A DNA stretch of 64,000 nucleotides from Bacteroidota bacterium (GTDB taxonomy: Bacteria > Bacteroidota > Bacteroidia > Bacteroidales > JACABE01): contig JAPLDQ010000005.1 of the NCBI GenBank assembly GCA_026391675.1, positions 1 to 64,000 of the forward strand. The letters are read 5' to 3'. The notes under the pieces are model-generated. The model was given only the letters and a program-made list of their open reading frames with translations. It was not told the origin of the DNA and ran no database searches. Position 1 is the stretch's first letter. Each line of letters begins with the position of its first letter. Made by a program: the position numbers and the translations under genes. Below are positions 1-64,000 of this stretch, piece after piece.

Positions 1-84
1 TCTGCTGAATCTTTTAATGCTAAAATCAAAGCGTTTAGAGCTTCTTTTAGAGGGGTAAGAAATATCTCTTTTTTCTTGTTCAGA

Positions 85-345
85 TTAGCTAATATTTTTG
101 CCTAAATAAATTAACTCCTCAACTTTTCGTCTTGATCCCAAAATATTTATTATAGCTCCGGGTATCCATCTAAAGGCATAGCTAATATAACGATTTGCTA
201 TAATTAATAGAAATAAAGCAAAAAAGAAGATTAATGAAGCAGCAGAAAGCGGGAAATTGGCTAAATTAAGATATAATGCAATTATTATCCCTATGCAAAA
301 AGGAAGTAAGATTTTAATAAACGGATATTGTTTCCAGTTCAACAC
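85..345 (-). pseudogene. ComEC-like N-terminal fragment, broken
   Basis: The GTG-started reading frame encodes 86 residues with two strongly hydrophobic helices (about residues 8-30 and 32-50). The opening residues, MLNWKQYPF, resemble the N terminus of Bacteroidota ComEC/Rec2 DNA-uptake channel proteins, which normally exceed 600 residues. After about residue 68 the sequence stops looking like a membrane protein (SRRKVEELIYLG) and ends at a TAA. A different frame then reads on towards the window edge with protein-like composition (LTPLKEALNALILALKD). I read this as a truncated or rearranged comEC start, or a join artefact near the sequence edge. The family call rests only on the first 65 residues and is tentative. 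Confidence 0.4.
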
Positions 346-424
346 TTTAGTGAATCCAGTTAATTTAGTAATTGTAGTAGTTTAGAGGACTAAATTACTA
401 TATTTTCTGACAAAGCGTTAAAAA

Positions 425-465
425 AAAAGTGAAATATTTCTATTTTGAAGTAATATTTCACTTTT
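425..465 (-). terminator. Rho-independent terminator of ackA
   Basis: A 14-bp perfect inverted repeat (425-438 with 452-465) has a 13-nt loop. On the minus strand it is followed by a run of eight U. It lies about 25 nt past the ackA stop codon. Confidence 0.85.
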
Positions 466-489
466 ATAAATATGGTATTTAAAATCTTA

Positions 490-1716
490 TTATTTTTCTA
501 CATTTGAAAGTTGATTGCAGCAGACAATGTTATAGGTATCTGTAGCAATTACAAGTTCTTCATTGGTAGTTACCACCATTACTTTTACTTTTGAATTTTC
601 TTTGGTAATAAGTTCATCAACTCCTCTTAAGCCTTTATTCTTTTTAAAATCGAAGTCAATACCTAAAAATCCCAGTTCTTTACAGATGCCTTCGCGGGTA
701 ATATCAGCATTTTCGCCAATTCCTCCGGTAAAAATGATAAGATCCACACCACCCATTCCGGCAGCATAAGCACCAATGTATTTTCTAACACGATAGTCAT
801 ACATTTGAAGTGCAATTTTTGATCTTTCATGTCCTTTTTCAGCTGCTTCTTCAATGTCTCTCATATCGGATGAAACACCTGAAATACCAAACATTCCGCT
901 TTTTTTGTTGAATAAATCATTGGTTTCTTTCATGCTGAGGTCTTCTTTTTCAGCGAGAAACAAAGTAATACCAAGGTCGATGTCACCACAACGTGTACCC
1001 ATCAGCAAGCCTTCAATCGGAGTAAATCCCATGGATGTATCAACAGATTTTCCTTTTTTAATGGCAGCAACACTTGCTCCGTTGCCAAGGTGACAAGTGA
1101 TAATATTTACTTTCTCAAAATTTAAACCTAAGATATTGCAGGCTTTTTGTGCAACAAATTTATGACTGGTGCCGTGAAAACCATAACGACGGATACGGTA
1201 TTTTTCGTAATATTCATAAGGTATTCCATATAAATAGGCATAAGGTTCCATCGATTGATGGAAGGAAGTATCAAAAACAGCAACCTGAGGTATTTTTGGT
1301 AAAATTGCTTCCATGGAAATTATACCCTTTAAGTTTGCCGGGTTATGTAATGGAGCCAGTTCAATACATTTTTCAATATCTGCTTTAACAGATTCAGTAA
1401 TCAGAACACTCGTTTTAAAATTTTCGCCCCCATGTGCAACCCTGTGACCAACTGCATAAATTTCATTTACATCTTTTATAACACCATGAAATGGATCTTT
1501 CAATGTGCTCAAAATTAAATTAATACCATCCTGATGGTTGGGTATGCTCTGGGTAAATTTAAACTTGTCTTTATTTTTTGGCTGATGGGTCAATACCGCA
1601 TTTTCCAGACCGATTCTTTCTAATAAACCTTTTGCCAGCAAGTCTGCATTGTTTGACATATCGAGCAACTGGTACTTAATAGATGAACTTCCGCAATTTA
1701 AAACTAATATTTTCAT
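490..1716 (-). CDS. ackA: Acetate kinase
   Basis: AckA interconverts acetyl phosphate plus ADP with acetate plus ATP in the cytoplasm, the ATP-yielding last step of acetate fermentation. The 408-residue length fits the family. Visible motifs are the N-terminal phosphate loop NCGSSSIKY (residues 7-15), HRVAHGGE with the substrate arginine, VFDTSFH with the catalytic aspartate, the nucleotide-binding CHLGNGAS and GTRCGDIDLG segments, and C-terminal TNEELVIA. The usual partner pta is not adjacent. The gene follows a small secreted HMA-like gene by only 8 nt and probably shares its promoter. A strong terminator follows. The product call is secure. Confidence 0.98.
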   Translation of the reverse strand: MKILVLNCGSSSIKYQLLDMSNNADLLAKGLLERIGLENAVLTHQPKNKDKFKFTQSIPNHQDGINLILSTLKDPFHGVIKDVNEIYAVGHRVAHGGENFKTSVLITESVKADIEKCIELAPLHNPANLKGIISMEAILPKIPQVAVFDTSFHQSMEPYAYLYGIPYEYYEKYRIRRYGFHGTSHKFVAQKACNILGLNFEKVNIITCHLGNGASVAAIKKGKSVDTSMGFTPIEGLLMGTRCGDIDLGITLFLAEKEDLSMKETNDLFNKKSGMFGISGVSSDMRDIEEAAEKGHERSKIALQMYDYRVRKYIGAYAAGMGGVDLIIFTGGIGENADITREGICKELGFLGIDFDFKKNKGLRGVDELITKENSKVKVMVVTTNEELVIATDTYNIVCCNQLSNVEK

Positions 1717-1724
1717 TTTATTTT

Positions 1725-2093
1725 TTATTTTTTTGTTTCTGCTTTTTCCGGATCAGAGCTGCAACTTCTGATTTTCTTTTTTTCAAAAGAGGATAATGTT
1801 GTAACATAACCCATTCTTTCAATAGCCTGATTTATTTTTTCAGGATTTGTATGCTTATCATTGTAATTAACAGTTACAACTTTGCTTATAGTATCTGCAA
1901 CAACTTTTAAAATCCCTTTTTCCCTGTTTAATTCCTGCTCAATTCTTGATTTAGCCTTTTCACCTTTAAAATTTACTTTAATACTGCATGCTTTTGCTTT
2001 GTTATTAGATTTTTGTTGAGCTGAAGCAATAAAAGTTGTCATAATAATCAAAAATGAAATCAGGCTTATTTTTAGAATATATGAGATTTTCAA
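1725..2093 (-). CDS. Secreted HMA-like (heavy-metal-associated fold) protein
   Basis: The protein has 122 residues with an N-terminal signal peptide ending near SAQQ (about residue 26). The rest resembles a ferredoxin-like HMA domain: KVNFKGEKAKSRIEQEL, then GILKVVADTISKVVTVNYN, then INQAIERMGY. This matches the beta-alpha-beta-beta-alpha-beta pattern of copper chaperones. The metal-binding CxxC is absent. Only one cysteine (C36) precedes strand 1 and a second lies in the basic tail (RSCSSDPEK). It may therefore bind metal differently or not at all. It sits 8 nt upstream of ackA with a good -7 box before it, so it probably leads a two-gene transcript. Its role is unknown. Confidence 0.7.
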   Translation of the reverse strand: MKISYILKISLISFLIIMTTFIASAQQKSNNKAKACSIKVNFKGEKAKSRIEQELNREKGILKVVADTISKVVTVNYNDKHTNPEKINQAIERMGYVTTLSSFEKKKIRSCSSDPEKAETKK

Positions 2094-2119
2094 GGCAATA
2101 AAAAATTATTTTAACATTG

Positions 2120-2127
2120 CAAAATTA
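2120..2127 (-). promoter_or_regulatory. Bacteroidota -7 box for the HMA-like gene and ackA
   Basis: The minus strand reads TAATTTTG, an exact TAnnTTTG match, 26 nt before the start codon at 2093. The implied leader is about 20 nt. Confidence 0.55.
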
Positions 2128-2328
2128 GGATTAATTACGATATTTACAAAGGATTGTTGTGATTTTCTTAACAATTCTTTTTAGACCATAAAATTCACAT
2201 ATACTGATAGATATAAAAATAATTTAAATTTAAATCAAGATTTTTTTTAATAGCTTAAACTTTTTTAAAATAAGCTTGTTTATAAGTCACAATAAAAAAT
2301 TATTCAATTTTAAAAAATTAAAAAAAAT

Positions 2329-2958
2329 ATGGTATTAGTAGGTAAAAAAGCGCCTGTTTTTAAAGCTGACGCAGTTATTAACGGAGGTGAATTCGTAGAA
2401 AACTTTTCACTGGAACAGTTTATTGGTAAAAAACATGTGGTATTTTTCTTTTATCCACTTGATTTTACATTTGTTTGTCCAACTGAAATTATTGCTTTTC
2501 AGGAAAAATTAGCAGAATTTGAAAAACGTAATGTTGCCGTTGTTGGTTGTTCAATCGACTCTAAATTCTCTCATTGGGCCTGGTTAAATACTGAATTGAA
2601 AGATGGTGGTATTAAAGGTGTTAAATTTCCTTTGGTTTCTGATTTATCAAAAACCATTTCACAAAATTATGACGTATTAGCAGGTGATTTTGATTACAAC
2701 GAAGAAGGAGAAAGTGTATTTATCGGTGCACCTGTTGCTTACAGAGGTTTATTTTTAATTGATAAAAATGGTGTTGTTCAGCATCAGTTGGTAAACAATT
2801 TACCTTTAGGCAGAAGTATTGACGAAGCCATCCGTATGGTTGATGCTTTACAGTATTTTGAAGAAAATGGTGAAGTTTGTCCTGCAAACTGGCACAAAGG
2901 TGAAAAAGCCATGAAAGCTACTCACGAAGGTGTTTCTGAATACCTTGCTAAAAAATAA
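2329..2958 (+). CDS. 2-Cys peroxiredoxin (AhpC/Prx1 type)
   Basis: This is a thiol peroxidase that reduces hydrogen peroxide and alkyl hydroperoxides in the cytoplasm. The 209-residue thioredoxin fold carries the peroxidatic cysteine C50 in FTFVCPTEI and the resolving cysteine C184 in GEVCPANW, so it is a typical 2-Cys enzyme. The 235-nt A/T-rich gap upstream shows no exact TAnnTTTG box, and no ahpF lies beside it. Electrons could come from a thioredoxin such as the one at 8134, but that protein appears exported, so this is only a possibility. A terminator hairpin follows about 155 nt downstream. The family call is secure; the exact subfamily is less so. Confidence 0.95.
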   Translation: MVLVGKKAPVFKADAVINGGEFVENFSLEQFIGKKHVVFFFYPLDFTFVCPTEIIAFQEKLAEFEKRNVAVVGCSIDSKFSHWAWLNTELKDGGIKGVKFPLVSDLSKTISQNYDVLAGDFDYNEEGESVFIGAPVAYRGLFLIDKNGVVQHQLVNNLPLGRSIDEAIRMVDALQYFEENGEVCPANWHKGEKAMKATHEGVSEYLAKK

Positions 2959-3036
2959 TAAATTTCATTTATTTATATTTTTTAATGTACAGATTAAGTT
3001 AAAATAACTGTTCTCAAGTTAATGAATATAATAAAG

Positions 3037-3117
3037 CTTCGCCAATGGAATGTCCATGATAGGATTGTTTTTTTTGGTGAACTAATGAACATGGACATTT
3101 CATAATTTGGTTTTACC
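3037..3117 (+). repeat. Palindromic dispersed element, copy 1
   Basis: A perfect 10-bp inverted repeat, AATGTCCATG (3049-3058) and CATGGACATT (3090-3099), encloses 31 nt. It is flanked by CTTCGCCA on the left and TTTTACC on the right. The same arms, the same 31-nt loop length and the same left flank recur in reverse orientation at 49755-49835. Confidence 0.7.
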
Positions 3118-3152
3118 TGTAATCGATGTATTTCGGTTACAGGTTTTTTTTT
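3115..3152 (+). terminator. Hairpin with U-tract downstream of peroxiredoxin
   Basis: The arms ACCTGTAA (3115-3122) and TTACAGGT (3137-3144) are followed by eight T. This fits a factor-independent terminator on the plus strand, although it lies 155 nt past the stop codon and directly abuts the palindromic element. Confidence 0.7.
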
Positions 3153-3204
3153 ATACACAGTTTGATAATAGAACGTGGTTTCATTACGCTCCAATGACTT
3201 TCGG

Positions 3205-3409
3205 GCGCTGAGCATAGTCGAAGCGCAGTTGTATTTTCTAATTAAATATATGACCTTCGTAGCATGTGGTTTCGACTTCGCTCAACCACCCGGTAGGACG
3301 TTAGTCGGGTGCTGATCGTAGTCGAAGCGCTGTTGATTGTTTTTTCTGATCATTCAGATATTGTGGTTTCGACTTACTTCGACAGGTTCAGTAACCGCCA
3401 CTCAACCAC
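3205..3409. repeat. Cluster of REP-like palindromic repeats
   Basis: The peroxiredoxin-mutS2 gap (2959-3505) has no gene. It holds two copies of a unit near GCTGAGCATAGTCGAAGCGC (3205-3226, and a variant at 3309-3330). It also holds two copies of a self-complementary unit that starts GTGGTTTCGACTT and ends CTCAACCAC (3266-3289, and an expanded 3363-3409). The units alternate and are more GC-rich than their surroundings. They resemble extragenic palindromic repeats found in many Bacteroidota genomes. Confidence 0.7.
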
Positions 3410-3441
3410 TAAAACACAAACTTACATGCAATTCAAACACA

Positions 3442-3481
3442 CATCATCGCATCAACACATTAACAAATCATCAAATTAATT
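3442..3481. repeat. Degenerate 8-bp tandem repeat before mutS2
   Basis: Five octamers in phase read CATCATCG, CATCAACA, CATTAACA, AATCATCA, AATTAATT. They end one base before the mutS2 -7 box. A related array lies before the helicase gene at 23772-23811. Confidence 0.6.
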
Positions 3482-3489
3482 TATCTTTG
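3482..3489 (+). promoter_or_regulatory. Bacteroidota -7 box for mutS2
   Basis: TATCTTTG is an exact TAnnTTTG match 16 nt before the TTG start at 3506. The transcript leader would be only about 10 nt, which supports the TTG start over any upstream codon. Confidence 0.65.
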
Positions 3490-3505
3490 CAAAAAAATTA
3501 TAACA

Positions 3506-5926
3506 TTGATTTATCCTGCCAATATAGAACAAAAATTAGGTTTCGATACCATTCGTCAGTTTATTGCCAATGAATGCATCAGTGGTCTGGGTAAAAACCT
3601 TGTTGCCGGAATTTCATTCAAGCAAAACTATAGTGAAATCAATACGCTTTTAAATCAAACAGATGAATTCCTTCAAATTTTATTGTTTGATAATTTCTTT
3701 CCATCTCAGGATTATTACGATTTAACACCTGAGATTGACAGAATCCGTTTACAGGGTACATTTATTGAAATACAATCACTTGTCGAATTAAGACTTTCAC
3801 TGGCAACAATTTTTGATTGCATTAAGTTCTTACAGCCTGTTGACGAAGAAACTAAATATCCTGAACTTTTCAATCTGGCTGCAAAAGTAAATTTGAATGA
3901 AGTCATACTGGATGCAATTGACAGAATACTTGATGAAAAAGGATTTATAAAGGACGATGCATCAGCTGATTTACGAAAAATCAGAAAAGAATTACGTTTA
4001 AAAACTGCAAATGCAGAGAAAAAGCTTATACAAACCCTGAGTATTGCCAAGAAAGAAGGCTGGACCGGGGAAGATGTTACCGTAACCATCAGGAACGGCA
4101 GGGCTGTTATTCCCGTTACAGCCACCAACAAAAGAAAGATAAAAGGTTTTGTGCATGATGCATCAGCTACCGGGCAAACCTATTATATAGAACCGGAAGA
4201 AGTTTTTGAGTTAAACAATGATATCCGGGAATTAGAGCATGACGAACGCCTTGAAATTGTTAAGATTCTTACTGAATTTACCGATTTCCTCCGTCCTTAC
4301 AGTCAGGAACTGAAAAATGCCTATTATTTTCTTGCTCAGATGGATTTTATAAGGGCAAAAGGAAAATTTGCCATTAAAATTGAAGGCATTAAGCCTTTGT
4401 TTAATAGAAATGCCCAGCTGGACTGGTATCTTGCCAAACATCCTTTGTTGTTTTTATCGCATCAGGCGCAGAAGAAGACAATAGAACCGCTGAATATCAA
4501 ACTGGATAATAAAAAGAGGATACTGATTATTTCAGGACCCAATGCAGGTGGAAAATCAGTTTGTTTAAAAACAGTTGGTTTATTACAATATATGTTGCAG
4601 TGTGGTTTATTGGTTCCCATGAAACAAACTTCCGAAACAGGAATATTCGAAAAATTGTTTATTGATATCGGCGACGAGCAATCCATTGAAAATGATTTAA
4701 GTACCTATAGTTCTCATCTGCTGAACATGAAAACCCTGGCTGCAAATGCCAGTCAGAAAACTTTGTTCCTGATTGATGAGTTTGGAACAGGTACCGAACC
4801 ACAACTTGGGGGAGCAATAGCTGAAGCCATACTGGAAGAACTCAATAATAAGAAAGCATTTGGTGTGGTTACAACACATTATTCCAATCTGAAACTGATG
4901 GCCGATACCAACGAAGGTATTGTAAACGGAGCGATGTTGTATGATACCACCAATATGCATCCTCTCTATAAACTGAAAATCGGTAAACCGGGCAGTTCCT
5001 TTGCTTTTGAAATAGCACAGAATATAGGATTACAACCAGAAATACTGGAAAAAGCCAGAACCAAATCCGGTAAGTCACATCTCGATTTTGAACAGCAACT
5101 GCAGCAACTTGAGGTTGACAAGGATGAAATTAAACGGAAACAGCAGGAACTTAAGGTTGCTGATGATTTCCTGTCGGAAATGATAGATAAATATACCAAT
5201 TTAAATACTAAATTAGAAAACAGCAAATCCATAATCATCAGGCAGGCAAAGGAAGATGCAAAGGAATTGATAAATCAATCCAACCGTATTATTGAGAATG
5301 CGGTAAGAATGATAAAAGAGAGTAATGCTGAAAAAGAAGTAACTCAGGAAGCAAGGGAAAATATACAGCATTTCAAGGAAAAATTGGAGAATCCAAATCA
5401 AATCATAAAAAAGGCAAAGCAGAAAACACTGCAAACTGAACCAAAAGAGCGTTTGCCAATATTTATCGGCGATTATGTGAGAATTATCGGACAACAAACC
5501 CTGGGTGAAGTTGAATCGATAAAAAATGATAAGGCTGTATTACTGGCAAATTCTATACGTGTTACCTTGCCGCTGAATCAACTGGAAAAAGTTTCAAAAT
5601 CTGAGGCTAAACAGAAAATGAAATCTCCCAAGACGAGCACTTACGGCAATATTATGAGTAATATTAACGAAAAGGCAAGCAAGTTCAATCCTTCTATTGA
5701 TGTAAGAGGTAAACGTGCCGATGAAGCTTTGGTTTTGGTAAAGCAGTGGGTTGATGAGGCTATTTTACTCAGTGTTTACGAATTATCCATACTGCATGGA
5801 AAGGGCAACGGTATTTTAAGGCATGTTATACGCGAATATCTCAGCGGTATCCCCGAAGTTAAAAGCTATAAGGATGAGCATATTGAAAGGGGTGGCGACG
5901 GAAAAACGCTGGTGAGTTTGAAGTAG
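3506..5926 (+). CDS. mutS2: MutS2 family ATPase/endonuclease
   Basis: MutS2 binds branched DNA and suppresses recombination; in other bacteria it also acts on stalled or collided ribosomes. The 806-residue protein has the MutS core and clamp (about 1-320), then the ABC-type ATPase with Walker A GPNAGGKS at 344-351 and Walker B FLIDEFGTGTEP. A long charged coiled coil (about 520-640) follows, and the C-terminal Smr nuclease domain starts near D732 (DVRGKRADEA) with LHGKGNG at 763. The N-terminal mismatch-recognition domain of MutS is absent, as expected. Translation starts at TTG directly after a strong -7 box. It is a single gene with a GC-rich hairpin downstream. Confidence 0.97.
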   Translation: MIYPANIEQKLGFDTIRQFIANECISGLGKNLVAGISFKQNYSEINTLLNQTDEFLQILLFDNFFPSQDYYDLTPEIDRIRLQGTFIEIQSLVELRLSLATIFDCIKFLQPVDEETKYPELFNLAAKVNLNEVILDAIDRILDEKGFIKDDASADLRKIRKELRLKTANAEKKLIQTLSIAKKEGWTGEDVTVTIRNGRAVIPVTATNKRKIKGFVHDASATGQTYYIEPEEVFELNNDIRELEHDERLEIVKILTEFTDFLRPYSQELKNAYYFLAQMDFIRAKGKFAIKIEGIKPLFNRNAQLDWYLAKHPLLFLSHQAQKKTIEPLNIKLDNKKRILIISGPNAGGKSVCLKTVGLLQYMLQCGLLVPMKQTSETGIFEKLFIDIGDEQSIENDLSTYSSHLLNMKTLAANASQKTLFLIDEFGTGTEPQLGGAIAEAILEELNNKKAFGVVTTHYSNLKLMADTNEGIVNGAMLYDTTNMHPLYKLKIGKPGSSFAFEIAQNIGLQPEILEKARTKSGKSHLDFEQQLQQLEVDKDEIKRKQQELKVADDFLSEMIDKYTNLNTKLENSKSIIIRQAKEDAKELINQSNRIIENAVRMIKESNAEKEVTQEARENIQHFKEKLENPNQIIKKAKQKTLQTEPKERLPIFIGDYVRIIGQQTLGEVESIKNDKAVLLANSIRVTLPLNQLEKVSKSEAKQKMKSPKTSTYGNIMSNINEKASKFNPSIDVRGKRADEALVLVKQWVDEAILLSVYELSILHGKGNGILRHVIREYLSGIPEVKSYKDEHIERGGDGKTLVSLK

Positions 5927-5934
5927 TTATAAAT

Positions 5935-5968
5935 AAGTGAAGGGGTGACTTCAAGTCACCCCGTCACT
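5935..5968. other. Strong hairpin after mutS2
   Basis: The arms GGGGTGACTT (5942-5951) and AAGTCACCCC (5953-5962) form a near-continuous palindrome, and an outer AGTGA/TCACT pair extends the stem. No U-tract follows. It could be a 3'-end processing or stability hairpin rather than a classical terminator. Confidence 0.6.
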
Positions 5969-6003
5969 ATACATAAAAGCTTGATAATTTGAAGTAAAAA
6001 ATG

Positions 6004-6011
6004 TATTTTTG
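6004..6011 (+). promoter_or_regulatory. Bacteroidota -7 box that decides the aguB start
   Basis: TATTTTTG is an exact TAnnTTTG match. It lies three bases inside the longest possible reading frame (ATG at 6001). Transcription would begin near 6018, which leaves the in-frame GTG at 6031 as the first usable start. Confidence 0.65.
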
Positions 6012-6030
6012 CACTTTAAAATTATTTTTC

Positions 6031-6906
6031 GTGGAAAATAAAAAAGTAAAAGTCGGTATTATTCAGATGGCTTGTGTAAAAGACAAGCAGGTCAACCTGG
6101 ATAAAGCAAAAGAAAAAATCCGCAATACTGCAAATAATGGAGCACAAATAATTTGTTTACAGGAATTGTTTGCATCCCTCTATTTTTGTGATGTGGAGGA
6201 TTACGATAATTTCAAACTGGCTGAAACCATACCCGGTCAAACTACAGACATTTTTTCTGCCCTGGCAAAAGAATTGAATGTGGTTATTATTGCTTCTTTA
6301 TTCGAGAAGCGTGCTGAAGGCTTATACCATAATACCGTTGCCGTTTTGGATGCAGATGGAAGATATCTTGGCAAATACCGAAAGAATCATATACCTGATG
6401 ACCCTGCCTATTACGAAAAATTTTATTTTACACCCGGCGATTTAGGTTATAGAGTTTTTAAAACCAAATATGCAACTATCGGTACTTTAATTTGCTGGGA
6501 TCAATGGTATCCTGAAGCAGCAAGAATTACTGCGTTAATGGGTGCAGAAATTTTATTTTACCCGACAGCTATTGGTTGGGCAGTATCTCAAACCGAAGAG
6601 GTAAACAATGAACAATATTATGCATGGCAAACGATACAACGCAGTCATGCCATTGCCAACGGCGTTCATGTAGTTAGTGTAAACCGCACTGGTCGTGAAG
6701 CAGATATGAATTTCTGGGGTGGATCCTTCATCAGCAATCCTTTTGGCAGCTTATTGTATGAAGCAAGTCATGATAAGGAAGAGATTCACGTTCAGGAACT
6801 TGACCTTAGTAAAAGCAATGAGTACCGTATTCACTGGCCATTTTTAAGAGACAGGAGAATTGATACGTATTTACCGATAACTGAAAGATTTATTGATGAA
6901 GATTAA
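6031..6906 (+). CDS. aguB: N-carbamoylputrescine amidohydrolase
   Basis: AguB hydrolyses N-carbamoylputrescine to putrescine, ammonia and CO2 in the cytoplasm. From the GTG at 6031 the protein has 291 residues and is one nitrilase-fold domain. The catalytic triad is visible: E45 (CLQELFA), K118 (YRKNHIPDD) and C155 (LICWDQWYPE). An upstream in-frame ATG at 6001 would add MYFCTLKLFF, but a -7 promoter box overlaps that segment, so I prefer the GTG. Agmatine deiminase follows 108 nt downstream and makes the substrate, which fixes the specificity within this broad family. The gap between the two genes contains short tandem repeats. Confidence 0.95.
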   Translation: MENKKVKVGIIQMACVKDKQVNLDKAKEKIRNTANNGAQIICLQELFASLYFCDVEDYDNFKLAETIPGQTTDIFSALAKELNVVIIASLFEKRAEGLYHNTVAVLDADGRYLGKYRKNHIPDDPAYYEKFYFTPGDLGYRVFKTKYATIGTLICWDQWYPEAARITALMGAEILFYPTAIGWAVSQTEEVNNEQYYAWQTIQRSHAIANGVHVVSVNRTGREADMNFWGGSFISNPFGSLLYEASHDKEEIHVQELDLSKSNEYRIHWPFLRDRRIDTYLPITERFIDED

Positions 6907-6912
6907 ATTTAA

Positions 6913-7004
6913 AATTACGAATTACGAATTACGAAAAAAGTGGCAAGTGATATGCGAAAAGCAAGCAATTCATAACTCATAATTCATAATTCATAACTTA
7001 TAAC
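6913..7004. repeat. Two 7-bp tandem repeat arrays between aguB and aguA
   Basis: AATTACG is repeated three times exactly at 6913-6933. Five in-phase heptamers at 6970-7004 read TCATAAC, TCATAAT, TCATAAT, TCATAAC, TTATAAC. The second array ends 10 nt before the aguA start. A similar TCATAAY array occurs at 30907-30934. Confidence 0.7.
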
Positions 7005-7014
7005 ATAATAACCC

Positions 7015-8067
7015 TTGAACTTAAGAAACACCAACTCCCCCCTGAAAAACGGCTACCGTTTCCCTGCAGAATGGGAGAAACATGCAGCTACCTGGTTGAG
7101 TTATCCTCATAACGAAAACTCATGGCCGGGCAGGATACAGAATATCTTCCCTGCCTATCATCAGTTTATCAAGGAATTAAGCAGGGGAGAGGTCGTAAAT
7201 ATCAATGTTAACGATACATTGATGCTGGATCATGTTAAAGAACAGCTTACAGCATTGGGTACTGATATGAATAATATCCGTTTTTATATTCACCCAACCA
7301 ATGATGCCTGGTGCCGCGATCATGGTCCTGCATTTTTAATCAACCCGGATGCAAAGAATAAGCTGCTGGTTGTCAATTGGGAATATAATGCCTGGGGTAA
7401 TAAATATCCTTATGAACTGGATAATAAAATCCCACAGTTGATTGCTGAAAAATTACAACTTCCGGTGATTAGTCCGGATATTGTTATGGAAGGTGGATCT
7501 GTGGATTTCAATGGTAAAGGAAGTTTAATAACGACCAAAGCCTGTTTGTTAAACCCTAACCGCAATCCTAAGCTGAATCAAACCCAAATTGAAACTTATT
7601 TGTATGACTATTACGGTGTTCATCAGATAATCTGGCTCAATGAGGGTGTGGACGGGGATGATACCAATGGCCATGTGGATGATATTTGTCGCTTTGTAAA
7701 TGAAGATACCGTTGTTACTGTTGTAGAAAAAGATAAAAAGGACTTCAATTATAAACCTTTACAGGAAAATCTGAAAGAATTGCAGAAAGTAAGATTAATT
7801 AACGGCAAACAGCTCAATATAATTGAATTACCTATGCCTGAAGCTTTATATATTGAAGACCAGCGTGTTCCCTGTTCCTATGCGAATTTTTATATTGCAA
7901 ATGCTGCAGTAATAGTTCCTGTTTTTGGCTGTAAAACTGATGAAATTGCTTTGGATATATTAGCTGAATGTTTCACTGACAGAATGGTTATAGGCATTGA
8001 TTCGTCTGAGATAATCTGGGGTTTGGGCAGTTTCCATTGTTTAAGCCAGCAGCAACCTATGGTATAG
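7015..8067 (+). CDS. aguA: Agmatine deiminase
   Basis: AguA converts agmatine to N-carbamoylputrescine plus ammonia, the step before AguB. The 350 residues form one peptidylarginine-deiminase-type domain. Recognisable signatures are AWCRDHGP, GGSVDFNGKGSLITT, the NEGVDGDDTNGHVDD block that carries acidic and histidine active-site residues, and the nucleophile C342 in GSFHCLSQQQP near the C terminus. The start is TTG at 7015; no nearby ATG gives a better N terminus. With aguB it forms a complete two-step putrescine route from agmatine. No arginine decarboxylase gene is present in the window. Confidence 0.96.
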   Translation: MNLRNTNSPLKNGYRFPAEWEKHAATWLSYPHNENSWPGRIQNIFPAYHQFIKELSRGEVVNINVNDTLMLDHVKEQLTALGTDMNNIRFYIHPTNDAWCRDHGPAFLINPDAKNKLLVVNWEYNAWGNKYPYELDNKIPQLIAEKLQLPVISPDIVMEGGSVDFNGKGSLITTKACLLNPNRNPKLNQTQIETYLYDYYGVHQIIWLNEGVDGDDTNGHVDDICRFVNEDTVVTVVEKDKKDFNYKPLQENLKELQKVRLINGKQLNIIELPMPEALYIEDQRVPCSYANFYIANAAVIVPVFGCKTDEIALDILAECFTDRMVIGIDSSEIIWGLGSFHCLSQQQPMV

Positions 8068-8133
8068 TAAAACATTTTGGTATATAATTTGTTAATAAAA
8101 GAAAATTAAAAATCAATTAAATAAAACAATAAA

Positions 8134-8550
8134 ATGAAAAAAACAGTTCTCGCTCAATTCTTACTTATTTTGGTATTAGTTGCTTTTAATGCAAAAACAT
8201 TTAGTCAGACCGCTCCTGCTCCTGCTCCTGCAAATAAAGCAGTGAAAATTTTAACCGATCAGGATTTTGATAAGCAAATTAAAAAAGGCATTACTCTGGT
8301 TGATTTCTGGGCAGTATGGTGTGGCCCATGCCGTCGTCAGGCTCCTGTTATTGACGAAATTGCCACTGAAGTTGGTAAAAAGTTTAAAATCGGGAAATTA
8401 GATGTTGATAATAATAAAGTTACTTCCAATACTTACGGTGTAAGAAATATACCAACTTTAATTATTTTTAAAGACGGCAAAGAAATAAAACGCCTGGTTG
8501 GTTTACAGGATAAGCAAGCCATAATGGACGAACTTAATGCAATAAAATAA
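8134..8550 (+). CDS. Exported thioredoxin
   Basis: The 138-residue protein has an N-terminal signal or anchor (about residues 5-24, ending KTFSQ), a short Ala-Pro repeat linker and a full thioredoxin domain. The active site is WCGPC, with C63 and C66. The family cis-proline is in GVRNIPTLIIF. It is probably a disulfide reductase or exchanger in the periplasm. The linker is encoded by an exact tandem hexanucleotide. A clear terminator separates it from the next gene, so it appears to be transcribed alone. Substrates cannot be inferred from the sequence. Confidence 0.93.
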   Translation: MKKTVLAQFLLILVLVAFNAKTFSQTAPAPAPANKAVKILTDQDFDKQIKKGITLVDFWAVWCGPCRRQAPVIDEIATEVGKKFKIGKLDVDNNKVTSNTYGVRNIPTLIIFKDGKEIKRLVGLQDKQAIMDELNAIK

Positions 8551-8568
8551 GTATTAGCATTTAAATTC

Positions 8569-8598
8569 AAAAAAGCATGCCCTCAAAGCATGCTTTTT
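8569..8598 (+). terminator. Terminator of the thioredoxin gene
   Basis: The arms AAAAAGCATGC and GCATGCTTTTT (8588-8598) enclose a 7-nt loop and a T-tract follows. It sits 18 nt past the stop codon. Confidence 0.85.
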
Positions 8599-8614
8599 AT
8601 TTATTCTCTTTTTT

Positions 8615-8845
8615 ATGGAAAATATTGCTAAAATTTTCAATAAACTTAAGACAATCTTCTCAGTTCAATCTGTTATCGGAGCTGTAATTGGTATGATGGG
8701 CGGCTTTATATATTATCTTAAAGTCGGTTGTGCCACCGGAGCCTGTCCCATTAAATCAAATCCATGGCTTATGCTATTATGGGGTGGCCTTATAGGCGGT
8801 TTGATTGGAGATATTTTTACAAAGAAAACGAAGACAAAAACTTAA
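8615..8845 (+). CDS. Small membrane protein, DUF6132-like
   Basis: This 76-residue protein has two predicted membrane helices (about 19-36 and 52-66) and a conserved-looking loop, VGCATGACPI, with two cysteines. It ends in a lysine-rich tail. The GCxxGxCPI loop and layout match small Bacteroidota proteins that I recall as DUF6132; their function is unknown. Two cysteines facing one side could bind a metal or form a disulfide, which would suit the exported thioredoxin upstream, but that is speculation. It ends exactly where the convergent cupin gene ends. Confidence 0.65.
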   Translation: MENIAKIFNKLKTIFSVQSVIGAVIGMMGGFIYYLKVGCATGACPIKSNPWLMLLWGGLIGGLIGDIFTKKTKTKT

Positions 8846-9157
8846 TTATTTTTTAAGTTTGATTACCAATAACTTCAGGTCTGCTTCATTTGTGTTTTCC
8901 CAACCTCTGTTAATCCCAGTTTTCATGGGAATGCAATCTCCTTTTTTAAATTGAAATTTCTCATTTTCAACCGTTAATTCACCTTCACCTTCATCAACAA
9001 AAAATACAACATCCACAGGGTTTGAGTGCGGGTCAATTTTATCTCCTTTTTTTATTGTTAAGTGAACAATATCAACGGTATCACCTGCAAATAATAGTCT
9101 TCCGTCAAATTTAGGTGCCATTAACGGGGCTGTACTTAAGTTGGTTGAATTGATCAT
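8846..9157 (-). CDS. Cupin-domain protein, second of a pair
   Basis: The protein is a single small beta-barrel of 103 residues with cupin-like sequence (DPHSNPVDVVFFVDEGEGELTVE, then GDCIPM). The canonical metal-binding histidines are only partly present: one His in the first motif and none in the second, so metal-dependent catalysis is doubtful. Its start overlaps the end of the preceding cupin gene by 4 nt (ATGA type), which shows translational coupling. It is the last gene of the transcript that begins with NO reductase. Its role in NO stress is inferred from position only. Confidence 0.8.
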   Translation of the reverse strand: MINSTNLSTAPLMAPKFDGRLLFAGDTVDIVHLTIKKGDKIDPHSNPVDVVFFVDEGEGELTVENEKFQFKKGDCIPMKTGINRGWENTNEADLKLLVIKLKK

Positions 9158-9486
9158 ATATCTTTTATCATTGTTAATACCATTTTAAATTTTTCAACTG
9201 CATATACAGCGTGTGTAATATTGGCAGGCATAATAATAGATTCACCTGCATTAACTTTAAAAGGATTTTTGTTGATTATAATTTCAGCTGTTCCTTCCAC
9301 AACCTGAACCATTGCATCAAAAGGAGCTGTATGCTCACTTAACGACTGTCCTTTATCAAAAGCAAACAAAGATACATTTCCTGTTTTCTTTTCAATTACT
9401 CTTTTACTTACTATTCCGTTTTCGGAATAATCTACTTCTTGTTTAAACTGAAACACTTTTGCTGTTTCAAATGATTTGTTTTCCAT
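9154..9486 (-). CDS. Cupin-domain protein, first of a pair
   Basis: The 110-residue single-domain cupin has motif 1 around SEHTAPFDAMVQVVEGTAEI and motif 2 around GESIIMPANITHAVYA, so one histidine is visible in each motif. Small cupins of this kind are common in Bacteroidota; several bind a transition metal, but the substrates are usually unknown. The gene lies 4 nt after ygbA and overlaps the next cupin by 4 nt. The three small genes form a tight cluster behind NO reductase, which suggests a function in nitrosative stress or low-oxygen metabolism. Confidence 0.85.
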   Translation of the reverse strand: MENKSFETAKVFQFKQEVDYSENGIVSKRVIEKKTGNVSLFAFDKGQSLSEHTAPFDAMVQVVEGTAEIIINKNPFKVNAGESIIMPANITHAVYAVEKFKMVLTMIKDI

Positions 9487-9490
9487 TGTT

Positions 9491-9799
9491 TTATTTTTTT
9501 AATTTACTGATTAGATGTCTGATTGATAAAATGGGGTGAATATATATCATTCTTGGTCCTGAAAAGCGCATGACTTCTTTTATTTTTTCTCTTTTGGCCG
9601 GACTATAACAATGTGTAATACAGTTTTTACAGGCAGGCTTGTTTTCCTTATATTTACATTTTTCTGTTCTGAGCAAAGCATAGTCAATCAATTCATTACA
9701 TTCATCACAGATTTTCCCTGTTTTATGATTTGATTTACAGTAAATCTCTATCATCGCTTTTACAGTAGCTTTCTCAATCTGTATTTTATTGCTTTGCAT
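9491..9799 (-). CDS. YgbA_NO family protein
   Basis: The 102-residue cysteine-rich protein closely resembles Escherichia coli YgbA, a member of the family named for its nitrogen-oxide-stimulated promoter. Shared features are an N-terminal MIEIYCKSNH segment, CDECNELIDYALLRTEKC, the CKNCITHCY cluster, and the PAKREKIKEVMRFSGPRM block. The spaced CxxC motifs suggest a metal or iron-sulfur site. In enterobacteria ygbA is repressed by NsrR and helps recovery from NO. Here it follows NO reductase by 89 nt with a hairpin in between, and is followed by two cupins. The family assignment is firm; the biochemical role is not known. Confidence 0.88.
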   Translation of the reverse strand: MQSNKIQIEKATVKAMIEIYCKSNHKTGKICDECNELIDYALLRTEKCKYKENKPACKNCITHCYSPAKREKIKEVMRFSGPRMIYIHPILSIRHLISKLKK

Positions 9800-9814
9800 T
9801 AGTATAATTATTTA

Positions 9815-9867
9815 AATGAAACAACAGGATTTTAATAATGTTCTGAAAATTTTCCTGTTGTTTCATT
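9815..9867 (-). terminator. Long hairpin between norZ and ygbA
   Basis: The 15-bp perfect arms, 9815-9829 and 9853-9867, enclose a 23-nt loop. On the minus strand it follows the norZ stop by about 20 nt, with only a weak U-rich stretch after it. It may act as a partial terminator or as a stabilising 3' end for the norZ message, which would lower expression of the genes downstream. Confidence 0.65.
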
Positions 9868-9888
9868 AAATTTGTTTTTCTTTTTAAC

Positions 9889-12132
9889 TTATTTTTTAAT
9901 AGACCAACCGGCTTTTAATCCGATAACAAAATATACCAGACCAAGGCTGCCGAATGCAAAAATTGTATCTCCAAATACCCTCATCCATCTGAAAGTTGAC
10001 ATTGCGGGACTTTGCATAAATTCCATTGAACGTGCATACCAGATACCATGATCTACAGAAGCAATGGTTTGTAAAATCCCAACAGGAAGCAAACTTAATA
10101 AGAGCATCAGCATCATACCAATCTGAAAACACCAGAATGAGAATTTCAGTACCTTTTCGTTCCATTCCTGTGTAACGGTCATTCCTCTTAAAGAGAACAA
10201 CATCAGACCTATACCGAGCATACCATATACGCCAAACAATGCTGCATGACCATGTAATGGTGTTGTATTAAGACCTTGCATATAATACAATGCAATAGGA
10301 GGGTTAATCAGGAATCCGAAAATACCTGCACCTACCAGATTCCAGAATGCAACTGCTATGAATGAATATATGGCCCATTTATACTTTTTAATCCAGACTG
10401 TTGTTTTTGTAAGCTGATAATTATGCCAGGCTTCGAAACCCATCAACACAAGCGGCACAACTTCCAGTGCGCTGAATGATGCTCCAAGGGCTATAATTGA
10501 CATGGGTGCTCCGGCAAAATATAAGTGATGGAAAGTACCGATAATTCCGCCTAATAAATAGATGATAGTTGCAAACAATGAACCCAGTGTTGCTCTTTTA
10601 ATGTTTAATAAACCAAGTTTTACAAGAACAAATGCAATAACTGTAGTAGCAAATACTTCAAAGAAACCTTCAACCCATAAATGAACTACCCACCATCTCC
10701 AGTATTCTGCAACTGAAAGATGCGCCTGACGGCCGTACATTAAGCCTGCACCATAAAAAGCTGCAATGGCAATGGATGAAATGGTAAATAATATCAATAA
10801 CTGACGGCTTTCCGATTTTATTTTTAATGCAGGTAACAAAGCACGTATCATTAAAAACAACCAGATCAGCAATCCGCCGAACAGTAGAAATTGCCAGAAT
10901 CTGCCTAAGTCAACATATTCATAACCCTGATGACCAAAATAAAAATTCTGAATTAAGCCTAATTTTTGCATTACACCTAACCATTCACCGGCCATAGAGC
11001 CCAGAACAACAATTAATAATGCACCAAATAAAAGATTAACACCGAATTTCTGATATTTTGGTTCATAACCTGAAACAGCCGGTGCAATAAATAATCCTGT
11101 AGCCAGCCATGCGGTTGCTATCCAGAATATAGCCAATTGCACATGCCATGTTCTTGAGATAGTATATGGTAATATTGAATCCAGTTTTAAACCGTAAAAT
11201 CCATTGCCTTCAACACCAAAATGTGCCGTTATAATTCCAACAATAACCTGTAATAATATTAATCCGCTAACTATCCAGAAATATTTAAGCGTTGCTTTCA
11301 TTGAAGGAGTTGCTTTCAGATTAATCAATGGATCTTTTTCAGGATATTCCTCTACATCGGTATTTTGATCTTTGGTTTTTGCATAATAAAGACCTAATAG
11401 TCCAACACCCAATAATAACATAACAATACTGAACAATGACCAGAACAAGTGTTTTCCTGTTGCATGATTTCCAATCAAATCATCGCCGGGCCAGTTGCTT
11501 GTATAGGTAATTTCCTTGCCTGGACGTTCTGTAACGCAAGCCCATGCTGCCCAAAAGAAGAATGCATTCATCTTGTGCATACTGGCTTCATTTTTTATTG
11601 TATTTTCGGGTAACGCATAAGCAAGTCTGGTTTTTTCCAGTTCCTTGCCGTTTGTGAATAAATCCCTGTAATATTGCATATTTGCCTTAATAGCTTCAGC
11701 TCTCAGATTTGAAACTTTCAGGCATTGAGTTGCTTCATCATAAGTGTTCTTACGAATATCCTTTTGCAGGACTGATTTAAGGTAAGCCTGTTTTTCAGGA
11801 CTTTCCTTTTCATAGGTTGTTGAGTCGTATCTGTAAGCTAATTTGTCAAGCATAAATAATGCTTCACGGTGCAGCCAGTCAGCTGACCAGTCAGGTGCAA
11901 CATAAGCACCATGCCCCCATACAGTTCCCATTTCCTGTCCACCTATTGATTGCCAAACACTCTGGCCATCCTTAATTTCAATTGATGAGAATAGTTGTTC
12001 TCCACTTTCTGAAATAACTTTTTCCGGAATTGGTGGTTTCTGAACATAGATTTCATATCCAAAATACAGCAAAACCGAAAAAGAAAATACCATAACGCTA
12101 ATAAATGCAATCCATAATTTTTTTGTTTTCAT
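9889..12132 (-). CDS. norZ: Quinol-dependent nitric oxide reductase (qNOR)
   Basis: qNOR reduces two NO to N2O using quinol at the cytoplasmic membrane. The 747-residue single-chain form has an N-terminal periplasmic domain without a CxxCH haem motif (about 30-220). A NorB-like haem-copper-oxidase core of about a dozen helices follows. Candidate haem and iron ligands are visible in RTWHVQLAIFW, EYWRWWVVHLWVEGFFE, GTFHHLYFAGAP and HGHAALFGVYG. The fused N-terminal domain and missing haem c distinguish it from cytochrome-c-linked NorCB. It leads a transcript with ygbA and two cupins, and its promoter shares a near-identical block with that of the Rrf2 gene, so it is probably NO-induced. Confidence 0.96.
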   Translation of the reverse strand: MKTKKLWIAFISVMVFSFSVLLYFGYEIYVQKPPIPEKVISESGEQLFSSIEIKDGQSVWQSIGGQEMGTVWGHGAYVAPDWSADWLHREALFMLDKLAYRYDSTTYEKESPEKQAYLKSVLQKDIRKNTYDEATQCLKVSNLRAEAIKANMQYYRDLFTNGKELEKTRLAYALPENTIKNEASMHKMNAFFFWAAWACVTERPGKEITYTSNWPGDDLIGNHATGKHLFWSLFSIVMLLLGVGLLGLYYAKTKDQNTDVEEYPEKDPLINLKATPSMKATLKYFWIVSGLILLQVIVGIITAHFGVEGNGFYGLKLDSILPYTISRTWHVQLAIFWIATAWLATGLFIAPAVSGYEPKYQKFGVNLLFGALLIVVLGSMAGEWLGVMQKLGLIQNFYFGHQGYEYVDLGRFWQFLLFGGLLIWLFLMIRALLPALKIKSESRQLLILFTISSIAIAAFYGAGLMYGRQAHLSVAEYWRWWVVHLWVEGFFEVFATTVIAFVLVKLGLLNIKRATLGSLFATIIYLLGGIIGTFHHLYFAGAPMSIIALGASFSALEVVPLVLMGFEAWHNYQLTKTTVWIKKYKWAIYSFIAVAFWNLVGAGIFGFLINPPIALYYMQGLNTTPLHGHAALFGVYGMLGIGLMLFSLRGMTVTQEWNEKVLKFSFWCFQIGMMLMLLLSLLPVGILQTIASVDHGIWYARSMEFMQSPAMSTFRWMRVFGDTIFAFGSLGLVYFVIGLKAGWSIKK

Positions 12133-12167
12133 TTTTTTATTGATTTAATTAATAATTATTTTATAAG

Positions 12168-12194
12168 TTAAATGTAAAAAGGTACGACAATACC
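12168..12194 (-). promoter_or_regulatory. Candidate NO-responsive promoter/operator of norZ
   Basis: The plus strand reads TTAAATGTAA, three A, then GGTACGACAATACC (12181-12194), a dyad GGTA..TACC with some imperfection. On the minus strand a near -7 box (TACATTTA) lies about 36 nt before the norZ ATG and the dyad falls in its spacer. The block recurs upstream of the Rrf2 gene at 13550-13576. Confidence 0.55.
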
Positions 12195-12210
12195 AAAATA
12201 TATATTTAAA

Positions 12211-12244
12211 AAAATGTAATTCAAAAATCATTAAATTACATTTT
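12211..12244 (-). terminator. Terminator of the Rrf2-ferredoxin operon
   Basis: The arms AAAATGTAATT (12211-12221) and AATTACATTTT (12234-12244) enclose a 12-nt loop and are followed on the minus strand by further U. It lies 20 nt past the ferredoxin-type gene. An operator role is an alternative because part of the arm resembles the shared promoter block. Confidence 0.6.
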
Positions 12245-12263
12245 GTTTATGATTAACAGCTGA

Positions 12264-13127
12264 TTAAACCCAGTCTTCCTGTATTGTTTCTCCCTGTAAG
12301 CCAATAATTGTTAGTTTTAATGGAATTTTTCTTGTAGCATTAGCTGATGCTTTTTTAGCAATTTGCAATAAACCACCGCAACATGGAACTTCCATGATGA
12401 CTACATGCAAGGTGTTGATTTTTGCCAGATCAATCATAGCAGTTAATTTTTCAACGTAAATTTCCATGTTAGAATCTAATTTAGGACAAGCTATGGCAAT
12501 GCTTTTACCTTTCATAAACTTATTATGAAAATCACCTACTGCAAAAGCGGCACAATCTGCTGCCATTAATACATCAGCACCTATAAAATAGGATGCCTGA
12601 GGATTTACTAAATGTAATTGAACCGGCCACTGTGCTAATTCTGAAGGAGCTGAAAAATCTCCGTTTGATGTTTCTTCTGTTTTAACTGCTCTGAAATCTT
12701 TTTCTGATGATCCCGGACATCCGCAAAAACTTCCGTGTGCTGATTCTTCGTGTTTTTCTGTTGTTGTCATGTTGTTTAAATTTATATTAATATTATTTTT
12801 ATTTAAATATGCTATTGCCTGAGCTACAAATTCATCTTGTTTATGGTCTTTTAAATGCATTAAATGCGCCTTTATAGTTGCTTCTCCTTTTTCAACCATG
12901 CGTGCAATGGTTTTAATTTCGTCATAAGCTTCAGCTTCTCTTTCTTCCAATTCAATAGCTCCTTCAGGACAATCTCCTATACATGCGCCTAAACCGTCGC
13001 AATACAATTCACTGATCATTCTGGCTTTGCCATCTATTAACTGCAATGCACCTTCGTGGCATCCTTTTACACATAAACCACAGCCATTGCACAACTCTTC
13101 ATCAATTTTAATTATTGTTCTTTTCAT
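12264..13127 (-). CDS. 4Fe-4S binding protein of the NO-response locus
   Basis: The 287-residue protein begins with a bacterial ferredoxin-like domain. Cluster 1 ligands are C13, C16, C19 and C23. Cluster 2 is unusual, with C43, C49 and C53 in CDGLGACIGDC. A helical linker and a third cysteine-rich stretch, CGCPGSSEKDF, follow. The C-terminal half holds ALV-rich segments with CPKLDSN and VPCCGGLLQ, typical of proteins I recall beside hybrid-cluster protein (hcp) genes. No hcp is present here. It lies 18 nt behind the Rrf2 regulator and is probably co-transcribed. A role in electron transfer or NO sensing and repair is inferred. Confidence 0.85.
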   Translation of the reverse strand: MKRTIIKIDEELCNGCGLCVKGCHEGALQLIDGKARMISELYCDGLGACIGDCPEGAIELEEREAEAYDEIKTIARMVEKGEATIKAHLMHLKDHKQDEFVAQAIAYLNKNNININLNNMTTTEKHEESAHGSFCGCPGSSEKDFRAVKTEETSNGDFSAPSELAQWPVQLHLVNPQASYFIGADVLMAADCAAFAVGDFHNKFMKGKSIAIACPKLDSNMEIYVEKLTAMIDLAKINTLHVVIMEVPCCGGLLQIAKKASANATRKIPLKLTIIGLQGETIQEDWV

Positions 13128-13145
13128 TAGTATGATAATTTTGTT

Positions 13146-13544
13146 TTATATTAAATCTGATATTCTTGTCGATTTTAAATATGCTTTTAACTCGTTTGAC
13201 AGTTTGCTCGCCAAGCCTCCAAAAATACAGTCTTTAAACGGGCATACAGCACAGTTTCCCATACAGCTTAAATCTTCAATACTTCCATCTATTAATTCAT
13301 AAATTTCAAGCAGGTAAATTTCTTTAGGATTTCTTCCTAACATAAATCCTCCTTTTGGCCCCCTGTCTGATACCAATAAACCAAACTTTGTTAGTTGATG
13401 CATCACCTTTGCAAGATGATTTTTAGAAAAATTTGATACTTTTGCCAAGTCAGATGCATTTAATTTCTCTTTCGATTTTGCAACGGTAATCATACTCTGT
13501 ATGGCTATTGATGCTGCTTCTGATATATTTACTATTCTACTCAA
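13146..13544 (-). CDS. Rrf2 family transcriptional regulator (NsrR/IscR-like)
   Basis: This 132-residue DNA-binding protein has the Rrf2 winged helix: N-terminal VNISEAASIAIQSM, recognition region LAKVSNFSKNHLAKVMHQL, and wing RGPKGGFMLGR. It also carries four cysteines in a tight group (C94, C98, C101, C106) able to ligate an iron-sulfur cluster. Such clusters sense NO in NsrR. The start is TTG at 13544, which agrees with typical family N termini. The neighbouring genes, NO reductase and YgbA_NO, make NO the likely signal. A promoter block matching that of norZ directly precedes this gene, consistent with autoregulation. The operator assignment is inference. Confidence 0.92.
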   Translation of the reverse strand: MSRIVNISEAASIAIQSMITVAKSKEKLNASDLAKVSNFSKNHLAKVMHQLTKFGLLVSDRGPKGGFMLGRNPKEIYLLEIYELIDGSIEDLSCMGNCAVCPFKDCIFGGLASKLSNELKAYLKSTRISDLI

Positions 13545-13549
13545 AATAT

Positions 13550-13576
13550 TTAAATGTAATTAGGTATTTGAATACG
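13550..13576 (-). promoter_or_regulatory. Candidate operator/promoter of the Rrf2 gene
   Basis: The plus strand reads TTAAATGTAA, TTA, then GGTATTTGAATACG, whose core GTATT-TG-AATAC is a perfect small dyad. It aligns without gaps to 12168-12194 upstream of norZ. The near -7 box TACATTTA lies only 6 nt before the TTG start, so the mRNA would be nearly leaderless if this is the promoter. Confidence 0.55.
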
Positions 13577-13751
13577 CAAATATATATATAAAATGATATT
13601 GAATCCAAATTTTTTTTCAATTATTTTGTTAAAAAATAAAAAATAGTTTGTAAATATCAGCAGTACAGCACTATAAAAGTGTAAATATTTATTGTAAAAT
13701 AATATAAACCTGATTTTCAAATAATTTTTTATAAAAAAGTTTATTTATAGT

Positions 13752-13759
13752 TATTTTTG
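13752..13759 (+). promoter_or_regulatory. Bacteroidota -7 box for the beta-helix gene
   Basis: TATTTTTG is an exact TAnnTTTG match 43 nt before the ATG at 13803. The rest of the 258-bp divergent gap is A/T-rich with no other feature that I can support. Confidence 0.55.
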
Positions 13760-13802
13760 TTCATTAATTATATAAGGTGTCATTTTGTAATAAAATCGGG
13801 TA

Positions 13803-15596
13803 ATGAAAAAACAATTACTTTTTGTAGTCATCTTTTTTAATGTTTTTTCTGTTGTATTTTCACAAAATATTTCACCATCAAGGATAACAGATTGGAGCTC
13901 TCCGGGTTGCATGGGTGATTTTAACTATCTAAAATCAGTTAAACTTACAGATTTTGGTGCTGATATAAGTGGTAATACCCCTTCGGACACAGCCTTTCAG
14001 TTGGCAATCTCAGCACTTAACGGGGCAGGTGAAATTTATGTTCCCAAAGGAATTTACTTATTTAATAAGCCAATTTATATACATGATTCAATTATAATCA
14101 GGGGTGAAATGGATTCACTGGATAAATCACCGGCTGCTGGTTTTTTATTATCACCAAATGAAAATCATGGTATAATTATCGCCGGTAGCCAGTCGTTACC
14201 CATTGAAACATTAACCTATGCATTAATGCAGGGACAACAAAAAATTACAGTTACAAATGCATTATCATATAGTGTCGGGGATTTTATAAAACTTAAAGCC
14301 AATGATGATGGTGATTTAATAACAAGTTCATGGGCATTAAACTCAACAGGTCAGATATTTCAGATTACACAGATTACTGCTAATGATTTGATTTTAAATA
14401 AACCCATCAGGCGTAATTATTCAGGAATGAATTTACCTGATATAGTTAAAATTATACCGGTTAAACAGGTTCATATTAAATGTATTAAATTACAAAGAAT
14501 GAATGAAACTGTGGCTCAGTCTGCAAATATTTATTTTGATTATGCTGCAGATTGCAGTGTATCGGGAATAGAAAGTAATTATTGCAATTATGCGCATGTT
14601 TTAATTGAAAACTCAATCAGAATTAGTGTTGAAAATAGTTATTTCCAAAACGGAATAACCTATGGTGATGGTGGCAAAGCTTATGGTACATTATTGCAGT
14701 TTACCACAGGAGATTGCTTTGTTCATCAAAATATTTTTAAGCATTTGCGCCATTCAATGGTTTTGCAGGCCGGAGCTAATGGAAATGTTTTTGCCTATAA
14801 TTATTCTACAGATCCATATTGGACAGATGTTGCCTTACCATCAAATTCAGCCGGAGATATTACATTACATGGGAATTATATTTATATGAATTTATTTGAA
14901 GGGAATGTAATTCAAAACATTGTAATTGACAATAGTCATGGTTATAATGGTCCTTTTAATACTTTTTTCAGGAACAGAGCTGAACTTTGGGGGATTTTAA
15001 TGAACTCAGGCTCAGCCAATCAAACTAATTTTATATGCAATCAGATAACAAATAATTCATTGTATCCAATTGCTTTTTATTCATTGACGGGCAATGATAA
15101 TTTTGAATATGCAAATGTGGTAAAAGGCAGAATTACACCTTACCAAACTTACGAACCAGCTATGTATTCCATGTTTGCGTATAATTTTGCATCGTATTAT
15201 TCCATTGTTGGTGTCATTCCTCCTATCAGAACAAGCAATTGGAAAACAAATGACCCATTAACCGAATCAAGTTACCGTTATAAAATTTCTGATAAAAAAG
15301 CCATTTGTTCCGAAATTATTTATGATGCATCATTAGTTTTACAACCGGATGAAAAATTTGAGATTTTTCCCAATCCTATTGCAGATGAGTTTATTTTAAA
15401 AAATAAATCAGACCGGGTATATCTTACAATAAAAATATACAATATGCTGGGAAAATTAGTTTATACCAGAGATATACACGATAAATTTAATACTTTCAAT
15501 ATTAAAGAACTTAATTCCGGCATGTATTTTTTAAGAATTGATGGTCTTGAAAAAATTGTTCTGAAAATAATAAAAATTAATCCTGGCTTATTATAA
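13803..15596 (+). CDS. T9SS-exported right-handed beta-helix protein (pectate-lyase-like)
   Basis: The 597-residue protein has a signal peptide (about 1-20, ending VFSQ). It then has the start of a pectate-lyase superfamily beta-helix: VKLTDFGADISGNTPSD, an AL-rich helix, then GAGEIYVPKGIYLFNKPI. A long series of Asn-rich coils (about 200-430) follows. The last 80 residues carry a type A T9SS sorting domain (FEIFPNPIADEF, YNMLGKLVYT, LNSGMYFLRIDG). It is probably a surface or secreted polysaccharide-active enzyme, or a polysaccharide-binding protein. Catalytic residues cannot be assigned by eye, so substrate and activity remain open. The next gene begins 12 nt later. Confidence 0.85.
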   Translation: MKKQLLFVVIFFNVFSVVFSQNISPSRITDWSSPGCMGDFNYLKSVKLTDFGADISGNTPSDTAFQLAISALNGAGEIYVPKGIYLFNKPIYIHDSIIIRGEMDSLDKSPAAGFLLSPNENHGIIIAGSQSLPIETLTYALMQGQQKITVTNALSYSVGDFIKLKANDDGDLITSSWALNSTGQIFQITQITANDLILNKPIRRNYSGMNLPDIVKIIPVKQVHIKCIKLQRMNETVAQSANIYFDYAADCSVSGIESNYCNYAHVLIENSIRISVENSYFQNGITYGDGGKAYGTLLQFTTGDCFVHQNIFKHLRHSMVLQAGANGNVFAYNYSTDPYWTDVALPSNSAGDITLHGNYIYMNLFEGNVIQNIVIDNSHGYNGPFNTFFRNRAELWGILMNSGSANQTNFICNQITNNSLYPIAFYSLTGNDNFEYANVVKGRITPYQTYEPAMYSMFAYNFASYYSIVGVIPPIRTSNWKTNDPLTESSYRYKISDKKAICSEIIYDASLVLQPDEKFEIFPNPIADEFILKNKSDRVYLTIKIYNMLGKLVYTRDIHDKFNTFNIKELNSGMYFLRIDGLEKIVLKIIKINPGLL

Positions 15597-15608
15597 AATC
15601 AAAGATTT

Positions 15609-16208
15609 ATGACTAAAATAAACTGGAAACCCGGAACTATGGTATATCCCCTTCCTGCTATTATGGTAAGTTGTGGCGCAACTGAAGAAGAATATAATAT
15701 TATAACCATAGCCTGGACAGGAACGATATGTTCAAATCCACCGATGTGTTATATATCAGTTCAACCGCGCAGGCATTCTTATGAAATATTGAAAAAGAAC
15801 ATGGAATTTGTAATCAATCTCACCACAAAAAAACTTGCTTTTGCAACAGACTGGTGTGGTGTTAAATCAGGAAAGGATTTTAATAAATTCAGAGAAATGA
15901 AATTAACGCCTGCTAAAGCCCAGGTTGTAAAAGCCCCATTAATTGCAGAATCTCCTGTAAATATCGAATGTGTGGTAAAAGAAATAAAATCTTTAGGTTC
16001 TCATGATATGTTTATTGCTGAAGTAGTTGCAATAAATGTAGATGATCAGTATTTAGATCCAAAAACTCAGGCTTTTGATATGACAAAAGTTGGACTTATT
16101 TGTTATTCTCATGGCAAGTATTTTAACGTAGGAGATTTTTTAGGAGGATTTGGTTTTTCAGTTATGAAACCTAAAACAAAAAAGAAAAAGTTAAAGGAAA
16201 ATATATAA
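15609..16208 (+). CDS. Flavin reductase-like (FMN split-barrel) protein
   Basis: The 199-residue protein fits the flavin-reductase/flavoredoxin family: an N-terminal strand with PLPAIMVSCGA, then ITIAWTGTICSNPPMCYISVQPRRHSYE that forms the FMN site, and NFVINLTTK-like and GVKSGKDFNKF segments further on. Proteins of this type bind FMN and transfer electrons, and some reduce flavin with NAD(P)H. A basic tail (KPKTKKKKLKENI) follows the fold. There is no signal peptide, so it is cytoplasmic even though both neighbours are exported. It starts 12 nt after the beta-helix gene and may be co-transcribed, but no functional link is apparent. Confidence 0.9.
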   Translation: MTKINWKPGTMVYPLPAIMVSCGATEEEYNIITIAWTGTICSNPPMCYISVQPRRHSYEILKKNMEFVINLTTKKLAFATDWCGVKSGKDFNKFREMKLTPAKAQVVKAPLIAESPVNIECVVKEIKSLGSHDMFIAEVVAINVDDQYLDPKTQAFDMTKVGLICYSHGKYFNVGDFLGGFGFSVMKPKTKKKKLKENI

Positions 16209-16419
16209 AAATTCTTAAAATCCTTATGATTTCTGAATTTTAATATTAATAAATCAAAATATATTCAAATAAATACATAATTTTACGGGGAATTTAGTGA
16301 TTGATATTCAGCGTAAAGCGGCTTAAACAGAAATCATTAAATTTTATTAAAAATAAGCAAAATCTTATAACTTTATATGCTTATATATTATTAGTATTGC
16401 AAGTTCAAAAACTTTAATC

Positions 16420-19400
16420 ATGAAAAAAATATTTTTTGTTTTACTTATTGTGTGCAACTTATTTGTTATTAATCTGATAAATGCCCAAACTATTCTTTAT
16501 TCCGCTGATGCCAGAAAAATGATTCCTGGTGCTGAAATGCTGGTTATCAATAAAGGAAATATGCTTCCCAGTTATTTTAAATTTTCAAAAGGTGAAGAAA
16601 TTTCAATAAGTAAACTGGACTATTTATTATACAGCATTTTAAAAATTGATAATGCATTTGATAAAGCATTAATCAATTCAACTAAAGATGAATTAGGTGA
16701 GGTACATTATCGCTATCAGCTTACCTATAATAATTTCCCATTACAGGATGCAATTTTTATCGTTCATACAAAAAATGATAAAATCTTTTCGGTAAATGGG
16801 AATTTGTATAAAAATATTCAGATATCAAATAGCATTACATTAACCGAATCTGCTGCATTGCAACAACTTTTAGGAAAGATAAATGCTAAAAAATATAAAT
16901 GGCAGGTTCCTGAAGAAGAAAAGTTATTACAGCAGGAATGTAATAATCCCAGTGCAACATATTACCCTAAAGCTGAAATAGTTCTGGTAAAAGATAATGC
17001 AAGTCAGCAATATGTCTATACTTACAGTTTTAATGTATATGCTGTAAATCCATTAAAAAGAGCCATTTATTATGTAAATACCTCAAACGGGGATGTTGTT
17101 TTTGAAAATAACCTTATACATGAAGCAAATGCAAATGGAACAGCTATTACTAAATTTAGTGGAACACAATCTATTATAACTGACAGTACTGCAATTAATT
17201 CATTCAGACTCAGGGAAACTGTCAGAGGTCTGGGTATTGAAACTTATAATATGCAGAAAACGACCAATTATGCTACTGCAGTTGATTTTCTGGATTCAAA
17301 TAATTACTGGAATAATGTAAATACAACTAAAGATGAAGTTGCTACTGATGCTCATTGGGGAGCAGAAAAAACATGGGATTTCTATTATTACAAATTTAAT
17401 AGAAACAGTGTGGATAATCTTGGTTTCAAAATAAAAAGCTATGTGCATTATGATGTAAATTATGCAAATGCATTCTGGGATGGACAAAGAATGACTTACG
17501 GAGATGGAAATACAACATGGTTACCACTTGTAGCATTAGATATCTGCGGACATGAAATAACCCATGGTGTTGATACTTATACCGCAAACCTGAATTATTC
17601 CAATGAATCCGGCGCTATGAATGAAGCTTTCAGTGATATTTTTGGAACAGCCATAGAGTTTTATGCAAAACCTTCAACAGCCAATTGGTTAATTGGTTCT
17701 GAAATTGGCACACCGATTCGTTCAATGTCTAATCCGAATCTTTATACACAACCTGATACCTATGGTGGAACAAATTGGTACACAGGTACTGCCGATAACG
17801 GGGGAGTTCATACAAATTCAGGTGTGTTGAATTTTTGGTTTTATTTACTTTCTGTTGGTGGAAGCGGTACAAATGATAATTCTCAGCTTTACAATGTAAC
17901 CGGAATTTCAATAGATACTGCAGAAAGAATTGCTTATCGTATGCTTACTGTTTATTTAACACCTACTTCTCAATATGCTGACGCACGCTTTTATGGAATA
18001 GTTTCTGCAACTGATTTATACGGACCTTGTAGTCAGCCTGTACAAAGTACAACAAATGCATTTTATGCCGTTGGTATAGGAAGTGTGTATGTTCCCGGAG
18101 TACATAGTAATTTTGTTGCTACAAATGTTTCTTATTGCGAAACTCCTGCAAATGTTAATTTTGTTAATCAAAGTAACAATGCCAGTACTTATTTATGGGA
18201 TTTTGGTGATGGCTCTACTAGTACAGCCTTTAATCCAACACATACATATAATAATTATGGAACGTATAATGTAAAATTAGTTGCAAATGGCGGAAATTGC
18301 GGAATTGATAGTATTACTAAGCTTAATTATATAAGCGTTTCTACTTCAAATCCTTGTATTGTAATTATGCCATTAACAGGTGGTCTTACTGTTAATTCAT
18401 GTACCGGAGTTTTATATGATAACGGAGCTGACAGTAATTATAAAGATAATTCTGATGTTACAACTACTATTTCACCTGCTGGAGCAGCATCAATTGCCAT
18501 TACATTTACAACTTTTGGTTTTGAGAATAATTATGATTATCTCTATATTTATGATGGAACTTCAACTTCTTCGACACTTATTGGTCAATATACGGGTACA
18601 AGTTTTCCTAATGGAGGAACTGTAACTTCAACCACCGGTAGTATTACTGTCAGGCTTACCAGCGATGGAGCAGTAAATGATATTGGATTTATTGCACATT
18701 GGCAATGTATTTATCCAACCATTCCTCCCATATGTAATTTTAAAGTTTCTGATACATTAAGTTGTACAGGTATTATTAATTTTACCGATATTTCTACTAA
18801 TGGTCCAAATAACTGGTTGTGGCGTTTTGGTGATGGTACAACTTCAACTTTGCAAAATCCATCACATACTTATACCAGTAATGGGTATTATTCTGTAAAA
18901 CTATTTGCTTCAAATAATTTTGGTGCAGATTCAATTATTAAAACCAACATTATTCATATTAATAAGCCTGTTGACCCTATTATTCCCAATGATACATCCA
19001 ATTGCGGTGCAACATCATTTTTATTTACCGTTAGCGGGAATGGAAATATTAAATGGTTTGATACACCTATCGCCACAACTCCAATTGATACAGGATTAGT
19101 TCATCAAACCCCTGTATTAACTGCATCAACTACTTATTATATTGAATCACAAGTGGATGCACCAAGTATTTATGGTGGAAAATATGATACTGTTGGAACC
19201 GGAGCATATTATACACAAACAACAAAGCATTATCTTGTATTTGATTGTTTTGCCCAAAGCAGAATTAAAAGTGTAAAAGTTTCAGCTTCAGCAGCTGGTA
19301 CTAAGATAATTCAATTACAAAACAGTGCAGGAACCGTATTATTAACTAAAACAGTAACCGTTCCAAAAGGAACAAGCCGTGTTACATTGGATTTTGATGT

Positions 19401-20127
19401 CCCTGCCGGTACTGACTATCGTTTGGTAGGTCCTGCTACTCCTAATTTATGGCGAAACAGTGCAAATACAAATTATCCTTATCTGATTGGAAATCTTATA
19501 ACTATAAAATATAGTAGTGCTACTACTAATCCAACGGGTTCCTATTATTATTTCTATGATTGGGAAGTAAGAGGAGAAGCTTGCAAAAGTAATCGTTTAC
19601 CACTTAATGTTTTTATAAATACCGGAAATCCAGTATCCTCTTTTACTAACGCTAATAATGCATTAAGTGTAGCTTTTACAAATACTTCAACCCAAGCCAA
19701 TACTTATTTATGGAAGTTTGGTGATGGTGCAACATCTGTAATCGCTAATCCTACGCATAATTATACAAGCGCCGGAACATATAATGTAAAACTCATTGTT
19801 TCCAATGCCTGTGGCTCAGATTCCGTTACTAACACAATAACTGTTAATGTTGGAGTTAATGAAAATAATCTGATAAATAATATCAGCATTTATCCAAATC
19901 CAACGAATACAACATTATTTATTTCGATACCTGTGGTTACATCTGAAAATGTTAAGTTACAATTACTTAATATTACCGGTCAAATGGAATGGAGTAATAG
20001 CTTAAACTCAGCCGGTAACAGTGCATTAAATACATCTATTGATATGAGTGCATTGGCAAAAGGTGTATATTTTCTGCATGTTCAACAGCAGGACAAGCTG
20101 ATTGTGAGGAAAATAATAAAAATGTAA
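16420..20127 (+). CDS. T9SS-exported M4 (thermolysin-like) metalloprotease with PKD and CUB domains
   Basis: The 1235-residue secreted zinc protease has a signal peptide (1-23) and FTP/PepSY-type propeptide (about 30-240). The M4 catalytic domain has zinc ligands H378, H382 (HEITH) and E402 (NEAFSD), general base E379, and the transition-state histidine H464 (GGVHTNSG). Accessory domains follow: three PKD repeats with WDFGDGS-type cores near 590, 800 and 1097, a CUB-like domain (about 640-770), and a jelly-roll-like region (about 900-1070). A C-terminal T9SS type A sorting signal (YPNPTNTTLF to VYFLHV) ends the protein. It probably degrades external protein. It stands alone, with no exact promoter box seen in the 211-nt gap before it. 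Confidence 0.95.
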   Translation: MKKIFFVLLIVCNLFVINLINAQTILYSADARKMIPGAEMLVINKGNMLPSYFKFSKGEEISISKLDYLLYSILKIDNAFDKALINSTKDELGEVHYRYQLTYNNFPLQDAIFIVHTKNDKIFSVNGNLYKNIQISNSITLTESAALQQLLGKINAKKYKWQVPEEEKLLQQECNNPSATYYPKAEIVLVKDNASQQYVYTYSFNVYAVNPLKRAIYYVNTSNGDVVFENNLIHEANANGTAITKFSGTQSIITDSTAINSFRLRETVRGLGIETYNMQKTTNYATAVDFLDSNNYWNNVNTTKDEVATDAHWGAEKTWDFYYYKFNRNSVDNLGFKIKSYVHYDVNYANAFWDGQRMTYGDGNTTWLPLVALDICGHEITHGVDTYTANLNYSNESGAMNEAFSDIFGTAIEFYAKPSTANWLIGSEIGTPIRSMSNPNLYTQPDTYGGTNWYTGTADNGGVHTNSGVLNFWFYLLSVGGSGTNDNSQLYNVTGISIDTAERIAYRMLTVYLTPTSQYADARFYGIVSATDLYGPCSQPVQSTTNAFYAVGIGSVYVPGVHSNFVATNVSYCETPANVNFVNQSNNASTYLWDFGDGSTSTAFNPTHTYNNYGTYNVKLVANGGNCGIDSITKLNYISVSTSNPCIVIMPLTGGLTVNSCTGVLYDNGADSNYKDNSDVTTTISPAGAASIAITFTTFGFENNYDYLYIYDGTSTSSTLIGQYTGTSFPNGGTVTSTTGSITVRLTSDGAVNDIGFIAHWQCIYPTIPPICNFKVSDTLSCTGIINFTDISTNGPNNWLWRFGDGTTSTLQNPSHTYTSNGYYSVKLFASNNFGADSIIKTNIIHINKPVDPIIPNDTSNCGATSFLFTVSGNGNIKWFDTPIATTPIDTGLVHQTPVLTASTTYYIESQVDAPSIYGGKYDTVGTGAYYTQTTKHYLVFDCFAQSRIKSVKVSASAAGTKIIQLQNSAGTVLLTKTVTVPKGTSRVTLDFDVPAGTDYRLVGPATPNLWRNSANTNYPYLIGNLITIKYSSATTNPTGSYYYFYDWEVRGEACKSNRLPLNVFINTGNPVSSFTNANNALSVAFTNTSTQANTYLWKFGDGATSVIANPTHNYTSAGTYNVKLIVSNACGSDSVTNTITVNVGVNENNLINNISIYPNPTNTTLFISIPVVTSENVKLQLLNITGQMEWSNSLNSAGNSALNTSIDMSALAKGVYFLHVQQQDKLIVRKIIKM

Positions 20128-20225
20128 AACATATTTTTCAGGAATGGCATCTTTTGTATAAGTTGCAAAATCCTTTAATTTTGTAAATAATTAATATTAT
20201 TTTGTAATAACTAAAAAATTAATAC

Positions 20226-20233
20226 TATCTTTG
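20226..20233 (+). promoter_or_regulatory. Bacteroidota -7 box of the initiator tRNA gene
   Basis: TATCTTTG is an exact TAnnTTTG match 46 nt upstream of the tRNA 5' end, which implies a short 5' leader removed by RNase P. Confidence 0.65.
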
Positions 20234-20278
20234 CACTCTCAAATTTTAAAAGAGATTGTTCGCAAACTAAAGATATAT

Positions 20279-20350
<72 letters not shown>

Positions 20351-20351
20351 C

Positions 20352-20379
20352 AAAGGTCAGTCAAAAGCTGACCTTTTTT
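20352..20379 (+). terminator. Terminator of the tRNA gene
   Basis: The arms AAAGGTCAG (20352-20360) and CTGACCTTT from 20368 are followed by a T-tract. It begins directly after the tRNA and 20 nt before era. Confidence 0.88.
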
Positions 20380-20401
20380 TATATTATTCAAAAAATACAT
20401 C

Positions 20402-21298
20402 ATGGCACATAAAGCTGGTTTTGTAAATATACTGGGAAATCCAAATGCAGGTAAATCTACCTTAATGAATGCATTTGTAGGTGAAAAGCTTTCTATAATT
20501 ACTTCCAAAGCTCAAACAACCCGTCATCGTATCATGGGAATAGTCAATGCTGATGACTATCAGATTGTATATTCTGATACCCCGGGTATTGTTAATCCCC
20601 ATTATAAACTTCATGAATCAATGATGGGCTTTGTAATGTCAGCATTGAAAGATGCAGATATTTTTTTACTGGTTACTGATATCGGTGACGATTTTAAAAA
20701 TCAGGAAATATTAGAAACCGTTAAGGACTCATGCATTCCAACTATTGTTATTATCAATAAAATTGACCTTTCTGATCAGCAAACTGTTGAATTGAAAATG
20801 AAATTCTGGCAGGAAAAATTTCCCGAAGCCGAAGTTATTCCGGTTTCAGCCTTATTGAAATTCAATATCGAAAAAGTAATCAACAGCATTTTGGAGAAAT
20901 TACCTGAATCTCCTGCCTATTTTCCTAAGGATGAGCTTTCTGATAAAAGTATGCGTTTCTTTGCTGCTGAAATTATAAGGGAGAAGATATTTGAAAATTA
21001 TCAGAAAGAAATTCCCTATGCCTGCGAAGTTCACATTGAATCATATAAGGAAGAACCAACTATTGACAGAATTTCAGCTACTATCTTTGTTGAACGTGAT
21101 ACTCAGAAAGGTATAGTTATCGGGCATAAAGGAAGTGCATTAAAAAAAGTAGGAACAGAAGCCCGCCTTGACCTGGAAGACTTTTTACAGAAGAAGGTGT
21201 TTCTTGAAATGCATGTAAAAGTGAATAAAGACTGGCGGAATAATGATAATTCGTTGAAAAGATTCGGCTATAATGTTTCAGGTTCTGCTGAAGAATAA
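20402..21298 (+). CDS. era: GTPase Era
   Basis: Era is an essential GTPase that binds the 3' end of 16S rRNA and helps mature the small ribosomal subunit. The 298-residue protein shows G1 GNPNAGKST (12-20), the G2 region with conserved TTRHR, G3 DTPG, and G4 NKID. The C-terminal KH domain (about 205-298) includes the GHKGSALKKVGTEAR loop. The length is normal. The ATG is preceded only by the tRNA terminator, and der follows 214 nt downstream, so the two ribosome-assembly GTPases are neighbours but probably separate units. Confidence 0.98.
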   Translation: MAHKAGFVNILGNPNAGKSTLMNAFVGEKLSIITSKAQTTRHRIMGIVNADDYQIVYSDTPGIVNPHYKLHESMMGFVMSALKDADIFLLVTDIGDDFKNQEILETVKDSCIPTIVIINKIDLSDQQTVELKMKFWQEKFPEAEVIPVSALLKFNIEKVINSILEKLPESPAYFPKDELSDKSMRFFAAEIIREKIFENYQKEIPYACEVHIESYKEEPTIDRISATIFVERDTQKGIVIGHKGSALKKVGTEARLDLEDFLQKKVFLEMHVKVNKDWRNNDNSLKRFGYNVSGSAEE

Positions 21299-21460
21299 AT
21301 ACTTAAAGTTATTGTAGTACCAGATTTACTTATAAGTAATCATAAAATATAAAAGTTAAGTTATAAACTTATTAATTTTATAATTCTGATATAATAGATG
21401 CATAAAAGTTTGATATTTTTGTAATTGATAAAAGAAAGAAATTAAAATAGTGTTATTCAC

Positions 21461-21505
21461 TTTAAGTACTTTAAGTACTCCAAGTACTCTAAGTACTCAT
21501 TTAAC
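21461..21505. repeat. 9-bp tandem repeat in the der leader
   Basis: Five in-phase nonamers read TTTAAGTAC, TTTAAGTAC, TCCAAGTAC, TCTAAGTAC, TCATTTAAC. They end 7 nt before the der ATG, so the array lies where the ribosome-binding region should be. Confidence 0.75.
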
Positions 21506-21512
21506 TTAAGAA

Positions 21513-22817
21513 ATGGGAAATATATTAGCATTAGTTGGCAGGCCGAATGTAGGCAAATCAACATTATTCAACAGATTAACAGAAAGCAGGGATGCCATAG
21601 TTGACCCGACAAGTGGTGTAACCCGCGACCGTCATTATGGTAAGTCGTTATGGAACGGCAAGGAATTTTCAGTAATCGATACCGGTGGCTACGTTATAGG
21701 CAGCGACGATATTTTTGAAGAAGAAATTCGCAAACAGGTTGTATTGGCAACAGAAGAAGCAGATATTATTGCTTTTCTGGTAGATGTAAAAGAAGGCTTA
21801 ACCCCATTGGATGAAGATGTTGCTGATATGTTAAGACGTTCAAACAAAAAGGTTTTTCTGGTTGCCAATAAAGTGGACAATAATGCCCGTATGATTGATA
21901 TCAATGACTTTTATTCATTGGGATTAGGCGAAATATTTTGTGTTTCATCCATAAATGGTATGGGCACCGGCGATTTTCTGGATAAAGTGGTTGAAGAATT
22001 TGAACTGCATGTTAAAGAAGATGTTCCTGAATTACCAAAGATAGCTATTGTCGGAAGACCAAATGTTGGAAAATCATCTATCATCAACGCATTTATTGGT
22101 GAGGACAGAAATATTGTTACTCCCATTGCAGGAACTACACGTGATTCTGTTTATACACCCTATAACAGTTTTGGATTTAACTTTTTACTGGTTGATACTG
22201 CAGGTTTACGTAAGAAAAGCAAGGTATTTGAAAATATCGAATTTTACTCAGTTATGCGTTCCATCAGAGCCATCGAAAACAGCGATGTTTGCGTACTGAT
22301 GCTTGATGCTGTTTCCGGATTGGAATCTCAGGATATCAATATATTCAGTCTTGCAGAGAAAAACAGAAAAGGTGTTGTTATAGTTGTTAATAAATGGGAT
22401 TTGGTTGAGAAAGTAACCAATACACATAAAGAATACGAAGATAAAATACGTGATAAACTGGCTCCTTTCACTGATATACCTATAATATTTACCTCTGTTC
22501 CTAATAAACAGAGGATTTTTAAAGTGCTGGAAACCGCTAATCAGGTTTATAAAAACAGAAACCGTCGTATCAGCACTTCCCAATTAAATGAGATTTTCCT
22601 GCCATTGGTAAAGGAAAATCCACCACCAGCCTATAAAGGAAAACATATCAATATTAAGTATATAACGCAACTTCCTTTGGCTTATCCTTCATTTGTATTT
22701 TTTTGCAATTTACCACAATATGTAAGAGACCCTTACAAACGATATGTTGAAAATAAAATGAGGGAATTGTTTGACTTTTCAGGTGTGCCCATCCAATTGT
22801 ATTTCCGTCAAAAATAA
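21513..22817 (+). CDS. der: GTPase Der (EngA)
   Basis: Der is the double-GTPase factor for 50S ribosomal subunit assembly. The 434-residue protein has two tandem G domains: G1 motifs GRPNVGKST near residue 8 and GRPNVGKSS near 181, and G3 motifs DTGG and DTAG. A C-terminal KH-like domain (about 350-434) contains the [13 protein letters not shown] segment. The length is typical for the family. A striking 9-bp tandem repeat occupies the leader just before the ATG. An S4-domain gene follows only 5 nt after the stop and may be translated from the same message. Confidence 0.98.
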
Positions 22818-22822
22818 TCAGC

Positions 22823-23194
22823 ATGGAAGTGCGAATCGATAAATGGTTATGGTGCGTGCGTATTTTTAAAACACGCAATATGGCTACTGAAGAATGCAGA
22901 GCAGGTAAGGTTAAAATCAGAGGTCAGGAAACAAAAGCTTCTCATATTGTAAAAATTGGAGAAGTTATTGAAGTTCAGATAGAACAACTGAAAAGAGTTT
23001 TATTGGTAAAAGATATACTTGACAGAAGGGTTTCAGCCAAAATTGCAGTAGATTATGTCGAAGACCAAACTCCCCCTGAAGAAATAGAACGCATCAGATT
23101 AGCCCGGAAAACAAATTTTGAAAAACGTGAAAGAGGAGCCGGAAGACCCACAAAAAGGGATAGACGGGATATAGAAGAGTTTAAATATAAATGA
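22823..23194 (+). CDS. S4-domain RNA-binding protein (Hsp15/HslR-like)
   Basis: The 123-residue protein opens with the S4 signature (VRIDKWLWCVRIFKTR, then ATEECRAGKVKI) and ends in a lysine/arginine-rich tail. This is the layout of Hsp15, which in Escherichia coli binds free 50S subunits that carry nascent chains. The tail is rich in charged residues (RERGAGRPTKRDRR) and suits rRNA binding. It lies 5 nt after der and both concern large-subunit biology, so an operon is likely. The exact orthology to hslR is not proven, because other small S4 proteins look alike. Confidence 0.9.
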   Translation: MEVRIDKWLWCVRIFKTRNMATEECRAGKVKIRGQETKASHIVKIGEVIEVQIEQLKRVLLVKDILDRRVSAKIAVDYVEDQTPPEEIERIRLARKTNFEKRERGAGRPTKRDRRDIEEFKYK

Positions 23195-23221
23195 GTTCGT
23201 AAAGTTTGTTAAGTTAATGTG
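23195..23221. repeat. 9-bp degenerate tandem repeat after the S4 gene
   Basis: GTTCGTAAA, GTTTGTTAA, GTTAATGTG follow in phase directly from the S4 stop codon. The first unit is identical to the one that begins the array at 43421. Confidence 0.55.
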
Positions 23222-23286
23222 GTCATATTATGAATTTTAGTGTTTCTTAGTTTACATAGTGCCTTAGTAGTTTAAAAAAATATATA

Positions 23287-23718
23287 ATGAAAAAAAGACT
23301 ATTTGTTATAAGTATTTTAATCTCGGTAAGTTTTGTAGTCCTGTCTCAAAATCAAAATAGTTTTGAAGAAATAAAAAAACTGCTTACAGCACAGGAAACC
23401 GCCTGGAATAATGGAGATATTCCTGCTTATATGCAGTATTACTGGAAATCAGATTCCATGCTTTTTGTCGGTAAAAATGGTGTTACCTATGGCTGGCAGC
23501 AAACGCTTGACCATTACTTAAAATCCTACCCTGATAAAGCAAGCATTGGCGTTCTTACCTTCGGTCATCTTACACCTCAGTATATAGATAAAAACAATAT
23601 AATTGTTATCGGTAGCTGGCAGTTGGTCAGGGAAAAAGGCAATGTTGGCGGCTATTTTTCATTGCTCTGGCGCAAAATTAAAGGAAAATGGAAAATAGTG
23701 ATTGACCATACCAGTTAA
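23287..23718 (+). CDS. Exported NTF2-like (DUF4440/SnoaL-type) protein
   Basis: This 143-residue protein has a signal peptide (about 1-20, ending VLSQ). It then has the NTF2-like pattern: a first helix with LLTAQETAWNNGDIPAYMQYYW, WKSDSMLFVGKNGVTYGW, and late strands YFSLLWRKIKGKWKIVIDHTS. This cone-shaped fold is shared by DUF4440 and SnoaL-like proteins that have very varied functions. No catalytic residues can be named. It is flanked by short-tandem-repeat gaps on both sides and has no obvious operon partner. Confidence 0.82.
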   Translation: MKKRLFVISILISVSFVVLSQNQNSFEEIKKLLTAQETAWNNGDIPAYMQYYWKSDSMLFVGKNGVTYGWQQTLDHYLKSYPDKASIGVLTFGHLTPQYIDKNNIIVIGSWQLVREKGNVGGYFSLLWRKIKGKWKIVIDHTS

Positions 23719-23771
23719 AGAATTCAGAAGTCTGAGTTTAGAAATTAGAATAAAATTCAGCAAATCAAACG

Positions 23772-23811
23772 CATTATCGCATCATCATATTAGCACATCA
23801 ACACATTTATA
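23772..23811. repeat. Degenerate 8-bp tandem repeat before the helicase gene
   Basis: Five in-phase octamers read CATTATCG, CATCATCA, TATTAGCA, CATCAACA, CATTTATA. They end 3 nt before the ATG at 23815. It has the same register and consensus as the array before mutS2. Confidence 0.65.
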
Positions 23812-23814
23812 ACA

Positions 23815-25245
23815 ATGCACTCAAAAGATATCAGCAAAATAATACAGCGCTTTTTTTCTTTTGAGCCTACTCTTGACCAAAAAGCATTAATTGACAAACT
23901 GGGTGTTTTTTTTAATGAAACTAAAAATGAAGATGCCTTTCTGATTAAAGGTTACGCAGGTACAGGAAAAACGACAGTTGTAAGCGCTTTGGTAAAAGCA
24001 TTTCCCTATATTGATAAAAAAGCTGTTTTGTTGGCTCCAACAGGACGTGCAGCCAAGGTTTTGTCAGAATATTCAGGTGCAAGAGCTTATACTATTCATA
24101 AAAAGATTTACCGTATTCATACTTCTAAGGATGGTCATACCTTTTTAACGCTGCAGCAAAACAAGCACCGGAATACCATTTTTATTGTGGACGAAGCTTC
24201 AATGATTCCTGATATGAACAATAAAACGGAAGCCGGTTTATTTTCAGGTCGCAGTGTATTGGAGGATTTAATTCTTTATATCAACGAAGGTGTTAATTGT
24301 AACCTGATTTTGATAGGAGATACCGCCCAGTTGCCGCCAGTTGGCTCTGATTTAAGTCCTGCTTTAGATCGTGACTTCTTGAAAGGGGCATTCCGGCTAC
24401 AGATTACCGAACATGAACTCACCATGGTTGTCCGTCAGGCGCAGGAATCGGGCATACTTACCAATGCGACCCATTTGCGTGAAAAAATTAAAGCTGAATC
24501 CTTTGATGTCCCGTTTTTCAATATTCAGGGTTTTGAAGATGTACGGTGCATAGGAGGGGCAGAGCTGGAAGATTGTCTGAACAGCTGCTATTCCAACGAA
24601 GAAAGGGATAATGTTGTTGTTATTTGCCGTTCCAATAAGCGGGCCAATGTTTTTAATCAGGAAATCCGCAATCGTATTTTGTTTCAGGAAGATGAAATTT
24701 CAGCCGGTGATTATATGATGGTTTTGCGGAATAATTATTACTGGTTGCCCGAAGAGTCGGATACCGGATTTATTGCCAATGGTGATATTATTGAAATTCT
24801 TAAAATCAGAAAGATTGAAGAAATCTATGGTTTCCGCTTTGCCGATGTTACTGTAAAACTGATTGATTATCCTGACGAAAAAGACCTTGAAGTAAAGATA
24901 ATGCTGGATACCATAATGCTGGAAACACCGGCTTTGCCTTTCACTGAAAACCGTAAACTCTGGGATGAAATTTCGAAAGATTTTGAAGATATTCCAACCA
25001 AAAGAGAACGTATGCAGAAAGTTAAAAGCAGCCCTTATCTGAATGCATTACAGGTAAAATATGCCTATTCGCTCACCTGTCATAAAACCCAGGGCGGACA
25101 ATGGAATACCGTTTTCGTGGATCAGGGTTATTTAACCAAAGAGATGATTAATATTGAATTTTTGCGCTGGCTTTACACAGCAACAACACGCGCCATAAAA
25201 AAGCTCTACTTCATCAATTTTGCCGATTATTTCTTTGAAGGTTAA
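23815..25245 (+). CDS. RecD-like superfamily 1B DNA helicase
   Basis: The 476-residue ATP-dependent helicase belongs to the RecD/Pif1 branch. Walker A is GYAGTGKTT (46-54), Walker B is FIVDEASM near 125, motif III is LIGDTAQLPPVGSD, and the C-terminal UvrD_C_2-type motif is YAYSLTCHKTQGGQW followed by LYTATTRAIKK. It lacks the long N-terminal region of RecD2 and no recB or recC genes are present, so it is a stand-alone helicase of the type common in Bacteroidota. Its role is probably DNA repair or replication restart. Its stop codon overlaps the end of the convergent gene by 4 nt. Confidence 0.93.
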   Translation: MHSKDISKIIQRFFSFEPTLDQKALIDKLGVFFNETKNEDAFLIKGYAGTGKTTVVSALVKAFPYIDKKAVLLAPTGRAAKVLSEYSGARAYTIHKKIYRIHTSKDGHTFLTLQQNKHRNTIFIVDEASMIPDMNNKTEAGLFSGRSVLEDLILYINEGVNCNLILIGDTAQLPPVGSDLSPALDRDFLKGAFRLQITEHELTMVVRQAQESGILTNATHLREKIKAESFDVPFFNIQGFEDVRCIGGAELEDCLNSCYSNEERDNVVVICRSNKRANVFNQEIRNRILFQEDEISAGDYMMVLRNNYYWLPEESDTGFIANGDIIEILKIRKIEEIYGFRFADVTVKLIDYPDEKDLEVKIMLDTIMLETPALPFTENRKLWDEISKDFEDIPTKRERMQKVKSSPYLNALQVKYAYSLTCHKTQGGQWNTVFVDQGYLTKEMINIEFLRWLYTATTRAIKKLYFINFADYFFEG

Positions 25246-25886
25246 TCGAAATGATATGCGATTCCCAGCGTAATTGCATAATTCTTATTTAATTCAAGTT
25301 TGGTTTCTTCATACCAACTACGCTTTAATCTTACATCCTTAAAAAAATAATTGTAAGTAAATTCACTGCTAAGGTAAAACGAATCAAAGACCTCATATTT
25401 AAAACAAATAACGGATACCAGTCCGTAATTAATGTTGCTTGTAAATCCGATTCCATTTGAAGGTGAAAAAATATAGTCAACTCTGGGACCTATTCTGATG
25501 GAAGGTTCTATGAGCCATTGCGGATAGAATAATTCTGCTAGTCCGGCAATACTTATAATATTAATGGGTGTTAGATGTTTTTCAGCAACAATATTATTGT
25601 TCTCATAATATTCATTACTTAATCCGGTTTTGTTAAAAATTAACCCAGAATATATTCTGATCATATTATGTTCAAAAAAATTCAGATATAAGGATGATGA
25701 AAAATCAATATTTGTGATATTCCCGGAAGGCGGGTATATTACTGGATCATAAGGTGATAAAGTACTTTTAACAACTGGTATGCTAGTAATATAAATTCCG
25801 TTGTTCAGTTCTATGCTTTTAATGATTTGGGAATTAGCTGATAAATAGAAACAACATATCAGAACTAAGATAATAATCTTTTTCAT
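25242..25886 (-). CDS. Putative outer-membrane beta-barrel protein
   Basis: The 214-residue protein has a signal peptide (about 1-19). The remainder alternates hydrophobic and polar residues with aromatic strand ends (SLYLNFFEHNMIRIYSGL, IRIGPRVDYIF, YLSSEFTYNYFF) and ends in ITLGIAYHFD. The terminal aromatic residue near the end and strand pattern suggest an 8-10-stranded outer-membrane barrel. I do not recognise a specific family. It converges on the helicase gene with a 4-nt overlap and has no visible operon partner. Function is unknown. Confidence 0.7.
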   Translation of the reverse strand: MKKIIILVLICCFYLSANSQIIKSIELNNGIYITSIPVVKSTLSPYDPVIYPPSGNITNIDFSSSLYLNFFEHNMIRIYSGLIFNKTGLSNEYYENNNIVAEKHLTPINIISIAGLAELFYPQWLIEPSIRIGPRVDYIFSPSNGIGFTSNINYGLVSVICFKYEVFDSFYLSSEFTYNYFFKDVRLKRSWYEETKLELNKNYAITLGIAYHFD

Positions 25887-25967
25887 AATAGTTTGGGTTT
25901 TAGTTGTTAATTAATTAACAAAAATTATACCAAACTCAATTAAATTAATTATTTTATTAAAAAAATT

Positions 25968-26783
25968 CTAAAAATCCTTCAACAGCATCTTTCTTATTGC
26001 TGTTTTAGTTTTTGTAGTATCTGCTTTGTAAGCATCATACATGGCCCTTTCCCAGTCGCCATACATGGCGTTGGGCAATACTATAAAACGTTTGCCGAAT
26101 TCTTTGCGCAATTCAGTCACTTTAGCATCACGGACTTCTGAAGAAGTTTTGTCGAAATCAGCTGCAAAATCAGTTAAATTATCACCCACCAATAAAGCAA
26201 TATGATATTTCTTCATTATTTTCAGTCTGCGCATTTCTTTGGATGATTCTTTGGCTTTCAGCAAAAGATGAATCGTGTCAACCATAGGAAAATGTTCTTC
26301 TTTAAGATTTTTGATGGTTGCATCTGCTTCTTTTTCGTTGCGGTTGGTTATATAAAAAACTTCAACACCTTTACCTGCTGCATAATTTAAAAAATCAGCA
26401 GCACCGGAGCAGGCTTTGGCTTTGGCCATTGAAGTCCATACATTCCAATCTTCAGGATATTTTGCATTTTTGGTAATCATCTTGGCTTCAAAAGGACTGT
26501 TGTCCAGTATGGTTTCATCAATATCAACAACAACTGCACGTTTACCTTTCTGCGTTTTGTCAGCCAGATCCTTATCCAGCATCAGTTGAGCAAGATTAAA
26601 AGCCTGATAATATAAAGCTTTGCACTCTGCTGCCTGTTGTTGGTACAATACAGCCATTAATAAATGGTCATTGTTGAAAGTTGTTTCCTTTGGTGTATTT
26701 TTTACATCACAGTTTTGGTTAACACAAGCGTATAACGCAAAAAAACTGAAAGCAATAATTATACTTTTACTTATAAATCTCAT
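25968..26783 (-). CDS. Lipoprotein e(P4)-family acid phosphatase (5'-nucleotidase)
   Basis: This is a surface or periplasmic HAD phosphatase of the class C acid phosphatase family, which dephosphorylates nucleotides such as NMN. The signal peptide ends in a lipobox (FALYAC). Motif 1 is VVDIDETILDNS with the nucleophile and acid/base aspartates, motif 2 is FYITNR, and the C-terminal motif is LLVGDNLTDFAADF. I start it at the ATG at 26783 (MRFISKS). A further upstream ATG at 26810 lies inside the terminator stem of the neighbouring gene. Length then is 271 residues, close to family size. It is probably transcribed alone. Confidence 0.93.
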   Translation of the reverse strand: MRFISKSIIIAFSFFALYACVNQNCDVKNTPKETTFNNDHLLMAVLYQQQAAECKALYYQAFNLAQLMLDKDLADKTQKGKRAVVVDIDETILDNSPFEAKMITKNAKYPEDWNVWTSMAKAKACSGAADFLNYAAGKGVEVFYITNRNEKEADATIKNLKEEHFPMVDTIHLLLKAKESSKEMRRLKIMKKYHIALLVGDNLTDFAADFDKTSSEVRDAKVTELRKEFGKRFIVLPNAMYGDWERAMYDAYKADTTKTKTAIRKMLLKDF

Positions 26784-26802
26784 CTTAAATATTTTATATA
26801 AA

Positions 26803-26828
26803 AAAGGCATGCAAATACTACATGCCTT
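26803..26828 (-). terminator. Terminator of the DHOD-like gene
   Basis: The arms AAAGGCATG (26803-26811) and CATGCCTT (26821-26828) are followed on the minus strand by six U. It lies 19 nt after the DHOD-like stop and just before the preferred start of the phosphatase gene. Confidence 0.8.
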
Positions 26829-26846
26829 AATTTGAATTAAATTTCT

Positions 26847-27860
26847 TTATCTTGTGGAAGATTTTTTAAAAATTTCATCAGATTTCATAATCATATCAAT
26901 ATATTGTGCTCTGCGATAAGCAAAAGGATCTTTTAAATTTTTACGTGATACTTTTCCTCTGAAATCATTAATATCTTTGTAGCCTTTGCTATCCATCCAG
27001 AATTCAATTTCTTTCAGCATCTTGCCAATTTGGTCTATCCCGTTTTTGTAGAGTGTACTTACTACCTGGGTGCAATCAGCTCCGGCCAGTAACATTTTAA
27101 CTACATCTTTACCATTATAAATACCGGTATTACTGCATATATAACCGTTAATATTTCCATATAACAAGCCTGCATAACGAAGTGGCAGGCGGTTATCATC
27201 TTCATTACTGATAAATGGATGGATATATAGTGTTTCTTTTTCAATATCTATATCTGGCTGGAACAAACGGTTAAAAAGCACAAAACCTTCAGCTCCGGCA
27301 GCATTCATTCGGGCTACAACATGTAAAACATTAGAGTAAAAAGGGCTTAACTTTACACTTACCGGAATATTTACTGCTTTTTTAACATTAGCAATAATAT
27401 CCAATTGTTCTTCAATTATAACTCTTGGTTCTTTATCTGCATCCTTTGGGACATGATACAGGTTTAATTCAAGTGCATCAACACCGCATTGGGCAATTAA
27501 TTTAGCATATTCAACCCAATTGTCTTTCTGAACAGCATTTAAACTGCCTATAATTGGAATACTGACAGCAGACTTGGCTTTGCGTAAATGATCAAGATGT
27601 TCTTCTGCTCCGGCATGTTCAATATCCGGAAATAAAGATGTCATTTCTGCATTACGGTTTTCATATTCTCTTAAATTTTCGTGCATCTGAAGGTTTTCAA
27701 GCTGTATTTGTTCTTCAAATAATGACTTAAAAACGATGGCAGAGGCACCTGCATCTTCCAATCTTTTTAAATTGCTGATATCATCTGATATGTTTGAAGC
27801 ACCTACTATTATTGGATTCTTCAATTTCAGTCCTAAATAATTAACGGATAAATTTGCCAT
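26847..27860 (-). CDS. Dihydroorotate dehydrogenase-like flavoprotein, not canonical PyrD
   Basis: The 337-residue TIM-barrel protein resembles class 1 dihydroorotate dehydrogenases: N-terminal LKLKNPIIVGASN, mid-barrel PVSVKLSP, and C-terminal GGADCTQV-like phosphate-binding part (AGADCTQVVSTLYKNG). The loop that normally holds the catalytic base (a Cys or Ser within NxSCPN) instead reads ELNLYHVPKDADKEP, so it probably does not oxidise dihydroorotate. It matches a 'DHOD-like' group found in Bacteroidota and cyanobacteria, often near pyruvate:ferredoxin oxidoreductase genes. Its real substrate is unknown. A terminator follows; fructose-bisphosphate aldolase lies upstream. Confidence 0.85.
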   Translation of the reverse strand: MANLSVNYLGLKLKNPIIVGASNISDDISNLKRLEDAGASAIVFKSLFEEQIQLENLQMHENLREYENRNAEMTSLFPDIEHAGAEEHLDHLRKAKSAVSIPIIGSLNAVQKDNWVEYAKLIAQCGVDALELNLYHVPKDADKEPRVIIEEQLDIIANVKKAVNIPVSVKLSPFYSNVLHVVARMNAAGAEGFVLFNRLFQPDIDIEKETLYIHPFISNEDDNRLPLRYAGLLYGNINGYICSNTGIYNGKDVVKMLLAGADCTQVVSTLYKNGIDQIGKMLKEIEFWMDSKGYKDINDFRGKVSRKNLKDPFAYRRAQYIDMIMKSDEIFKKSSTR

Positions 27861-28032
27861 GTTAAAATCTCCTATGTATTATGTTGTACTTTAAAAATAT
27901 AATTCTAGTGTAAATATAGATTAAAAAAAAGATAAAATGTTAAATTATTTTTATTTTAAGAAATTTTATGATGCTTCTAATGATAGCTTCATTTTAAGTG
28001 AGGCAGTCATTAGAAGTTATCTAAAAAGATGA

Positions 28033-29112
28033 TTAGTATCTGTCAATACAATTTAAATCGCTGAATGCAATTTTAAGTCTTTCAACCATTGTTTTTTCAC
28101 CTTCTCTCATCCAAACGCGGGGATCATAGTATTTCTTATTGGGTTTGTCGTCCCCTTCTGGGTTGCCGATTTGTCCCTGCAGATAGCCTTCATTTTTTTT
28201 GTAAAATTTTAATACACCTTCCCAGCAGGCCCATTGCGTATCAGTATCAATATTCATCTTAATAACACCATAGCCTATAGCTTCTTTGATTTTTTCAGGT
28301 TCCGAACCTGAACCGCCATGAAATACGAAATTTACAGGGTTGGCAACTGTGTTAAACTTTTTCTGAATGTATATTTGTGAATTATGCAGGATTACAGGTT
28401 CCAGTTTTACATTTCCCGGTTTGTAAACACCGTGAACATTGCCAAATGAAGCAGCTATGGTAAAGTCTTTACTGATTTTACTCAGTTCTTCATAGGCATA
28501 AGCTACGTCTTCAGGTTGTGTGTAAAGGCGGGCATTATCAACATGAGTATTGTCCACACCATCTTCCTCTCCGCCGGTTATACCCAGTTCAATTTCCAAC
28601 GTCATGCCGATTTTACTCATACGACTCAGGTATTTCTTACAAATGTCGATGTTTTCTTCCAGTGATTCTTCAGAAAGGTCAAGCATATGAGAACTGAACA
28701 ATGGTTTGCCATGCATTTTAAAGAATTTTTCACCTGCATCCAATAAACCATCTATCCATGGTAATAATTTTTTAGCAGCATGATCGGTATGTAAAATTAC
28801 CGGGATGCCATAATATTCAGCCATCTGATGCACATGCATGGCACCTGATACTGTACCTGCAATGGCTGCTTTTTCTTCAGCATTGGATATCCCTTTGCCG
28901 GCAAAAAATACACCACCACCATTCGAAAATTGTATCATAATTGGGGAGTTCACCACTTTTGCAGCTTCCATAACTGCATTTACAGAATTTGTACCAACCA
29001 CATTTACTGCCGGAATGGCAAATTTTTCCTGTTTGGCAATTCTGAATATTTCCTGTAAGCTTTCTCCTGTAGCAACACCCGGAGCCACTTTACTGCTTAT
29101 TTTTTCTGACAT
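28033..29112 (-). CDS. fbaA: Class II fructose-bisphosphate aldolase
   Basis: FbaA reversibly cleaves fructose-1,6-bisphosphate to dihydroxyacetone phosphate and glyceraldehyde-3-phosphate in glycolysis and gluconeogenesis. The 359-residue length equals that of the Escherichia coli class IIA enzyme. Zinc-site and active-site signatures are VILHTDHAAKKLLPW, ELGITGGEEDGVD, FGNVHGVYKPG, VFHGGSGS and the phosphate-binding KMNIDTDTQWA. The ATG at 29112 gives the usual N-terminal length. A -7 box lies 67 nt upstream. The gene is separated from the DHOD-like gene by 172 nt. Confidence 0.98.
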   Translation of the reverse strand: MSEKISSKVAPGVATGESLQEIFRIAKQEKFAIPAVNVVGTNSVNAVMEAAKVVNSPIMIQFSNGGGVFFAGKGISNAEEKAAIAGTVSGAMHVHQMAEYYGIPVILHTDHAAKKLLPWIDGLLDAGEKFFKMHGKPLFSSHMLDLSEESLEENIDICKKYLSRMSKIGMTLEIELGITGGEEDGVDNTHVDNARLYTQPEDVAYAYEELSKISKDFTIAASFGNVHGVYKPGNVKLEPVILHNSQIYIQKKFNTVANPVNFVFHGGSGSEPEKIKEAIGYGVIKMNIDTDTQWACWEGVLKFYKKNEGYLQGQIGNPEGDDKPNKKYYDPRVWMREGEKTMVERLKIAFSDLNCIDRY

Positions 29113-29178
29113 ATAATTTTTATTTTAAATAAGTTAGATACTATTATCTGCTCGAAAATGTTTAAAATTCCGATAGAA

Positions 29179-29186
29179 CAAAAATA
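29179..29186 (-). promoter_or_regulatory. Bacteroidota -7 box of fbaA
   Basis: The minus strand reads TATTTTTG, an exact TAnnTTTG match, 66 nt before the ATG. The implied leader is about 60 nt. Confidence 0.5.
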
Positions 29187-29241
29187 ATAAATAAACTTAA
29201 TTTTTTTACAGAAAAAAGGTGAATTTATTTTAATAATGCAA

Positions 29242-29769
29242 TTAATTATATCTGCCGGCAGAAAAGAAGTATTTTTTGTAATAATTTTCTTCCAGGTTGT
29301 TGATCATTACGCCTTTTGAAGTGGTTGCATGTATAAAATGTCCCTTGCTGATATAAATGCCAACATGTGAAACCTTTTCGCCGGTAATTTTAAAGAAAAC
29401 CAGATCGCCCTGTATCAAAGCATCTTTATTAACAGGTATTGATTGCATCATAATATCTTCTGATTTACGGGCAAGGGTTTTTCCGTACATTTCTTTATAA
29501 AATGAGTTTACAAAACAGGAACAATCAGTACCTTCTTTACTGCAGCCTCCGTATTTGTATGGAACTCCAAGCCAGGAAATTACAGTTTCCAGAAATTTTG
29601 TATCTTCATTGCCTGCAAGTTCATAACCTAATTTTTGAGCATAATTCAGGCTAGAATTATTGTTGGTGTTTTTTGAAACGTTTTCTTTATGAATCTTAGA
29701 TGATGATTTACACCCAATTAAAGAAGTGAATAAAATCAGTAAACAACTAATTTTCAGAAAATACCGCAT
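29242..29769 (-). CDS. NlpC/P60 (C40) cell-wall peptidase, lipoprotein
   Basis: The 175-residue peptidoglycan endopeptidase begins with a lipoprotein signal (lipobox SLIGC, lipidated C20). The NlpC/P60 domain has catalytic C83 in GTDCSCFVNSF, with a Cys in place of the usual Gly after the Ser. The histidine is in VSHVGIYI, and a second histidine in HFIHATTS. Such enzymes cut gamma-D-Glu to diamino-acid bonds in stem peptides. It lies 5 nt after a putative anti-sigma factor, which overlaps an ECF sigma gene. Cell-wall remodelling is therefore probably part of that sigma operon. Confidence 0.93.
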   Translation of the reverse strand: MRYFLKISCLLILFTSLIGCKSSSKIHKENVSKNTNNNSSLNYAQKLGYELAGNEDTKFLETVISWLGVPYKYGGCSKEGTDCSCFVNSFYKEMYGKTLARKSEDIMMQSIPVNKDALIQGDLVFFKITGEKVSHVGIYISKGHFIHATTSKGVMINNLEENYYKKYFFSAGRYN

Positions 29770-29774
29770 ATATT

Positions 29775-30185
29775 TTATAAGGTATACTGAACATTAGCGT
29801 GAAAAAATCTGGAGAAAAGCCTGTCAATAATCAATAATCCTCCCAAAGCCACTACAACGATACTAATAATAGGCTGTGATTTTAAAAGTATGGATATTTT
29901 TGAAAATATATTGATATAAGGGTTGAAAAATTTATGTAAGGATTCAATTTGCTGGTGCCCGATAAACGATGGAAAGAAAATACCGGCTACAATTGCAATT
30001 ACTAATGTAAGAGCAGCAATCAGCCAGAATTTGTATTGTGCAAAAAAACTTAGTTTTTCTGCAGGTACATCTGCCTGTGCAATAATTGACATAATACGGT
30101 TGGTGAAATCAGCAGAAGGTTCATCCAAAGTGGATTGCTTAAGCAGATTTGCTAAAAAAGGATCCTTATCTTGTATTGTGTTCAT
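29775..30185 (-). CDS. Putative anti-sigma factor (membrane protein)
   Basis: The 136-residue protein has a hydrophilic N-terminal segment of about 45 residues, a membrane helix (about 50-70), a connecting stretch, and a second helix (about 103-123). I do not recognise a named domain. The start overlaps the end of the ECF sigma gene by 4 nt and the layout (short cytoplasmic part, then membrane segment) fits anti-sigma factors encoded this way. No zinc-binding HxxxCxxC motif is present, so it is not of the classical ZAS type. The call rests mostly on position. Confidence 0.65.
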   Translation of the reverse strand: MNTIQDKDPFLANLLKQSTLDEPSADFTNRIMSIIAQADVPAEKLSFFAQYKFWLIAALTLVIAIVAGIFFPSFIGHQQIESLHKFFNPYINIFSKISILLKSQPIISIVVVALGGLLIIDRLFSRFFHANVQYTL

Positions 30186-30757
30186 ATTAATGTATTAACT
30201 TCATTTTGAAGTAAAAGTTTAAGCTCATCATATAATTTTTTCCGGCTGCGATGCAGTTTTACCTTAACATTGGCTTCGGTTAAACCTGTAATCTCGCTGA
30301 CTTCTTCAATTGAACTTTCATTTAAATAAAATAATGTAACTATGGCACTGTCTTCTTCATCAAGCTTTGTCAGGGCTAAATTAATATATTTTGTTTGTTC
30401 TTCAGCTTTTAAATAATTTATTTCGTTACTAATTTCTCCGACTGTAAAATTATCAATAATTTCTTCATCTATCGTATGTTGGTCAACAGTTTTTTTACGA
30501 ATTTTCGAAATAGCCTGATGATAAACAATACTGAACAACCATGTTGAGAACTTTGATTTACCTTCAAAATTTTTTAAAGAATAAAAAACTTTTAAAAATG
30601 CATCCTGTAAGACTTCTTCAGCATCTTCCCTGTTTTTGCAAATCCTTAGCGCAACATTAAATGCCATTGTTTTATGCTTGTTGATAAGCATTTCAAAAGC
30701 ATTACTATTACCTCTATGAATCTGTTCAAGATAAAAACTATCGTCCTTATATGCCAT
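30182..30757 (-). CDS. ECF-type RNA polymerase sigma factor
   Basis: The 191-residue sigma-70 family factor has region 2 (FEMLINKHKTMAFNVALRIC through AEEVLQDAFLKVFYSLKNFEGKSKFSTWLFSI, the promoter-melting part) and region 4 (LDEEDSAIVTLFYLNESSIEEVSEITGLTEANVKVKLHRSRKKL). Regions 1 and 3 are missing, as in group IV sigma factors. It heads an operon with a membrane protein (4-nt overlap) and an NlpC/P60 lipoprotein. That arrangement suggests a cell-envelope stress signal. A -7 box lies 36 nt upstream, so basal transcription uses the main sigma factor. Confidence 0.96.
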   Translation of the reverse strand: MAYKDDSFYLEQIHRGNSNAFEMLINKHKTMAFNVALRICKNREDAEEVLQDAFLKVFYSLKNFEGKSKFSTWLFSIVYHQAISKIRKKTVDQHTIDEEIIDNFTVGEISNEINYLKAEEQTKYINLALTKLDEEDSAIVTLFYLNESSIEEVSEITGLTEANVKVKLHRSRKKLYDELKLLLQNEVNTLI

Positions 30758-30792
30758 TTTTCTTTAAGACGCTGTTAATTAATTATAGGTTA

Positions 30793-30800
30793 CAAAAATA
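30793..30800 (-). promoter_or_regulatory. Bacteroidota -7 box of the ECF sigma operon
   Basis: The minus strand reads TATTTTTG, an exact TAnnTTTG match, 35 nt before the sigma start codon. Confidence 0.55.
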
Positions 30801-30906
30801 CACTAAGTTAAAAGCAATTTGAAACTATTTTTGTTGAATCTTGTATATTCATGTTTGAAAGGGATATATTTCATGTTAAAAGGAGAAATTTTATTTCTTA
30901 TAAAAT

Positions 30907-30934
30907 TCATAACTTAAAATTCATAATTCATAAC
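30907..30934. repeat. 7-bp tandem repeat (TCATAAY type)
   Basis: Four in-phase heptamers read TCATAAC, TTAAAAT, TCATAAT, TCATAAC. They match the array before aguA. The array lies 63 nt before the next gene. Confidence 0.6.
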
Positions 30935-30996
30935 TATTTTTGTAACCTGATTCGTAATCTTTGCGTCATAGTTAAAAACAATAAAAAATTAAAACA

Positions 30997-31317
30997 ATGG
31001 AAGACATTTTTGTACCGTTAAGTATGTTTGGAATGGTGTTAGGAATAGTTTATTTAAGCATCCGCAAAAAAGAACGCATGGCTTTATTACAAAAGGGACT
31101 GGAAGGTGATTATTTTGATAAAAACAAGCCAACAAAAAAAGCATTGAATTTAAAATATGGATTACTGTCACTGGCAGTTGGAGCAGGTATTCTTATTGCA
31201 AGGATCTTTGAATATTACGGCTGCATGCATCAGGAAGGTTATTTTGCCATGATATTTCTATTGGGTGGTATTAGCTTAATATTATATTATTTCCTCGAAA
31301 AGAAATTAAAAGATTAA
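30997..31317 (+). CDS. Small membrane protein, DUF6249-like
   Basis: The 106-residue protein has three hydrophobic helices (about 6-22, 50-68, 80-99) separated by charged segments. The first loop reads KKERMALLQKGLEGDY, which resembles the repeated KxRMALIEKG motif of DUF6249 membrane proteins that often neighbour ECF sigma factors. Here it is divergent from an ECF sigma operon, which supports that link. Its biochemical role is unknown. A bidirectional terminator follows. Confidence 0.72.
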   Translation: MEDIFVPLSMFGMVLGIVYLSIRKKERMALLQKGLEGDYFDKNKPTKKALNLKYGLLSLAVGAGILIARIFEYYGCMHQEGYFAMIFLLGGISLILYYFLEKKLKD

Positions 31318-31372
31318 TTATTATCCCAATTAATTCTTTAGAACTTGTAAGGGTTAAGTTCTGGGATTTATA

Positions 31373-31411
31373 AAAAAAGCTGTCAGAATTACATTTACTG
31401 ACAGCTTTTTT
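31373..31411. terminator. Bidirectional terminator between convergent genes
   Basis: A stem with AAAAAAGCTGTCAG on the left (31373-31386) and CTGACAGCTTTTTT on the right (31398-31411) has A and T tracts that serve both directions. Confidence 0.88.
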
Positions 31412-31429
31412 ATTAATTGGTTCATTGGT

Positions 31430-32632
31430 TTAACTTAATTTAGCTAAGGCTTCTTGAATTCTTTTTACTGCTTCAATCAGATTTTCATTGGAAGTAGCAT
31501 AAGAAAATCTTACACAGTTAGGATCTCCGAAAGCAGCTCCTGAAACCAGTGCCACAAAAACAGTATTCAGAATATACATACAAAGGTCTTCGCCATTATT
31601 AATAATATAATCCCCATAGGATTTACCGTAATAATATGAAATATCTGGGAAAACGTAAAAAGCACCCTGAGGCAGATTTGTTTTTATTCCCGGAATATCT
31701 TTTAGTAAGGAAATCAATAAATCACGTCTTTCGCGGAAAGCAGCCAGCATTTTTTTAATATCTTCTGATTTAGCAGGATCTGATTCTACTGCATCTAATG
31801 TAGCCCTTTGTGCAATTGAACTTGGAGCTGAGGTAATTTGTCCCTGGAGTTTATCGCAGGCTTTTGCTATAAAGCATGGTGCCGCCATATAGCCGATACG
31901 CCAGCCTGTCATGGCAAAGCCTTTGGAAACACCGTTAATTGTTATAACTTTTTCTTTTATAAAGTCAAATTGGGCTATACTCTCATGTTTGCCACCAAAA
32001 TTTATCAGTTCATAGATTTCATCGGCTAAAATATAGACATTTTCATATTTTGCAATTACTTCTGCTATTGCTTTGAGTTCATCTTTGGTATAAACAGAAC
32101 CTGTGGGATTACACGGACTGCTGAACATAAAAAGCCTGGTTTTAGGAGTTATGGCAGCTTCTACCTGAGCAGCTGTAACCTTAAAGTCTTGTTCTATAGG
32201 GGCATTGATATAAACCGCTTTACCTTCGGCTAATTTGATTATTTCCTTATATGAAACCCAGTAAGGTGCCGGAACTATTACTTCATCACCAGGGTTAACA
32301 AGGCTTAAGACCACATTGGCCAGAGACTGTTTGGCACCGTTTGAAACTACTATCTGATGTGGTGTGAAATCTAAATTATTATCTCTTTTAAATTTACGGC
32401 AAATGGCTTGTCGTAAATCCATATAACCCGAAACAGGTGTATAGTGAGAGAAATTATCATCTATGGCTTTCTTGGCATATTCTTTAATATGCACAGGGGT
32501 GTCAAAATCAGGTTCACCAATACTTAAATTGATTACATTATGACCCTGTGCCTGCAATTCCCTGCTTTTTTGGGTCATTGCCAATGTTTCAGATTCTGAC
32601 AGGAAGTTGATTCTGTTTGATAATATATTCAT
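31430..32632 (-). CDS. aspC: Pyridoxal-phosphate aminotransferase (aspartate aminotransferase type)
   Basis: The 400-residue fold-type I aminotransferase of subgroup Ib transfers an amino group between aspartate and 2-oxoglutarate, or a related pair. Key parts are the N-terminal INLSIGEPDFDTP, SNGAKQSL for cofactor phosphate binding, FSSPCNPTGSVY, LADEIYE with the aspartate that binds the pyridine nitrogen, and the Schiff-base lysine in NGVSKGFAMTGWRIGY. Substrate range cannot be read from sequence; aspartate is the usual assignment for this Bacteroidota group. It has its own promoter and a shared terminator. Confidence 0.94.
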   Translation of the reverse strand: MNILSNRINFLSESETLAMTQKSRELQAQGHNVINLSIGEPDFDTPVHIKEYAKKAIDDNFSHYTPVSGYMDLRQAICRKFKRDNNLDFTPHQIVVSNGAKQSLANVVLSLVNPGDEVIVPAPYWVSYKEIIKLAEGKAVYINAPIEQDFKVTAAQVEAAITPKTRLFMFSSPCNPTGSVYTKDELKAIAEVIAKYENVYILADEIYELINFGGKHESIAQFDFIKEKVITINGVSKGFAMTGWRIGYMAAPCFIAKACDKLQGQITSAPSSIAQRATLDAVESDPAKSEDIKKMLAAFRERRDLLISLLKDIPGIKTNLPQGAFYVFPDISYYYGKSYGDYIINNGEDLCMYILNTVFVALVSGAAFGDPNCVRFSYATSNENLIEAVKRIQEALAKLS

Positions 32633-32659
32633 AAGAAATAGTTTTATTCAATTTTAGAG

Positions 32660-32667
32660 CAAAATTA
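32660..32667 (-). promoter_or_regulatory. Bacteroidota -7 box of the aminotransferase gene
   Basis: The minus strand reads TAATTTTG, an exact TAnnTTTG match, 27 nt before the ATG at 32632. Confidence 0.6.
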
Positions 32668-32699
32668 GAAAATTTTTATATTTAATAACTTTGAATCGT

Positions 32700-32707
32700 T
32701 ATTTTTG
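32700..32707 (+). promoter_or_regulatory. Possible -7 box in the 332-bp divergent gap
   Basis: TATTTTTG is an exact TAnnTTTG match, but it lies 257 nt before the DUF5686 gene, so it would give a long leader. The gap 32633-32964 otherwise holds A/T-rich DNA with no gene, repeat or hairpin that I can support. Confidence 0.35.
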
Positions 32708-32964
32708 TAACAATTATTTTTATTGATAAATATGAATTTTATTTTATTGTTACATCTGGATTAAAAAATTACTTCAGCAGATTTATATATTGAGACCTGT
32801 AAAAGACTGATTTTAAGGATTTAAAATTTATTTTTTTCAAAGAATCAAACAAAAAATCCTGTAAAAATCATGACTTATGGAACATATCCGTTTAATCTGC
32901 GTTTTATATTTTTAGTAAATAATTTCTAAATAAATGCGTATTAATTAATCTTTACTTAATCTTT

Positions 32965-35619
32965 ATGCAGAAAAAATTTGTTTCCAACATATGCATTTTT
33001 ACAGCCCTGCTTATTTTTTTTAATTTAAGTATTGTCAGCGGACAATCAGGTATAAAAGGCTATATTAAAGATAGTAAGGGTAATCCCATTCCTTTTTCAA
33101 CCCTTTATATAAAAGAACTTAAGACAGGAACAATTGCCAACGAAAATGGCTATTTTGAATTTCCCATGCACTCTGGAGAATATCAGGTTGATTTCCGTTG
33201 TCTGGGTTATCAATCGGTGAGCAGGCAGATAAATGTAGTAAAGGGCTTTTCTACTCTTGATATCCGTTTGAAAGAACAGGCTATTGTTTCCAAGACTGTT
33301 ACTATTGTGGGTTCAAAGGAAGACCCAGCTTATGGCATTATGCGTAAGGCAGTCGCAGCTTCTTATTATTACCGTATGCTGGTTAAGGCCTACGATGCAA
33401 ATTTGTATATAAAAGGTAGCGGTGAGCTAAAATTACCAAAACTTATTTATAAACTGGGTAAATCCGAGGGTTTGGATACAGTTGAATATTTTACCAATGA
33501 ATCTTATAATCATTTACGCTATGAATATCCTGCCAAATATGTCCAAAACGTAACTTCAGCCAGAAACAACAGCAGAGATAGTTCGGGTGCTATTGTTAAC
33601 CGGTATTTTAATGCAAGCATTTACAATCCTGAGTTTGTTGGCAATGTTTCTCCACTTTCGCCTTCTGCTTTCTCCTTTTATCGCTTTAAACTGCTGAATA
33701 CTTTTAAGGATAAAGGAGCTGAAGTATATAAAATAGGTGTTATCCCACGCTCTAACGGAAGTAATGTGTTTTCAGGAGAAATTTATATTATCGACAATTT
33801 ATGGTGTGTATATAGTTTTAATTTAAAGACTTTTATGCAGGGATTTGAAGTGGTTTCCAACCAGATGTTCGCCTCTGTCAATGAAAGGGTATGGGTTCCC
33901 ATTAATCAGCAACTTGACCTGAAAGGCAATATTTTCGGCTTTAAAGTAAAATGGAAATATCTGGTCTCTTTAAGTGATTATCTTATAGAAGTTAATGATT
34001 CACTGGAATTTGCAAAATTAACCCTGATTGATGAAAAAACAGAAAAAGAATATGCCAAAGCATTGGAAGAGGAAAAACGATTAAGAAAAATAAAGCCGGA
34101 TATCGCAAAGGATACTGCAACTGGACAAAAGGAGGAAGAAAAATTTTCGCTTGCTGACTTTAAGAAAAAGATGAAAGAATATGAAAAGCAGGAAAAGAAA
34201 AAGCAAAAGGAACCGGAAGTAATAAGCGATTATTCATTGTATGTAGATTCAACAGCATACAGAAAAACAACTCAGTACTGGGATTCTATACGGCCAATTC
34301 CTCTGACTGCAGCTGAAAATAAACCCAGTTTTGAAGTTAAAAATGACAGTATAGAAGCGTTGAGGAAAAGTGATTCAGCTGTATCTTCAATATTCGGAAA
34401 AACAATAGGTGGCTTGATATTCGGAAAAACTTTCAGAATTAATAAGAAATGGGAGATTAATTATCCCTCACCACTGACAAGTTTAAATTTTAATACTGTA
34501 GAAGGTTTTAATCTGGATATACCCCTGGAATTTAAATACAGGAACAGACATGATAATTACAGTGTCAGTTTTGGCCCTGAATTCAGGTATGGATTCAGCA
34601 ATAAAGCATTTTCTGCCTCCGGAAATTTCAGATACAGTTTTAATAAAAATTTCAGATGGTCTTATATAAAATTAAAATTCGGGCGCGATATTGTTCAACT
34701 GAATGAGAATAATCCGATAATTCCATTCTTTAATACCATTACCACGCTGATGGGCCGTAAGAATTATATGAAGATTTATCAGAGTGATAAGGTAGAAATC
34801 ACTGCTAAAACCTATATAAATAATCACATCAGGTTAAAAGGGGGATTCTCCTGGTCAGAACGAACAGCTTTGTTCAATGAAACTAATTTCAGCTGGATAA
34901 AATCAAAAGACAAACCTTATACATCCAATGCCCCTTATAATGTAGAAGATACATCTACTGTATTTGCCGTACATCAGGCTTTTTTGGTTAATATGAGGAT
35001 GGAATACCGCCCTGTTGTTAAGTATCATAAATTCAACGGTGTGAAATATCCGAGTTTAAGCCTTTTCCCATTGCTTGCACTCGAATATAACGGAGGAATT
35101 AAATCAGTTTTTGGCAGCGATGTTGATTATCAACGTATTGAAGCCAGTCTGCAACATGAATTGGAAGGTTACAGACGTACTTTAAACTTTAAAGTATTTG
35201 CCGGTTCTACTTTTGTTGATAACAAGCTCTCTTTTGTGGATTATAAGCACTTTAACGGCAGTAAAATTGCTGTGGATTTTGCCGATCCTATGAATACCTA
35301 TAGATTGCTTGATTATTACACCTATAGCACCAAGGGTCCTTATTTTGGATTATATAGCAGTTTATCAATGAAGAAATTCCTGTTAAGCCAGTGGTTTTGG
35401 CTGAATATAATGGGCGTTCGCGAATGCATTTCGTTCAATTACTTAAAAACCCGCTATTCTCCATATTATTACGAGATTGGTTATGGTCTCGAAAATATAT
35501 TCCGTTTTATTAAGATTGAAGCATTTACAAGCTTTGAGAAGAATAAATATAAAGAATTTGGAATTAAACTTGGCATTTCTATTGGCGGTGGAATCAGATT
35601 TGAACGGGATGATGATTAA
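32965..35619 (+). CDS. DUF5686 outer-membrane protein with carboxypeptidase-like regulatory domain
   Basis: The 884-residue protein has a signal peptide (1-26). A carboxypeptidase-regulatory-like beta-sandwich follows (about 28-110: GIKGYIKDSKGNPIPFSTLYI, then DFRCLGYQSVSRQI). The large DUF5686 region ends in a predicted outer-membrane barrel of many amphipathic strands. A lysine/glutamate-rich insert (about 355-410) separates the parts. The family is widespread in Bacteroidota, often annotated as TonB-receptor-like, but it has no plug domain and its function is not known. Its last residues, GGGIRFERDDD, do not end in the usual aromatic residue. A -7 box for the next gene lies downstream. Confidence 0.9.
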   Translation: MQKKFVSNICIFTALLIFFNLSIVSGQSGIKGYIKDSKGNPIPFSTLYIKELKTGTIANENGYFEFPMHSGEYQVDFRCLGYQSVSRQINVVKGFSTLDIRLKEQAIVSKTVTIVGSKEDPAYGIMRKAVAASYYYRMLVKAYDANLYIKGSGELKLPKLIYKLGKSEGLDTVEYFTNESYNHLRYEYPAKYVQNVTSARNNSRDSSGAIVNRYFNASIYNPEFVGNVSPLSPSAFSFYRFKLLNTFKDKGAEVYKIGVIPRSNGSNVFSGEIYIIDNLWCVYSFNLKTFMQGFEVVSNQMFASVNERVWVPINQQLDLKGNIFGFKVKWKYLVSLSDYLIEVNDSLEFAKLTLIDEKTEKEYAKALEEEKRLRKIKPDIAKDTATGQKEEEKFSLADFKKKMKEYEKQEKKKQKEPEVISDYSLYVDSTAYRKTTQYWDSIRPIPLTAAENKPSFEVKNDSIEALRKSDSAVSSIFGKTIGGLIFGKTFRINKKWEINYPSPLTSLNFNTVEGFNLDIPLEFKYRNRHDNYSVSFGPEFRYGFSNKAFSASGNFRYSFNKNFRWSYIKLKFGRDIVQLNENNPIIPFFNTITTLMGRKNYMKIYQSDKVEITAKTYINNHIRLKGGFSWSERTALFNETNFSWIKSKDKPYTSNAPYNVEDTSTVFAVHQAFLVNMRMEYRPVVKYHKFNGVKYPSLSLFPLLALEYNGGIKSVFGSDVDYQRIEASLQHELEGYRRTLNFKVFAGSTFVDNKLSFVDYKHFNGSKIAVDFADPMNTYRLLDYYTYSTKGPYFGLYSSLSMKKFLLSQWFWLNIMGVRECISFNYLKTRYSPYYYEIGYGLENIFRFIKIEAFTSFEKNKYKEFGIKLGISIGGGIRFERDDD

Positions 35620-35685
35620 TTTTTCAAAATAGAAATTATTATAAAAATTTATTTTAAAAGCGCATTGTAAATCGTAGATAAATCA

Positions 35686-35693
35686 TACTTTTG
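35686..35693 (+). promoter_or_regulatory. Bacteroidota -7 box of the carboxyltransferase gene
   Basis: TACTTTTG is an exact TAnnTTTG match 41 nt before the ATG at 35734. A purine-rich AGAAGGAG follows in the leader. Confidence 0.6.
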
Positions 35694-35733
35694 CAGAAAG
35701 AGAAGGAGATTTTTATTTACTTTTTTATTCCGG

Positions 35734-37449
35734 ATGGGTATGAAAAGAAAACTATTAATCAGAGATTTAACGCTGAGGGATGGCCAGCAATCGTTATTTG
35801 CCACCCGAATGAACCAAAACCAGGTTGACCGCGTTCTTCCATTATTCAAAGAAGCTAATTTTTATGCGATGGAAGTGTGGGGAGGTGCTGTGCCGGATTC
35901 AATAATGCGGTTTTTAAATGAAAACCCATGGGACAGACTGGAAAAAATTAAAGCAGCTATTGGCGATTCTTCAAAACTTACAGCTTTATCGCGGGGACGT
36001 AATTTGTTTGGTTACAATCCCTATCCTGATTCTGTTATTGAAGGATTTAACCGTAATGCAATACATTCAGGTATTGATATCATGCGGATTTTTGATGCTT
36101 TGAACGATGTAAATAATATGAAATCAACCATCAATTTTGTAAAAAAGAATGGTGGAATTGCCGATTGTACTATCTGCTATACGGTTGATCCTAAATTTAC
36201 TTCAAAGCAAGTAATTAAGGAATTGCTTCATTTTAAAAAATTGCCGCATAATATTTTTACAATTGATTATTTTGTTGCCAAAGCCAAAGAAATGGAAGCC
36301 CTGGGTGCAGATATGATAAGTGTAAAAGACATGGCAGGATTAATACCGCCAAATAAATCAGGAGAGCTTATTTCCCGTTTGAAGAAAGAATTAAAAATTC
36401 CCATTGATTTTCATACCCATTGTACGCCGGGATATGGTTTAGCTGCTGTACTAATGGCTATTTTAAGTGGGGTTGATATTGTTGATACTTCAATTTCAAC
36501 GTTTGCCGGTGGACCTGCAGCTCCTGCATTCGAAATTATCCAGATTTTTGCTGATAAACTCGGTCTTGACACCGGTGTTAATTTAAGTGCAGTAGTAGAA
36601 ATAAATAAATTATTAAAAGAAATCCGGCTGGAAATGGATGAATTCGACAGCTATAAATTATTCCCTATTGAATTTGACATAACAAAAGATAAGTTGCCAC
36701 CCGAAGTTGATAAAATGTTTGATTTAGCAATTGAATATGCTAAAGCTAAAAAAGAAAACGAACTTTTACAGCAAGTTCATAGTATCGAAGCCTATTTTAA
36801 TTATCCGGCCCCTGACGAAATGGTAAAGAACGCTGAAATACCTGGTGGTATGTATACAAATATGTTATCACAACTAAAACAGTTAAAACTTGATCAATTA
36901 CTGCCACGTGTATTGGAATTGGTTCCTGTAGTGAGGGTTGCCGCAGGATGTCCGCCTTTAGTTACTCCTACAAGCCAGATAGTAGGTGTTCAGGCCGTGA
37001 ATTGTGTTATTGATGAAGATAAAAATTTACCGCTTTATACAACCAAATCCATACAATTTGTAAATCTTGTTAAAGGTTCGTATGGTAAAACTCCAATACC
37101 GATTGATCCTGATTTTAGAATGAAAATAGCCGGCGTTAGTGAAGAAATTCCTTATGATACTTCTAATTACAAAAAGCAGGAAAACACGGTTTTTTCAGAA
37201 TATGGCGATTTAAAATTGGCTGAAAATGAAAAGGATGAGTTATTACTGGAACTTTTCCCATCAGTTGCCCGCGATTTTCTTAAGAAAAGAGTTGTTCAAA
37301 GATATCTTAATGATATTTATGCAATTGAAGAAGAAAAAAGAAAGAAATTAGAAGAGGAAAAAGCTAATTATATGTCACTTTCTCCCGAAGAAAAAGAGAA
37401 ACGCCTGCATTATGGTCTTTATAATTACGGTTTCTCAAGTAAGAATTAA
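35734..37449 (+). CDS. Biotin-dependent carboxyltransferase subunit (pyruvate carboxylase B / oxaloacetate decarboxylase alpha type)
   Basis: The 571-residue TIM-barrel carboxyltransferase has the metal and active-site motif LTLRDGQQS near the N terminus, the carboxybiotin lysine in DMISVKDMAGL, and the DFHTHCTPG metal-binding histidines. The conserved helical PYC_OADA domain covers about residues 290-480. The C terminus ends in a charged coil (IEEEKRKKLEEEKA) with no AMKM biotin-attachment site, so biotin must come on a separate carrier that is not encoded here. It moves a carboxyl group between biotin and pyruvate or oxaloacetate, or a CoA-linked acceptor. A prenyltransferase gene follows 15 nt later. 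Confidence 0.9.
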   Translation: MGMKRKLLIRDLTLRDGQQSLFATRMNQNQVDRVLPLFKEANFYAMEVWGGAVPDSIMRFLNENPWDRLEKIKAAIGDSSKLTALSRGRNLFGYNPYPDSVIEGFNRNAIHSGIDIMRIFDALNDVNNMKSTINFVKKNGGIADCTICYTVDPKFTSKQVIKELLHFKKLPHNIFTIDYFVAKAKEMEALGADMISVKDMAGLIPPNKSGELISRLKKELKIPIDFHTHCTPGYGLAAVLMAILSGVDIVDTSISTFAGGPAAPAFEIIQIFADKLGLDTGVNLSAVVEINKLLKEIRLEMDEFDSYKLFPIEFDITKDKLPPEVDKMFDLAIEYAKAKKENELLQQVHSIEAYFNYPAPDEMVKNAEIPGGMYTNMLSQLKQLKLDQLLPRVLELVPVVRVAAGCPPLVTPTSQIVGVQAVNCVIDEDKNLPLYTTKSIQFVNLVKGSYGKTPIPIDPDFRMKIAGVSEEIPYDTSNYKKQENTVFSEYGDLKLAENEKDELLLELFPSVARDFLKKRVVQRYLNDIYAIEEEKRKKLEEEKANYMSLSPEEKEKRLHYGLYNYGFSSKN

Positions 37450-37464
37450 AAACTAAAAATTGAT

Positions 37465-38340
37465 TTGAAAGCAATAATACCAAAATTCAAGAACTACCTT
37501 TCGTTAGTAAAATTTGCACATACTATTTTTGCCATGCCATTTGCATTGGTCGGATTCTTTATGGGTGTAAAAATATACAATGATTTTATATGGTATAAAT
37601 TGCTTTTGGTCATTTTATGCATGGTTTTTGCACGCAATGCAGCTATGGGATTTAACCGTTTTATCGACAGGCGCTTTGATGCTGCTAATGAACGTACTGC
37701 CATGCGGGAGATTCCTGCTGGTAAAATAAAACCAAACAGAGCGCTGGCATTTGTAATCTTAAATTCAGTATTATTTATTTTAGCTACCTACTTTTTAAAT
37801 GAAAATCGTTTAGCTTTTTATCTTTCACCTGTTGCCCTGATAGTAATTTTAGGTTACAGCTTTACCAAGCGTTTTACCTCATTTAGTCATATGGTACTGG
37901 GACTGGGACTGGCATTGGCACCAATAGGAGCATATATTGCTGTTAGTGGTGAATTTGCCCTTATCCCATTACTATTATCGTTTATGGTGCTATTTTGGGT
38001 AAGTGGTTTTGATATCATTTATGCATTGCAGGATATAGATTTTGATAAATCCCAGCAACTAAAATCGATACCGGCACGATTGGGTATTAAAAGGGCATTA
38101 AACTTTTCTACTATATTGCATTTACTATCCTTTTTCCTTGTTATTGCTATTGGTTTGCTTGGCCAATGGCATATTTTATACTGGATAGGCGGAAGTATTT
38201 TCTGTCTTTTATTGCTTTATCAGCACCTGATTGTTAAAGCTGATGATTTAAACAGGATTAACCTGGCTTTTTTTACTACCAATGGAATTGCCAGTGTAAT
38301 TTTTGGTGTTTTCGGAGTTATAGATTTATTGATATTTTAA
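37465..38340 (+). CDS. ubiA: UbiA-family polyprenyltransferase (MqnP/UbiA type)
   Basis: The 291-residue membrane protein has eight or nine helices and attaches a polyprenyl chain to an aromatic quinone precursor. The first Asp-rich motif is NRFIDRRFDAANERT, which binds Mg-diphosphate, and the second is DIDFDKSQ. The HTIFAMPFALVGFFMG N terminus is typical. In Bacteroidota this group is usually the menaquinone-pathway enzyme (MqnP) although older annotation says 4-hydroxybenzoate octaprenyltransferase. The start is a TTG at 37465, 15 nt after the carboxyltransferase gene, so the pair is probably one transcript. No other menaquinone gene is in the window. Confidence 0.92.
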   Translation: MKAIIPKFKNYLSLVKFAHTIFAMPFALVGFFMGVKIYNDFIWYKLLLVILCMVFARNAAMGFNRFIDRRFDAANERTAMREIPAGKIKPNRALAFVILNSVLFILATYFLNENRLAFYLSPVALIVILGYSFTKRFTSFSHMVLGLGLALAPIGAYIAVSGEFALIPLLLSFMVLFWVSGFDIIYALQDIDFDKSQQLKSIPARLGIKRALNFSTILHLLSFFLVIAIGLLGQWHILYWIGGSIFCLLLLYQHLIVKADDLNRINLAFFTTNGIASVIFGVFGVIDLLIF

Positions 38341-38354
38341 AATAGAATCTGACT

Positions 38355-41057
38355 TTAGTAAGTAAAATTAGCATTATCCCTGAAGTCTTTCTTTTTATCC
38401 CATTTTAAATCCTTCAATACTGTTGCTTTTACATTAATTGTAAAGCTCCAGCTTTGCCAGAATCCAAAAGGAATCCAGTTAAAACGCATTTCCCAGCAAT
38501 GTAAATCCCGGTAAATATCAATTGATGCATAAGTAATATCATTGGCTTTAAAATCATATCCTCCACTAAAGCCAAATTTCCATTTTTTGGTTAAATTTAT
38601 GTCTCCGGAAAGATTGAGGGTTTGTGTATAATCATTGATATACTTGACATAACTGCTTGCATCATATCTGCTTGAATAGGAGTAAGAATAGCTTAGATTT
38701 AAATTCCATGGTATACTGAAATCAACTTGCTCACCCAGATTTTGATTTATATTCGTAACTGAGTTTGTTGCGTATTCAGGTTTTTGTGTTTGAGTAACAG
38801 CTGGCGTTTCATTTGTTTTCTTGAAAAAAGAAGGATTTAGATTTAAGTTCATGCCAATTCGCCAGTCCAGATAATCCAAACGGGCGATTCTTCTGTTGAC
38901 ATCCCATTCATAGCTGTTGATACGGTTATTATTGGATTGTTTTACATATGGATCCCAGATGCTGCTGTAGTTTAGCGTTACATTTTTAAACAATGTGGTA
39001 CGGCCATTCATGCTTATGGGTGCCAGATTTAGTGAATCAGCAGCCAGGTTATAGGATGTGTTTATTGAAAAACTTTCAATAAGTACCAGTTTTTTAGTTC
39101 CGGTGATTGTATCTTTTTTTGACCGGACTTTGATTTCCAAACTATTATCAATACCTAAACCAATACTTCCGTATCTTCCACTTTCAGGACTTCCATAAAG
39201 GGCTCCGTCAAACTTTGAGTATTTAATTTGATTCCCGTTTTTATCTTTATAGGAATTGTAATAACCCCATAAAGCAGTACCAAAATCAGGGCGCCATGAA
39301 AAACTTATGCTGGGAGATATTACATGCCTTACAGCGCGGAGCGGTCCTTTACTCATCTGAACCATTCCATATATTTTTGTATATAAACTGGATGAAAACT
39401 GAAAATCAACAGCCCTTGCAAAGCCTTTGTTTTCAGTAACCTTTAAATAACCAACAGTTGTATCTTTACCACTGAATAATGTGTCGTTTGACCATTCTTT
39501 CTTTACTGTCTTGGAATACCATCTTTCATTAATATTTATAGAGTTTGTTAAGGTGAAATACTTGAGTACCCTTATACTGCTGCTTATTGGAATAGAATGT
39601 CTGATTCCATTCTGCATATTGTCAAGCGTTTTTTTCGTAAACAAAGCACTGTCAGGTGCAGTTATTCTATTTTGGGCTTCCATTGAATAACTTAAACTAA
39701 TATTTTCGTACCATTTTACATTTCCCGACTGGATTTTTTTACTAAATGGCGTAAACCGATTGGCACTAAACGCAATTGTAGGTAAATTTAAATCAATCAT
39801 TCTGGTATTGGTGTTGTAACTTTGTCCCAGATTAACATTTAAAGCGGAGTTTTCACCAAAAGTTGTTGAATAGGAAATACTTGAATTTGTAGTATTGGTA
39901 AAAACATTATTCAAGTTTTTTGAGTAATGGTCATACTTATTACTTCTTAAATTAACATTGGCTGAAAAACGGCTGTTTGGACGGGCTTTTGCATCCTGAT
40001 TATATCGCCAGCTGAATGAAAAATCAGTATTTTTTGCATAACCGGCTGTGTTTTTTTCACCTTCTACATTTTCGACATAATCAAAACTCAGCGCACCATT
40101 AAATTTATACCTTTTGTTGTAATTTGAAAGGGTATGTATGCCCCAGCTTCCTCTGGTATAAATATCACCGCGCAACGCCAGATCAAAATAATCGCTGATT
40201 GCAAAATAATATCCGCCATTTTCAAAAAAGAAACCTCTTGTTGGCGATTCGCCATAAGTAGGAAATAATATACCTGAAGATTTGTTTTTTGAATTAGGGA
40301 AATATCCAACAGGAACAAAAATTGGTGTCGGAATATCTTCAATGTATAAGAATGCAGGACCCGTTAGTATCTTTTTATCAGGAATAACTTTTGCTCTTCT
40401 AAAACGTATATCAAAATGAGGATGTTCCAAATCGCAGGTCGTAAACCTTCCGTTTTGAATAAAGGTTTCATTATTTGCCATTTTTTTAACTTTTTCGCCA
40501 TGGACATAACCTTCACTTTCCTTGGTGATTACCTGTTTAATGAGTCCTTTCTTTGATTTAAAATTATACAATAGTTCTTTCGAATCAAAAGCTTTATCTT
40601 CCTCCTTAAAAATAGGCGTTCCTTTTAAATCGCCTAATGAATCTTCTACTCCCTTTGCATAAACTTCATTTTTATTAAAGTTCATATCAATATAATTGGC
40701 TTTTAAATTAATTTTTTCATAATTAATATCAGCTTTATTATACAAATAAACCTTTTTTTCGACAACATTAAAACGCAGGGAATCTTCAGATTTATAAGCT
40801 ATTTTTGTTAATATTGCACCTGATGTTTTTTTCTTTAAAGTATCCGGAGTGTTTTTTTTTATCGGCAGGCTATCATTGGGTTTGTTTAATGAATCAGAAT
40901 AAGAAAGATTGAAATTTGTTGGCGGTTTATTAGTGGTATCCGTTTTTGAATTGCTGATAACTTCTTGTGAATATAATAGCGATGGAAACCCAAATTCAAG
41001 TATCAGGAGGAGGGAAATAAATAAATATGAACGAATTGTTAACAATTTCGATAGCAA
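38355..41057 (-). CDS. lptD: LPS-assembly outer-membrane protein LptD
   Basis: LptD inserts lipopolysaccharide into the outer leaflet of the outer membrane. The 900-residue protein has an N-terminal signal (about 1-30), a Ser/Pro/Lys-rich low-complexity stretch (about 35-80), an OstA-like beta-taco region (about 90-250: VVEKKVYLYNKADINYEKINLKA), and a large C-terminal barrel (about 260-900). This is the layout of Bacteroidota LptD-like proteins. The barrel shows repeated aromatic-rich strands and ends near AN-FTY. No lptE is adjacent. It converges with ubiA with a gap of only 14 nt. Confidence 0.88.
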   Translation of the reverse strand: MLSKLLTIRSYLFISLLLILEFGFPSLLYSQEVISNSKTDTTNKPPTNFNLSYSDSLNKPNDSLPIKKNTPDTLKKKTSGAILTKIAYKSEDSLRFNVVEKKVYLYNKADINYEKINLKANYIDMNFNKNEVYAKGVEDSLGDLKGTPIFKEEDKAFDSKELLYNFKSKKGLIKQVITKESEGYVHGEKVKKMANNETFIQNGRFTTCDLEHPHFDIRFRRAKVIPDKKILTGPAFLYIEDIPTPIFVPVGYFPNSKNKSSGILFPTYGESPTRGFFFENGGYYFAISDYFDLALRGDIYTRGSWGIHTLSNYNKRYKFNGALSFDYVENVEGEKNTAGYAKNTDFSFSWRYNQDAKARPNSRFSANVNLRSNKYDHYSKNLNNVFTNTTNSSISYSTTFGENSALNVNLGQSYNTNTRMIDLNLPTIAFSANRFTPFSKKIQSGNVKWYENISLSYSMEAQNRITAPDSALFTKKTLDNMQNGIRHSIPISSSIRVLKYFTLTNSININERWYSKTVKKEWSNDTLFSGKDTTVGYLKVTENKGFARAVDFQFSSSLYTKIYGMVQMSKGPLRAVRHVISPSISFSWRPDFGTALWGYYNSYKDKNGNQIKYSKFDGALYGSPESGRYGSIGLGIDNSLEIKVRSKKDTITGTKKLVLIESFSINTSYNLAADSLNLAPISMNGRTTLFKNVTLNYSSIWDPYVKQSNNNRINSYEWDVNRRIARLDYLDWRIGMNLNLNPSFFKKTNETPAVTQTQKPEYATNSVTNINQNLGEQVDFSIPWNLNLSYSYSYSSRYDASSYVKYINDYTQTLNLSGDINLTKKWKFGFSGGYDFKANDITYASIDIYRDLHCWEMRFNWIPFGFWQSWSFTINVKATVLKDLKWDKKKDFRDNANFTY

Positions 41058-41085
41058 ATTATGTAAATAATAATTTTTTTAATCT

Positions 41086-41093
41086 TATTTTTG
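41086..41093 (+). promoter_or_regulatory. Bacteroidota -7 box for the amidase gene
   Basis: TATTTTTG is an exact TAnnTTTG match in the lptD-amidase divergent gap. It lies 116 nt before the amidase ATG, so a long leader would result. Confidence 0.4.
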
Positions 41094-41208
41094 TAAAAAA
41101 ATTAAAGAGCAAAATTAAACTATTCAATTGAATAATTAAAGGATTAACATTCACATTAAAGCATTAACAATTAGAATTATAATTTTTTAACAATAATTTA
41201 AACCACTT

Positions 41209-42372
41209 ATGAAGATAAAAAATAGCAAATGGATATTTGTTTTGATAATTTCTATGTTATTGAATGTTAATGCTATATCAAAGAGTCCTTCAAAAAATGG
41301 AAAAGTTAATCTTGTCGTAATTGATGCCGGTCATGGTGGTCATGATTCTGGTGCTTTGGGAAGCAATTCAAAAGAGAAGGATGTGGCATTAGCTGTTGCA
41401 CTTAAGCTAGGAAAACTTATAGAAAGCAGTTTCAGCAATGTTAAAGTTATTTATACCCGGAAAACAGATGAATTTATTGAGTTGTACCGCCGGGCTCAAA
41501 TAGCCAATGAGAATCATGCTGATTTATTTATTTCTATACATTGCAATTCTTCTCCATCAAAAGAACCCTGGGGTACTGAATCCTGGGTAATGGGTTTGAA
41601 TAAAAGCCAGAAGAATCTTGAAGTTGCCAAAAAAGAAAATGCAGCCATTTTGTTAGAAGACAATTATTCAGCAAGTTACGATGGATTTAATCCGAATTCT
41701 CCCGAAGCCAATATAATTTTCTCACTGTTTCAGAATGCCTATCTTGACCAGAGTCTTGATTTGGCAGCCAAAATTCAGAAACAATTTAAGGGCAATTTTA
41801 AAACTATTGACAGAGGTGTAAAGCAGGCAGGTTTCCTTGTATTATATAAAACTACAATGCCTGCTATTTTAATTGAAACCGGTTTTATCAGCAATCTTCA
41901 TGATGAAGAAATGCTCACTTCAGAAAATGGAAGAAATGAAATCACTCATGCTATCTTTAAAGCATTTAAAGAATATAAATATAAAATTGAAGGCTTTAAT
42001 AACCAGAACGAAATTGTAAGTGTAAAAACAGAGGATGTAAAAGTAAATACAGCTAAACCATTCGAAAAAACAGATACCGTTAAGATTGCCAATACCAGTA
42101 AAAAAGAAATTTCCTTCCGGGTTCAGTTTGCTACTTCACCAACCGAAAAATCAACATCTTCACCCGAATTTGCAGGTTTAGGAAAAATAAAAATGTATTT
42201 TCACGGGAATTTATATAAATATACTGTTGGCGATGAAAAAAATATTGTTGATGCCAATAAATTATTAATAAAAATACAGGAAAAAGGTTTTAAAGATGCA
42301 TTTTTGGTTGCATTTTTAAATGAAGAAAGAATTTCACCAACACAAGCTGTAAAGTTATTGAATCAAAAATAA
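41209..42372 (+). CDS. N-acetylmuramoyl-L-alanine amidase (Amidase_3)
   Basis: The zinc amidase cleaves the bond between MurNAc and the stem peptide, mainly at septa. The 387-residue protein has a signal peptide (1-22) and an Amidase_3 domain: zinc ligand region VVIDAGHGGHDSGA near 38, a second ligand Glu in EKDVALAVALKLG, SIHCNSS, and catalytic Glu in AILIETGFISN. A C-terminal segment (about 300-387, RVQFATSPTEK to AFLVAFLNEERIS) looks like a SPOR-type peptidoglycan-binding domain. It is followed by an MCE-family gene 70 nt away, a pairing common in Bacteroidota. Confidence 0.94.
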   Translation: MKIKNSKWIFVLIISMLLNVNAISKSPSKNGKVNLVVIDAGHGGHDSGALGSNSKEKDVALAVALKLGKLIESSFSNVKVIYTRKTDEFIELYRRAQIANENHADLFISIHCNSSPSKEPWGTESWVMGLNKSQKNLEVAKKENAAILLEDNYSASYDGFNPNSPEANIIFSLFQNAYLDQSLDLAAKIQKQFKGNFKTIDRGVKQAGFLVLYKTTMPAILIETGFISNLHDEEMLTSENGRNEITHAIFKAFKEYKYKIEGFNNQNEIVSVKTEDVKVNTAKPFEKTDTVKIANTSKKEISFRVQFATSPTEKSTSSPEFAGLGKIKMYFHGNLYKYTVGDEKNIVDANKLLIKIQEKGFKDAFLVAFLNEERISPTQAVKLLNQK

Positions 42373-42423
42373 TTAAAGTATTCAGAAATTCCCTTACAAT
42401 GATTAACAGGTTAAAAAAATACG

Positions 42424-42431
42424 TAATTTTG
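42424..42431 (+). promoter_or_regulatory. Bacteroidota -7 box of the MCE gene
   Basis: TAATTTTG is an exact TAnnTTTG match 11 nt before the ATG at 42443, which implies a very short leader. Confidence 0.6.
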
Positions 42432-42442
42432 TAAAATAAAAT

Positions 42443-43417
42443 ATGCTGAACTTGAAAATAAAAAGAGAAATAAAAATTGGTGTTTTGTTTATAGTCTCCA
42501 TTGCTATTTTTATTTGGGGCGTAAACTTTTTGAAGAGTAAAGATATTTTTTCGAGCCAAAAAGTATGCTATGCCTATTACCCGAAAGTTGATGGTTTGGT
42601 TGCATCTAATCCTGTGTATATTAGTGGAATAAAGGTTGGTTACATTAAAGATGTGAGCTTTATCAGCAATGAATCTTCTTCTGTAAAAGTTGCAATTGTT
42701 ATCAGTTCTGATATTAAAGTTCCTGTTAATTCAATTGCAAAAATATACAGTGCTGACCTTATGGGTTCAAAAGCTATACAGATATTGATGGGAGATTCAA
42801 AAGAAAAGATTAAAGGTGGTGAAATATTGAAATCTGATATTGAAGCTGATTTAAAGGAAGAAATCAGCAGGCAGGTAGTTCCATTGAAACTTAAAGCAGA
42901 AGAGTTGATGAGCTCTTTTGATTCTGTTCTAATTGCTGTTAAGCTAATTTTCAATACATCCACACAGAAGAATTTGTCACAAAGTTTCGAAAACATTAAA
43001 ATCACATTGGAAAATATTAAAAATACAACCTATAATGTTGATACTTTGGTTTCTACACAACGTAACCGTCTCGCATCCATTATTAATAACTTTGAATCTA
43101 TTTCTCATAATATCAGAAATAATAACGAAAAAATAAGTAATATCATTTCAAATTTTTCTTCAATCAGCGATACACTGGCTAAAGCAAATATTGCACAAAC
43201 GATACAATCAGCCAATAAGGCATTGGGCGAAATGTCTGCAATTATGCAAAAAATCAATAAAGGTGAAGGCAGTTTAGGTATGTTGGTAAATGACGATAGT
43301 TTATATAAAAAATTAGAATCATCTGCCAAAAACCTTGATTTATTATTGGAAGATTTTCGTTTGCATCCTGACAGATATGTCAAGATCAGTGTTTTCGGTG
43401 GAAAGAAAAAACAATAA
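42443..43417 (+). CDS. MlaD/MCE-family lipid-transport protein
   Basis: The 324-residue inner-membrane protein has one N-terminal membrane helix (about 9-27) followed by the MCE domain (about 38-115: YYPKVDGLVASNPVYISGIKVGYIKDV). A long helical, partly coiled-coil region (about 130-250) and a C-terminal amphipathic part (GEGSLGMLVNDDSLYKKLE) complete it. MCE proteins bind phospholipids in the periplasm and work with an MlaEF-type ABC transporter, which is not found in this window. Adjacent amidase and lptD point to a cell-envelope maintenance neighbourhood. It has its own -7 box. Confidence 0.92.
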   Translation: MLNLKIKREIKIGVLFIVSIAIFIWGVNFLKSKDIFSSQKVCYAYYPKVDGLVASNPVYISGIKVGYIKDVSFISNESSSVKVAIVISSDIKVPVNSIAKIYSADLMGSKAIQILMGDSKEKIKGGEILKSDIEADLKEEISRQVVPLKLKAEELMSSFDSVLIAVKLIFNTSTQKNLSQSFENIKITLENIKNTTYNVDTLVSTQRNRLASIINNFESISHNIRNNNEKISNIISNFSSISDTLAKANIAQTIQSANKALGEMSAIMQKINKGEGSLGMLVNDDSLYKKLESSAKNLDLLLEDFRLHPDRYVKISVFGGKKKQ

Positions 43418-43420
43418 ACA

Positions 43421-43456
43421 GTTCGTAAAGTTAGAAAGTTTATAAAGTAAAAAGTA
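43421..43456. repeat. 9-bp degenerate tandem repeat after the MCE gene
   Basis: GTTCGTAAA, GTTAGAAAG, TTTATAAAG, TAAAAAGTA follow in phase 3 nt after the MCE stop codon. The first unit equals that of the array at 23195. Confidence 0.55.
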
Positions 43457-43547
43457 TAAATTTGGCTAAACCAATTAAGTATTAAATTTATTTAATATCA
43501 GCTGAAATATTATATTAAAGTTGTTTCAATCAACATTAGTTCATAAT

Positions 43548-43592
43548 CTTTACAAACTTTATTAACTGTATTAACCTTATAAACTCATTTAT
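43548..43592. repeat. 9-bp degenerate tandem repeat before hutU
   Basis: CTTTACAAA, CTTTATTAA, CTGTATTAA, CCTTATAAA, CTCATTTAT are in phase and end 3 nt before the ATG. Read on the other strand the units resemble the GTTnnTAAA type seen at 43421. Confidence 0.65.
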
Positions 43593-43595
43593 AAA

Positions 43596-45605
43596 ATGAC
43601 AGATTTTCAGCAAGCTATTATCCAGGGAATTCCTGAGAAATTACCTCAGCTACAGCTTTGGGATGCAAGTATTAATCATGCTCCCAAGCGTAAAGATATT
43701 TTGAATAAAGAAGAAAAAAAACTGGCCTTACAAAATGCTTTACGTTATTTTGAACCACAGCATCATAAAGAACTTGCACCGGAATTTTTGAAAGAGTTAA
43801 AAGATTACGGCAGAATTTACATGTATCGTTTCCGTCCTCAATACAAAATGTATGCACGTCCGATTGAAGAATATCCCTGTAAGACGAAGCAAGCAGCAGC
43901 CATTATGCTGATGATTCAGAATAATCTGGATTATGCTGTTGCTCAACATCCACATGAATTGATTACCTACGGAGGCAATGGCGCTGTATTTCAAAACTGG
44001 GCTCAGTATCTGATATGCATGCAATATCTTGCAGAAATGACCGATGAACAAACATTAGTAATGTATTCAGGTCATCCAATGGGATTGTTTCCTTCTCATA
44101 AAGATGCTCCTAGAGTAGTTGTAACCAATGGCATGGTAATCCCAAACTATTCAAAACCTGATGACTGGGAGAAATTTAATGCATTGGGCGTTTCACAATA
44201 CGGACAAATGACAGCAGGTTCCTATATGTATATCGGACCTCAGGGCATAGTGCACGGAACAACGATAACAGTATTAAATGCTGGCAGAAAAATTCAGAAA
44301 GGGAAGGAGGGACTTGCCGGTAAATTATTTGTAACTTCAGGTTTAGGCGGAATGTCGGGTGCTCAGCCAAAAGCTGCTGTAATTGCCGGTTGTGTTGGTA
44401 TTGTTGCTGAAATCAATCCAAAAGCCACAAAAACACGTCATTCTCAGGGATGGGTTGATGAGGTTTTTGATAATCTGGATCTGTTAATCAACAGAATAAG
44501 AACCGCAAAATCAGGCAAAGAAGTAGTTTCCATTGCATATCAGGGCAATATTGTTGATTTGTGGGAAAAATTAGTGGAAGAGAACATCGAAGTTGAATTA
44601 GGTTCTGACCAGACTTCACTTCATAATCCATGGGCAGGAGGTTATTATCCTGTTGGTGTTGGCTTTGACGAAGCCAATACAATGATGGCTGAAAACCCTG
44701 ATGGATTTAAAATAAAAGTTCAGGAATCGCTAAGGCGTCAAATTGCAGCAATTAATAAGCTGACTGCAAAAGGCATGTATTTTTTTGATTATGGCAATGC
44801 TTTTTTGCTGGAATCAAGCAGGGCCGGTGCCGATGTAATGAAAGCTGACGGAAACTTTAGATACCCGTCTTATGTTCAGGATATTATGGGACCCATGTGT
44901 TTTGATTATGGCTTTGGTCCATTCCGTTGGGTATGCACTTCAGGGATTGCAGCTGATCTTGATAAAAGCGATAGTATTGCAATGGAAGTACTGGAAGAAA
45001 TTTCTAAAACATCTCCTGTCGAAATCCGGCAGCAAATGCATGATAATATTCAATGGATTAAAGGTGCCAAGGCAAACAAACTGGTTGTGGGTTCTCAGGC
45101 ACGAATTTTATATGCTGATGCTGAAGGGCGTATAAAAATTGCAAAAGCATTTAACAATGCTATCAGTAAAGGTGAAATATCGGCGCCTATTGTTTTGGGT
45201 CGCGATCATCATGATGTATCAGGTACAGATTCTCCTTATCGCGAAACTTCAAATATTTATGATGGTTCACGTTTTACTGCTGATATGGCAATACAAAATG
45301 TAATCGGAGATTCATTCCGTGGTGCAACCTGGGTTTCGATACACAATGGAGGCGGTGTAGGTTGGGGTGAAGTTATCAATGGTGGTTTTGGAATGTTATT
45401 AGATGGAACATCAGACGCAGAAAGACGACTGCAAAATATGCTTTTCTGGGATGTAAATAATGGCATTTCCCGCAGAAGCTGGGCCAGAAACAAAGAAGCC
45501 ATTTTTGCCATTAAACGTGCTATGAAAACAGAGCCAAATCTTAAAGTTACACTACCTAATTTTACTGATGATGAATTAATTAATAACTTGATAAATAAAT
45601 TATGA
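43596..45605 (+). CDS. hutU: Urocanate hydratase
   Basis: HutU is an NAD-dependent enzyme that converts urocanate to imidazolonepropionate in histidine breakdown. The 669-residue length is longer than the ~555 of Escherichia-type enzymes but typical of the Bacteroidota form. Core motifs include YGGNGAVFQNWAQYL, VMYSGHPMGLFPSHKDAPRVVVTNG, FVTSGLGGMSGAQPKAA, GSDQTSLHNPWAGGYYPVG, and the late DYGFGPFRWVCTSG and GVGWGEVINGGFGM segments. The ATG is preceded by a 9-bp tandem repeat and its stop overlaps the next ATG by 4 nt. No other hut genes are in the window. Confidence 0.97.
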   Translation: MTDFQQAIIQGIPEKLPQLQLWDASINHAPKRKDILNKEEKKLALQNALRYFEPQHHKELAPEFLKELKDYGRIYMYRFRPQYKMYARPIEEYPCKTKQAAAIMLMIQNNLDYAVAQHPHELITYGGNGAVFQNWAQYLICMQYLAEMTDEQTLVMYSGHPMGLFPSHKDAPRVVVTNGMVIPNYSKPDDWEKFNALGVSQYGQMTAGSYMYIGPQGIVHGTTITVLNAGRKIQKGKEGLAGKLFVTSGLGGMSGAQPKAAVIAGCVGIVAEINPKATKTRHSQGWVDEVFDNLDLLINRIRTAKSGKEVVSIAYQGNIVDLWEKLVEENIEVELGSDQTSLHNPWAGGYYPVGVGFDEANTMMAENPDGFKIKVQESLRRQIAAINKLTAKGMYFFDYGNAFLLESSRAGADVMKADGNFRYPSYVQDIMGPMCFDYGFGPFRWVCTSGIAADLDKSDSIAMEVLEEISKTSPVEIRQQMHDNIQWIKGAKANKLVVGSQARILYADAEGRIKIAKAFNNAISKGEISAPIVLGRDHHDVSGTDSPYRETSNIYDGSRFTADMAIQNVIGDSFRGATWVSIHNGGGVGWGEVINGGFGMLLDGTSDAERRLQNMLFWDVNNGISRRSWARNKEAIFAIKRAMKTEPNLKVTLPNFTDDELINNLINKL

Positions 45606-46588
45606 GAAAAATTATTTTTTTTCTTATCGTTTTATTTTTTTTCAATTTAACTAAAGCTCAGGTATATGTGGGTTATAATAATATTAGCGATAAATATGTT
45701 GACCCAAATAATAAGGATCTTGAAAGATTAAAATCAAGTACTACTATTTTTGCTTTACCAAATCAACTTCTTGATTATGAGGATGAAATAGAAAAAATAT
45801 TCAAAGAAGTCTGGACTGTTTCTAAATTTGAAATTATCAAGTATAATGATTTAAATGGGTATCTGAATTCAAATGGTAATTATTCATTTCTTACTTTAGA
45901 TGTTTTAGGCTATAGAAATAGTTACAATTTTTTTTCATCTTTTTATCAAATTTATTTTAATTTATGGATGAATGGGAATACACGTAAAGTTTGGAGTAAA
46001 TATAATGCAACATATGGAAGAATTAATTTAAGTTTAACTGAAGAATCTGTTGAAATTTGTAAAGGATTGTTTAAAAAAGACTTAGCTTCTGATTCCTATA
46101 AAAAATTATATACAAAAGCAACATTTTTTAATCTGACACCCGGATTTTTAAGGACTTATTTAACGGTTATGAATAAAGTATTATCAAATGATAAAATCAT
46201 ATTTTATGTAAATGAGGGAGTTAAAGATAAAGAAAAATTTATTCCATTATCAAAAGAAACACTTTATATTCCTGAATATATACTAGTTAAATATGACAAA
46301 TCGAAAAAAATACTTAAAGAAAAACTTGATATAAAAGAACTTATGGCAGATTATCCATATAAATGGGAGCTTATTTCAAGTGATGATTTAAGTAAAAAAA
46401 TACTGGAAAAAAATGAAAAATTTTATTATGTTGTATATTCAATTGACGATATTTCAAGAAGTTACTCAGTTTACAACAGCTCAAATTCAGAATTAATATT
46501 TGCTGATGCTGATAACAAAGGTGGATTTGATGCCAAGTCAAAATTTTTTAAAAGCTTAGGCAAAAAAATAAGAAAAGCTATTAAGTGA
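45602..46588 (+). CDS. Secreted protein of unknown function
   Basis: The 328-residue protein has a signal peptide (about 1-19, ending KAQ). The mature part is rich in Lys, Tyr, Phe and Asn with mixed helix and strand, and ends in a basic helix (KSLGKKIRKAIK). I recognise no domain. There is no lipobox or T9SS sorting signal, so it is probably periplasmic. It overlaps hutU by 4 nt (ATGA), which implies translational coupling to a cytoplasmic enzyme with no obvious relation. The A/T-rich codon use is stronger than in hutU. It could be an imported or fast-evolving gene. Confidence 0.72.
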   Translation: MRKIIFFLIVLFFFNLTKAQVYVGYNNISDKYVDPNNKDLERLKSSTTIFALPNQLLDYEDEIEKIFKEVWTVSKFEIIKYNDLNGYLNSNGNYSFLTLDVLGYRNSYNFFSSFYQIYFNLWMNGNTRKVWSKYNATYGRINLSLTEESVEICKGLFKKDLASDSYKKLYTKATFFNLTPGFLRTYLTVMNKVLSNDKIIFYVNEGVKDKEKFIPLSKETLYIPEYILVKYDKSKKILKEKLDIKELMADYPYKWELISSDDLSKKILEKNEKFYYVVYSIDDISRSYSVYNSSNSELIFADADNKGGFDAKSKFFKSLGKKIRKAIK

Positions 46589-46705
46589 TATTTATGTTTA
46601 GAGTGATATTAATTTGCTTGAATTGAAGGACTGGCAAATATTATTCAAAATCAATTCTATTTAATAATAAAGCATTGATTATTAATTATATAAAAACACA
46701 AACCA

Positions 46706-47203
46706 ATGAAAAAGTTATCTTTTTTAATTTTATTTGTTTTATTTACTTTATTTATAAAAAATGCCAAAGCTCAATTTGAAATAGGAGGAAATTATGGTGT
46801 ATCACTTTCATCAATAGATATGAATAACAAGGATTTTGGATATGGTCCTTCATTAGAATTCAGATATTATTTTACAGATATTTTTGTAATTGGGGCTCAT
46901 TTTGCAGATTACTCATTTCAGAATAGTAATTATATGATGCCTTTGAACTTATCTCTTGAATACCATTCAGATCTTAATGGTTCTTTTCAGTCGTATTATG
47001 GAGTAGGATTCGGAATTATGAAAACAAAAATTTACGATGTTTCTTCCAATGACCCGATAATATCTGCTATTTTTGGAACTAAATATCCTATAAATGATCA
47101 TTTTGCTTTTAATTCAAATGCACATATTGCTATTATATTTCAGAATAATAAGCAGTTTGCATTTGATATAAATATCGGATTGGTCTATATTATTGATAAA
47201 TAA
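46706..47203 (+). CDS. Small outer-membrane beta-barrel protein
   Basis: This 165-residue protein has a signal peptide (about 1-22, ending KAQ). The mature part starts FEIGGNYGVSLSSI and runs through alternating strands with the PSLEFRYYFTDIFVIGAHF, YHSDLNGSFQSYYGVGFG and INIGLVYIID patterns that fit an eight-stranded OmpA-like or PorT-like barrel. No soluble domain is attached. I cannot name the family. It follows the secreted unknown gene by 117 nt; the spacing permits but does not show co-transcription. Confidence 0.75.
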   Translation: MKKLSFLILFVLFTLFIKNAKAQFEIGGNYGVSLSSIDMNNKDFGYGPSLEFRYYFTDIFVIGAHFADYSFQNSNYMMPLNLSLEYHSDLNGSFQSYYGVGFGIMKTKIYDVSSNDPIISAIFGTKYPINDHFAFNSNAHIAIIFQNNKQFAFDINIGLVYIIDK

Positions 47204-47400
47204 ATTTAAACAAAATTTTAAGACAAAATCCTAAATTTATTTAGCAATATATCAATATGGATAGGCTTATCTATCTTTAAATATGCTCATATTATTTAAA
47301 AATTAATTTGTCAAATTTAGTAAGTAGAAAATTTTATTAAAAAAGTTGATTTTTTTAACGTTATTTATTAGTTAAATGTTGTTTGGATGTATTTAATTAT

Positions 47401-47408
47401 TAAATTTG
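47401..47408 (+). promoter_or_regulatory. Bacteroidota -7 box of the first Omp28-domain gene
   Basis: TAAATTTG is an exact TAnnTTTG match, with TTTG about 15 nt upstream as a possible -33 element. The ATG is at 47458. The 254-bp gap before it holds nothing else that I can support. Confidence 0.6.
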
Positions 47409-47457
47409 CATAAAAAATCTTAATCAAATTTTATTATTCATTTAATTCAAAAAAATT

Positions 47458-49698
47458 ATGAAAAAATTTACCTTTTTTACATTTTTAATGCTTTTTGCAG
47501 CAAGTATATTTGCACAAACCTGGGAAGCTGCTCCAATTAATGATGAAGCAGGTTCTGGATTAAAGTCAACTAACGCAACTGGTTGGACTTTACAGTTTTC
47601 ACCAATGATTAGTTCAACTACCTGGGGTCCTGGTACTGCTGGTATTGAATCTGATGGTACAAATATTTATGTTGCAAAATGGGCCAGCAATAAATTTTAT
47701 AAAATGACAACAGCTGGTGCTGTTCTTGATAGTTTTGCTGTTACAGGTTCTCCTGCATTTCCAGCAAGTAACGGCGTTCGTGATTTAGCTTACGACGGAC
47801 AATATTTTTATGGATGTTGCAATAATAATATCATCTATAAAATGGATTTTACTGCAAAAACTATTGTAGGATCTATTACATTACCTACAGGTATCGCAGG
47901 AAGACATATTTCCTATGACCCTACTGCTGATGGTGGACTTGGTGGTTTCTGGGTAGGTGGCTGGTCTGATAATATCGTATTATACAGTAGAACAGGCACA
48001 ACATTAAATACTATTCCTTCAACCGGAGTTGGTACTACTTACAGTGCTTATGGCTCAGCTTTTGATACTGTTTCTCCAGGTGGACCATACTTATGGTTAT
48101 ATTCACAAACCGGAACAAACGGCAATCAACTGCTTCAAATTAAAATTTCCACAAAAGCATTTACAGGTTTAACACATGATGTATGTGGTGATATTCCAGG
48201 ATCTGCTGTTGGATCAGGAGCAGGTGGATGTTTTTTAACTAAAAACCTGATTACAGGAACAACTACTTTAGGTGGTTTAATTCAGGGTACTGCATTCTGG
48301 GGTTATAACCTTGCTTCTACTATCCCTCCAACTTTTGGTTTATCAGTTAAATCATTAAATATGGCTGATTATATTTTAGCAAATAATGCACAACCTATAA
48401 CCGGTACTTTAAATAATTTTGGTGCAACTACCATAACAACTTTTGCTTTGAATTATTCTATTAATGGTGGTGCTGCTGTAACACAAAACGTAACAGGAGC
48501 AAGTATTGCTTCTTATGCAAATTACACCTATACTCATGCTACACCCTGGACTACTCCTGCAACCCTTGGTACTTTTACTGTAAAAGTATGGGCCACCAAT
48601 GTTAATGGAAATTCTGCATGGAATAGTGATACCATTACTAAAGTTGTTACTACAGTGAGCTCAGTCCCAACAAAACGTGTATATTGTGAAGAAGCAACAG
48701 GTACCTGGTGCGGATGGTGTATTCGTGGTATTGTAAACATGGATGCAATGGCAGTAGCTCATCCAACGGATTGGGTTGGTATAGCTGTTCATAATGGAGA
48801 TAAAATGGTTGTTACTGCATGGGATGCAGGTGTAGGTTCTTTCCCTGGTTTTTCAGGTTATCCTTCTATTGTTGTTGACCGTACTTTATTGGTTGATCCA
48901 AGTGCAGCATCAACTGCATATACTACTCAGAAAGCGGTTGTTTCGCCTGTAGATGTTGCAATTACAAATCTTACCTATACAGCCGGTGTAGCTTCCTTTA
49001 ACGTAAAAGCTACTCCTGTTATTACAGGAACTGTAGACTGGAGATTAAATGCAGCTGTTTATGAAATGGATGTTACCTGGCAACAAGACCCATCTCCAGT
49101 AGCAGATTCAAGTGGTTACAGACAAAGTAATTATTATGCAGGTGGAGCAAACGGAGCAATGGGTGGATATGAAAATTTAGCATCAACAGTTCCTGCTAAT
49201 TATATGCATTACAATTTTGTTGGTCGTGCAATTCTTGATGGATATGCTGGTGTAGCCGGAAGTATTCCTTCTGCAATCACTTCTGGTACTGCTTATACTA
49301 AAAATTATTCTTATACTGTTCCAGCTTATTCAAGAGCATGGAATATGTATGTTGTAGGATTTGTTATTGATAATGCAAGCGGTAAAGTTTTAAATGCTAT
49401 TCAGGTTCCTTTAAGCAGTGTTGGTATTAATGAAACCAATAATGAATTAGGTCTTGCTATATATCCAAATCCTGCAAAAGAAAATGTACAAATTTCATAT
49501 AATTTAACTAAAAAGGTAAATGTTAGCATTAATATTTACAATAGCATTGGTGGTTTAGTATTTACTCAGAATCAGGGTGAATTACAAACAGGAAGTCACA
49601 CAGCTAATGTTAAAATTAATTCTTTATCTTCAGGCATTTATTTTATAAATGTTAAAGCTGGTGATAACATTATTACTAAAAAGTTAATTGTTGAATAA
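47458..49698 (+). CDS. T9SS-exported multidomain protein with Omp28-type thioredoxin fold
   Basis: The 746-residue protein has a signal peptide (1-20). An N-terminal region of repeated GIESDGTNIYV / GLGGFWVGGWSDNIVLYS strands follows, like a beta-propeller (about 35-290). A CARDB-like beta-sandwich (about 295-400) comes next, then an Omp28-related thioredoxin-like domain (about 405-640) with the pair C418/C421 in WCGWC. The C-terminal T9SS sorting domain (LAIYPNPAKENVQ to GIYFINVKAG) covers about 660-746. The WCGWC motif suggests a surface disulfide-exchange or redox role. It has a clear -7 box before it and a paralogue 3 kb downstream. Confidence 0.85.
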   Translation: MKKFTFFTFLMLFAASIFAQTWEAAPINDEAGSGLKSTNATGWTLQFSPMISSTTWGPGTAGIESDGTNIYVAKWASNKFYKMTTAGAVLDSFAVTGSPAFPASNGVRDLAYDGQYFYGCCNNNIIYKMDFTAKTIVGSITLPTGIAGRHISYDPTADGGLGGFWVGGWSDNIVLYSRTGTTLNTIPSTGVGTTYSAYGSAFDTVSPGGPYLWLYSQTGTNGNQLLQIKISTKAFTGLTHDVCGDIPGSAVGSGAGGCFLTKNLITGTTTLGGLIQGTAFWGYNLASTIPPTFGLSVKSLNMADYILANNAQPITGTLNNFGATTITTFALNYSINGGAAVTQNVTGASIASYANYTYTHATPWTTPATLGTFTVKVWATNVNGNSAWNSDTITKVVTTVSSVPTKRVYCEEATGTWCGWCIRGIVNMDAMAVAHPTDWVGIAVHNGDKMVVTAWDAGVGSFPGFSGYPSIVVDRTLLVDPSAASTAYTTQKAVVSPVDVAITNLTYTAGVASFNVKATPVITGTVDWRLNAAVYEMDVTWQQDPSPVADSSGYRQSNYYAGGANGAMGGYENLASTVPANYMHYNFVGRAILDGYAGVAGSIPSAITSGTAYTKNYSYTVPAYSRAWNMYVVGFVIDNASGKVLNAIQVPLSSVGINETNNELGLAIYPNPAKENVQISYNLTKKVNVSINIYNSIGGLVFTQNQGELQTGSHTANVKINSLSSGIYFINVKAGDNIITKKLIVE

Positions 49699-49719
49699 TC
49701 TTATTTAATTAATTATCAA

Positions 49720-49746
49720 GGTTGAAAGGGAAATTTCCTTTCAACC
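49720..49746 (+). terminator. Hairpin after the first Omp28-domain gene
   Basis: The arms GGTTGAAAGG (49720-49729) and CCTTTCAACC (49737-49746) enclose a 7-nt loop, 21 nt past the stop codon. No long U-tract follows, so termination may be weak. Confidence 0.65.
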
Positions 49747-49754
49747 CTGATAAA

Positions 49755-49835
49755 TTAAATGGTAAACCATAAAATGTCCATGCTCTAAAGAACATCAAAA
49801 GTGATGATTATATCATGGACATTATAATGGCGAAG
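49755..49835 (-). repeat. Palindromic dispersed element, copy 2
   Basis: The arms AATGTCCATG (49773-49782) and CATGGACATT (49814-49823) again enclose exactly 31 nt. Read on the minus strand, the left flank CTTCGCCA is identical to copy 1 at 3037, and GGTTTACC on the right resembles its TTTTACC flank. The loop sequence has 17 of 31 positions in common. Confidence 0.7.
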
Positions 49836-49904
49836 TTTGAAAAAACAGATTTATTTGAATCTGTTTAAACATATGTAATCAGTATATTATAAAAATATAA
49901 AAAA

Positions 49905-50633
49905 ATGAAAAGATCATTATTAGTATTGGCAAGTGTAATATTAAGTATTTCAGTTGCTTTTGCACAAAATTTACAAATATATTATAACGGGGCTTTACAG
50001 ACCAATTACGGAACTCTAACTGTGAATGGATACTCAAATCAGATTAATGTTTTACGACTGGATGTAAAGAATATTTCTTCAGGCACTCTTGTTGTGAAAT
50101 CAAAAAAAATTGAAAACAGCCTGATATCCAATACAGTAAATTATTTTTGTTTTGCAGGTCAATGTTATTCACCCACCTTATATACTTCGGGATATTCAGC
50201 AACTATCCTTCCAACTAAGATGGATACAAGTTTTTCTGCTGATTATGATCCATCTGGTAATATAGGAACATCAACTATTACTTATGTTTTTTTCAATACA
50301 GCAAATACTGCTGATAGTGTATGTTTAAAAGTAAATTTTGTTACAACCTTAGGAGTTAATGAAATCAGTAAATCGGATGTGTCTCTATCAGAAGCTTATC
50401 CAAATCCTGCATCAAATCTTGTAAGTTTTGCTTATGTTTTACCAGTTCAAGCCAGAAATGCAAAGATTAAAATTTCTAATATTTTAGGCGCAACAATTAC
50501 TGAATTACCCATTAATGATTATAATGGAAAAAAAGTTTTTAATACCAATGATTTACAGGATGGTATTTATTTCTATTCCTTGATAATTAATGACAAAATG
50601 TATTATGCTAAGAAATTGATCATAAAACATTAA
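49905..50633 (+). CDS. Small T9SS-exported protein of unknown function
   Basis: The 242-residue protein has a signal peptide (1-20, ending AFAQ), a beta-rich central domain (about 22-150) with two cysteines in CFAGQC, and a T9SS sorting domain (SEAYPNPASNLVSFAY to GIYFYSLIIND, about 160-242). The central domain starts NLQIYYNGALQ and reads like a small immunoglobulin-like sandwich, but I do not recognise it. It lies between the two Omp28-domain paralogues and has its own terminator. The context suggests a surface-exposed accessory protein. There is no clear -7 box. Confidence 0.8.
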   Translation: MKRSLLVLASVILSISVAFAQNLQIYYNGALQTNYGTLTVNGYSNQINVLRLDVKNISSGTLVVKSKKIENSLISNTVNYFCFAGQCYSPTLYTSGYSATILPTKMDTSFSADYDPSGNIGTSTITYVFFNTANTADSVCLKVNFVTTLGVNEISKSDVSLSEAYPNPASNLVSFAYVLPVQARNAKIKISNILGATITELPINDYNGKKVFNTNDLQDGIYFYSLIINDKMYYAKKLIIKH

Positions 50634-50655
50634 TCAATAGTTAAATAAAAAATTT

Positions 50656-50690
50656 AAATCCCCTGATATCAAAATTAGGGGATTTTTTTT
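50656..50690 (+). terminator. Terminator of the small T9SS gene
   Basis: The arms AAATCCCCT (50656-50664) and AGGGGATTT (50677-50685) are followed by a long T-tract, 22 nt past the stop codon. Confidence 0.88.
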
Positions 50691-50727
50691 TATTTTCAAA
50701 ATTTTAAGAAGTAAAGTTTTAAAATAT

Positions 50728-50735
50728 TACTTTTG
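50728..50735 (+). promoter_or_regulatory. Bacteroidota -7 box of the second Omp28-domain gene
   Basis: TACTTTTG is an exact TAnnTTTG match 44 nt before the ATG at 50780. Confidence 0.6.
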
Positions 50736-50779
50736 TAAATAATCAATCAATCATTCATCAAATTAAATTATTAAGATAT

Positions 50780-52996
50780 ATGAAAAAAATTACCTTCTTA
50801 GCAATTATTATGCTTTTTGCAGCAAGTGTTATTGCTCAATCACTGGACTTTGTTCCAGATTATGATCAAGCAGGTCCTTCATTAAAATCAACTTCCGCAA
50901 CTGGATGGGTTTTGCAGTTTTCTTCTTTTATTAGTACTGCTTCATGGAAAAAAAATACTGCAGGTATTGAATCAGATGGTACAAATATTTTTATTGCCAA
51001 AGTTACAAGCAATAAATTTTACAAATTGACTATCGCCGGAGCTTTGCTTGATAGTTTTGCGCTTACCGGTACTCCAGCATTTCCTTTTAATAATGGTATT
51101 CGCGATTTAGCTTATGATGGACAATACTTTTACGGTTGCTGTAACAATAATATTATTTATAAAATGAATTTTACTACAAAAGCAATTGTAGGAACTATAA
51201 CCTTACCTTCAGGTATTCAGGGAAGACATATTTCTTATGATCCAACTGCTGATGGCGGACTTGGTGGATTTTGGGTTGGTGGCTGGTCAGATGATATCGT
51301 ATTATACAGCAGAACGGGTGCAACTTTAAATACTATTCCCGCTTCAGGTTTGGGTAGTTTTAGCGCAAATGGTTCTGCTTATGATAGTCTTTCTCCGGGT
51401 GGTCCTTATTTATGGCTTTACTCTCAAACCGGAGCCAATATGAATACACTTATTAAAGTAAACATTGCAACAAAATCTCTTGCCGGAATCGCTTATGATA
51501 TAGTTCCAAATGTGCTTGGAGCATCAACCACCATTGGTGCCGGAGGATGTTTTATTACTAAAAATTTAATTTCAGGAACAACTACTATTGGAGGATTAAT
51601 TACAGGAGTTGCTTTTTGGGGATACGATTTAGCAACAACACTGACTCCTCCCTTTGGATTTTCTGTTAGTAATTTAACTTTAGCAAGTTATGCTTTAGTT
51701 AATACCCAAATGACAATGTTAGGTGTTTTATTTAATTATGGTGCAACAACTATAACATCTTTTGATTTAAATTATAAAGTTAATAGTAATCCAACTGTAA
51801 CACAAAATATTACCGGTGTTAATATTCCCGCTTATGCAAATTATAATTACTCTCATTCAACAATATGGACTACTCCGGCAAGCCCCGGAACATTTACCGT
51901 TAAATTGTGGGCCAGTAATGTTAATGGAAATAATGCATGGAATAGTGATACCATTACACGGGTTGTAACTACTGCTACATCAATAGCCTGGAAAAAAGTT
52001 GTATTGGAAGAATTTACAGGCATTTATAGTCAATATTGCCCTGATGGACATAGAGTGGCCAATGATTATAAAGCATTACATCCAAATGATGTATTTCTTA
52101 TTAATATTCATCAGGGAAGCTATGCTGTTCCTACTGGCACTGATCCTGATTTCAGAACAGCTTTTGGTGATGCGCTGGCTGCACAAACCGGTTTAGCTGA
52201 GTATCCGGTAGCAACAATTAACAGACACGTTTTTCCTTCAGGAAATTCAACAGCATTAAGCAGTGCTGACTGGTCATCAAATGGTAATCAGTTGTTAACA
52301 ACCCTCACTTATGCAAATATGACAGTTTCTGCTTCAGTTAATTATACTACCAGAATATTAACTGTAAATACTACTGTTAATTATGTTGCAAATGGTGCAG
52401 CATTAAATATGATGAATGTAGCATTAGTTCAAAATAATATTCAGGGACCTCAAACAGGTGGTGCTACTTATAATCCGTCTCAGGTATTACCTAATGGTAA
52501 ATACAACCACCAACACATGTTACGTCACCTGTTAACCGGACAATGGGGTGATTCTATCACTGTTACTACTGCAGGAACTGTCCGTTCAAAAACATATACC
52601 TATACTTTGCCTGCCAGTATCTCAAATATTAATTTAGATATGTATAATATTGAAGTTATTGCCTTTATTACCGAAGGTAAACAAGAAATTGTTACTGCTG
52701 GCGGATTTAAATTACCTGTTGCTGTTAATGAAGTTAATAACACAATAGATTTAAGTTTTTATCCTAATCCTGCAAAAGATAATGTTCAGCTATCATTTAA
52801 TTTAAGCAAAAAGGAAAATGTCAGCATAAATATTTACAACAGCATAGGTGGATTAGTATTTACTCAAAATAAGGGTGAATTACAATCAGGAAATCATACT
52901 TCTAATTTAAATGTAAATACTTTAGCTTCAGGTATTTATTTTGTAAATGTTAAAGCCGGTGAAATTATTATTTCTAAAAAATTAGTGATAGAATAA
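50780..52996 (+). CDS. T9SS-exported Omp28-domain paralogue lacking the CxxC
   Basis: The 738-residue protein shares layout with the gene at 47458: signal peptide, propeller-like N-terminal region with near-identical FYGCCNNNIIYKM and GLGGFWVGGWSD segments, CARDB-like domain, Omp28-type domain and T9SS domain. In the Omp28 domain the expected CxxC is IYSQYCPDG, so the first cysteine is replaced by S417 and only C420 remains. A classical disulfide exchange is thus unlikely. The flanking domains remain much closer to the paralogue than the Omp28 part does. A bidirectional terminator follows. The function is unknown; extracellular binding is possible. Confidence 0.84.
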   Translation: MKKITFLAIIMLFAASVIAQSLDFVPDYDQAGPSLKSTSATGWVLQFSSFISTASWKKNTAGIESDGTNIFIAKVTSNKFYKLTIAGALLDSFALTGTPAFPFNNGIRDLAYDGQYFYGCCNNNIIYKMNFTTKAIVGTITLPSGIQGRHISYDPTADGGLGGFWVGGWSDDIVLYSRTGATLNTIPASGLGSFSANGSAYDSLSPGGPYLWLYSQTGANMNTLIKVNIATKSLAGIAYDIVPNVLGASTTIGAGGCFITKNLISGTTTIGGLITGVAFWGYDLATTLTPPFGFSVSNLTLASYALVNTQMTMLGVLFNYGATTITSFDLNYKVNSNPTVTQNITGVNIPAYANYNYSHSTIWTTPASPGTFTVKLWASNVNGNNAWNSDTITRVVTTATSIAWKKVVLEEFTGIYSQYCPDGHRVANDYKALHPNDVFLINIHQGSYAVPTGTDPDFRTAFGDALAAQTGLAEYPVATINRHVFPSGNSTALSSADWSSNGNQLLTTLTYANMTVSASVNYTTRILTVNTTVNYVANGAALNMMNVALVQNNIQGPQTGGATYNPSQVLPNGKYNHQHMLRHLLTGQWGDSITVTTAGTVRSKTYTYTLPASISNINLDMYNIEVIAFITEGKQEIVTAGGFKLPVAVNEVNNTIDLSFYPNPAKDNVQLSFNLSKKENVSINIYNSIGGLVFTQNKGELQSGNHTSNLNVNTLASGIYFVNVKAGEIIISKKLVIE

Positions 52997-53011
52997 ATCA
53001 GACTATTTAAT

Positions 53012-53052
53012 AAAAAAGGGTTGAGCGGAGTTTCCAATTCAACCCTTTTTTA
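53012..53052. terminator. Bidirectional terminator between the Omp28 paralogue and aroA
   Basis: AAAAAAGGGTTGA on the left pairs with TCAACCCTTTTTT on the right, with A and T tracts that serve both convergent genes. Confidence 0.85.
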
Positions 53053-53084
53053 TTGTATTAAATATTGAATTTTTTGGATTACAT

Positions 53085-54401
53085 CTAATTGTTAATACTA
53101 AACCCAATTTTTTCAATATCCTCCCAAAATCCTGGGTAAGATTTTTTAACTACATGCAAATCATCAATTTCTAAAGTATTAAGTAAAATAGCCAGAGGTG
53201 CAAAACTCATGGCCATGCGGTGGTCATTATAAGTGTTTATTTGCATGTTGGCTTTTAATAACGATGATTCAATCTTTAATGTATTATTATCAATTACTTT
53301 AGCATTACAACCCAATTTATTTAATTCAGTTTCGAGTGCTTCAAGCCGGTTACTTTCCTTAACTGTCAGGTTTTGCAGTCCGTTTAATTCGGCTTTAATT
53401 CCTAAGCCGGCACAACAAACGGCAAGCGTTGGAGCTATATCAGGATAATCAGTAAAATCAAAAACAAAAGAATTTATAGTTTCTTTTGTTTTGTAAAGTC
53501 TCACCCCATCTTTTAAATATTCTGTCTGAACACCAAATTTTCTGAAGATATCAGTAATAATACTATCTCCCTGCCAGTTGTTGTTGTATAATCCCTTAAG
53601 ATGCAAATCAACTTTATCAGAAAAAGCAGCCATCAGATACCAGTAGCTTGCAGCACTCCAGTCGGATTCAATAGTTATATCCTTTGGTTGAAAATTTTGT
53701 TTTTTTATTAAAATTGTATTTTCATTATAAGAAAAATTTATACCAAAATATCCTAACATGTTTAAAGTCATTATAATATATGGTTTTGAAACCACTTTGT
53801 CTTTTAATGTCAGGGTTAAATTATTGGCTAAAAAGGGAGCAATAAGCAAAATAGCAGAAATAAACTGGCTGCTAATACCTGATTCAATTTCAATGCTTTT
53901 ATTGTTGATATTTTTGCCTTTAATCAATAAAGGAGGATAGCCCGGTTTTTCAGTATAATTAATATCTGCGCCTAAATCAAGCAGGGCATTTACAAGGCCG
54001 GTAACAGGTCTTTCTTTCATCCGTTCTGAACCTGTTAAAAGCCAATTTCCCTTGGTAACGGAAAGTAAAGCTGTAAGGAAACGCATGGCTGTACCGGCAT
54101 TATCAACGAAAATTTCTTTTATAATGTTGTTTTCCGTAGAAGGGCTTAATTTATTTAAAATATTATTAAGTAATATGCTGTCATCTGCTGAAGAAAGATT
54201 ATAGACATTAAAACTTTTTTTTGAAAGAAAGTTGAGTATTAAAGCTCTGTTAGTAATGCTTTTAGAAGAAGGCAAATTAATTTTGCCAATTAAACTTTTA
54301 TCAGTTTTATTATATTTTATTTTAGTCAAGCTGTCGTAAATATTGTTTATAAAGATAATAGTGTATAAGATTTTATTAACGAAATTTAGAATAAAATTCA
54401 A
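53085..54401 (-). CDS. aroA: 5-enolpyruvylshikimate-3-phosphate synthase
   Basis: AroA joins shikimate-3-phosphate and phosphoenolpyruvate in aromatic amino-acid synthesis. The protein has up to 438 residues in two inverse alpha-beta domains: LPSSKSITNRALIL near the N terminus, NAGTAMRFLTALL, GSERMKERPVTGLVNALLDLGADI, and late SNRLEALETELNKLG and NTYNDHRMAMSFAP. The ATG start overlaps aroB by 26 nt and gives an unusual 25-residue hydrophobic extension. An in-frame TTG at 54329 would give a start at the normal place (TKIKYNKTDK) and is a good alternative. The gene is co-directional with aroB. Confidence 0.95.
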   Translation of the reverse strand: MNFILNFVNKILYTIIFINNIYDSLTKIKYNKTDKSLIGKINLPSSKSITNRALILNFLSKKSFNVYNLSSADDSILLNNILNKLSPSTENNIIKEIFVDNAGTAMRFLTALLSVTKGNWLLTGSERMKERPVTGLVNALLDLGADINYTEKPGYPPLLIKGKNINNKSIEIESGISSQFISAILLIAPFLANNLTLTLKDKVVSKPYIIMTLNMLGYFGINFSYNENTILIKKQNFQPKDITIESDWSAASYWYLMAAFSDKVDLHLKGLYNNNWQGDSIITDIFRKFGVQTEYLKDGVRLYKTKETINSFVFDFTDYPDIAPTLAVCCAGLGIKAELNGLQNLTVKESNRLEALETELNKLGCNAKVIDNNTLKIESSLLKANMQINTYNDHRMAMSFAPLAILLNTLEIDDLHVVKKSYPGFWEDIEKIGFSINN

Positions 54402-55446
54402 TACTTTCAGTTATCAACTTGTCATCACAATCTATATCAATAACGGATTTGCCAATTTCTGTCAGTAAGGTAAAATTCAGTCTTCCATTTTTATTTTTCT
54501 TATCTTGTTTAATTATATCTAATAAATAAGGGATTATTTGTGAATCAATAGGGTAGTGTATAAATAAAAAACGGATATATTTGTAAATTGAATTCGCCTG
54601 AATTTCGTTTAATCCATTCATTTTAACGGATATATAGGTTTCGCAAATAATACCTATTGCAACAGCTTCTCCATGTAATATTGGGCTTTTATCGTTTGAA
54701 AGAGAATAACTTTCAATTGCATGGGCTATAGTATGCCCGAAGTTTAAAATTTTCCTGATGTCTTTTTCATATGGATCGGCATTTACAATATTACTTTTTA
54801 CAAAAACAGCTCTTTTAATTATTTCAGTATTTTCAATAATTTTTTCGGGCAATGTTCTAATTATCAATTCCCAAAGTGCAGCATCCATTATTAAAGCATG
54901 TTTAATAATTTCGGCATATCCAACTATTAATTCTCTTTTTGGTAATGATTCTAAAAAAGATGGATCAATAAAAATTACTTCAGGGTCAGCAAAAACACCC
55001 AGTTGATTCTTGAAGCCTTTAAAATTAACGCCGGTTTTCCCTCCAATAGCTGCATCAACCATTGATAATAATGTTGTGGGAATATTAATATAATGTAATC
55101 CTCTTTTAAATAGATTGGCTATAAAACCTCCAAAATCGGTGATAACACCTCCGCCCAGATTTACAATTAAAGAGTTTCTGTCAAGATTTAAATGGGTAAA
55201 CATTTCCCATATTTCAATTGCTTTATGAATACTTTTACTGTTTTCGCCACTCTTTAATTCTACAACTTTGGCAGATCTGAAAGCTGTAATTTTCATTAAT
55301 TTTGGTAAACAGTGCCTGGAAGTATTTTCATCTGTTAAAATGATAACCTGTGAAAAAGCCTTGATAATCTGTTGAAAACGTTCAAAATCATCAACGTTGA
55401 TTTCACCCAAATATATAGGATAAGGTTCTTCGATAATTTTAATCAT
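54376..55446 (-). CDS. aroB: 3-dehydroquinate synthase
   Basis: AroB converts DAHP to 3-dehydroquinate using NAD and a divalent metal. The sequence shows the NAD-binding SGENSKSIHKA and NLGGGVITDFGGFIANLFKRG, PTTLLSMVDAAIGGKTGVNF, metal ligand Glu in GYAEIIKHALI, and LNFGHTIAHAIE with HGEAVAIG. I start it at the ATG at 55446 (356 residues), because a -7 box ends only 5 nt before the ATG at 55455, so that first ATG would be at the very 5' end of the mRNA. Leaderless use of 55455 is possible. Its stop overlaps aroA and the two make an aromatic-pathway operon. Confidence 0.95.
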   Translation of the reverse strand: MIKIIEEPYPIYLGEINVDDFERFQQIIKAFSQVIILTDENTSRHCLPKLMKITAFRSAKVVELKSGENSKSIHKAIEIWEMFTHLNLDRNSLIVNLGGGVITDFGGFIANLFKRGLHYINIPTTLLSMVDAAIGGKTGVNFKGFKNQLGVFADPEVIFIDPSFLESLPKRELIVGYAEIIKHALIMDAALWELIIRTLPEKIIENTEIIKRAVFVKSNIVNADPYEKDIRKILNFGHTIAHAIESYSLSNDKSPILHGEAVAIGIICETYISVKMNGLNEIQANSIYKYIRFLFIHYPIDSQIIPYLLDIIKQDKKNKNGRLNFTLLTEIGKSVIDIDCDDKLITESIEFYSKFR

Positions 55447-55460
55447 TCTTTCCATACAGA

Positions 55461-55468
55461 CAAAAGTA
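55461..55468 (-). promoter_or_regulatory. Bacteroidota -7 box of aroB-aroA
   Basis: The minus strand reads TACTTTTG, an exact TAnnTTTG match. Only 5 nt separate it from the ATG at 55455, which favours the second ATG at 55446 or a leaderless message. Confidence 0.6.
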
Positions 55469-55562
55469 AGTAAAAAATTAAAATTTTAAAACATATTGGA
55501 TGTTTAAATTGTTAATAAAAATATAATATTTCATTAATATTTAATTCTTTATATAAAATAAA

Positions 55563-56735
55563 ATGATAGAATCATTTAAAAATACAGAAATAGCATTTAA
55601 TTCTAAATCAGATAAAGACTTAAAAAGGGCTTATTTTTTGTTTAAAATAATTGAGAAACCCTGGGTTGTAAAATTTTGTGGAAACTTACTCAATTTTGCT
55701 ATAAAAACTAATCTCCCGGTAAGCTGGATACTGAAACCTACTATTTTTAAGCATTTTTGCGGAGGAGAAACTATCAATGAAAGTGAAAAAACATTAAATG
55801 ATTTAGCAAAAAGTAATATATTTTCAATATTGGATTACTCTGCTGAAGGTAATCAGAATGAAGCTGATTTTGACAAGGTCAGAAGTGAAATACTTAAAGT
55901 TATTGAAAAATCTAAAACAAACAGAAATATTCCTTTTGCTGTTTTTAAGGCTACCGGGCTGGCCCGTTTAGCATTGCTGGAAAAGATTAATGCTGGAAAG
56001 ACTTTAACTGATGATGAAAAATTTGAATTTAGCAGAGTAATTGACAGAATTGATAGTATTTGTAATGCTGGCTGTAATGCTAATACACCTGTATTGATTG
56101 ATGCTGAAGAAAGCTGGATACAGCAGCCCATAGATGATATTGTAAGTGACATGATGAAAAAATATAATACAAATGCTGCAATAGTCTACAATACCTTGCA
56201 AATGTACCGGCACGACAGGATAGAATTTTTACATAATACGATAGAAAATGCAAGGAAAGAGAAATATTTTATAGGATTAAAATTAGTAAGAGGAGCTTAT
56301 CTTGAGCAGGAAAATGAAAGAGCAGTACAAATGAGATATCCAACTCCGGTTCATAATAATAAAGATGCTACTGATACTGATTATGACAATGCCTTAACAA
56401 TATGTGTTGACAATGCCGATATCGTTTCAGTTTGTTCAGGAAGTCATAATGAAGATAGTAATGCACATCTGGTAAAATTAATAAATGAAAAGCAATTTAA
56501 GATTAACGATTCAAGGTTCTGGTTTGCTCAATTATTGGGTATGAGCGATCATATAAGTTATAATTTAGCTAAAGAAGGCTTTAATGTTGCAAAATACGTT
56601 CCCTACGGTCCTGTTAAAACAGTTATGCCCTATTTAATCAGACGTGCTCAGGAAAACACTTCAATTGCCGGCCAAACAGGCAGGGAATTAAGTTTAATCA
56701 AAGAAGAATTAAAAAGAAGAAAATTGAGTAAATAA
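55563..56735 (+). CDS. Proline dehydrogenase
   Basis: This FAD-dependent enzyme oxidises proline to pyrroline-5-carboxylate and passes electrons to quinone. The 390-residue single-domain form is the PutA-PRODH barrel: N-terminal helical region (about 1-85), AVFKATGLARLALLEKI, VLIDAEESWIQQPIDD, NTLQMYRHDRIEFL, GLKLVRGAYLEQENERA with substrate-binding Arg, and C-terminal AKYVPYGPVKTVMPYLIRRAQEN. There is no P5C dehydrogenase domain and no adjacent rocA/putA partner in the window. It stands at the head of the lipoprotein/C10 protease run but is probably separate from it. Confidence 0.95.
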   Translation: MIESFKNTEIAFNSKSDKDLKRAYFLFKIIEKPWVVKFCGNLLNFAIKTNLPVSWILKPTIFKHFCGGETINESEKTLNDLAKSNIFSILDYSAEGNQNEADFDKVRSEILKVIEKSKTNRNIPFAVFKATGLARLALLEKINAGKTLTDDEKFEFSRVIDRIDSICNAGCNANTPVLIDAEESWIQQPIDDIVSDMMKKYNTNAAIVYNTLQMYRHDRIEFLHNTIENARKEKYFIGLKLVRGAYLEQENERAVQMRYPTPVHNNKDATDTDYDNALTICVDNADIVSVCSGSHNEDSNAHLVKLINEKQFKINDSRFWFAQLLGMSDHISYNLAKEGFNVAKYVPYGPVKTVMPYLIRRAQENTSIAGQTGRELSLIKEELKRRKLSK

Positions 56736-56804
56736 TCATATATTTATGTCTGTTATTCTATAATTTTTGTAATTTTACAGTGTAAAAAATAATCTGTAAA
56801 ATCT

Positions 56805-57329
56805 ATGAAAAAACAAAGCCTAATTATCTTATTATCAGTAATTTCAGTAATTTATTTGAGCGCATGCAAATGTCATAAAAGTATTGAAAAACAAAATACT
56901 GTCAATACAACAAATACGCAGGAAGCCACAAAAGTTATTGCAGCAGTAATTATTTATAAAACAAATGCTGATTTTTATAATAATGTTCCTGTTATGTTAT
57001 CAGATGATAAAACAGATATTATTTCTTATCCCGATATTACTGATGTTTATTATAATGGTAAATTAGCTTATCCGACTAAATTGGAAAATGGATATTTGCT
57101 CGACAATAGAGGTGTTAGTAAAAATACAGCTTTCCTTAAATATACTTATGACGAATATAGCAAATTACCTGCTACACCAACAAAAGACGAATTATTAAAA
57201 ATGATAATCAGTAAGAATGCAATTACTGAATTATACAGATGTAATAAACTTCCTAAAAATAATATTTCTCAACTTAACGATGCTATTAGAAAAGGATTAC
57301 CTGGTATTTGCGAAAATTTAATTAAATAA
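56805..57329 (+). CDS. Lipoprotein of unknown function
   Basis: The 174-residue protein has a lipoprotein signal (lipobox YLSAC, lipidated C21) followed by a Thr/Asn-rich linker and a compact domain with VPVMLSDDKTDIISYPDI and GYLLDNRGVSKNTAFLKYTYDEYSKLP. A similar sequence occurs as hypothetical lipoproteins in many Bacteroidota. The region NAITELYRCNKL and LPGIC contains two conserved-looking cysteines. It precedes a C10 protease gene by 26 nt and may be part of that operon. I cannot assign a function. Confidence 0.75.
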   Translation: MKKQSLIILLSVISVIYLSACKCHKSIEKQNTVNTTNTQEATKVIAAVIIYKTNADFYNNVPVMLSDDKTDIISYPDITDVYYNGKLAYPTKLENGYLLDNRGVSKNTAFLKYTYDEYSKLPATPTKDELLKMIISKNAITELYRCNKLPKNNISQLNDAIRKGLPGICENLIK

Positions 57330-57355
57330 TTAATAATCAAATAAATAAATTTAAA

Positions 57356-58774
57356 ATGAAGAGAAAAATCACATTTTTTGCTTCGCTGTTTACAGCAATG
57401 TTCTTGTTCTGTCAGGTTTCATTTGCTGAAATAGTAAGCGTTGAAAAAGCAGCTTTAGTTGCAAAGAATTTATATTATGAACGATTAAATCTGGTAAAAG
57501 AAAATGTTTCGTATCAGAGTATAAAGTTTGAAAATGCAATAATTGTTTCCAACAGTTCACTGCCAATGTATTATGTGTTTAATACAGCTTCTGAATCAGG
57601 TTTTGTTGTAATATCAGCTGAAAGCAATGCTTTTCCTGTATTAGCTTACTCATTTGAAAGCAAATTTGATGTTAACAGTCTGAATGAATCTGTTGCAGAA
57701 TATATGGAGAATTTTGTTAAAGAAATCATTGCAATCAGAGAAAAAAACTTAACTGCAGATGAAGAAACTGTTAATGCATGGAATAAATACAGTGCAACGC
57801 TACCAATAAAATCAGGAAGCAATATCACTCAGGTTGGTCCATTGACTAAAACAACATGGAATCAGGACTGTTTCTACAATACACAGGTTCCTTCAGCATC
57901 CGGAGGTCCTTGCAACCATGCTTATACAGGTTGTGTTGCTACTGCCATGGCACAGATCATGAAGTACTGGTCATTCCCGTCAACAGGAGCTGGTTCAAGT
58001 ACCACTACTCCGGTTATAAATTTTGCCTCACAAACATACAACTGGAATGCTATGCCATTAAACTTAACAGCTGAAAACACCGAAGTTGCTAAAGTAATGT
58101 ATCATGCCGGTATGGCTGTTAATATGAGTTATTCTGCTGGTGGTTCAAGTGCATCTACACAACAGGCCGCACAGGAATTGATGGATCATTTCAAATTTTC
58201 ATCCAGTGCACATTTTGAATACAGAACACCCTATTCTAATCCTGCATGGCACATATTAATACGTTCAAGTTTAATTGATTCAAAACCTGTAATGTACAGA
58301 GGTGAAGGTACGTCAGGTGGTCATTCATTTATACTGGATGGGTTTCAATACCCAGAACATTACCATATTAACTGGGGATGGGGAGGAAGCAATAATGGTT
58401 ATTTTTATATAGATAATTTAAATTCCGGTAATGGCACTTTTAATACAAATCAAGGTGCAATTATTAATCTCTATCCTTCTACTATGTCAGGAAATCCATT
58501 ATCTATCAATGAAAATACTTTGTCAAATGATTTAAGAATTTCTCCAAACCCTAATAACGGAAAATTTGTTTTAACTTTAAATAATATAAATAAAGGTGAA
58601 TTTACCATCACTGTTATGGATATTACTTCAAGAGTTGTAATGAAAAAGAATATTGTAAAAAATTATAGTATAATTTCTGAAGAAATAGCATTAGCTGAAT
58701 TAAACAATGGTTTGTATTTTATAGCTGTTGAAGGGAATCAATATAAATCGGTAAGTAAATTTATTGTTAAATAA
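57356..58774 (+). CDS. C10 family cysteine protease (streptopain-like), T9SS-exported, first copy
   Basis: The 472-residue secreted papain-like protease has a signal peptide (1-24) and a Spi/PepSY-type propeptide (about 25-155) that should keep it inactive until cleaved. The catalytic domain has nucleophile C193 in TGCVATAMAQIMKYW, H323 in GGHSFILDG, and a late NWGWGGSNNGYF segment, as in streptopain. The last 80 residues carry a T9SS type A sorting signal (LRISPNPNNGKF to GLYFIAVEGNQ). It is part of a lipoprotein-C10-lipoprotein-C10 run with short gaps and so is probably co-expressed with its neighbours. Confidence 0.93.
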   Translation: MKRKITFFASLFTAMFLFCQVSFAEIVSVEKAALVAKNLYYERLNLVKENVSYQSIKFENAIIVSNSSLPMYYVFNTASESGFVVISAESNAFPVLAYSFESKFDVNSLNESVAEYMENFVKEIIAIREKNLTADEETVNAWNKYSATLPIKSGSNITQVGPLTKTTWNQDCFYNTQVPSASGGPCNHAYTGCVATAMAQIMKYWSFPSTGAGSSTTTPVINFASQTYNWNAMPLNLTAENTEVAKVMYHAGMAVNMSYSAGGSSASTQQAAQELMDHFKFSSSAHFEYRTPYSNPAWHILIRSSLIDSKPVMYRGEGTSGGHSFILDGFQYPEHYHINWGWGGSNNGYFYIDNLNSGNGTFNTNQGAIINLYPSTMSGNPLSINENTLSNDLRISPNPNNGKFVLTLNNINKGEFTITVMDITSRVVMKKNIVKNYSIISEEIALAELNNGLYFIAVEGNQYKSVSKFIVK

Positions 58775-58791
58775 TTAAAAATCAAGACAAG

Positions 58792-59214
58792 ATGAAAAAG
58801 ATATTAACTTTAGCAATAATTATTGGATTTGTATTCACATTCAGCAATTGTAAAAAAGATGATTCAACTACTACCACAACCCCTTCTAAACCTTCATCTA
58901 CAGGTATTTCAGTAACAATTACCAAATTAGCAAGTGAAACAGGTGTTGTTCCATGTAATGGTTTATCGGTTGAATTACATTCAAACTCTACCTATACAGA
59001 AAAAAAATATAGTACAACATCTGCTGGAAATACAGCATTGGGCACTGCATCATTTGCTAACGTTCCAAATGGCAAATATTATTTAATTGCATGGAAAGAT
59101 CTGGATGCAAGCGGTTCAAAAACTGTAGGTGACTATTTTGGATTTCTGGAAACTCCTGCAATTCTGGATGGTACATCAAAGGCATATTCGCTTCAAATGT
59201 ATATCCTTAAATAA
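58792..59214 (+). CDS. Small lipoprotein between two C10 proteases
   Basis: The 140-residue protein has a lipoprotein signal (lipobox FSNC, C20), a Thr/Ser/Pro linker, and a single beta-sandwich-like domain (about 37-140) with the pattern TGISVTITKLASETG, then ASFANVPNGKYYLIAWKDLDASGSKTVGDYFGF. This resembles prealbumin-like/SD-repeat folds that often bind calcium at Asp-rich DLDASGSKTVGDY loops. It is 17 nt after one protease gene and 9 nt before the next, so it is clearly in their operon. A role as a protease inhibitor or surface anchor is a hypothesis only. Confidence 0.8.
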   Translation: MKKILTLAIIIGFVFTFSNCKKDDSTTTTTPSKPSSTGISVTITKLASETGVVPCNGLSVELHSNSTYTEKKYSTTSAGNTALGTASFANVPNGKYYLIAWKDLDASGSKTVGDYFGFLETPAILDGTSKAYSLQMYILK

Positions 59215-59223
59215 AATATTAAG

Positions 59224-60663
59224 ATGAAAAAAAATATTTTTCTTTTCATATTTCTTCTTTTAGATATTGTTTCTTTTGCCGCAATTGTACCTATTGAAAC
59301 TGCCCGAAAAGTAGCCGTTAATTTTTATTATGAAAGGGTGAACATTGACAAAGCTGTTTCAAAAGCTGCGGTTGTTATTACAAAGGAATTTGCTGAAATA
59401 CAAAACAATACATCTGTTTGTTATATCTTTAATATTGGAAATGATAACGGATTTGTAATTGTCTCAGCAGAAAGCAATACTATTCCGGTATTGGCTTATT
59501 CTTTTGAAAAGAATTATTATAAGGAAAATATTTCTCCTGCTTTTAACTGGCTTCTTACTTCTTACGAAAATGAGATTATTGCTACAAGGTCAAAGAATCT
59601 GCAGGCAACTGATGAAATCAATAATTTATGGTTAAAATACAGTTGTAATTCATTTAAAAGTACAACTGCTATTAATGCTGTATCTCCTTTGTTGGGTGCC
59701 ATCATATGGGATCAGGGATGCTTTTACAACGATTCTGTTCCTGCTGATGTTGATCCATCATACTGTAACCATAACCCTACAGGTTGTGTGGCAACTGCAA
59801 TGGCAATGATAATGAAGTATAATGCCTGGCCTGCTCAGGGGCAGGGTGCTCATGCGTATAATCATTCTACTTCTAATGGATTTACGAATAATTATGGCAT
59901 TTTAAGTGCAAATTTTGCTACTACCTATAACTGGGCTTCAATGCCCAATGATGTTACAATTGCAAATGCTCAGGTAGCAAAAATAATGAGACATTGCGGA
60001 ACTGCGGTTGAAATGGATTATGATATCAATGGTTCGGGTGCCTATGTCGGACCCTATTCCGGTTATACCGGCCCTACAGCTCAAAGTGCTTTTGTTAGTT
60101 ATTTTAAATATCCAACTGCTGTGTATTACCAGAAAGTTGGTTTTACAGATGCTGATTGGAAAACCAAAATAAAAAATGACATTGATGCTTCTCTTCCTAT
60201 TTTATATGGAGGTGATGGTCCGGACGGCGGACATGCATTTGTTTTGGATGGTTATGCAGGTGCCGGTAATGATTACTTCCATTTTAACTTTGGGTGGGGA
60301 GGAAGCAATAATGGATATTTTTATGTAACAAGCATTAATTCCGGGAATGGCGATTTTACCAATAATCAGGAAGGTGTATTTAGTATAAGTAAGCCAACAG
60401 GAATTGATGAAGCTAAAGCAAGTATTGATTTTGATATTTATCCTAATCCAAATAATGGTCTTTTTACTTTTAACTTCCCAGCATTTCAGAATACAAAAAA
60501 TAAACTGGAAATATATAACCTGATTGGTGAAAAGGTATTGGAAACAGCTATTTCCAAAGAAATTACCACTTTCAATTTGTCTTCACTTTCAAAAGGCATG
60601 TATTATTTAAAGTTTAGCGCCTCAAATTCTACAATTACAAAGAAAATAACGATACTTAAATAA
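59224..60663 (+). CDS. C10 family cysteine protease (streptopain-like), T9SS-exported, second copy
   Basis: The 479-residue protein is a paralogue of the gene at 57356 with the same layout: signal peptide (about 1-19), propeptide that starts IVPIETARKVAVNFYYERV, C10 catalytic domain with C188 in TGCVATAMAMIMKYN and H337 in GGHAFVLDG, the FGWGGSNNGYF segment, and a T9SS type A domain (FDIYPNPNNGLF to GMYYLKFSAS). It has an insertion of about 20 residues in the middle of the catalytic domain (AYVGPYSGYTGPTAQ) relative to the first copy. A terminator ends the operon. Confidence 0.93.
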   Translation: MKKNIFLFIFLLLDIVSFAAIVPIETARKVAVNFYYERVNIDKAVSKAAVVITKEFAEIQNNTSVCYIFNIGNDNGFVIVSAESNTIPVLAYSFEKNYYKENISPAFNWLLTSYENEIIATRSKNLQATDEINNLWLKYSCNSFKSTTAINAVSPLLGAIIWDQGCFYNDSVPADVDPSYCNHNPTGCVATAMAMIMKYNAWPAQGQGAHAYNHSTSNGFTNNYGILSANFATTYNWASMPNDVTIANAQVAKIMRHCGTAVEMDYDINGSGAYVGPYSGYTGPTAQSAFVSYFKYPTAVYYQKVGFTDADWKTKIKNDIDASLPILYGGDGPDGGHAFVLDGYAGAGNDYFHFNFGWGGSNNGYFYVTSINSGNGDFTNNQEGVFSISKPTGIDEAKASIDFDIYPNPNNGLFTFNFPAFQNTKNKLEIYNLIGEKVLETAISKEITTFNLSSLSKGMYYLKFSASNSTITKKITILK

Positions 60664-60682
60664 GCTTTTAATATAATAATTT

Positions 60683-60716
60683 AAAAGCCTTTATTCATTT
60701 GAGTAAAGGCTTTTTT
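60683..60716. terminator. Bidirectional terminator between the C10 operon and ald
   Basis: The arms AAAAGCCTTTA (60683-60693) and TAAAGGCTTTT (60704-60714) with T-tract serve the plus operon; the A-tract on the other side serves ald. Confidence 0.88.
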
Positions 60717-60718
60717 GT

Positions 60719-61936
60719 TTATCGTAATGCTGCCATCAGTAAATCTATATCCTGAAAAGGCAATTGATGAGTATCAGCTATATATTTATTAGTTATTGTA
60801 CCATTGTATAAGTAAACGCCCTGACGTACTCCATGATCAGATTTCAGCATACTTTCAACACCACCTGCTTCGCTGATATTCAGAATAATTGGTGCCAGGC
60901 AGTTACTTAATGCATAGGAAGCTGTTTGTGGAAATTTTGAAGATATATTATGAACGCAATAATGTGTAACTCCGTGTTTTACAAAAACAGGATTTTCGTG
61001 TGAAGTAACTTCAGATGTTTCTACACAACCACCCTGATCGATACTTACATCTATAATTACAGCACCCTGTTTCATTTGCTGAACCATATCTTCACTGATT
61101 ATACAAGGCGTTCTTCCGTTATTGGAATGAATGGCGCATATTACAACATGAGCTGTCTTTAATGCTTTTAGCAGCACTTTAGGCTGAATAATAGAAGTAA
61201 ATATTCTTTCATTTAAATTATTTTGTAATCTGCGGAGTTTATATATAGAATTATCAAATACTTTAACAAATGACCCTAATCCAAGTGCAGCCCTGGTGGC
61301 ATTTTCGCCCACTGTTCCGGCTCCGATTATCACAACTTCTGTGGGCGTAATGCCTGATATACCTCCTAACATTATACCTTTGCCGTATTTAGTATTGCTA
61401 AGGTATTCTGAAGCAATAAGCACAACTGCATTTCCTGCTATTTCACTGAGTGAACGGGTTACAGGATATGTGTTGGTTTTATCTTTTATATATTCAAAGG
61501 CAATAGCAGTAACTCTTTTCGAAGAAAGGTCCTTGAAATAGGCTTTGTCCCTGTTGGCAATATTTAAGGCTGAAATTATAGTCTGACGGGATTTTAATAA
61601 ATCCATTTCGGCATTATCCAGTGGTGCTACTTTAAGTATGATATCTGCTTTAAAAACTTCTTCGTGGCTGTATACAATAGTGGCTCCTGCTTCAGTATAT
61701 TCAGTGTTTTCAAATTGAGCTGAATTACCGGCTTCATTTTCAATAATTACTTTATGACCGTTGGTAACAAGCAGATTTACAGCTTCAGGAACTAATGCAA
61801 CACGGTTTTCAGTTTTTAAAATTTCTTTTGGAATACCTATTGTCAATACGGTTTGCTGCCTTTTTACTTCAAGCATTTCTTCCTGAGGTAAGATGCCATC
61901 AGCATATTTAATAAATGTGCTTTGTTTTGTATCCAT
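60719..61936 (-). CDS. ald: Alanine dehydrogenase
   Basis: Ald interconverts alanine and pyruvate with NAD in the cytoplasm. The 405-residue protein has an AlaDh/PNT N-terminal domain (IGIPKEILKTENRVALVPEAVNLL) and a Rossmann domain with VIIGAGTVGENATRAALGLGSFVKVFD. VICAIHSNNGRTPC and DVSIDQGGCVETS follow near the active site. An N-terminal extension of about 30 residues (MDTKQSTFIKYADG) precedes the usual start and is common in the Bacteroidota form. No signal peptide. tsaE lies upstream with a 100-nt gap that contains the remnant tsaE C terminus. Confidence 0.94.
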   Translation of the reverse strand: MDTKQSTFIKYADGILPQEEMLEVKRQQTVLTIGIPKEILKTENRVALVPEAVNLLVTNGHKVIIENEAGNSAQFENTEYTEAGATIVYSHEEVFKADIILKVAPLDNAEMDLLKSRQTIISALNIANRDKAYFKDLSSKRVTAIAFEYIKDKTNTYPVTRSLSEIAGNAVVLIASEYLSNTKYGKGIMLGGISGITPTEVVIIGAGTVGENATRAALGLGSFVKVFDNSIYKLRRLQNNLNERIFTSIIQPKVLLKALKTAHVVICAIHSNNGRTPCIISEDMVQQMKQGAVIIDVSIDQGGCVETSEVTSHENPVFVKHGVTHYCVHNISSKFPQTASYALSNCLAPIILNISEAGGVESMLKSDHGVRQGVYLYNGTITNKYIADTHQLPFQDIDLLMAALR

Positions 61937-62036
61937 GATTTCAATATTTTTCGCAACTAATTATTCTGCTTCCGTCAGTTTCATTTTCTTTTATCTCAAT
62001 CTTTACGAAATTTTGAGGTAAAAGTTCTGCTATTTT

Positions 62037-62369
62037 TTAAGGCAATTCAATAAAACAGTAATTTCCGCTGAAGAAATAATCCTCATAACCAATATCATAG
62101 GCTTCTTTGGTGTTTTTTATCCGGTAAAAGTCAAAATGAAACACACTTTCATCTTCAGCAGTATGGTATTCATTAACAATGGCAAAGGTTGGACTGCAAA
62201 CAATATCATCAACATTTAAATAATGACAGATTTCCTTAATCAAAGTAGTTTTGCCAACACCCATATTGCCAAAAAAGGCAAAAATCCTTTCTTCTTTATA
62301 AAAACATATAATCTCTTCAGCTAGTTGTGCAAGCTGGTTTTGAGTAATTTTTTGAAAATTCAGACTCAT
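62037..62369 (-). CDS. tsaE: TsaE, tRNA threonylcarbamoyladenosine ATPase subunit, ended by an in-frame stop
   Basis: TsaE is the ATPase partner of TsaB/TsaD in making t6A37 of ANN-decoding tRNAs. The open frame gives 110 residues with Walker A GNMGVGKTT (34-42), VCSPTFAIVNEYHT, and FHFDFYRI, ending CFIELP. In family members the C-terminal motif continues IEWPEKI. Here a TAA sits exactly where the glutamate codon should be. The same frame continues after it for 32 more codons (to a stop at 61941-61943), starting KIAELLPQNFVKIEI, which is family-like. A -7 box upstream suggests the gene is expressed. This is either a true truncation, readthrough, or an error at one base. Confidence 0.85.
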   Translation of the reverse strand: MSLNFQKITQNQLAQLAEEIICFYKEERIFAFFGNMGVGKTTLIKEICHYLNVDDIVCSPTFAIVNEYHTAEDESVFHFDFYRIKNTKEAYDIGYEDYFFSGNYCFIELP

Positions 62370-62390
62370 TTCTCTTCTTAAGTATTGCTA

Positions 62391-62398
62391 CAAAAGTA
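62391..62398 (-). promoter_or_regulatory. Bacteroidota -7 box of tsaE
   Basis: The minus strand reads TACTTTTG, an exact TAnnTTTG match 21 nt before the ATG at 62369, in the short gap after porX. Confidence 0.6.
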
Positions 62399-62412
62399 CG
62401 AAATTTAAAAGA

Positions 62413-63969
62413 TTATTTATTCTTTAAAGTAATTATTGGTATCAACATTTCTTCCATCGAAATTCCACCATGCTGAAAGGTGTTCAGATAATAACTTACA
62501 TAATAGTTATAGTTGTTGGGATAGGCAAAAAAATCATTGTTTTTTGAGAAAATATAGGAGGAACTTACATTTAATTTTGGCAGATAAGCATCCTGTGGAT
62601 TCTTAATCACAAATACTTCTCTTTCATTATAATCCAGCATTTTGCCAATTTTAAAACGCAGATTGGTATTGGTGGTTTTATCACCTTTAACTTTAATAGG
62701 ATTGTTTACTTTAATTGAACCATGATCGGTGGTAATCACAACATTTACATTCTTTCCGCTCAAAAATTTAATAATATCAAACAGTGGAGAATGCTCGAAC
62801 CATGATAAAGTTAAGGAACGGTATGCCGGTTCATCATCAGCCAGTTCGCGGATTATATCCATTTCAGTACGGGCATGGGAAAGCATATCCACAAAATTGT
62901 AAACAATTACATTCAGTTTGTTCGACATTAAGTTGGGCAGATTATCCACAAGTTTTCTTCCGAAATTAAGATTCAGTACTTTATGATAGGATGTTTTTAT
63001 ATCGATACCAAAACGATGTAAATACTCTTTCAGCAAATCAGGTTCAAACTGGTTTTTTGTTCCTTCTTCGTCTTCATTGAGCCATAGCTGGGGATATTTC
63101 TTTTCTATTTCAGACGGCAATAATCCTGCAAATAATGCATTACGGGCATATTGGGTAACAGAAGGTATTATACTGTAATATATTTCATCTTTTTCAACCC
63201 TTAAATGCTCTTCAATCAATGGTTGTAATGTCTTCCACTGATCGTATCTCAGGTTATCAACTACCAGTAAAAAGCAGGGTTTATCTTCCTTTAACAATGG
63301 GAAAACCTTTTCTTTTAAAATAGTATGCGATTGAATGGGTTTTTCGTTGGTTGAAGTTTTTAACCAATCCACATAATTGCGTTCAATATATTTGCTGAAT
63401 TGCTGGTTGGCTTCATTCTTCTGCATTTTTAGAATTTCGATAATGCCGCTATCCTGTGATTTAACCAGTTCAATTTCCCAATGAACTATCTTTTTATATA
63501 CTTCTATCCATTCTTCAAAATTTAAACGGCCCGAAACATCCATGCTGATTTTGCGGAACTCCTGCTGATAGGAGTGTGAAGCCTTTTCGCTCTGCAGGCG
63601 TTTTGTATCCAGATTTTTCTTTAAACAAAGTAAAATCTGATTCGGATTTACAGGTTTTATGAGGTAATCGGATATTTTAGAACCAATAGCATCTTCCATG
63701 ATGGATTCTTCCTCACTTTTTGTAATCATCACTACAGGAATGTTAGGAACTATATTTTTCATCTGAATCAATGTTTCTATGCCTGATAATCCGGGCATTT
63801 GTTCATCAAGAAAAATAATATCAACATCATTGGATTTTACCAAATCTATAGCTTCGCCGCCACTGTTGGAAGTAATTACATTATAACCTTTTGCGGTTAA
63901 AAATAGTACATGGGGTTTCAATAAATCAATTTCATCATCAGCCCAAAGGATAGTTATGTTATCTGCCAT
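62413..63969 (-). CDS. porX: PorX: response regulator with PglZ/alkaline-phosphatase-type domain
   Basis: The 518-residue protein has an N-terminal receiver domain (about 1-125) with phospho-acceptor D55 in IIFLDEQMPG and LITKS-type switch residues (VVMITKSEEES, ISDYLIKPVNP). A helical linker (about 130-200) follows, then a PglZ alkaline-phosphatase-superfamily domain (about 205-518) with metal-site motifs LLVVDNLRYDQWKTL and VVITTDHGSIKVN. This exact architecture and length are those of PorX, which with the kinase PorY controls T9SS gene expression and hydrolyses a nucleotide messenger in studied species. porY is not in the window. The T9SS cargo genes here are probable downstream beneficiaries. 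The start is the ATG at 63969. Confidence 0.93.
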   Translation of the reverse strand: MADNITILWADDEIDLLKPHVLFLTAKGYNVITSNSGGEAIDLVKSNDVDIIFLDEQMPGLSGIETLIQMKNIVPNIPVVMITKSEEESIMEDAIGSKISDYLIKPVNPNQILLCLKKNLDTKRLQSEKASHSYQQEFRKISMDVSGRLNFEEWIEVYKKIVHWEIELVKSQDSGIIEILKMQKNEANQQFSKYIERNYVDWLKTSTNEKPIQSHTILKEKVFPLLKEDKPCFLLVVDNLRYDQWKTLQPLIEEHLRVEKDEIYYSIIPSVTQYARNALFAGLLPSEIEKKYPQLWLNEDEEGTKNQFEPDLLKEYLHRFGIDIKTSYHKVLNLNFGRKLVDNLPNLMSNKLNVIVYNFVDMLSHARTEMDIIRELADDEPAYRSLTLSWFEHSPLFDIIKFLSGKNVNVVITTDHGSIKVNNPIKVKGDKTTNTNLRFKIGKMLDYNEREVFVIKNPQDAYLPKLNVSSSYIFSKNNDFFAYPNNYNYYVSYYLNTFQHGGISMEEMLIPIITLKNK

Positions 63970-64000
63970 AGTTTTATTTTTTGTTGTAACTGAACGTGTA

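What the first reader, a model, noticed from the sequence alone, without database searches (positions are those of the whole stretch)
12168..13576. Shared promoter block and dyad at both NO-regulon promoters
Upstream of norZ and of the Rrf2 gene the plus strand aligns without gaps over about 38 nt: TTAAATGTAA, then three variable bases, then a GGTA...TAC dyad, then an A/T-rich tail. About 80% of positions match, far more than the rest of the gaps. The dyad sits between a near -7 box (TACATTTA) and a TTTG -33-like element, which is where a repressor would block RNA polymerase. This is a candidate operator for an Rrf2/NsrR-type NO sensor in Bacteroidota.
Basis: partly seen in the sequence, partly recalled or inferred. 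Interest (0 to 1): 0.65.

Follow-up and report, generated by a model that had tools for sequence, protein, structure and literature searches.

The report
Rrf2 operator at nitric-oxide gene promoters
Two promoters of a nitric-oxide-detoxifying gene cluster in an uncultured Bacteroidota bacterium share a short palindrome that recurs in front of the same regulator and partner genes in many relatives, so it is very probably the DNA switch on which the local Rrf2-type repressor sits.

Summary
In detail: the two blocks match at 30 of 38 positions. A matrix trained only on other genomes ranks these two places first and second in the window, 38.0 and 17.9 bits, next locus 9.6. The dyad lies about 41 nt before Rrf2 genes linked to a ferredoxin-like gene (Fd), hcp or norZ in 59 of 63 named Bacteroidota loci, 47 of 51 outside training. 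It precedes several Fd genes and, more weakly, 7 of 37 norZ genes examined including this one, five convincing by eye. Of 37 norZ genomes, 13 of 22 with this Rrf2 and 0 of 15 without it have a strong site.

Correction: the sigma-ABfr promoter (TTTG-N19/21-TATATTTT/G) lies upstream of the dyad, which follows the -7 box over the likely start site.

Best reading: an autoregulated, NsrR-like Fe-S repressor. Its operator GYAT-N4-ATRC has the NsrR half-site with a spacer one base shorter; it fails two NsrR membership tests. Binding, cluster and NO sensing are inferred.

The parts
13146..13544 (-). Rrf2-family regulator (132 aa, TTG start), cysteines 94, 101, 106 invariant among 42 aligned rows
   Evidence: PF02082 90.1 bits against cut-off 30; alignment
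13564..13575 (.). core operator dyad GTATT-CA-AATAC at the rrf2 promoter
13557..13584 (-). full 28-nt conserved element (-7 box plus operator) at rrf2
   Evidence: 29.3 bits, E 3.6e-6, best place in the whole genome; 38.0 bits with the matrix
13577..13584 (-). -7 box TATATTTG of the rrf2 promoter
   Evidence: TAnnTTTG in 20 of 30 training and 49 of 52 held-out sites
13606..13609 (-). -33 TTTG of the rrf2 promoter (N21 to the -7 box)
12264..13127 (-). ferredoxin-like protein (Fd), 287 aa, ferredoxin domain plus C-terminal extension; next gene after rrf2
   Evidence: synteny
12181..12194 (.). operator dyad GGTA-TTGTCG-TACC at the norZ promoter
12175..12202 (-). 28-nt element at norZ
   Evidence: 17.9 bits, 8 of 50000 shuffles; only 8.8 bits in the covariance model
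12195..12202 (-). -7 box TATATTTT of the norZ promoter
12222..12225 (-). -33 TTTG of the norZ promoter (N19 to the -7 box)
9889..12132 (-). norZ, quinol-type nitric oxide reductase, 747 aa
   Evidence: PF22085 and PF00115
9491..9799 (-). ygbA-like gene, downstream of norZ
   Evidence: PF11756 140.4 bits
9154..9486 (-). cupin protein, recurrent in the cluster
   Evidence: PF07883, synteny
8846..9157 (-). second cupin protein, recurrent in the cluster
   Evidence: PF07883, synteny

Best explanation
The dyad is the operator of the Rrf2 protein encoded at 13146-13544. A dimer, probably carrying an Fe-S cluster on Cys94, Cys101 and Cys106, binds the palindrome that starts in the -7 box and covers the start site, and so blocks RNA polymerase at its own promoter (rrf2-Fd) and, through a weaker variant, at norZ-ygbA-cupin-cupin. 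NO (or a related nitrogen oxide) damages the cluster, the dimer leaves, and the NO-removal genes are made. Shown by sequence: the conserved palindrome, its place relative to a canonical promoter, its concentration at this gene cluster, its co-occurrence with the Rrf2 gene, and its presence at norZ here and in some other genomes. Inferred: binding, repression, cluster, start site and NO as signal.
For: Of 63 named-genome Rrf2 genes linked to Fd, hcp or norZ, 61 reach 10 bits and 59 reach 15; of 17 unlinked, 6 and 5; 0 of 1600 shuffled upstreams reach 10. With the 12 loci that are training contigs removed, 49 and 47 of 51; none of these 51 repeats a training gene, though 5 have a 28-mer identical to a training one. 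Of the 30 best model hits over 148 whole genomes, 27 lie before rrf2 or Fd; of the 12 that were not training sites, 9 do (tallied by eye). In this genome the rrf2 site is the best place by far, E 3.6e-6, next 0.018. Of 37 norZ genomes, 13 of 22 with the Rrf2 and 0 of 15 without it have a site at E<=0.002, Fisher p 2.3e-4; at E<=0.05, 16 of 22 and 1 of 15, p 1.2e-4. norZ: 7 of 37 upstreams have a site at shuffle p<=0.017, all seven in Rrf2-bearing genomes. In G393 the two best sites of the genome, at a modest E of 0.016 and 0.019, are at norZ and rrf2. Promoter: TAnnTTTG in 49 of 52 and TTTG at N18-22 in 24 of 52 held-out sites (shuffle mean 2.6, maximum 9).
Against: 30 of the 37 norZ genes examined have no such site; some sit beside a different Rrf2-like gene (L063, L072) and several have a different motif. 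The window norZ site scores only 8.8 bits in the covariance model and is not in the genome-wide list down to 9.4 bits. 10 of 35 cluster-linked Rrf2 genes (window and relatives) have fewer than 13 of 18 consensus matches before them, though in 4 of these genomes the site stands before Fd and in 1 before hcp. Named linked loci L327 and L336 have no site. G170 and G240 have an Rrf2 hit but no site at E<=0.05. Some paralogous Rrf2 genes carry the site, 6 of 22 in their clade. The co-occurrence test is partly circular, since training sites came mostly from Rrf2 promoters, and its 0.002 cut-off was set after seeing the list. No binding or NO data.
Confidence: 0.8

Rival explanations
1. The Rrf2 protein binds the operator, but the signal is not NO: it reads redox state, oxygen or iron, as RsrR, IscR or RirA do, and the cluster is induced only indirectly.
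For: The nearest solved structures are RsrR, CymR and IscR, with NsrR lower in the list. The NsrR family model scores 32.4 bits against a cut-off of 182, below IscR's 50.2.
Against: The linked genes are Hcp, a quinol NO reductase and ygbA in many families, all tied to nitrogen oxides by established knowledge. Neighbours were labelled with only eight reference proteins, so Fe-S assembly or redox genes nearby would have gone unlabelled.
Confidence: 0.2
2. The palindrome is the site of another regulator, and Rrf2 is merely a gene under its control.
For: Binding was not tested; a master regulator elsewhere could also explain a site at rrf2.
Against: The site goes with the Rrf2 gene: 13 of 22 against 0 of 15 genomes. 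In the 10 genomes without an Rrf2 hit whose Fd start was examined, Fd upstreams score 0.2 bits or less; G165, G073 and G107, with a strong Fd site and no adjacent Rrf2, have one elsewhere. Of 395 genomes drawn across the phylum, 3 including this one have a hit at E<=0.001; the other two, of the same class, have no reference cluster gene nearby. HcpR, FNR-like and NsrR consensus sites were not found in the gaps before norZ, rrf2, Fd and ygbA.
Confidence: 0.08
3. Only the rrf2 site is an operator; the norZ block is a promoter look-alike or a decayed copy of the rrf2 promoter.
For: Low covariance-model score; the right half GTACC departs from AATAC; the TTAAATGTAA flank shared by the two window sites is not conserved in relatives, as a recent local copy would give. 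Counting only the five norZ sites convincing by eye, their tie to the Rrf2 gene is p 0.067.
Against: 8 of 50000 shuffles. GGTA-N6-TACC also stands before norZ in G098 and G199, GGTA-N6-TACT in G393 and GGCA-N6-TACC in G229, genomes of three other families. In G104 and G043 norZ simply follows rrf2-Fd.
Confidence: 0.17

Closest known systems
NsrR (Rrf2-family NO-sensing repressor; operator gATGyAT-N5-ATrCATc, PMC1274295, passages)
   Same: Rrf2 family and fold, three C-terminal cysteines, association with hcp and NO-removal genes, half-site GYAT/ATRC.
   Different: Spacer of 4, not 5; outer flanks TATTT...AAATA; cysteines C-X6-C-X4-C; NCBIfam NsrR model far below cut-off; only one gene cluster found as target in this genome.
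HcpR/HcpR2 (CRP/FNR-family regulator of hcp in Bacteroides; GTAACnnnnGTTAC, PMC1274295, passages)
   Same: Controls hcp in the same phylum.
   Different: Unrelated protein family; its motif is not in the window gaps.
RsrR, IscR, CymR (other Rrf2 regulators with solved structures)
   Same: Predicted fold.
   Different: Different regulons and operators (recalled, not tested here).
sigma-ABfr promoter (TTTG around -33, TAnnTTTG at -7; PMC7366714, passages)
   Same: The rrf2 promoter fits it; the norZ promoter fits with one mismatch in the -7 box.
   Different: The palindrome downstream of and overlapping the -7 box is an added element.

Membership tests
Rrf2 family (PF02082) | profile match above gathering score | tested here: met
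   90.1 bits against 30; TIGR00738 92.4 against 73.3
NsrR | NCBIfam equivalog model NF008240 | tested here: not met
   32.4 bits against 182
NsrR | operator gATGyAT-N5-ATrCATc | tested here: not met
   fewest mismatches 5 (rrf2 gap) and 6 (norZ gap) of 14; consensus here is GYAT-N4-ATRC
NsrR | three conserved cysteines in the C-terminal region | tested here: met
   C94, C101, C106 invariant in 42 rows
NsrR | Fe-S cluster and NO-driven release from DNA | not testable with these tools
   needs purified protein
NsrR | targets are NO or nitrite stress genes | tested here: inconclusive
   candidate sites at rrf2, Fd, some hcp and some norZ promoters; regulation itself not tested
HcpR | CRP/FNR-family protein, GTAACnnnnGTTAC site | tested here: not met
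   regulator is PF02082; at least 4 mismatches of 10 in each gap
sigma-ABfr promoter | TTTG then TAnnTTTG about 19-21 bases later | tested here: met
   rrf2 N21 TATATTTG; norZ N19 TATATTTT, one mismatch

The most novel reading that the evidence does not exclude
Bacteroidales carry their own Rrf2 NO-sensor subfamily, distinct from NsrR and standing where HcpR stands in Bacteroides, which reads an NsrR-like half-site with a one-base-shorter spacer fused to the -7 box; in this lineage norZ has been captured under it while hcp has been lost, so a transferred NO reductase took over the seat of Hcp through a weaker copy of the same switch.
Probability: 0.5. Interest if true: 0.6.

Novelty: new variant of a known kind. 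Interest (0 to 1): 0.5.

Why it matters
In the papers seen here NO control of hcp in Bacteroides runs through HcpR. Seven searches of an open-licence library (listings only) showed no paper that by its title or abstract describes an Rrf2 operator for hcp or norZ in this phylum; subscription papers were not searched. A defined 28-nt element and its likely regulator make the circuit directly testable, give a marker for finding NO regulons in uncultured Bacteroidales, and offer a natural one-base spacer variant for studying how Rrf2 proteins choose DNA.

Tried and rejected
A loose consensus scan of this genome (3 mismatches) gave 427 hits against 399 for the reversed control and was useless. The stricter pattern over 148 genomes gave 40 sites against 18 for the reversed pattern (controls summed by eye); of 14 non-cluster loci looked at, 11 have the site inside a coding frame of 100 or more residues (loci were fetched for only 29 sites, own site included as L031). 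Further regulon members in this genome: none convincing; the next-best place, C47:4327 at 17.8 bits, lies before a small lipoprotein-like frame. Three of the 30 best model hits over 148 genomes (G058, G053, G132) are not at cluster genes. Site before ygbA: none over 8 bits. HcpR-, FNR- or NsrR-type sites in the gaps: none. PADLOC: no match for Rrf2 or Fd. Spread: 31 of 148 relatives of the order at E<=0.001 (counted by eye) against 3 of 395 drawn across the phylum, this genome included; that draw holds some genomes of the same order and scored fewer candidates per genome, so it is less sensitive.

Rows dropped: training sites were best matches of 13 of 18 or more among cluster-linked Rrf2 promoters (24 of 34 non-window genes; one repeated 26-mer merged) plus 7 Fd or hcp sites. 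Two of these 30, one out of register and one doubtful, were left out of model R1 but kept in the 28-position matrix. For held-out counts 12 of 80 named loci were removed as training contigs, matched by eye on contig length and checked by sequence. The 37 norZ upstreams are those of the higher-scoring norZ loci; 30 lower-scoring or truncated places were not examined, and L070 has only 55 bases upstream.

Full report
What is there. On the minus strand the window holds rrf2 (13544-13146, TTG start), a 287-residue ferredoxin-like gene (Fd, 13127-12264), norZ (12132-9889), a ygbA-like gene and two cupin genes. The genome (G000, 4.04 Mb, 48 contigs, 98% complete) gave no hcp match. In relatives the same run is often rrf2-Fd-hcp with ygbA and cupins; in G043 it is rrf2-Fd-norZ-hcp and in G104 rrf2-Fd-norZ. 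So this looks like the Hcp cluster of the order with norZ in the place of hcp. Named relatives are Bacteroidota MAGs, most titled Bacteroidales, some Lentimicrobium; that the order is Bacteroidales is inferred from those titles.

The observation. The two 38-nt blocks match at 30 positions; 1 of 2000 dinucleotide shuffles and 2 of 1430 other upstream pairs in the window do as well. With a matrix from other genomes they are the two best places of the window; with a covariance model the norZ place is only fourth.

Conservation. Among 35 Rrf2 genes linked to Fd, hcp, norZ or a cupin in relatives and the window, 25 have at least 13 of 18 matches to TTTGCGTATTCAAATACC before the gene and 6 match it exactly, one of them beside a protein only 42% identical. 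In 80 named loci, 59 of 63 linked genes reach 15 bits, against 5 of 17 unlinked; 0 of 1600 shuffles reach 10. With training contigs removed, 47 of 51 reach 15; the 51 hold 38 distinct 28-mers, 5 of the 51 being identical to a training one. Invariant positions are symmetric: G10/C21 and A12/T19, and GYA..TAC holds in 51 of 52 held-out sites. A tree of 82 Rrf2 proteins has a well supported paralogue clade of 22 (16 without the site, including the second Rrf2 of this genome); of the other 60, 59 have it. The midpoint root does not show that these 60 are one clade.

Where else. The site stands before Fd where Fd has a gap of its own (L119, L120, L153, L171, L174), and a genome-wide model finds Fd promoters that were not in training in G107, G120, G067, G073 and G143. 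Some hcp promoters carry it (L099, L111). Of 37 norZ upstreams examined, 7 have a site at shuffle p<=0.017: window, G098, G199, G393, G017, G107, G229. The G017 and G107 sites are poor dyads, and G017 also carries the second motif described below, so five are convincing by eye. Of these, window, G098 and G199 are GGTA-N6-TACC, G393 GGTA-N6-TACT and G229 GGCA-N6-TACC. In G393 the norZ and rrf2 promoters are the two best places of the genome, at E 0.016 and 0.019.

Link to the regulator. Of 37 norZ genomes, 22 have this Rrf2 at E<=1e-15. A site at E<=0.002 occurs in 13 of those 22 and in 0 of the 15 others, Fisher p 2.3e-4; at E<=0.05 in 16 of 22 and 1 of 15, p 1.2e-4. For norZ sites, 7 of 22 against 0 of 15, p 0.028; for the five convincing ones p 0.067. 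Ten genomes without the Rrf2 whose Fd start was examined have Fd upstreams of 0.2 bits or less (G046, G128, G139, G198, G200, G221, G225, G249, G368, G377). Against this, G170 and G240 have an Rrf2 hit, no site at Fd and none genome-wide at E<=0.05. Genomes are related, training came mostly from Rrf2 promoters and the cut-off was set after seeing the list, so these p-values are guides.

Geometry. The window promoters read TTTG-N21-TATATTTG (rrf2) and TTTG-N19-TATATTTT (norZ), close to the sigma-ABfr consensus given in PMC7366714 (passages), and the palindrome follows at once. TTTG at N18-22 before the box occurs in 13 of 32 sites (shuffle mean 1.6, maximum 6) and in 24 of 52 held-out sites (2.6, maximum 9). 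The consensus is itself a longer palindrome, TATTT-nn-GYATT-nn-AATAC-nn-AAATA (read), so the -7 box doubles as the outer left arm. A bound dimer would cover the -7 box and the likely start of transcription.

Protein. Rrf2 domain, predicted model mean pLDDT 86, best solved matches RsrR, CymR and IscR, then NsrR. Cys94, Cys101 and Cys106 are invariant in 42 rows. Residues 91-110 have block confidence 62-66, so ligand geometry was not judged.

Comparison. NsrR sites are gATGyAT-N5-ATrCATc (PMC1274295, passages). The half-site here is the same GYAT/ATRC but the spacer is four. With the NsrR family model failed and the operator different, I call the protein NsrR-like in action, not NsrR. In Bacteroides the described hcp regulator is HcpR (PMC1274295, passages; PMC13370916, passages).

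Limits. No binding, transcription or NO data. The norZ site is the weaker claim. The lack of earlier reports rests on seven searches, listings only, of an open-licence library.

Noticed in passing
L066, L071, L072, L074, L075, L076 (norZ upstream regions of other genomes): Several norZ genes of the order carry a different dyad-like motif (AAAAGGACATACATGTCCTTTT, AAAGACCTTTTTGTCTTT); a loose pattern written after seeing them hits 10 of 37 upstreams against a shuffle mean of 1.3, maximum 6. Another Rrf2-like frame lies beside norZ in L063, L072, L080 and L081. This may be a second, NsrR-type norZ regulon.
   Followed up: partly
window 9889-13544 and whole genome G000: hcp was not found in the genome while its cluster partners remain, with norZ in its place; norZ is 88-91% identical to copies in G043 and G229, which belong to other families, suggesting transfer.
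   Followed up: partly
G000:C33:70856-71245 (L140): A second, 46% identical Rrf2 of the same genome, without the operator, falls in a paralogue clade; its target is unknown.
   Followed up: partly
L304 / L131 (G133:C24): An hcp-linked Rrf2 without a recognised Fd has the norZ-like variant GGTATTGTTTTACC before it, which hints at a sub-specificity.
   Followed up: no
window 12264-13127: The ferredoxin-like partner gene carries a C-terminal extension of about 200 residues with GCPG and CCGG stretches; the Pfam hits cover only its first part.
   Followed up: no
window 15609-16208: A flavin-reductase-like gene lies on the other side of rrf2, transcribed divergently, here and in G001 and G003.
   Followed up: no
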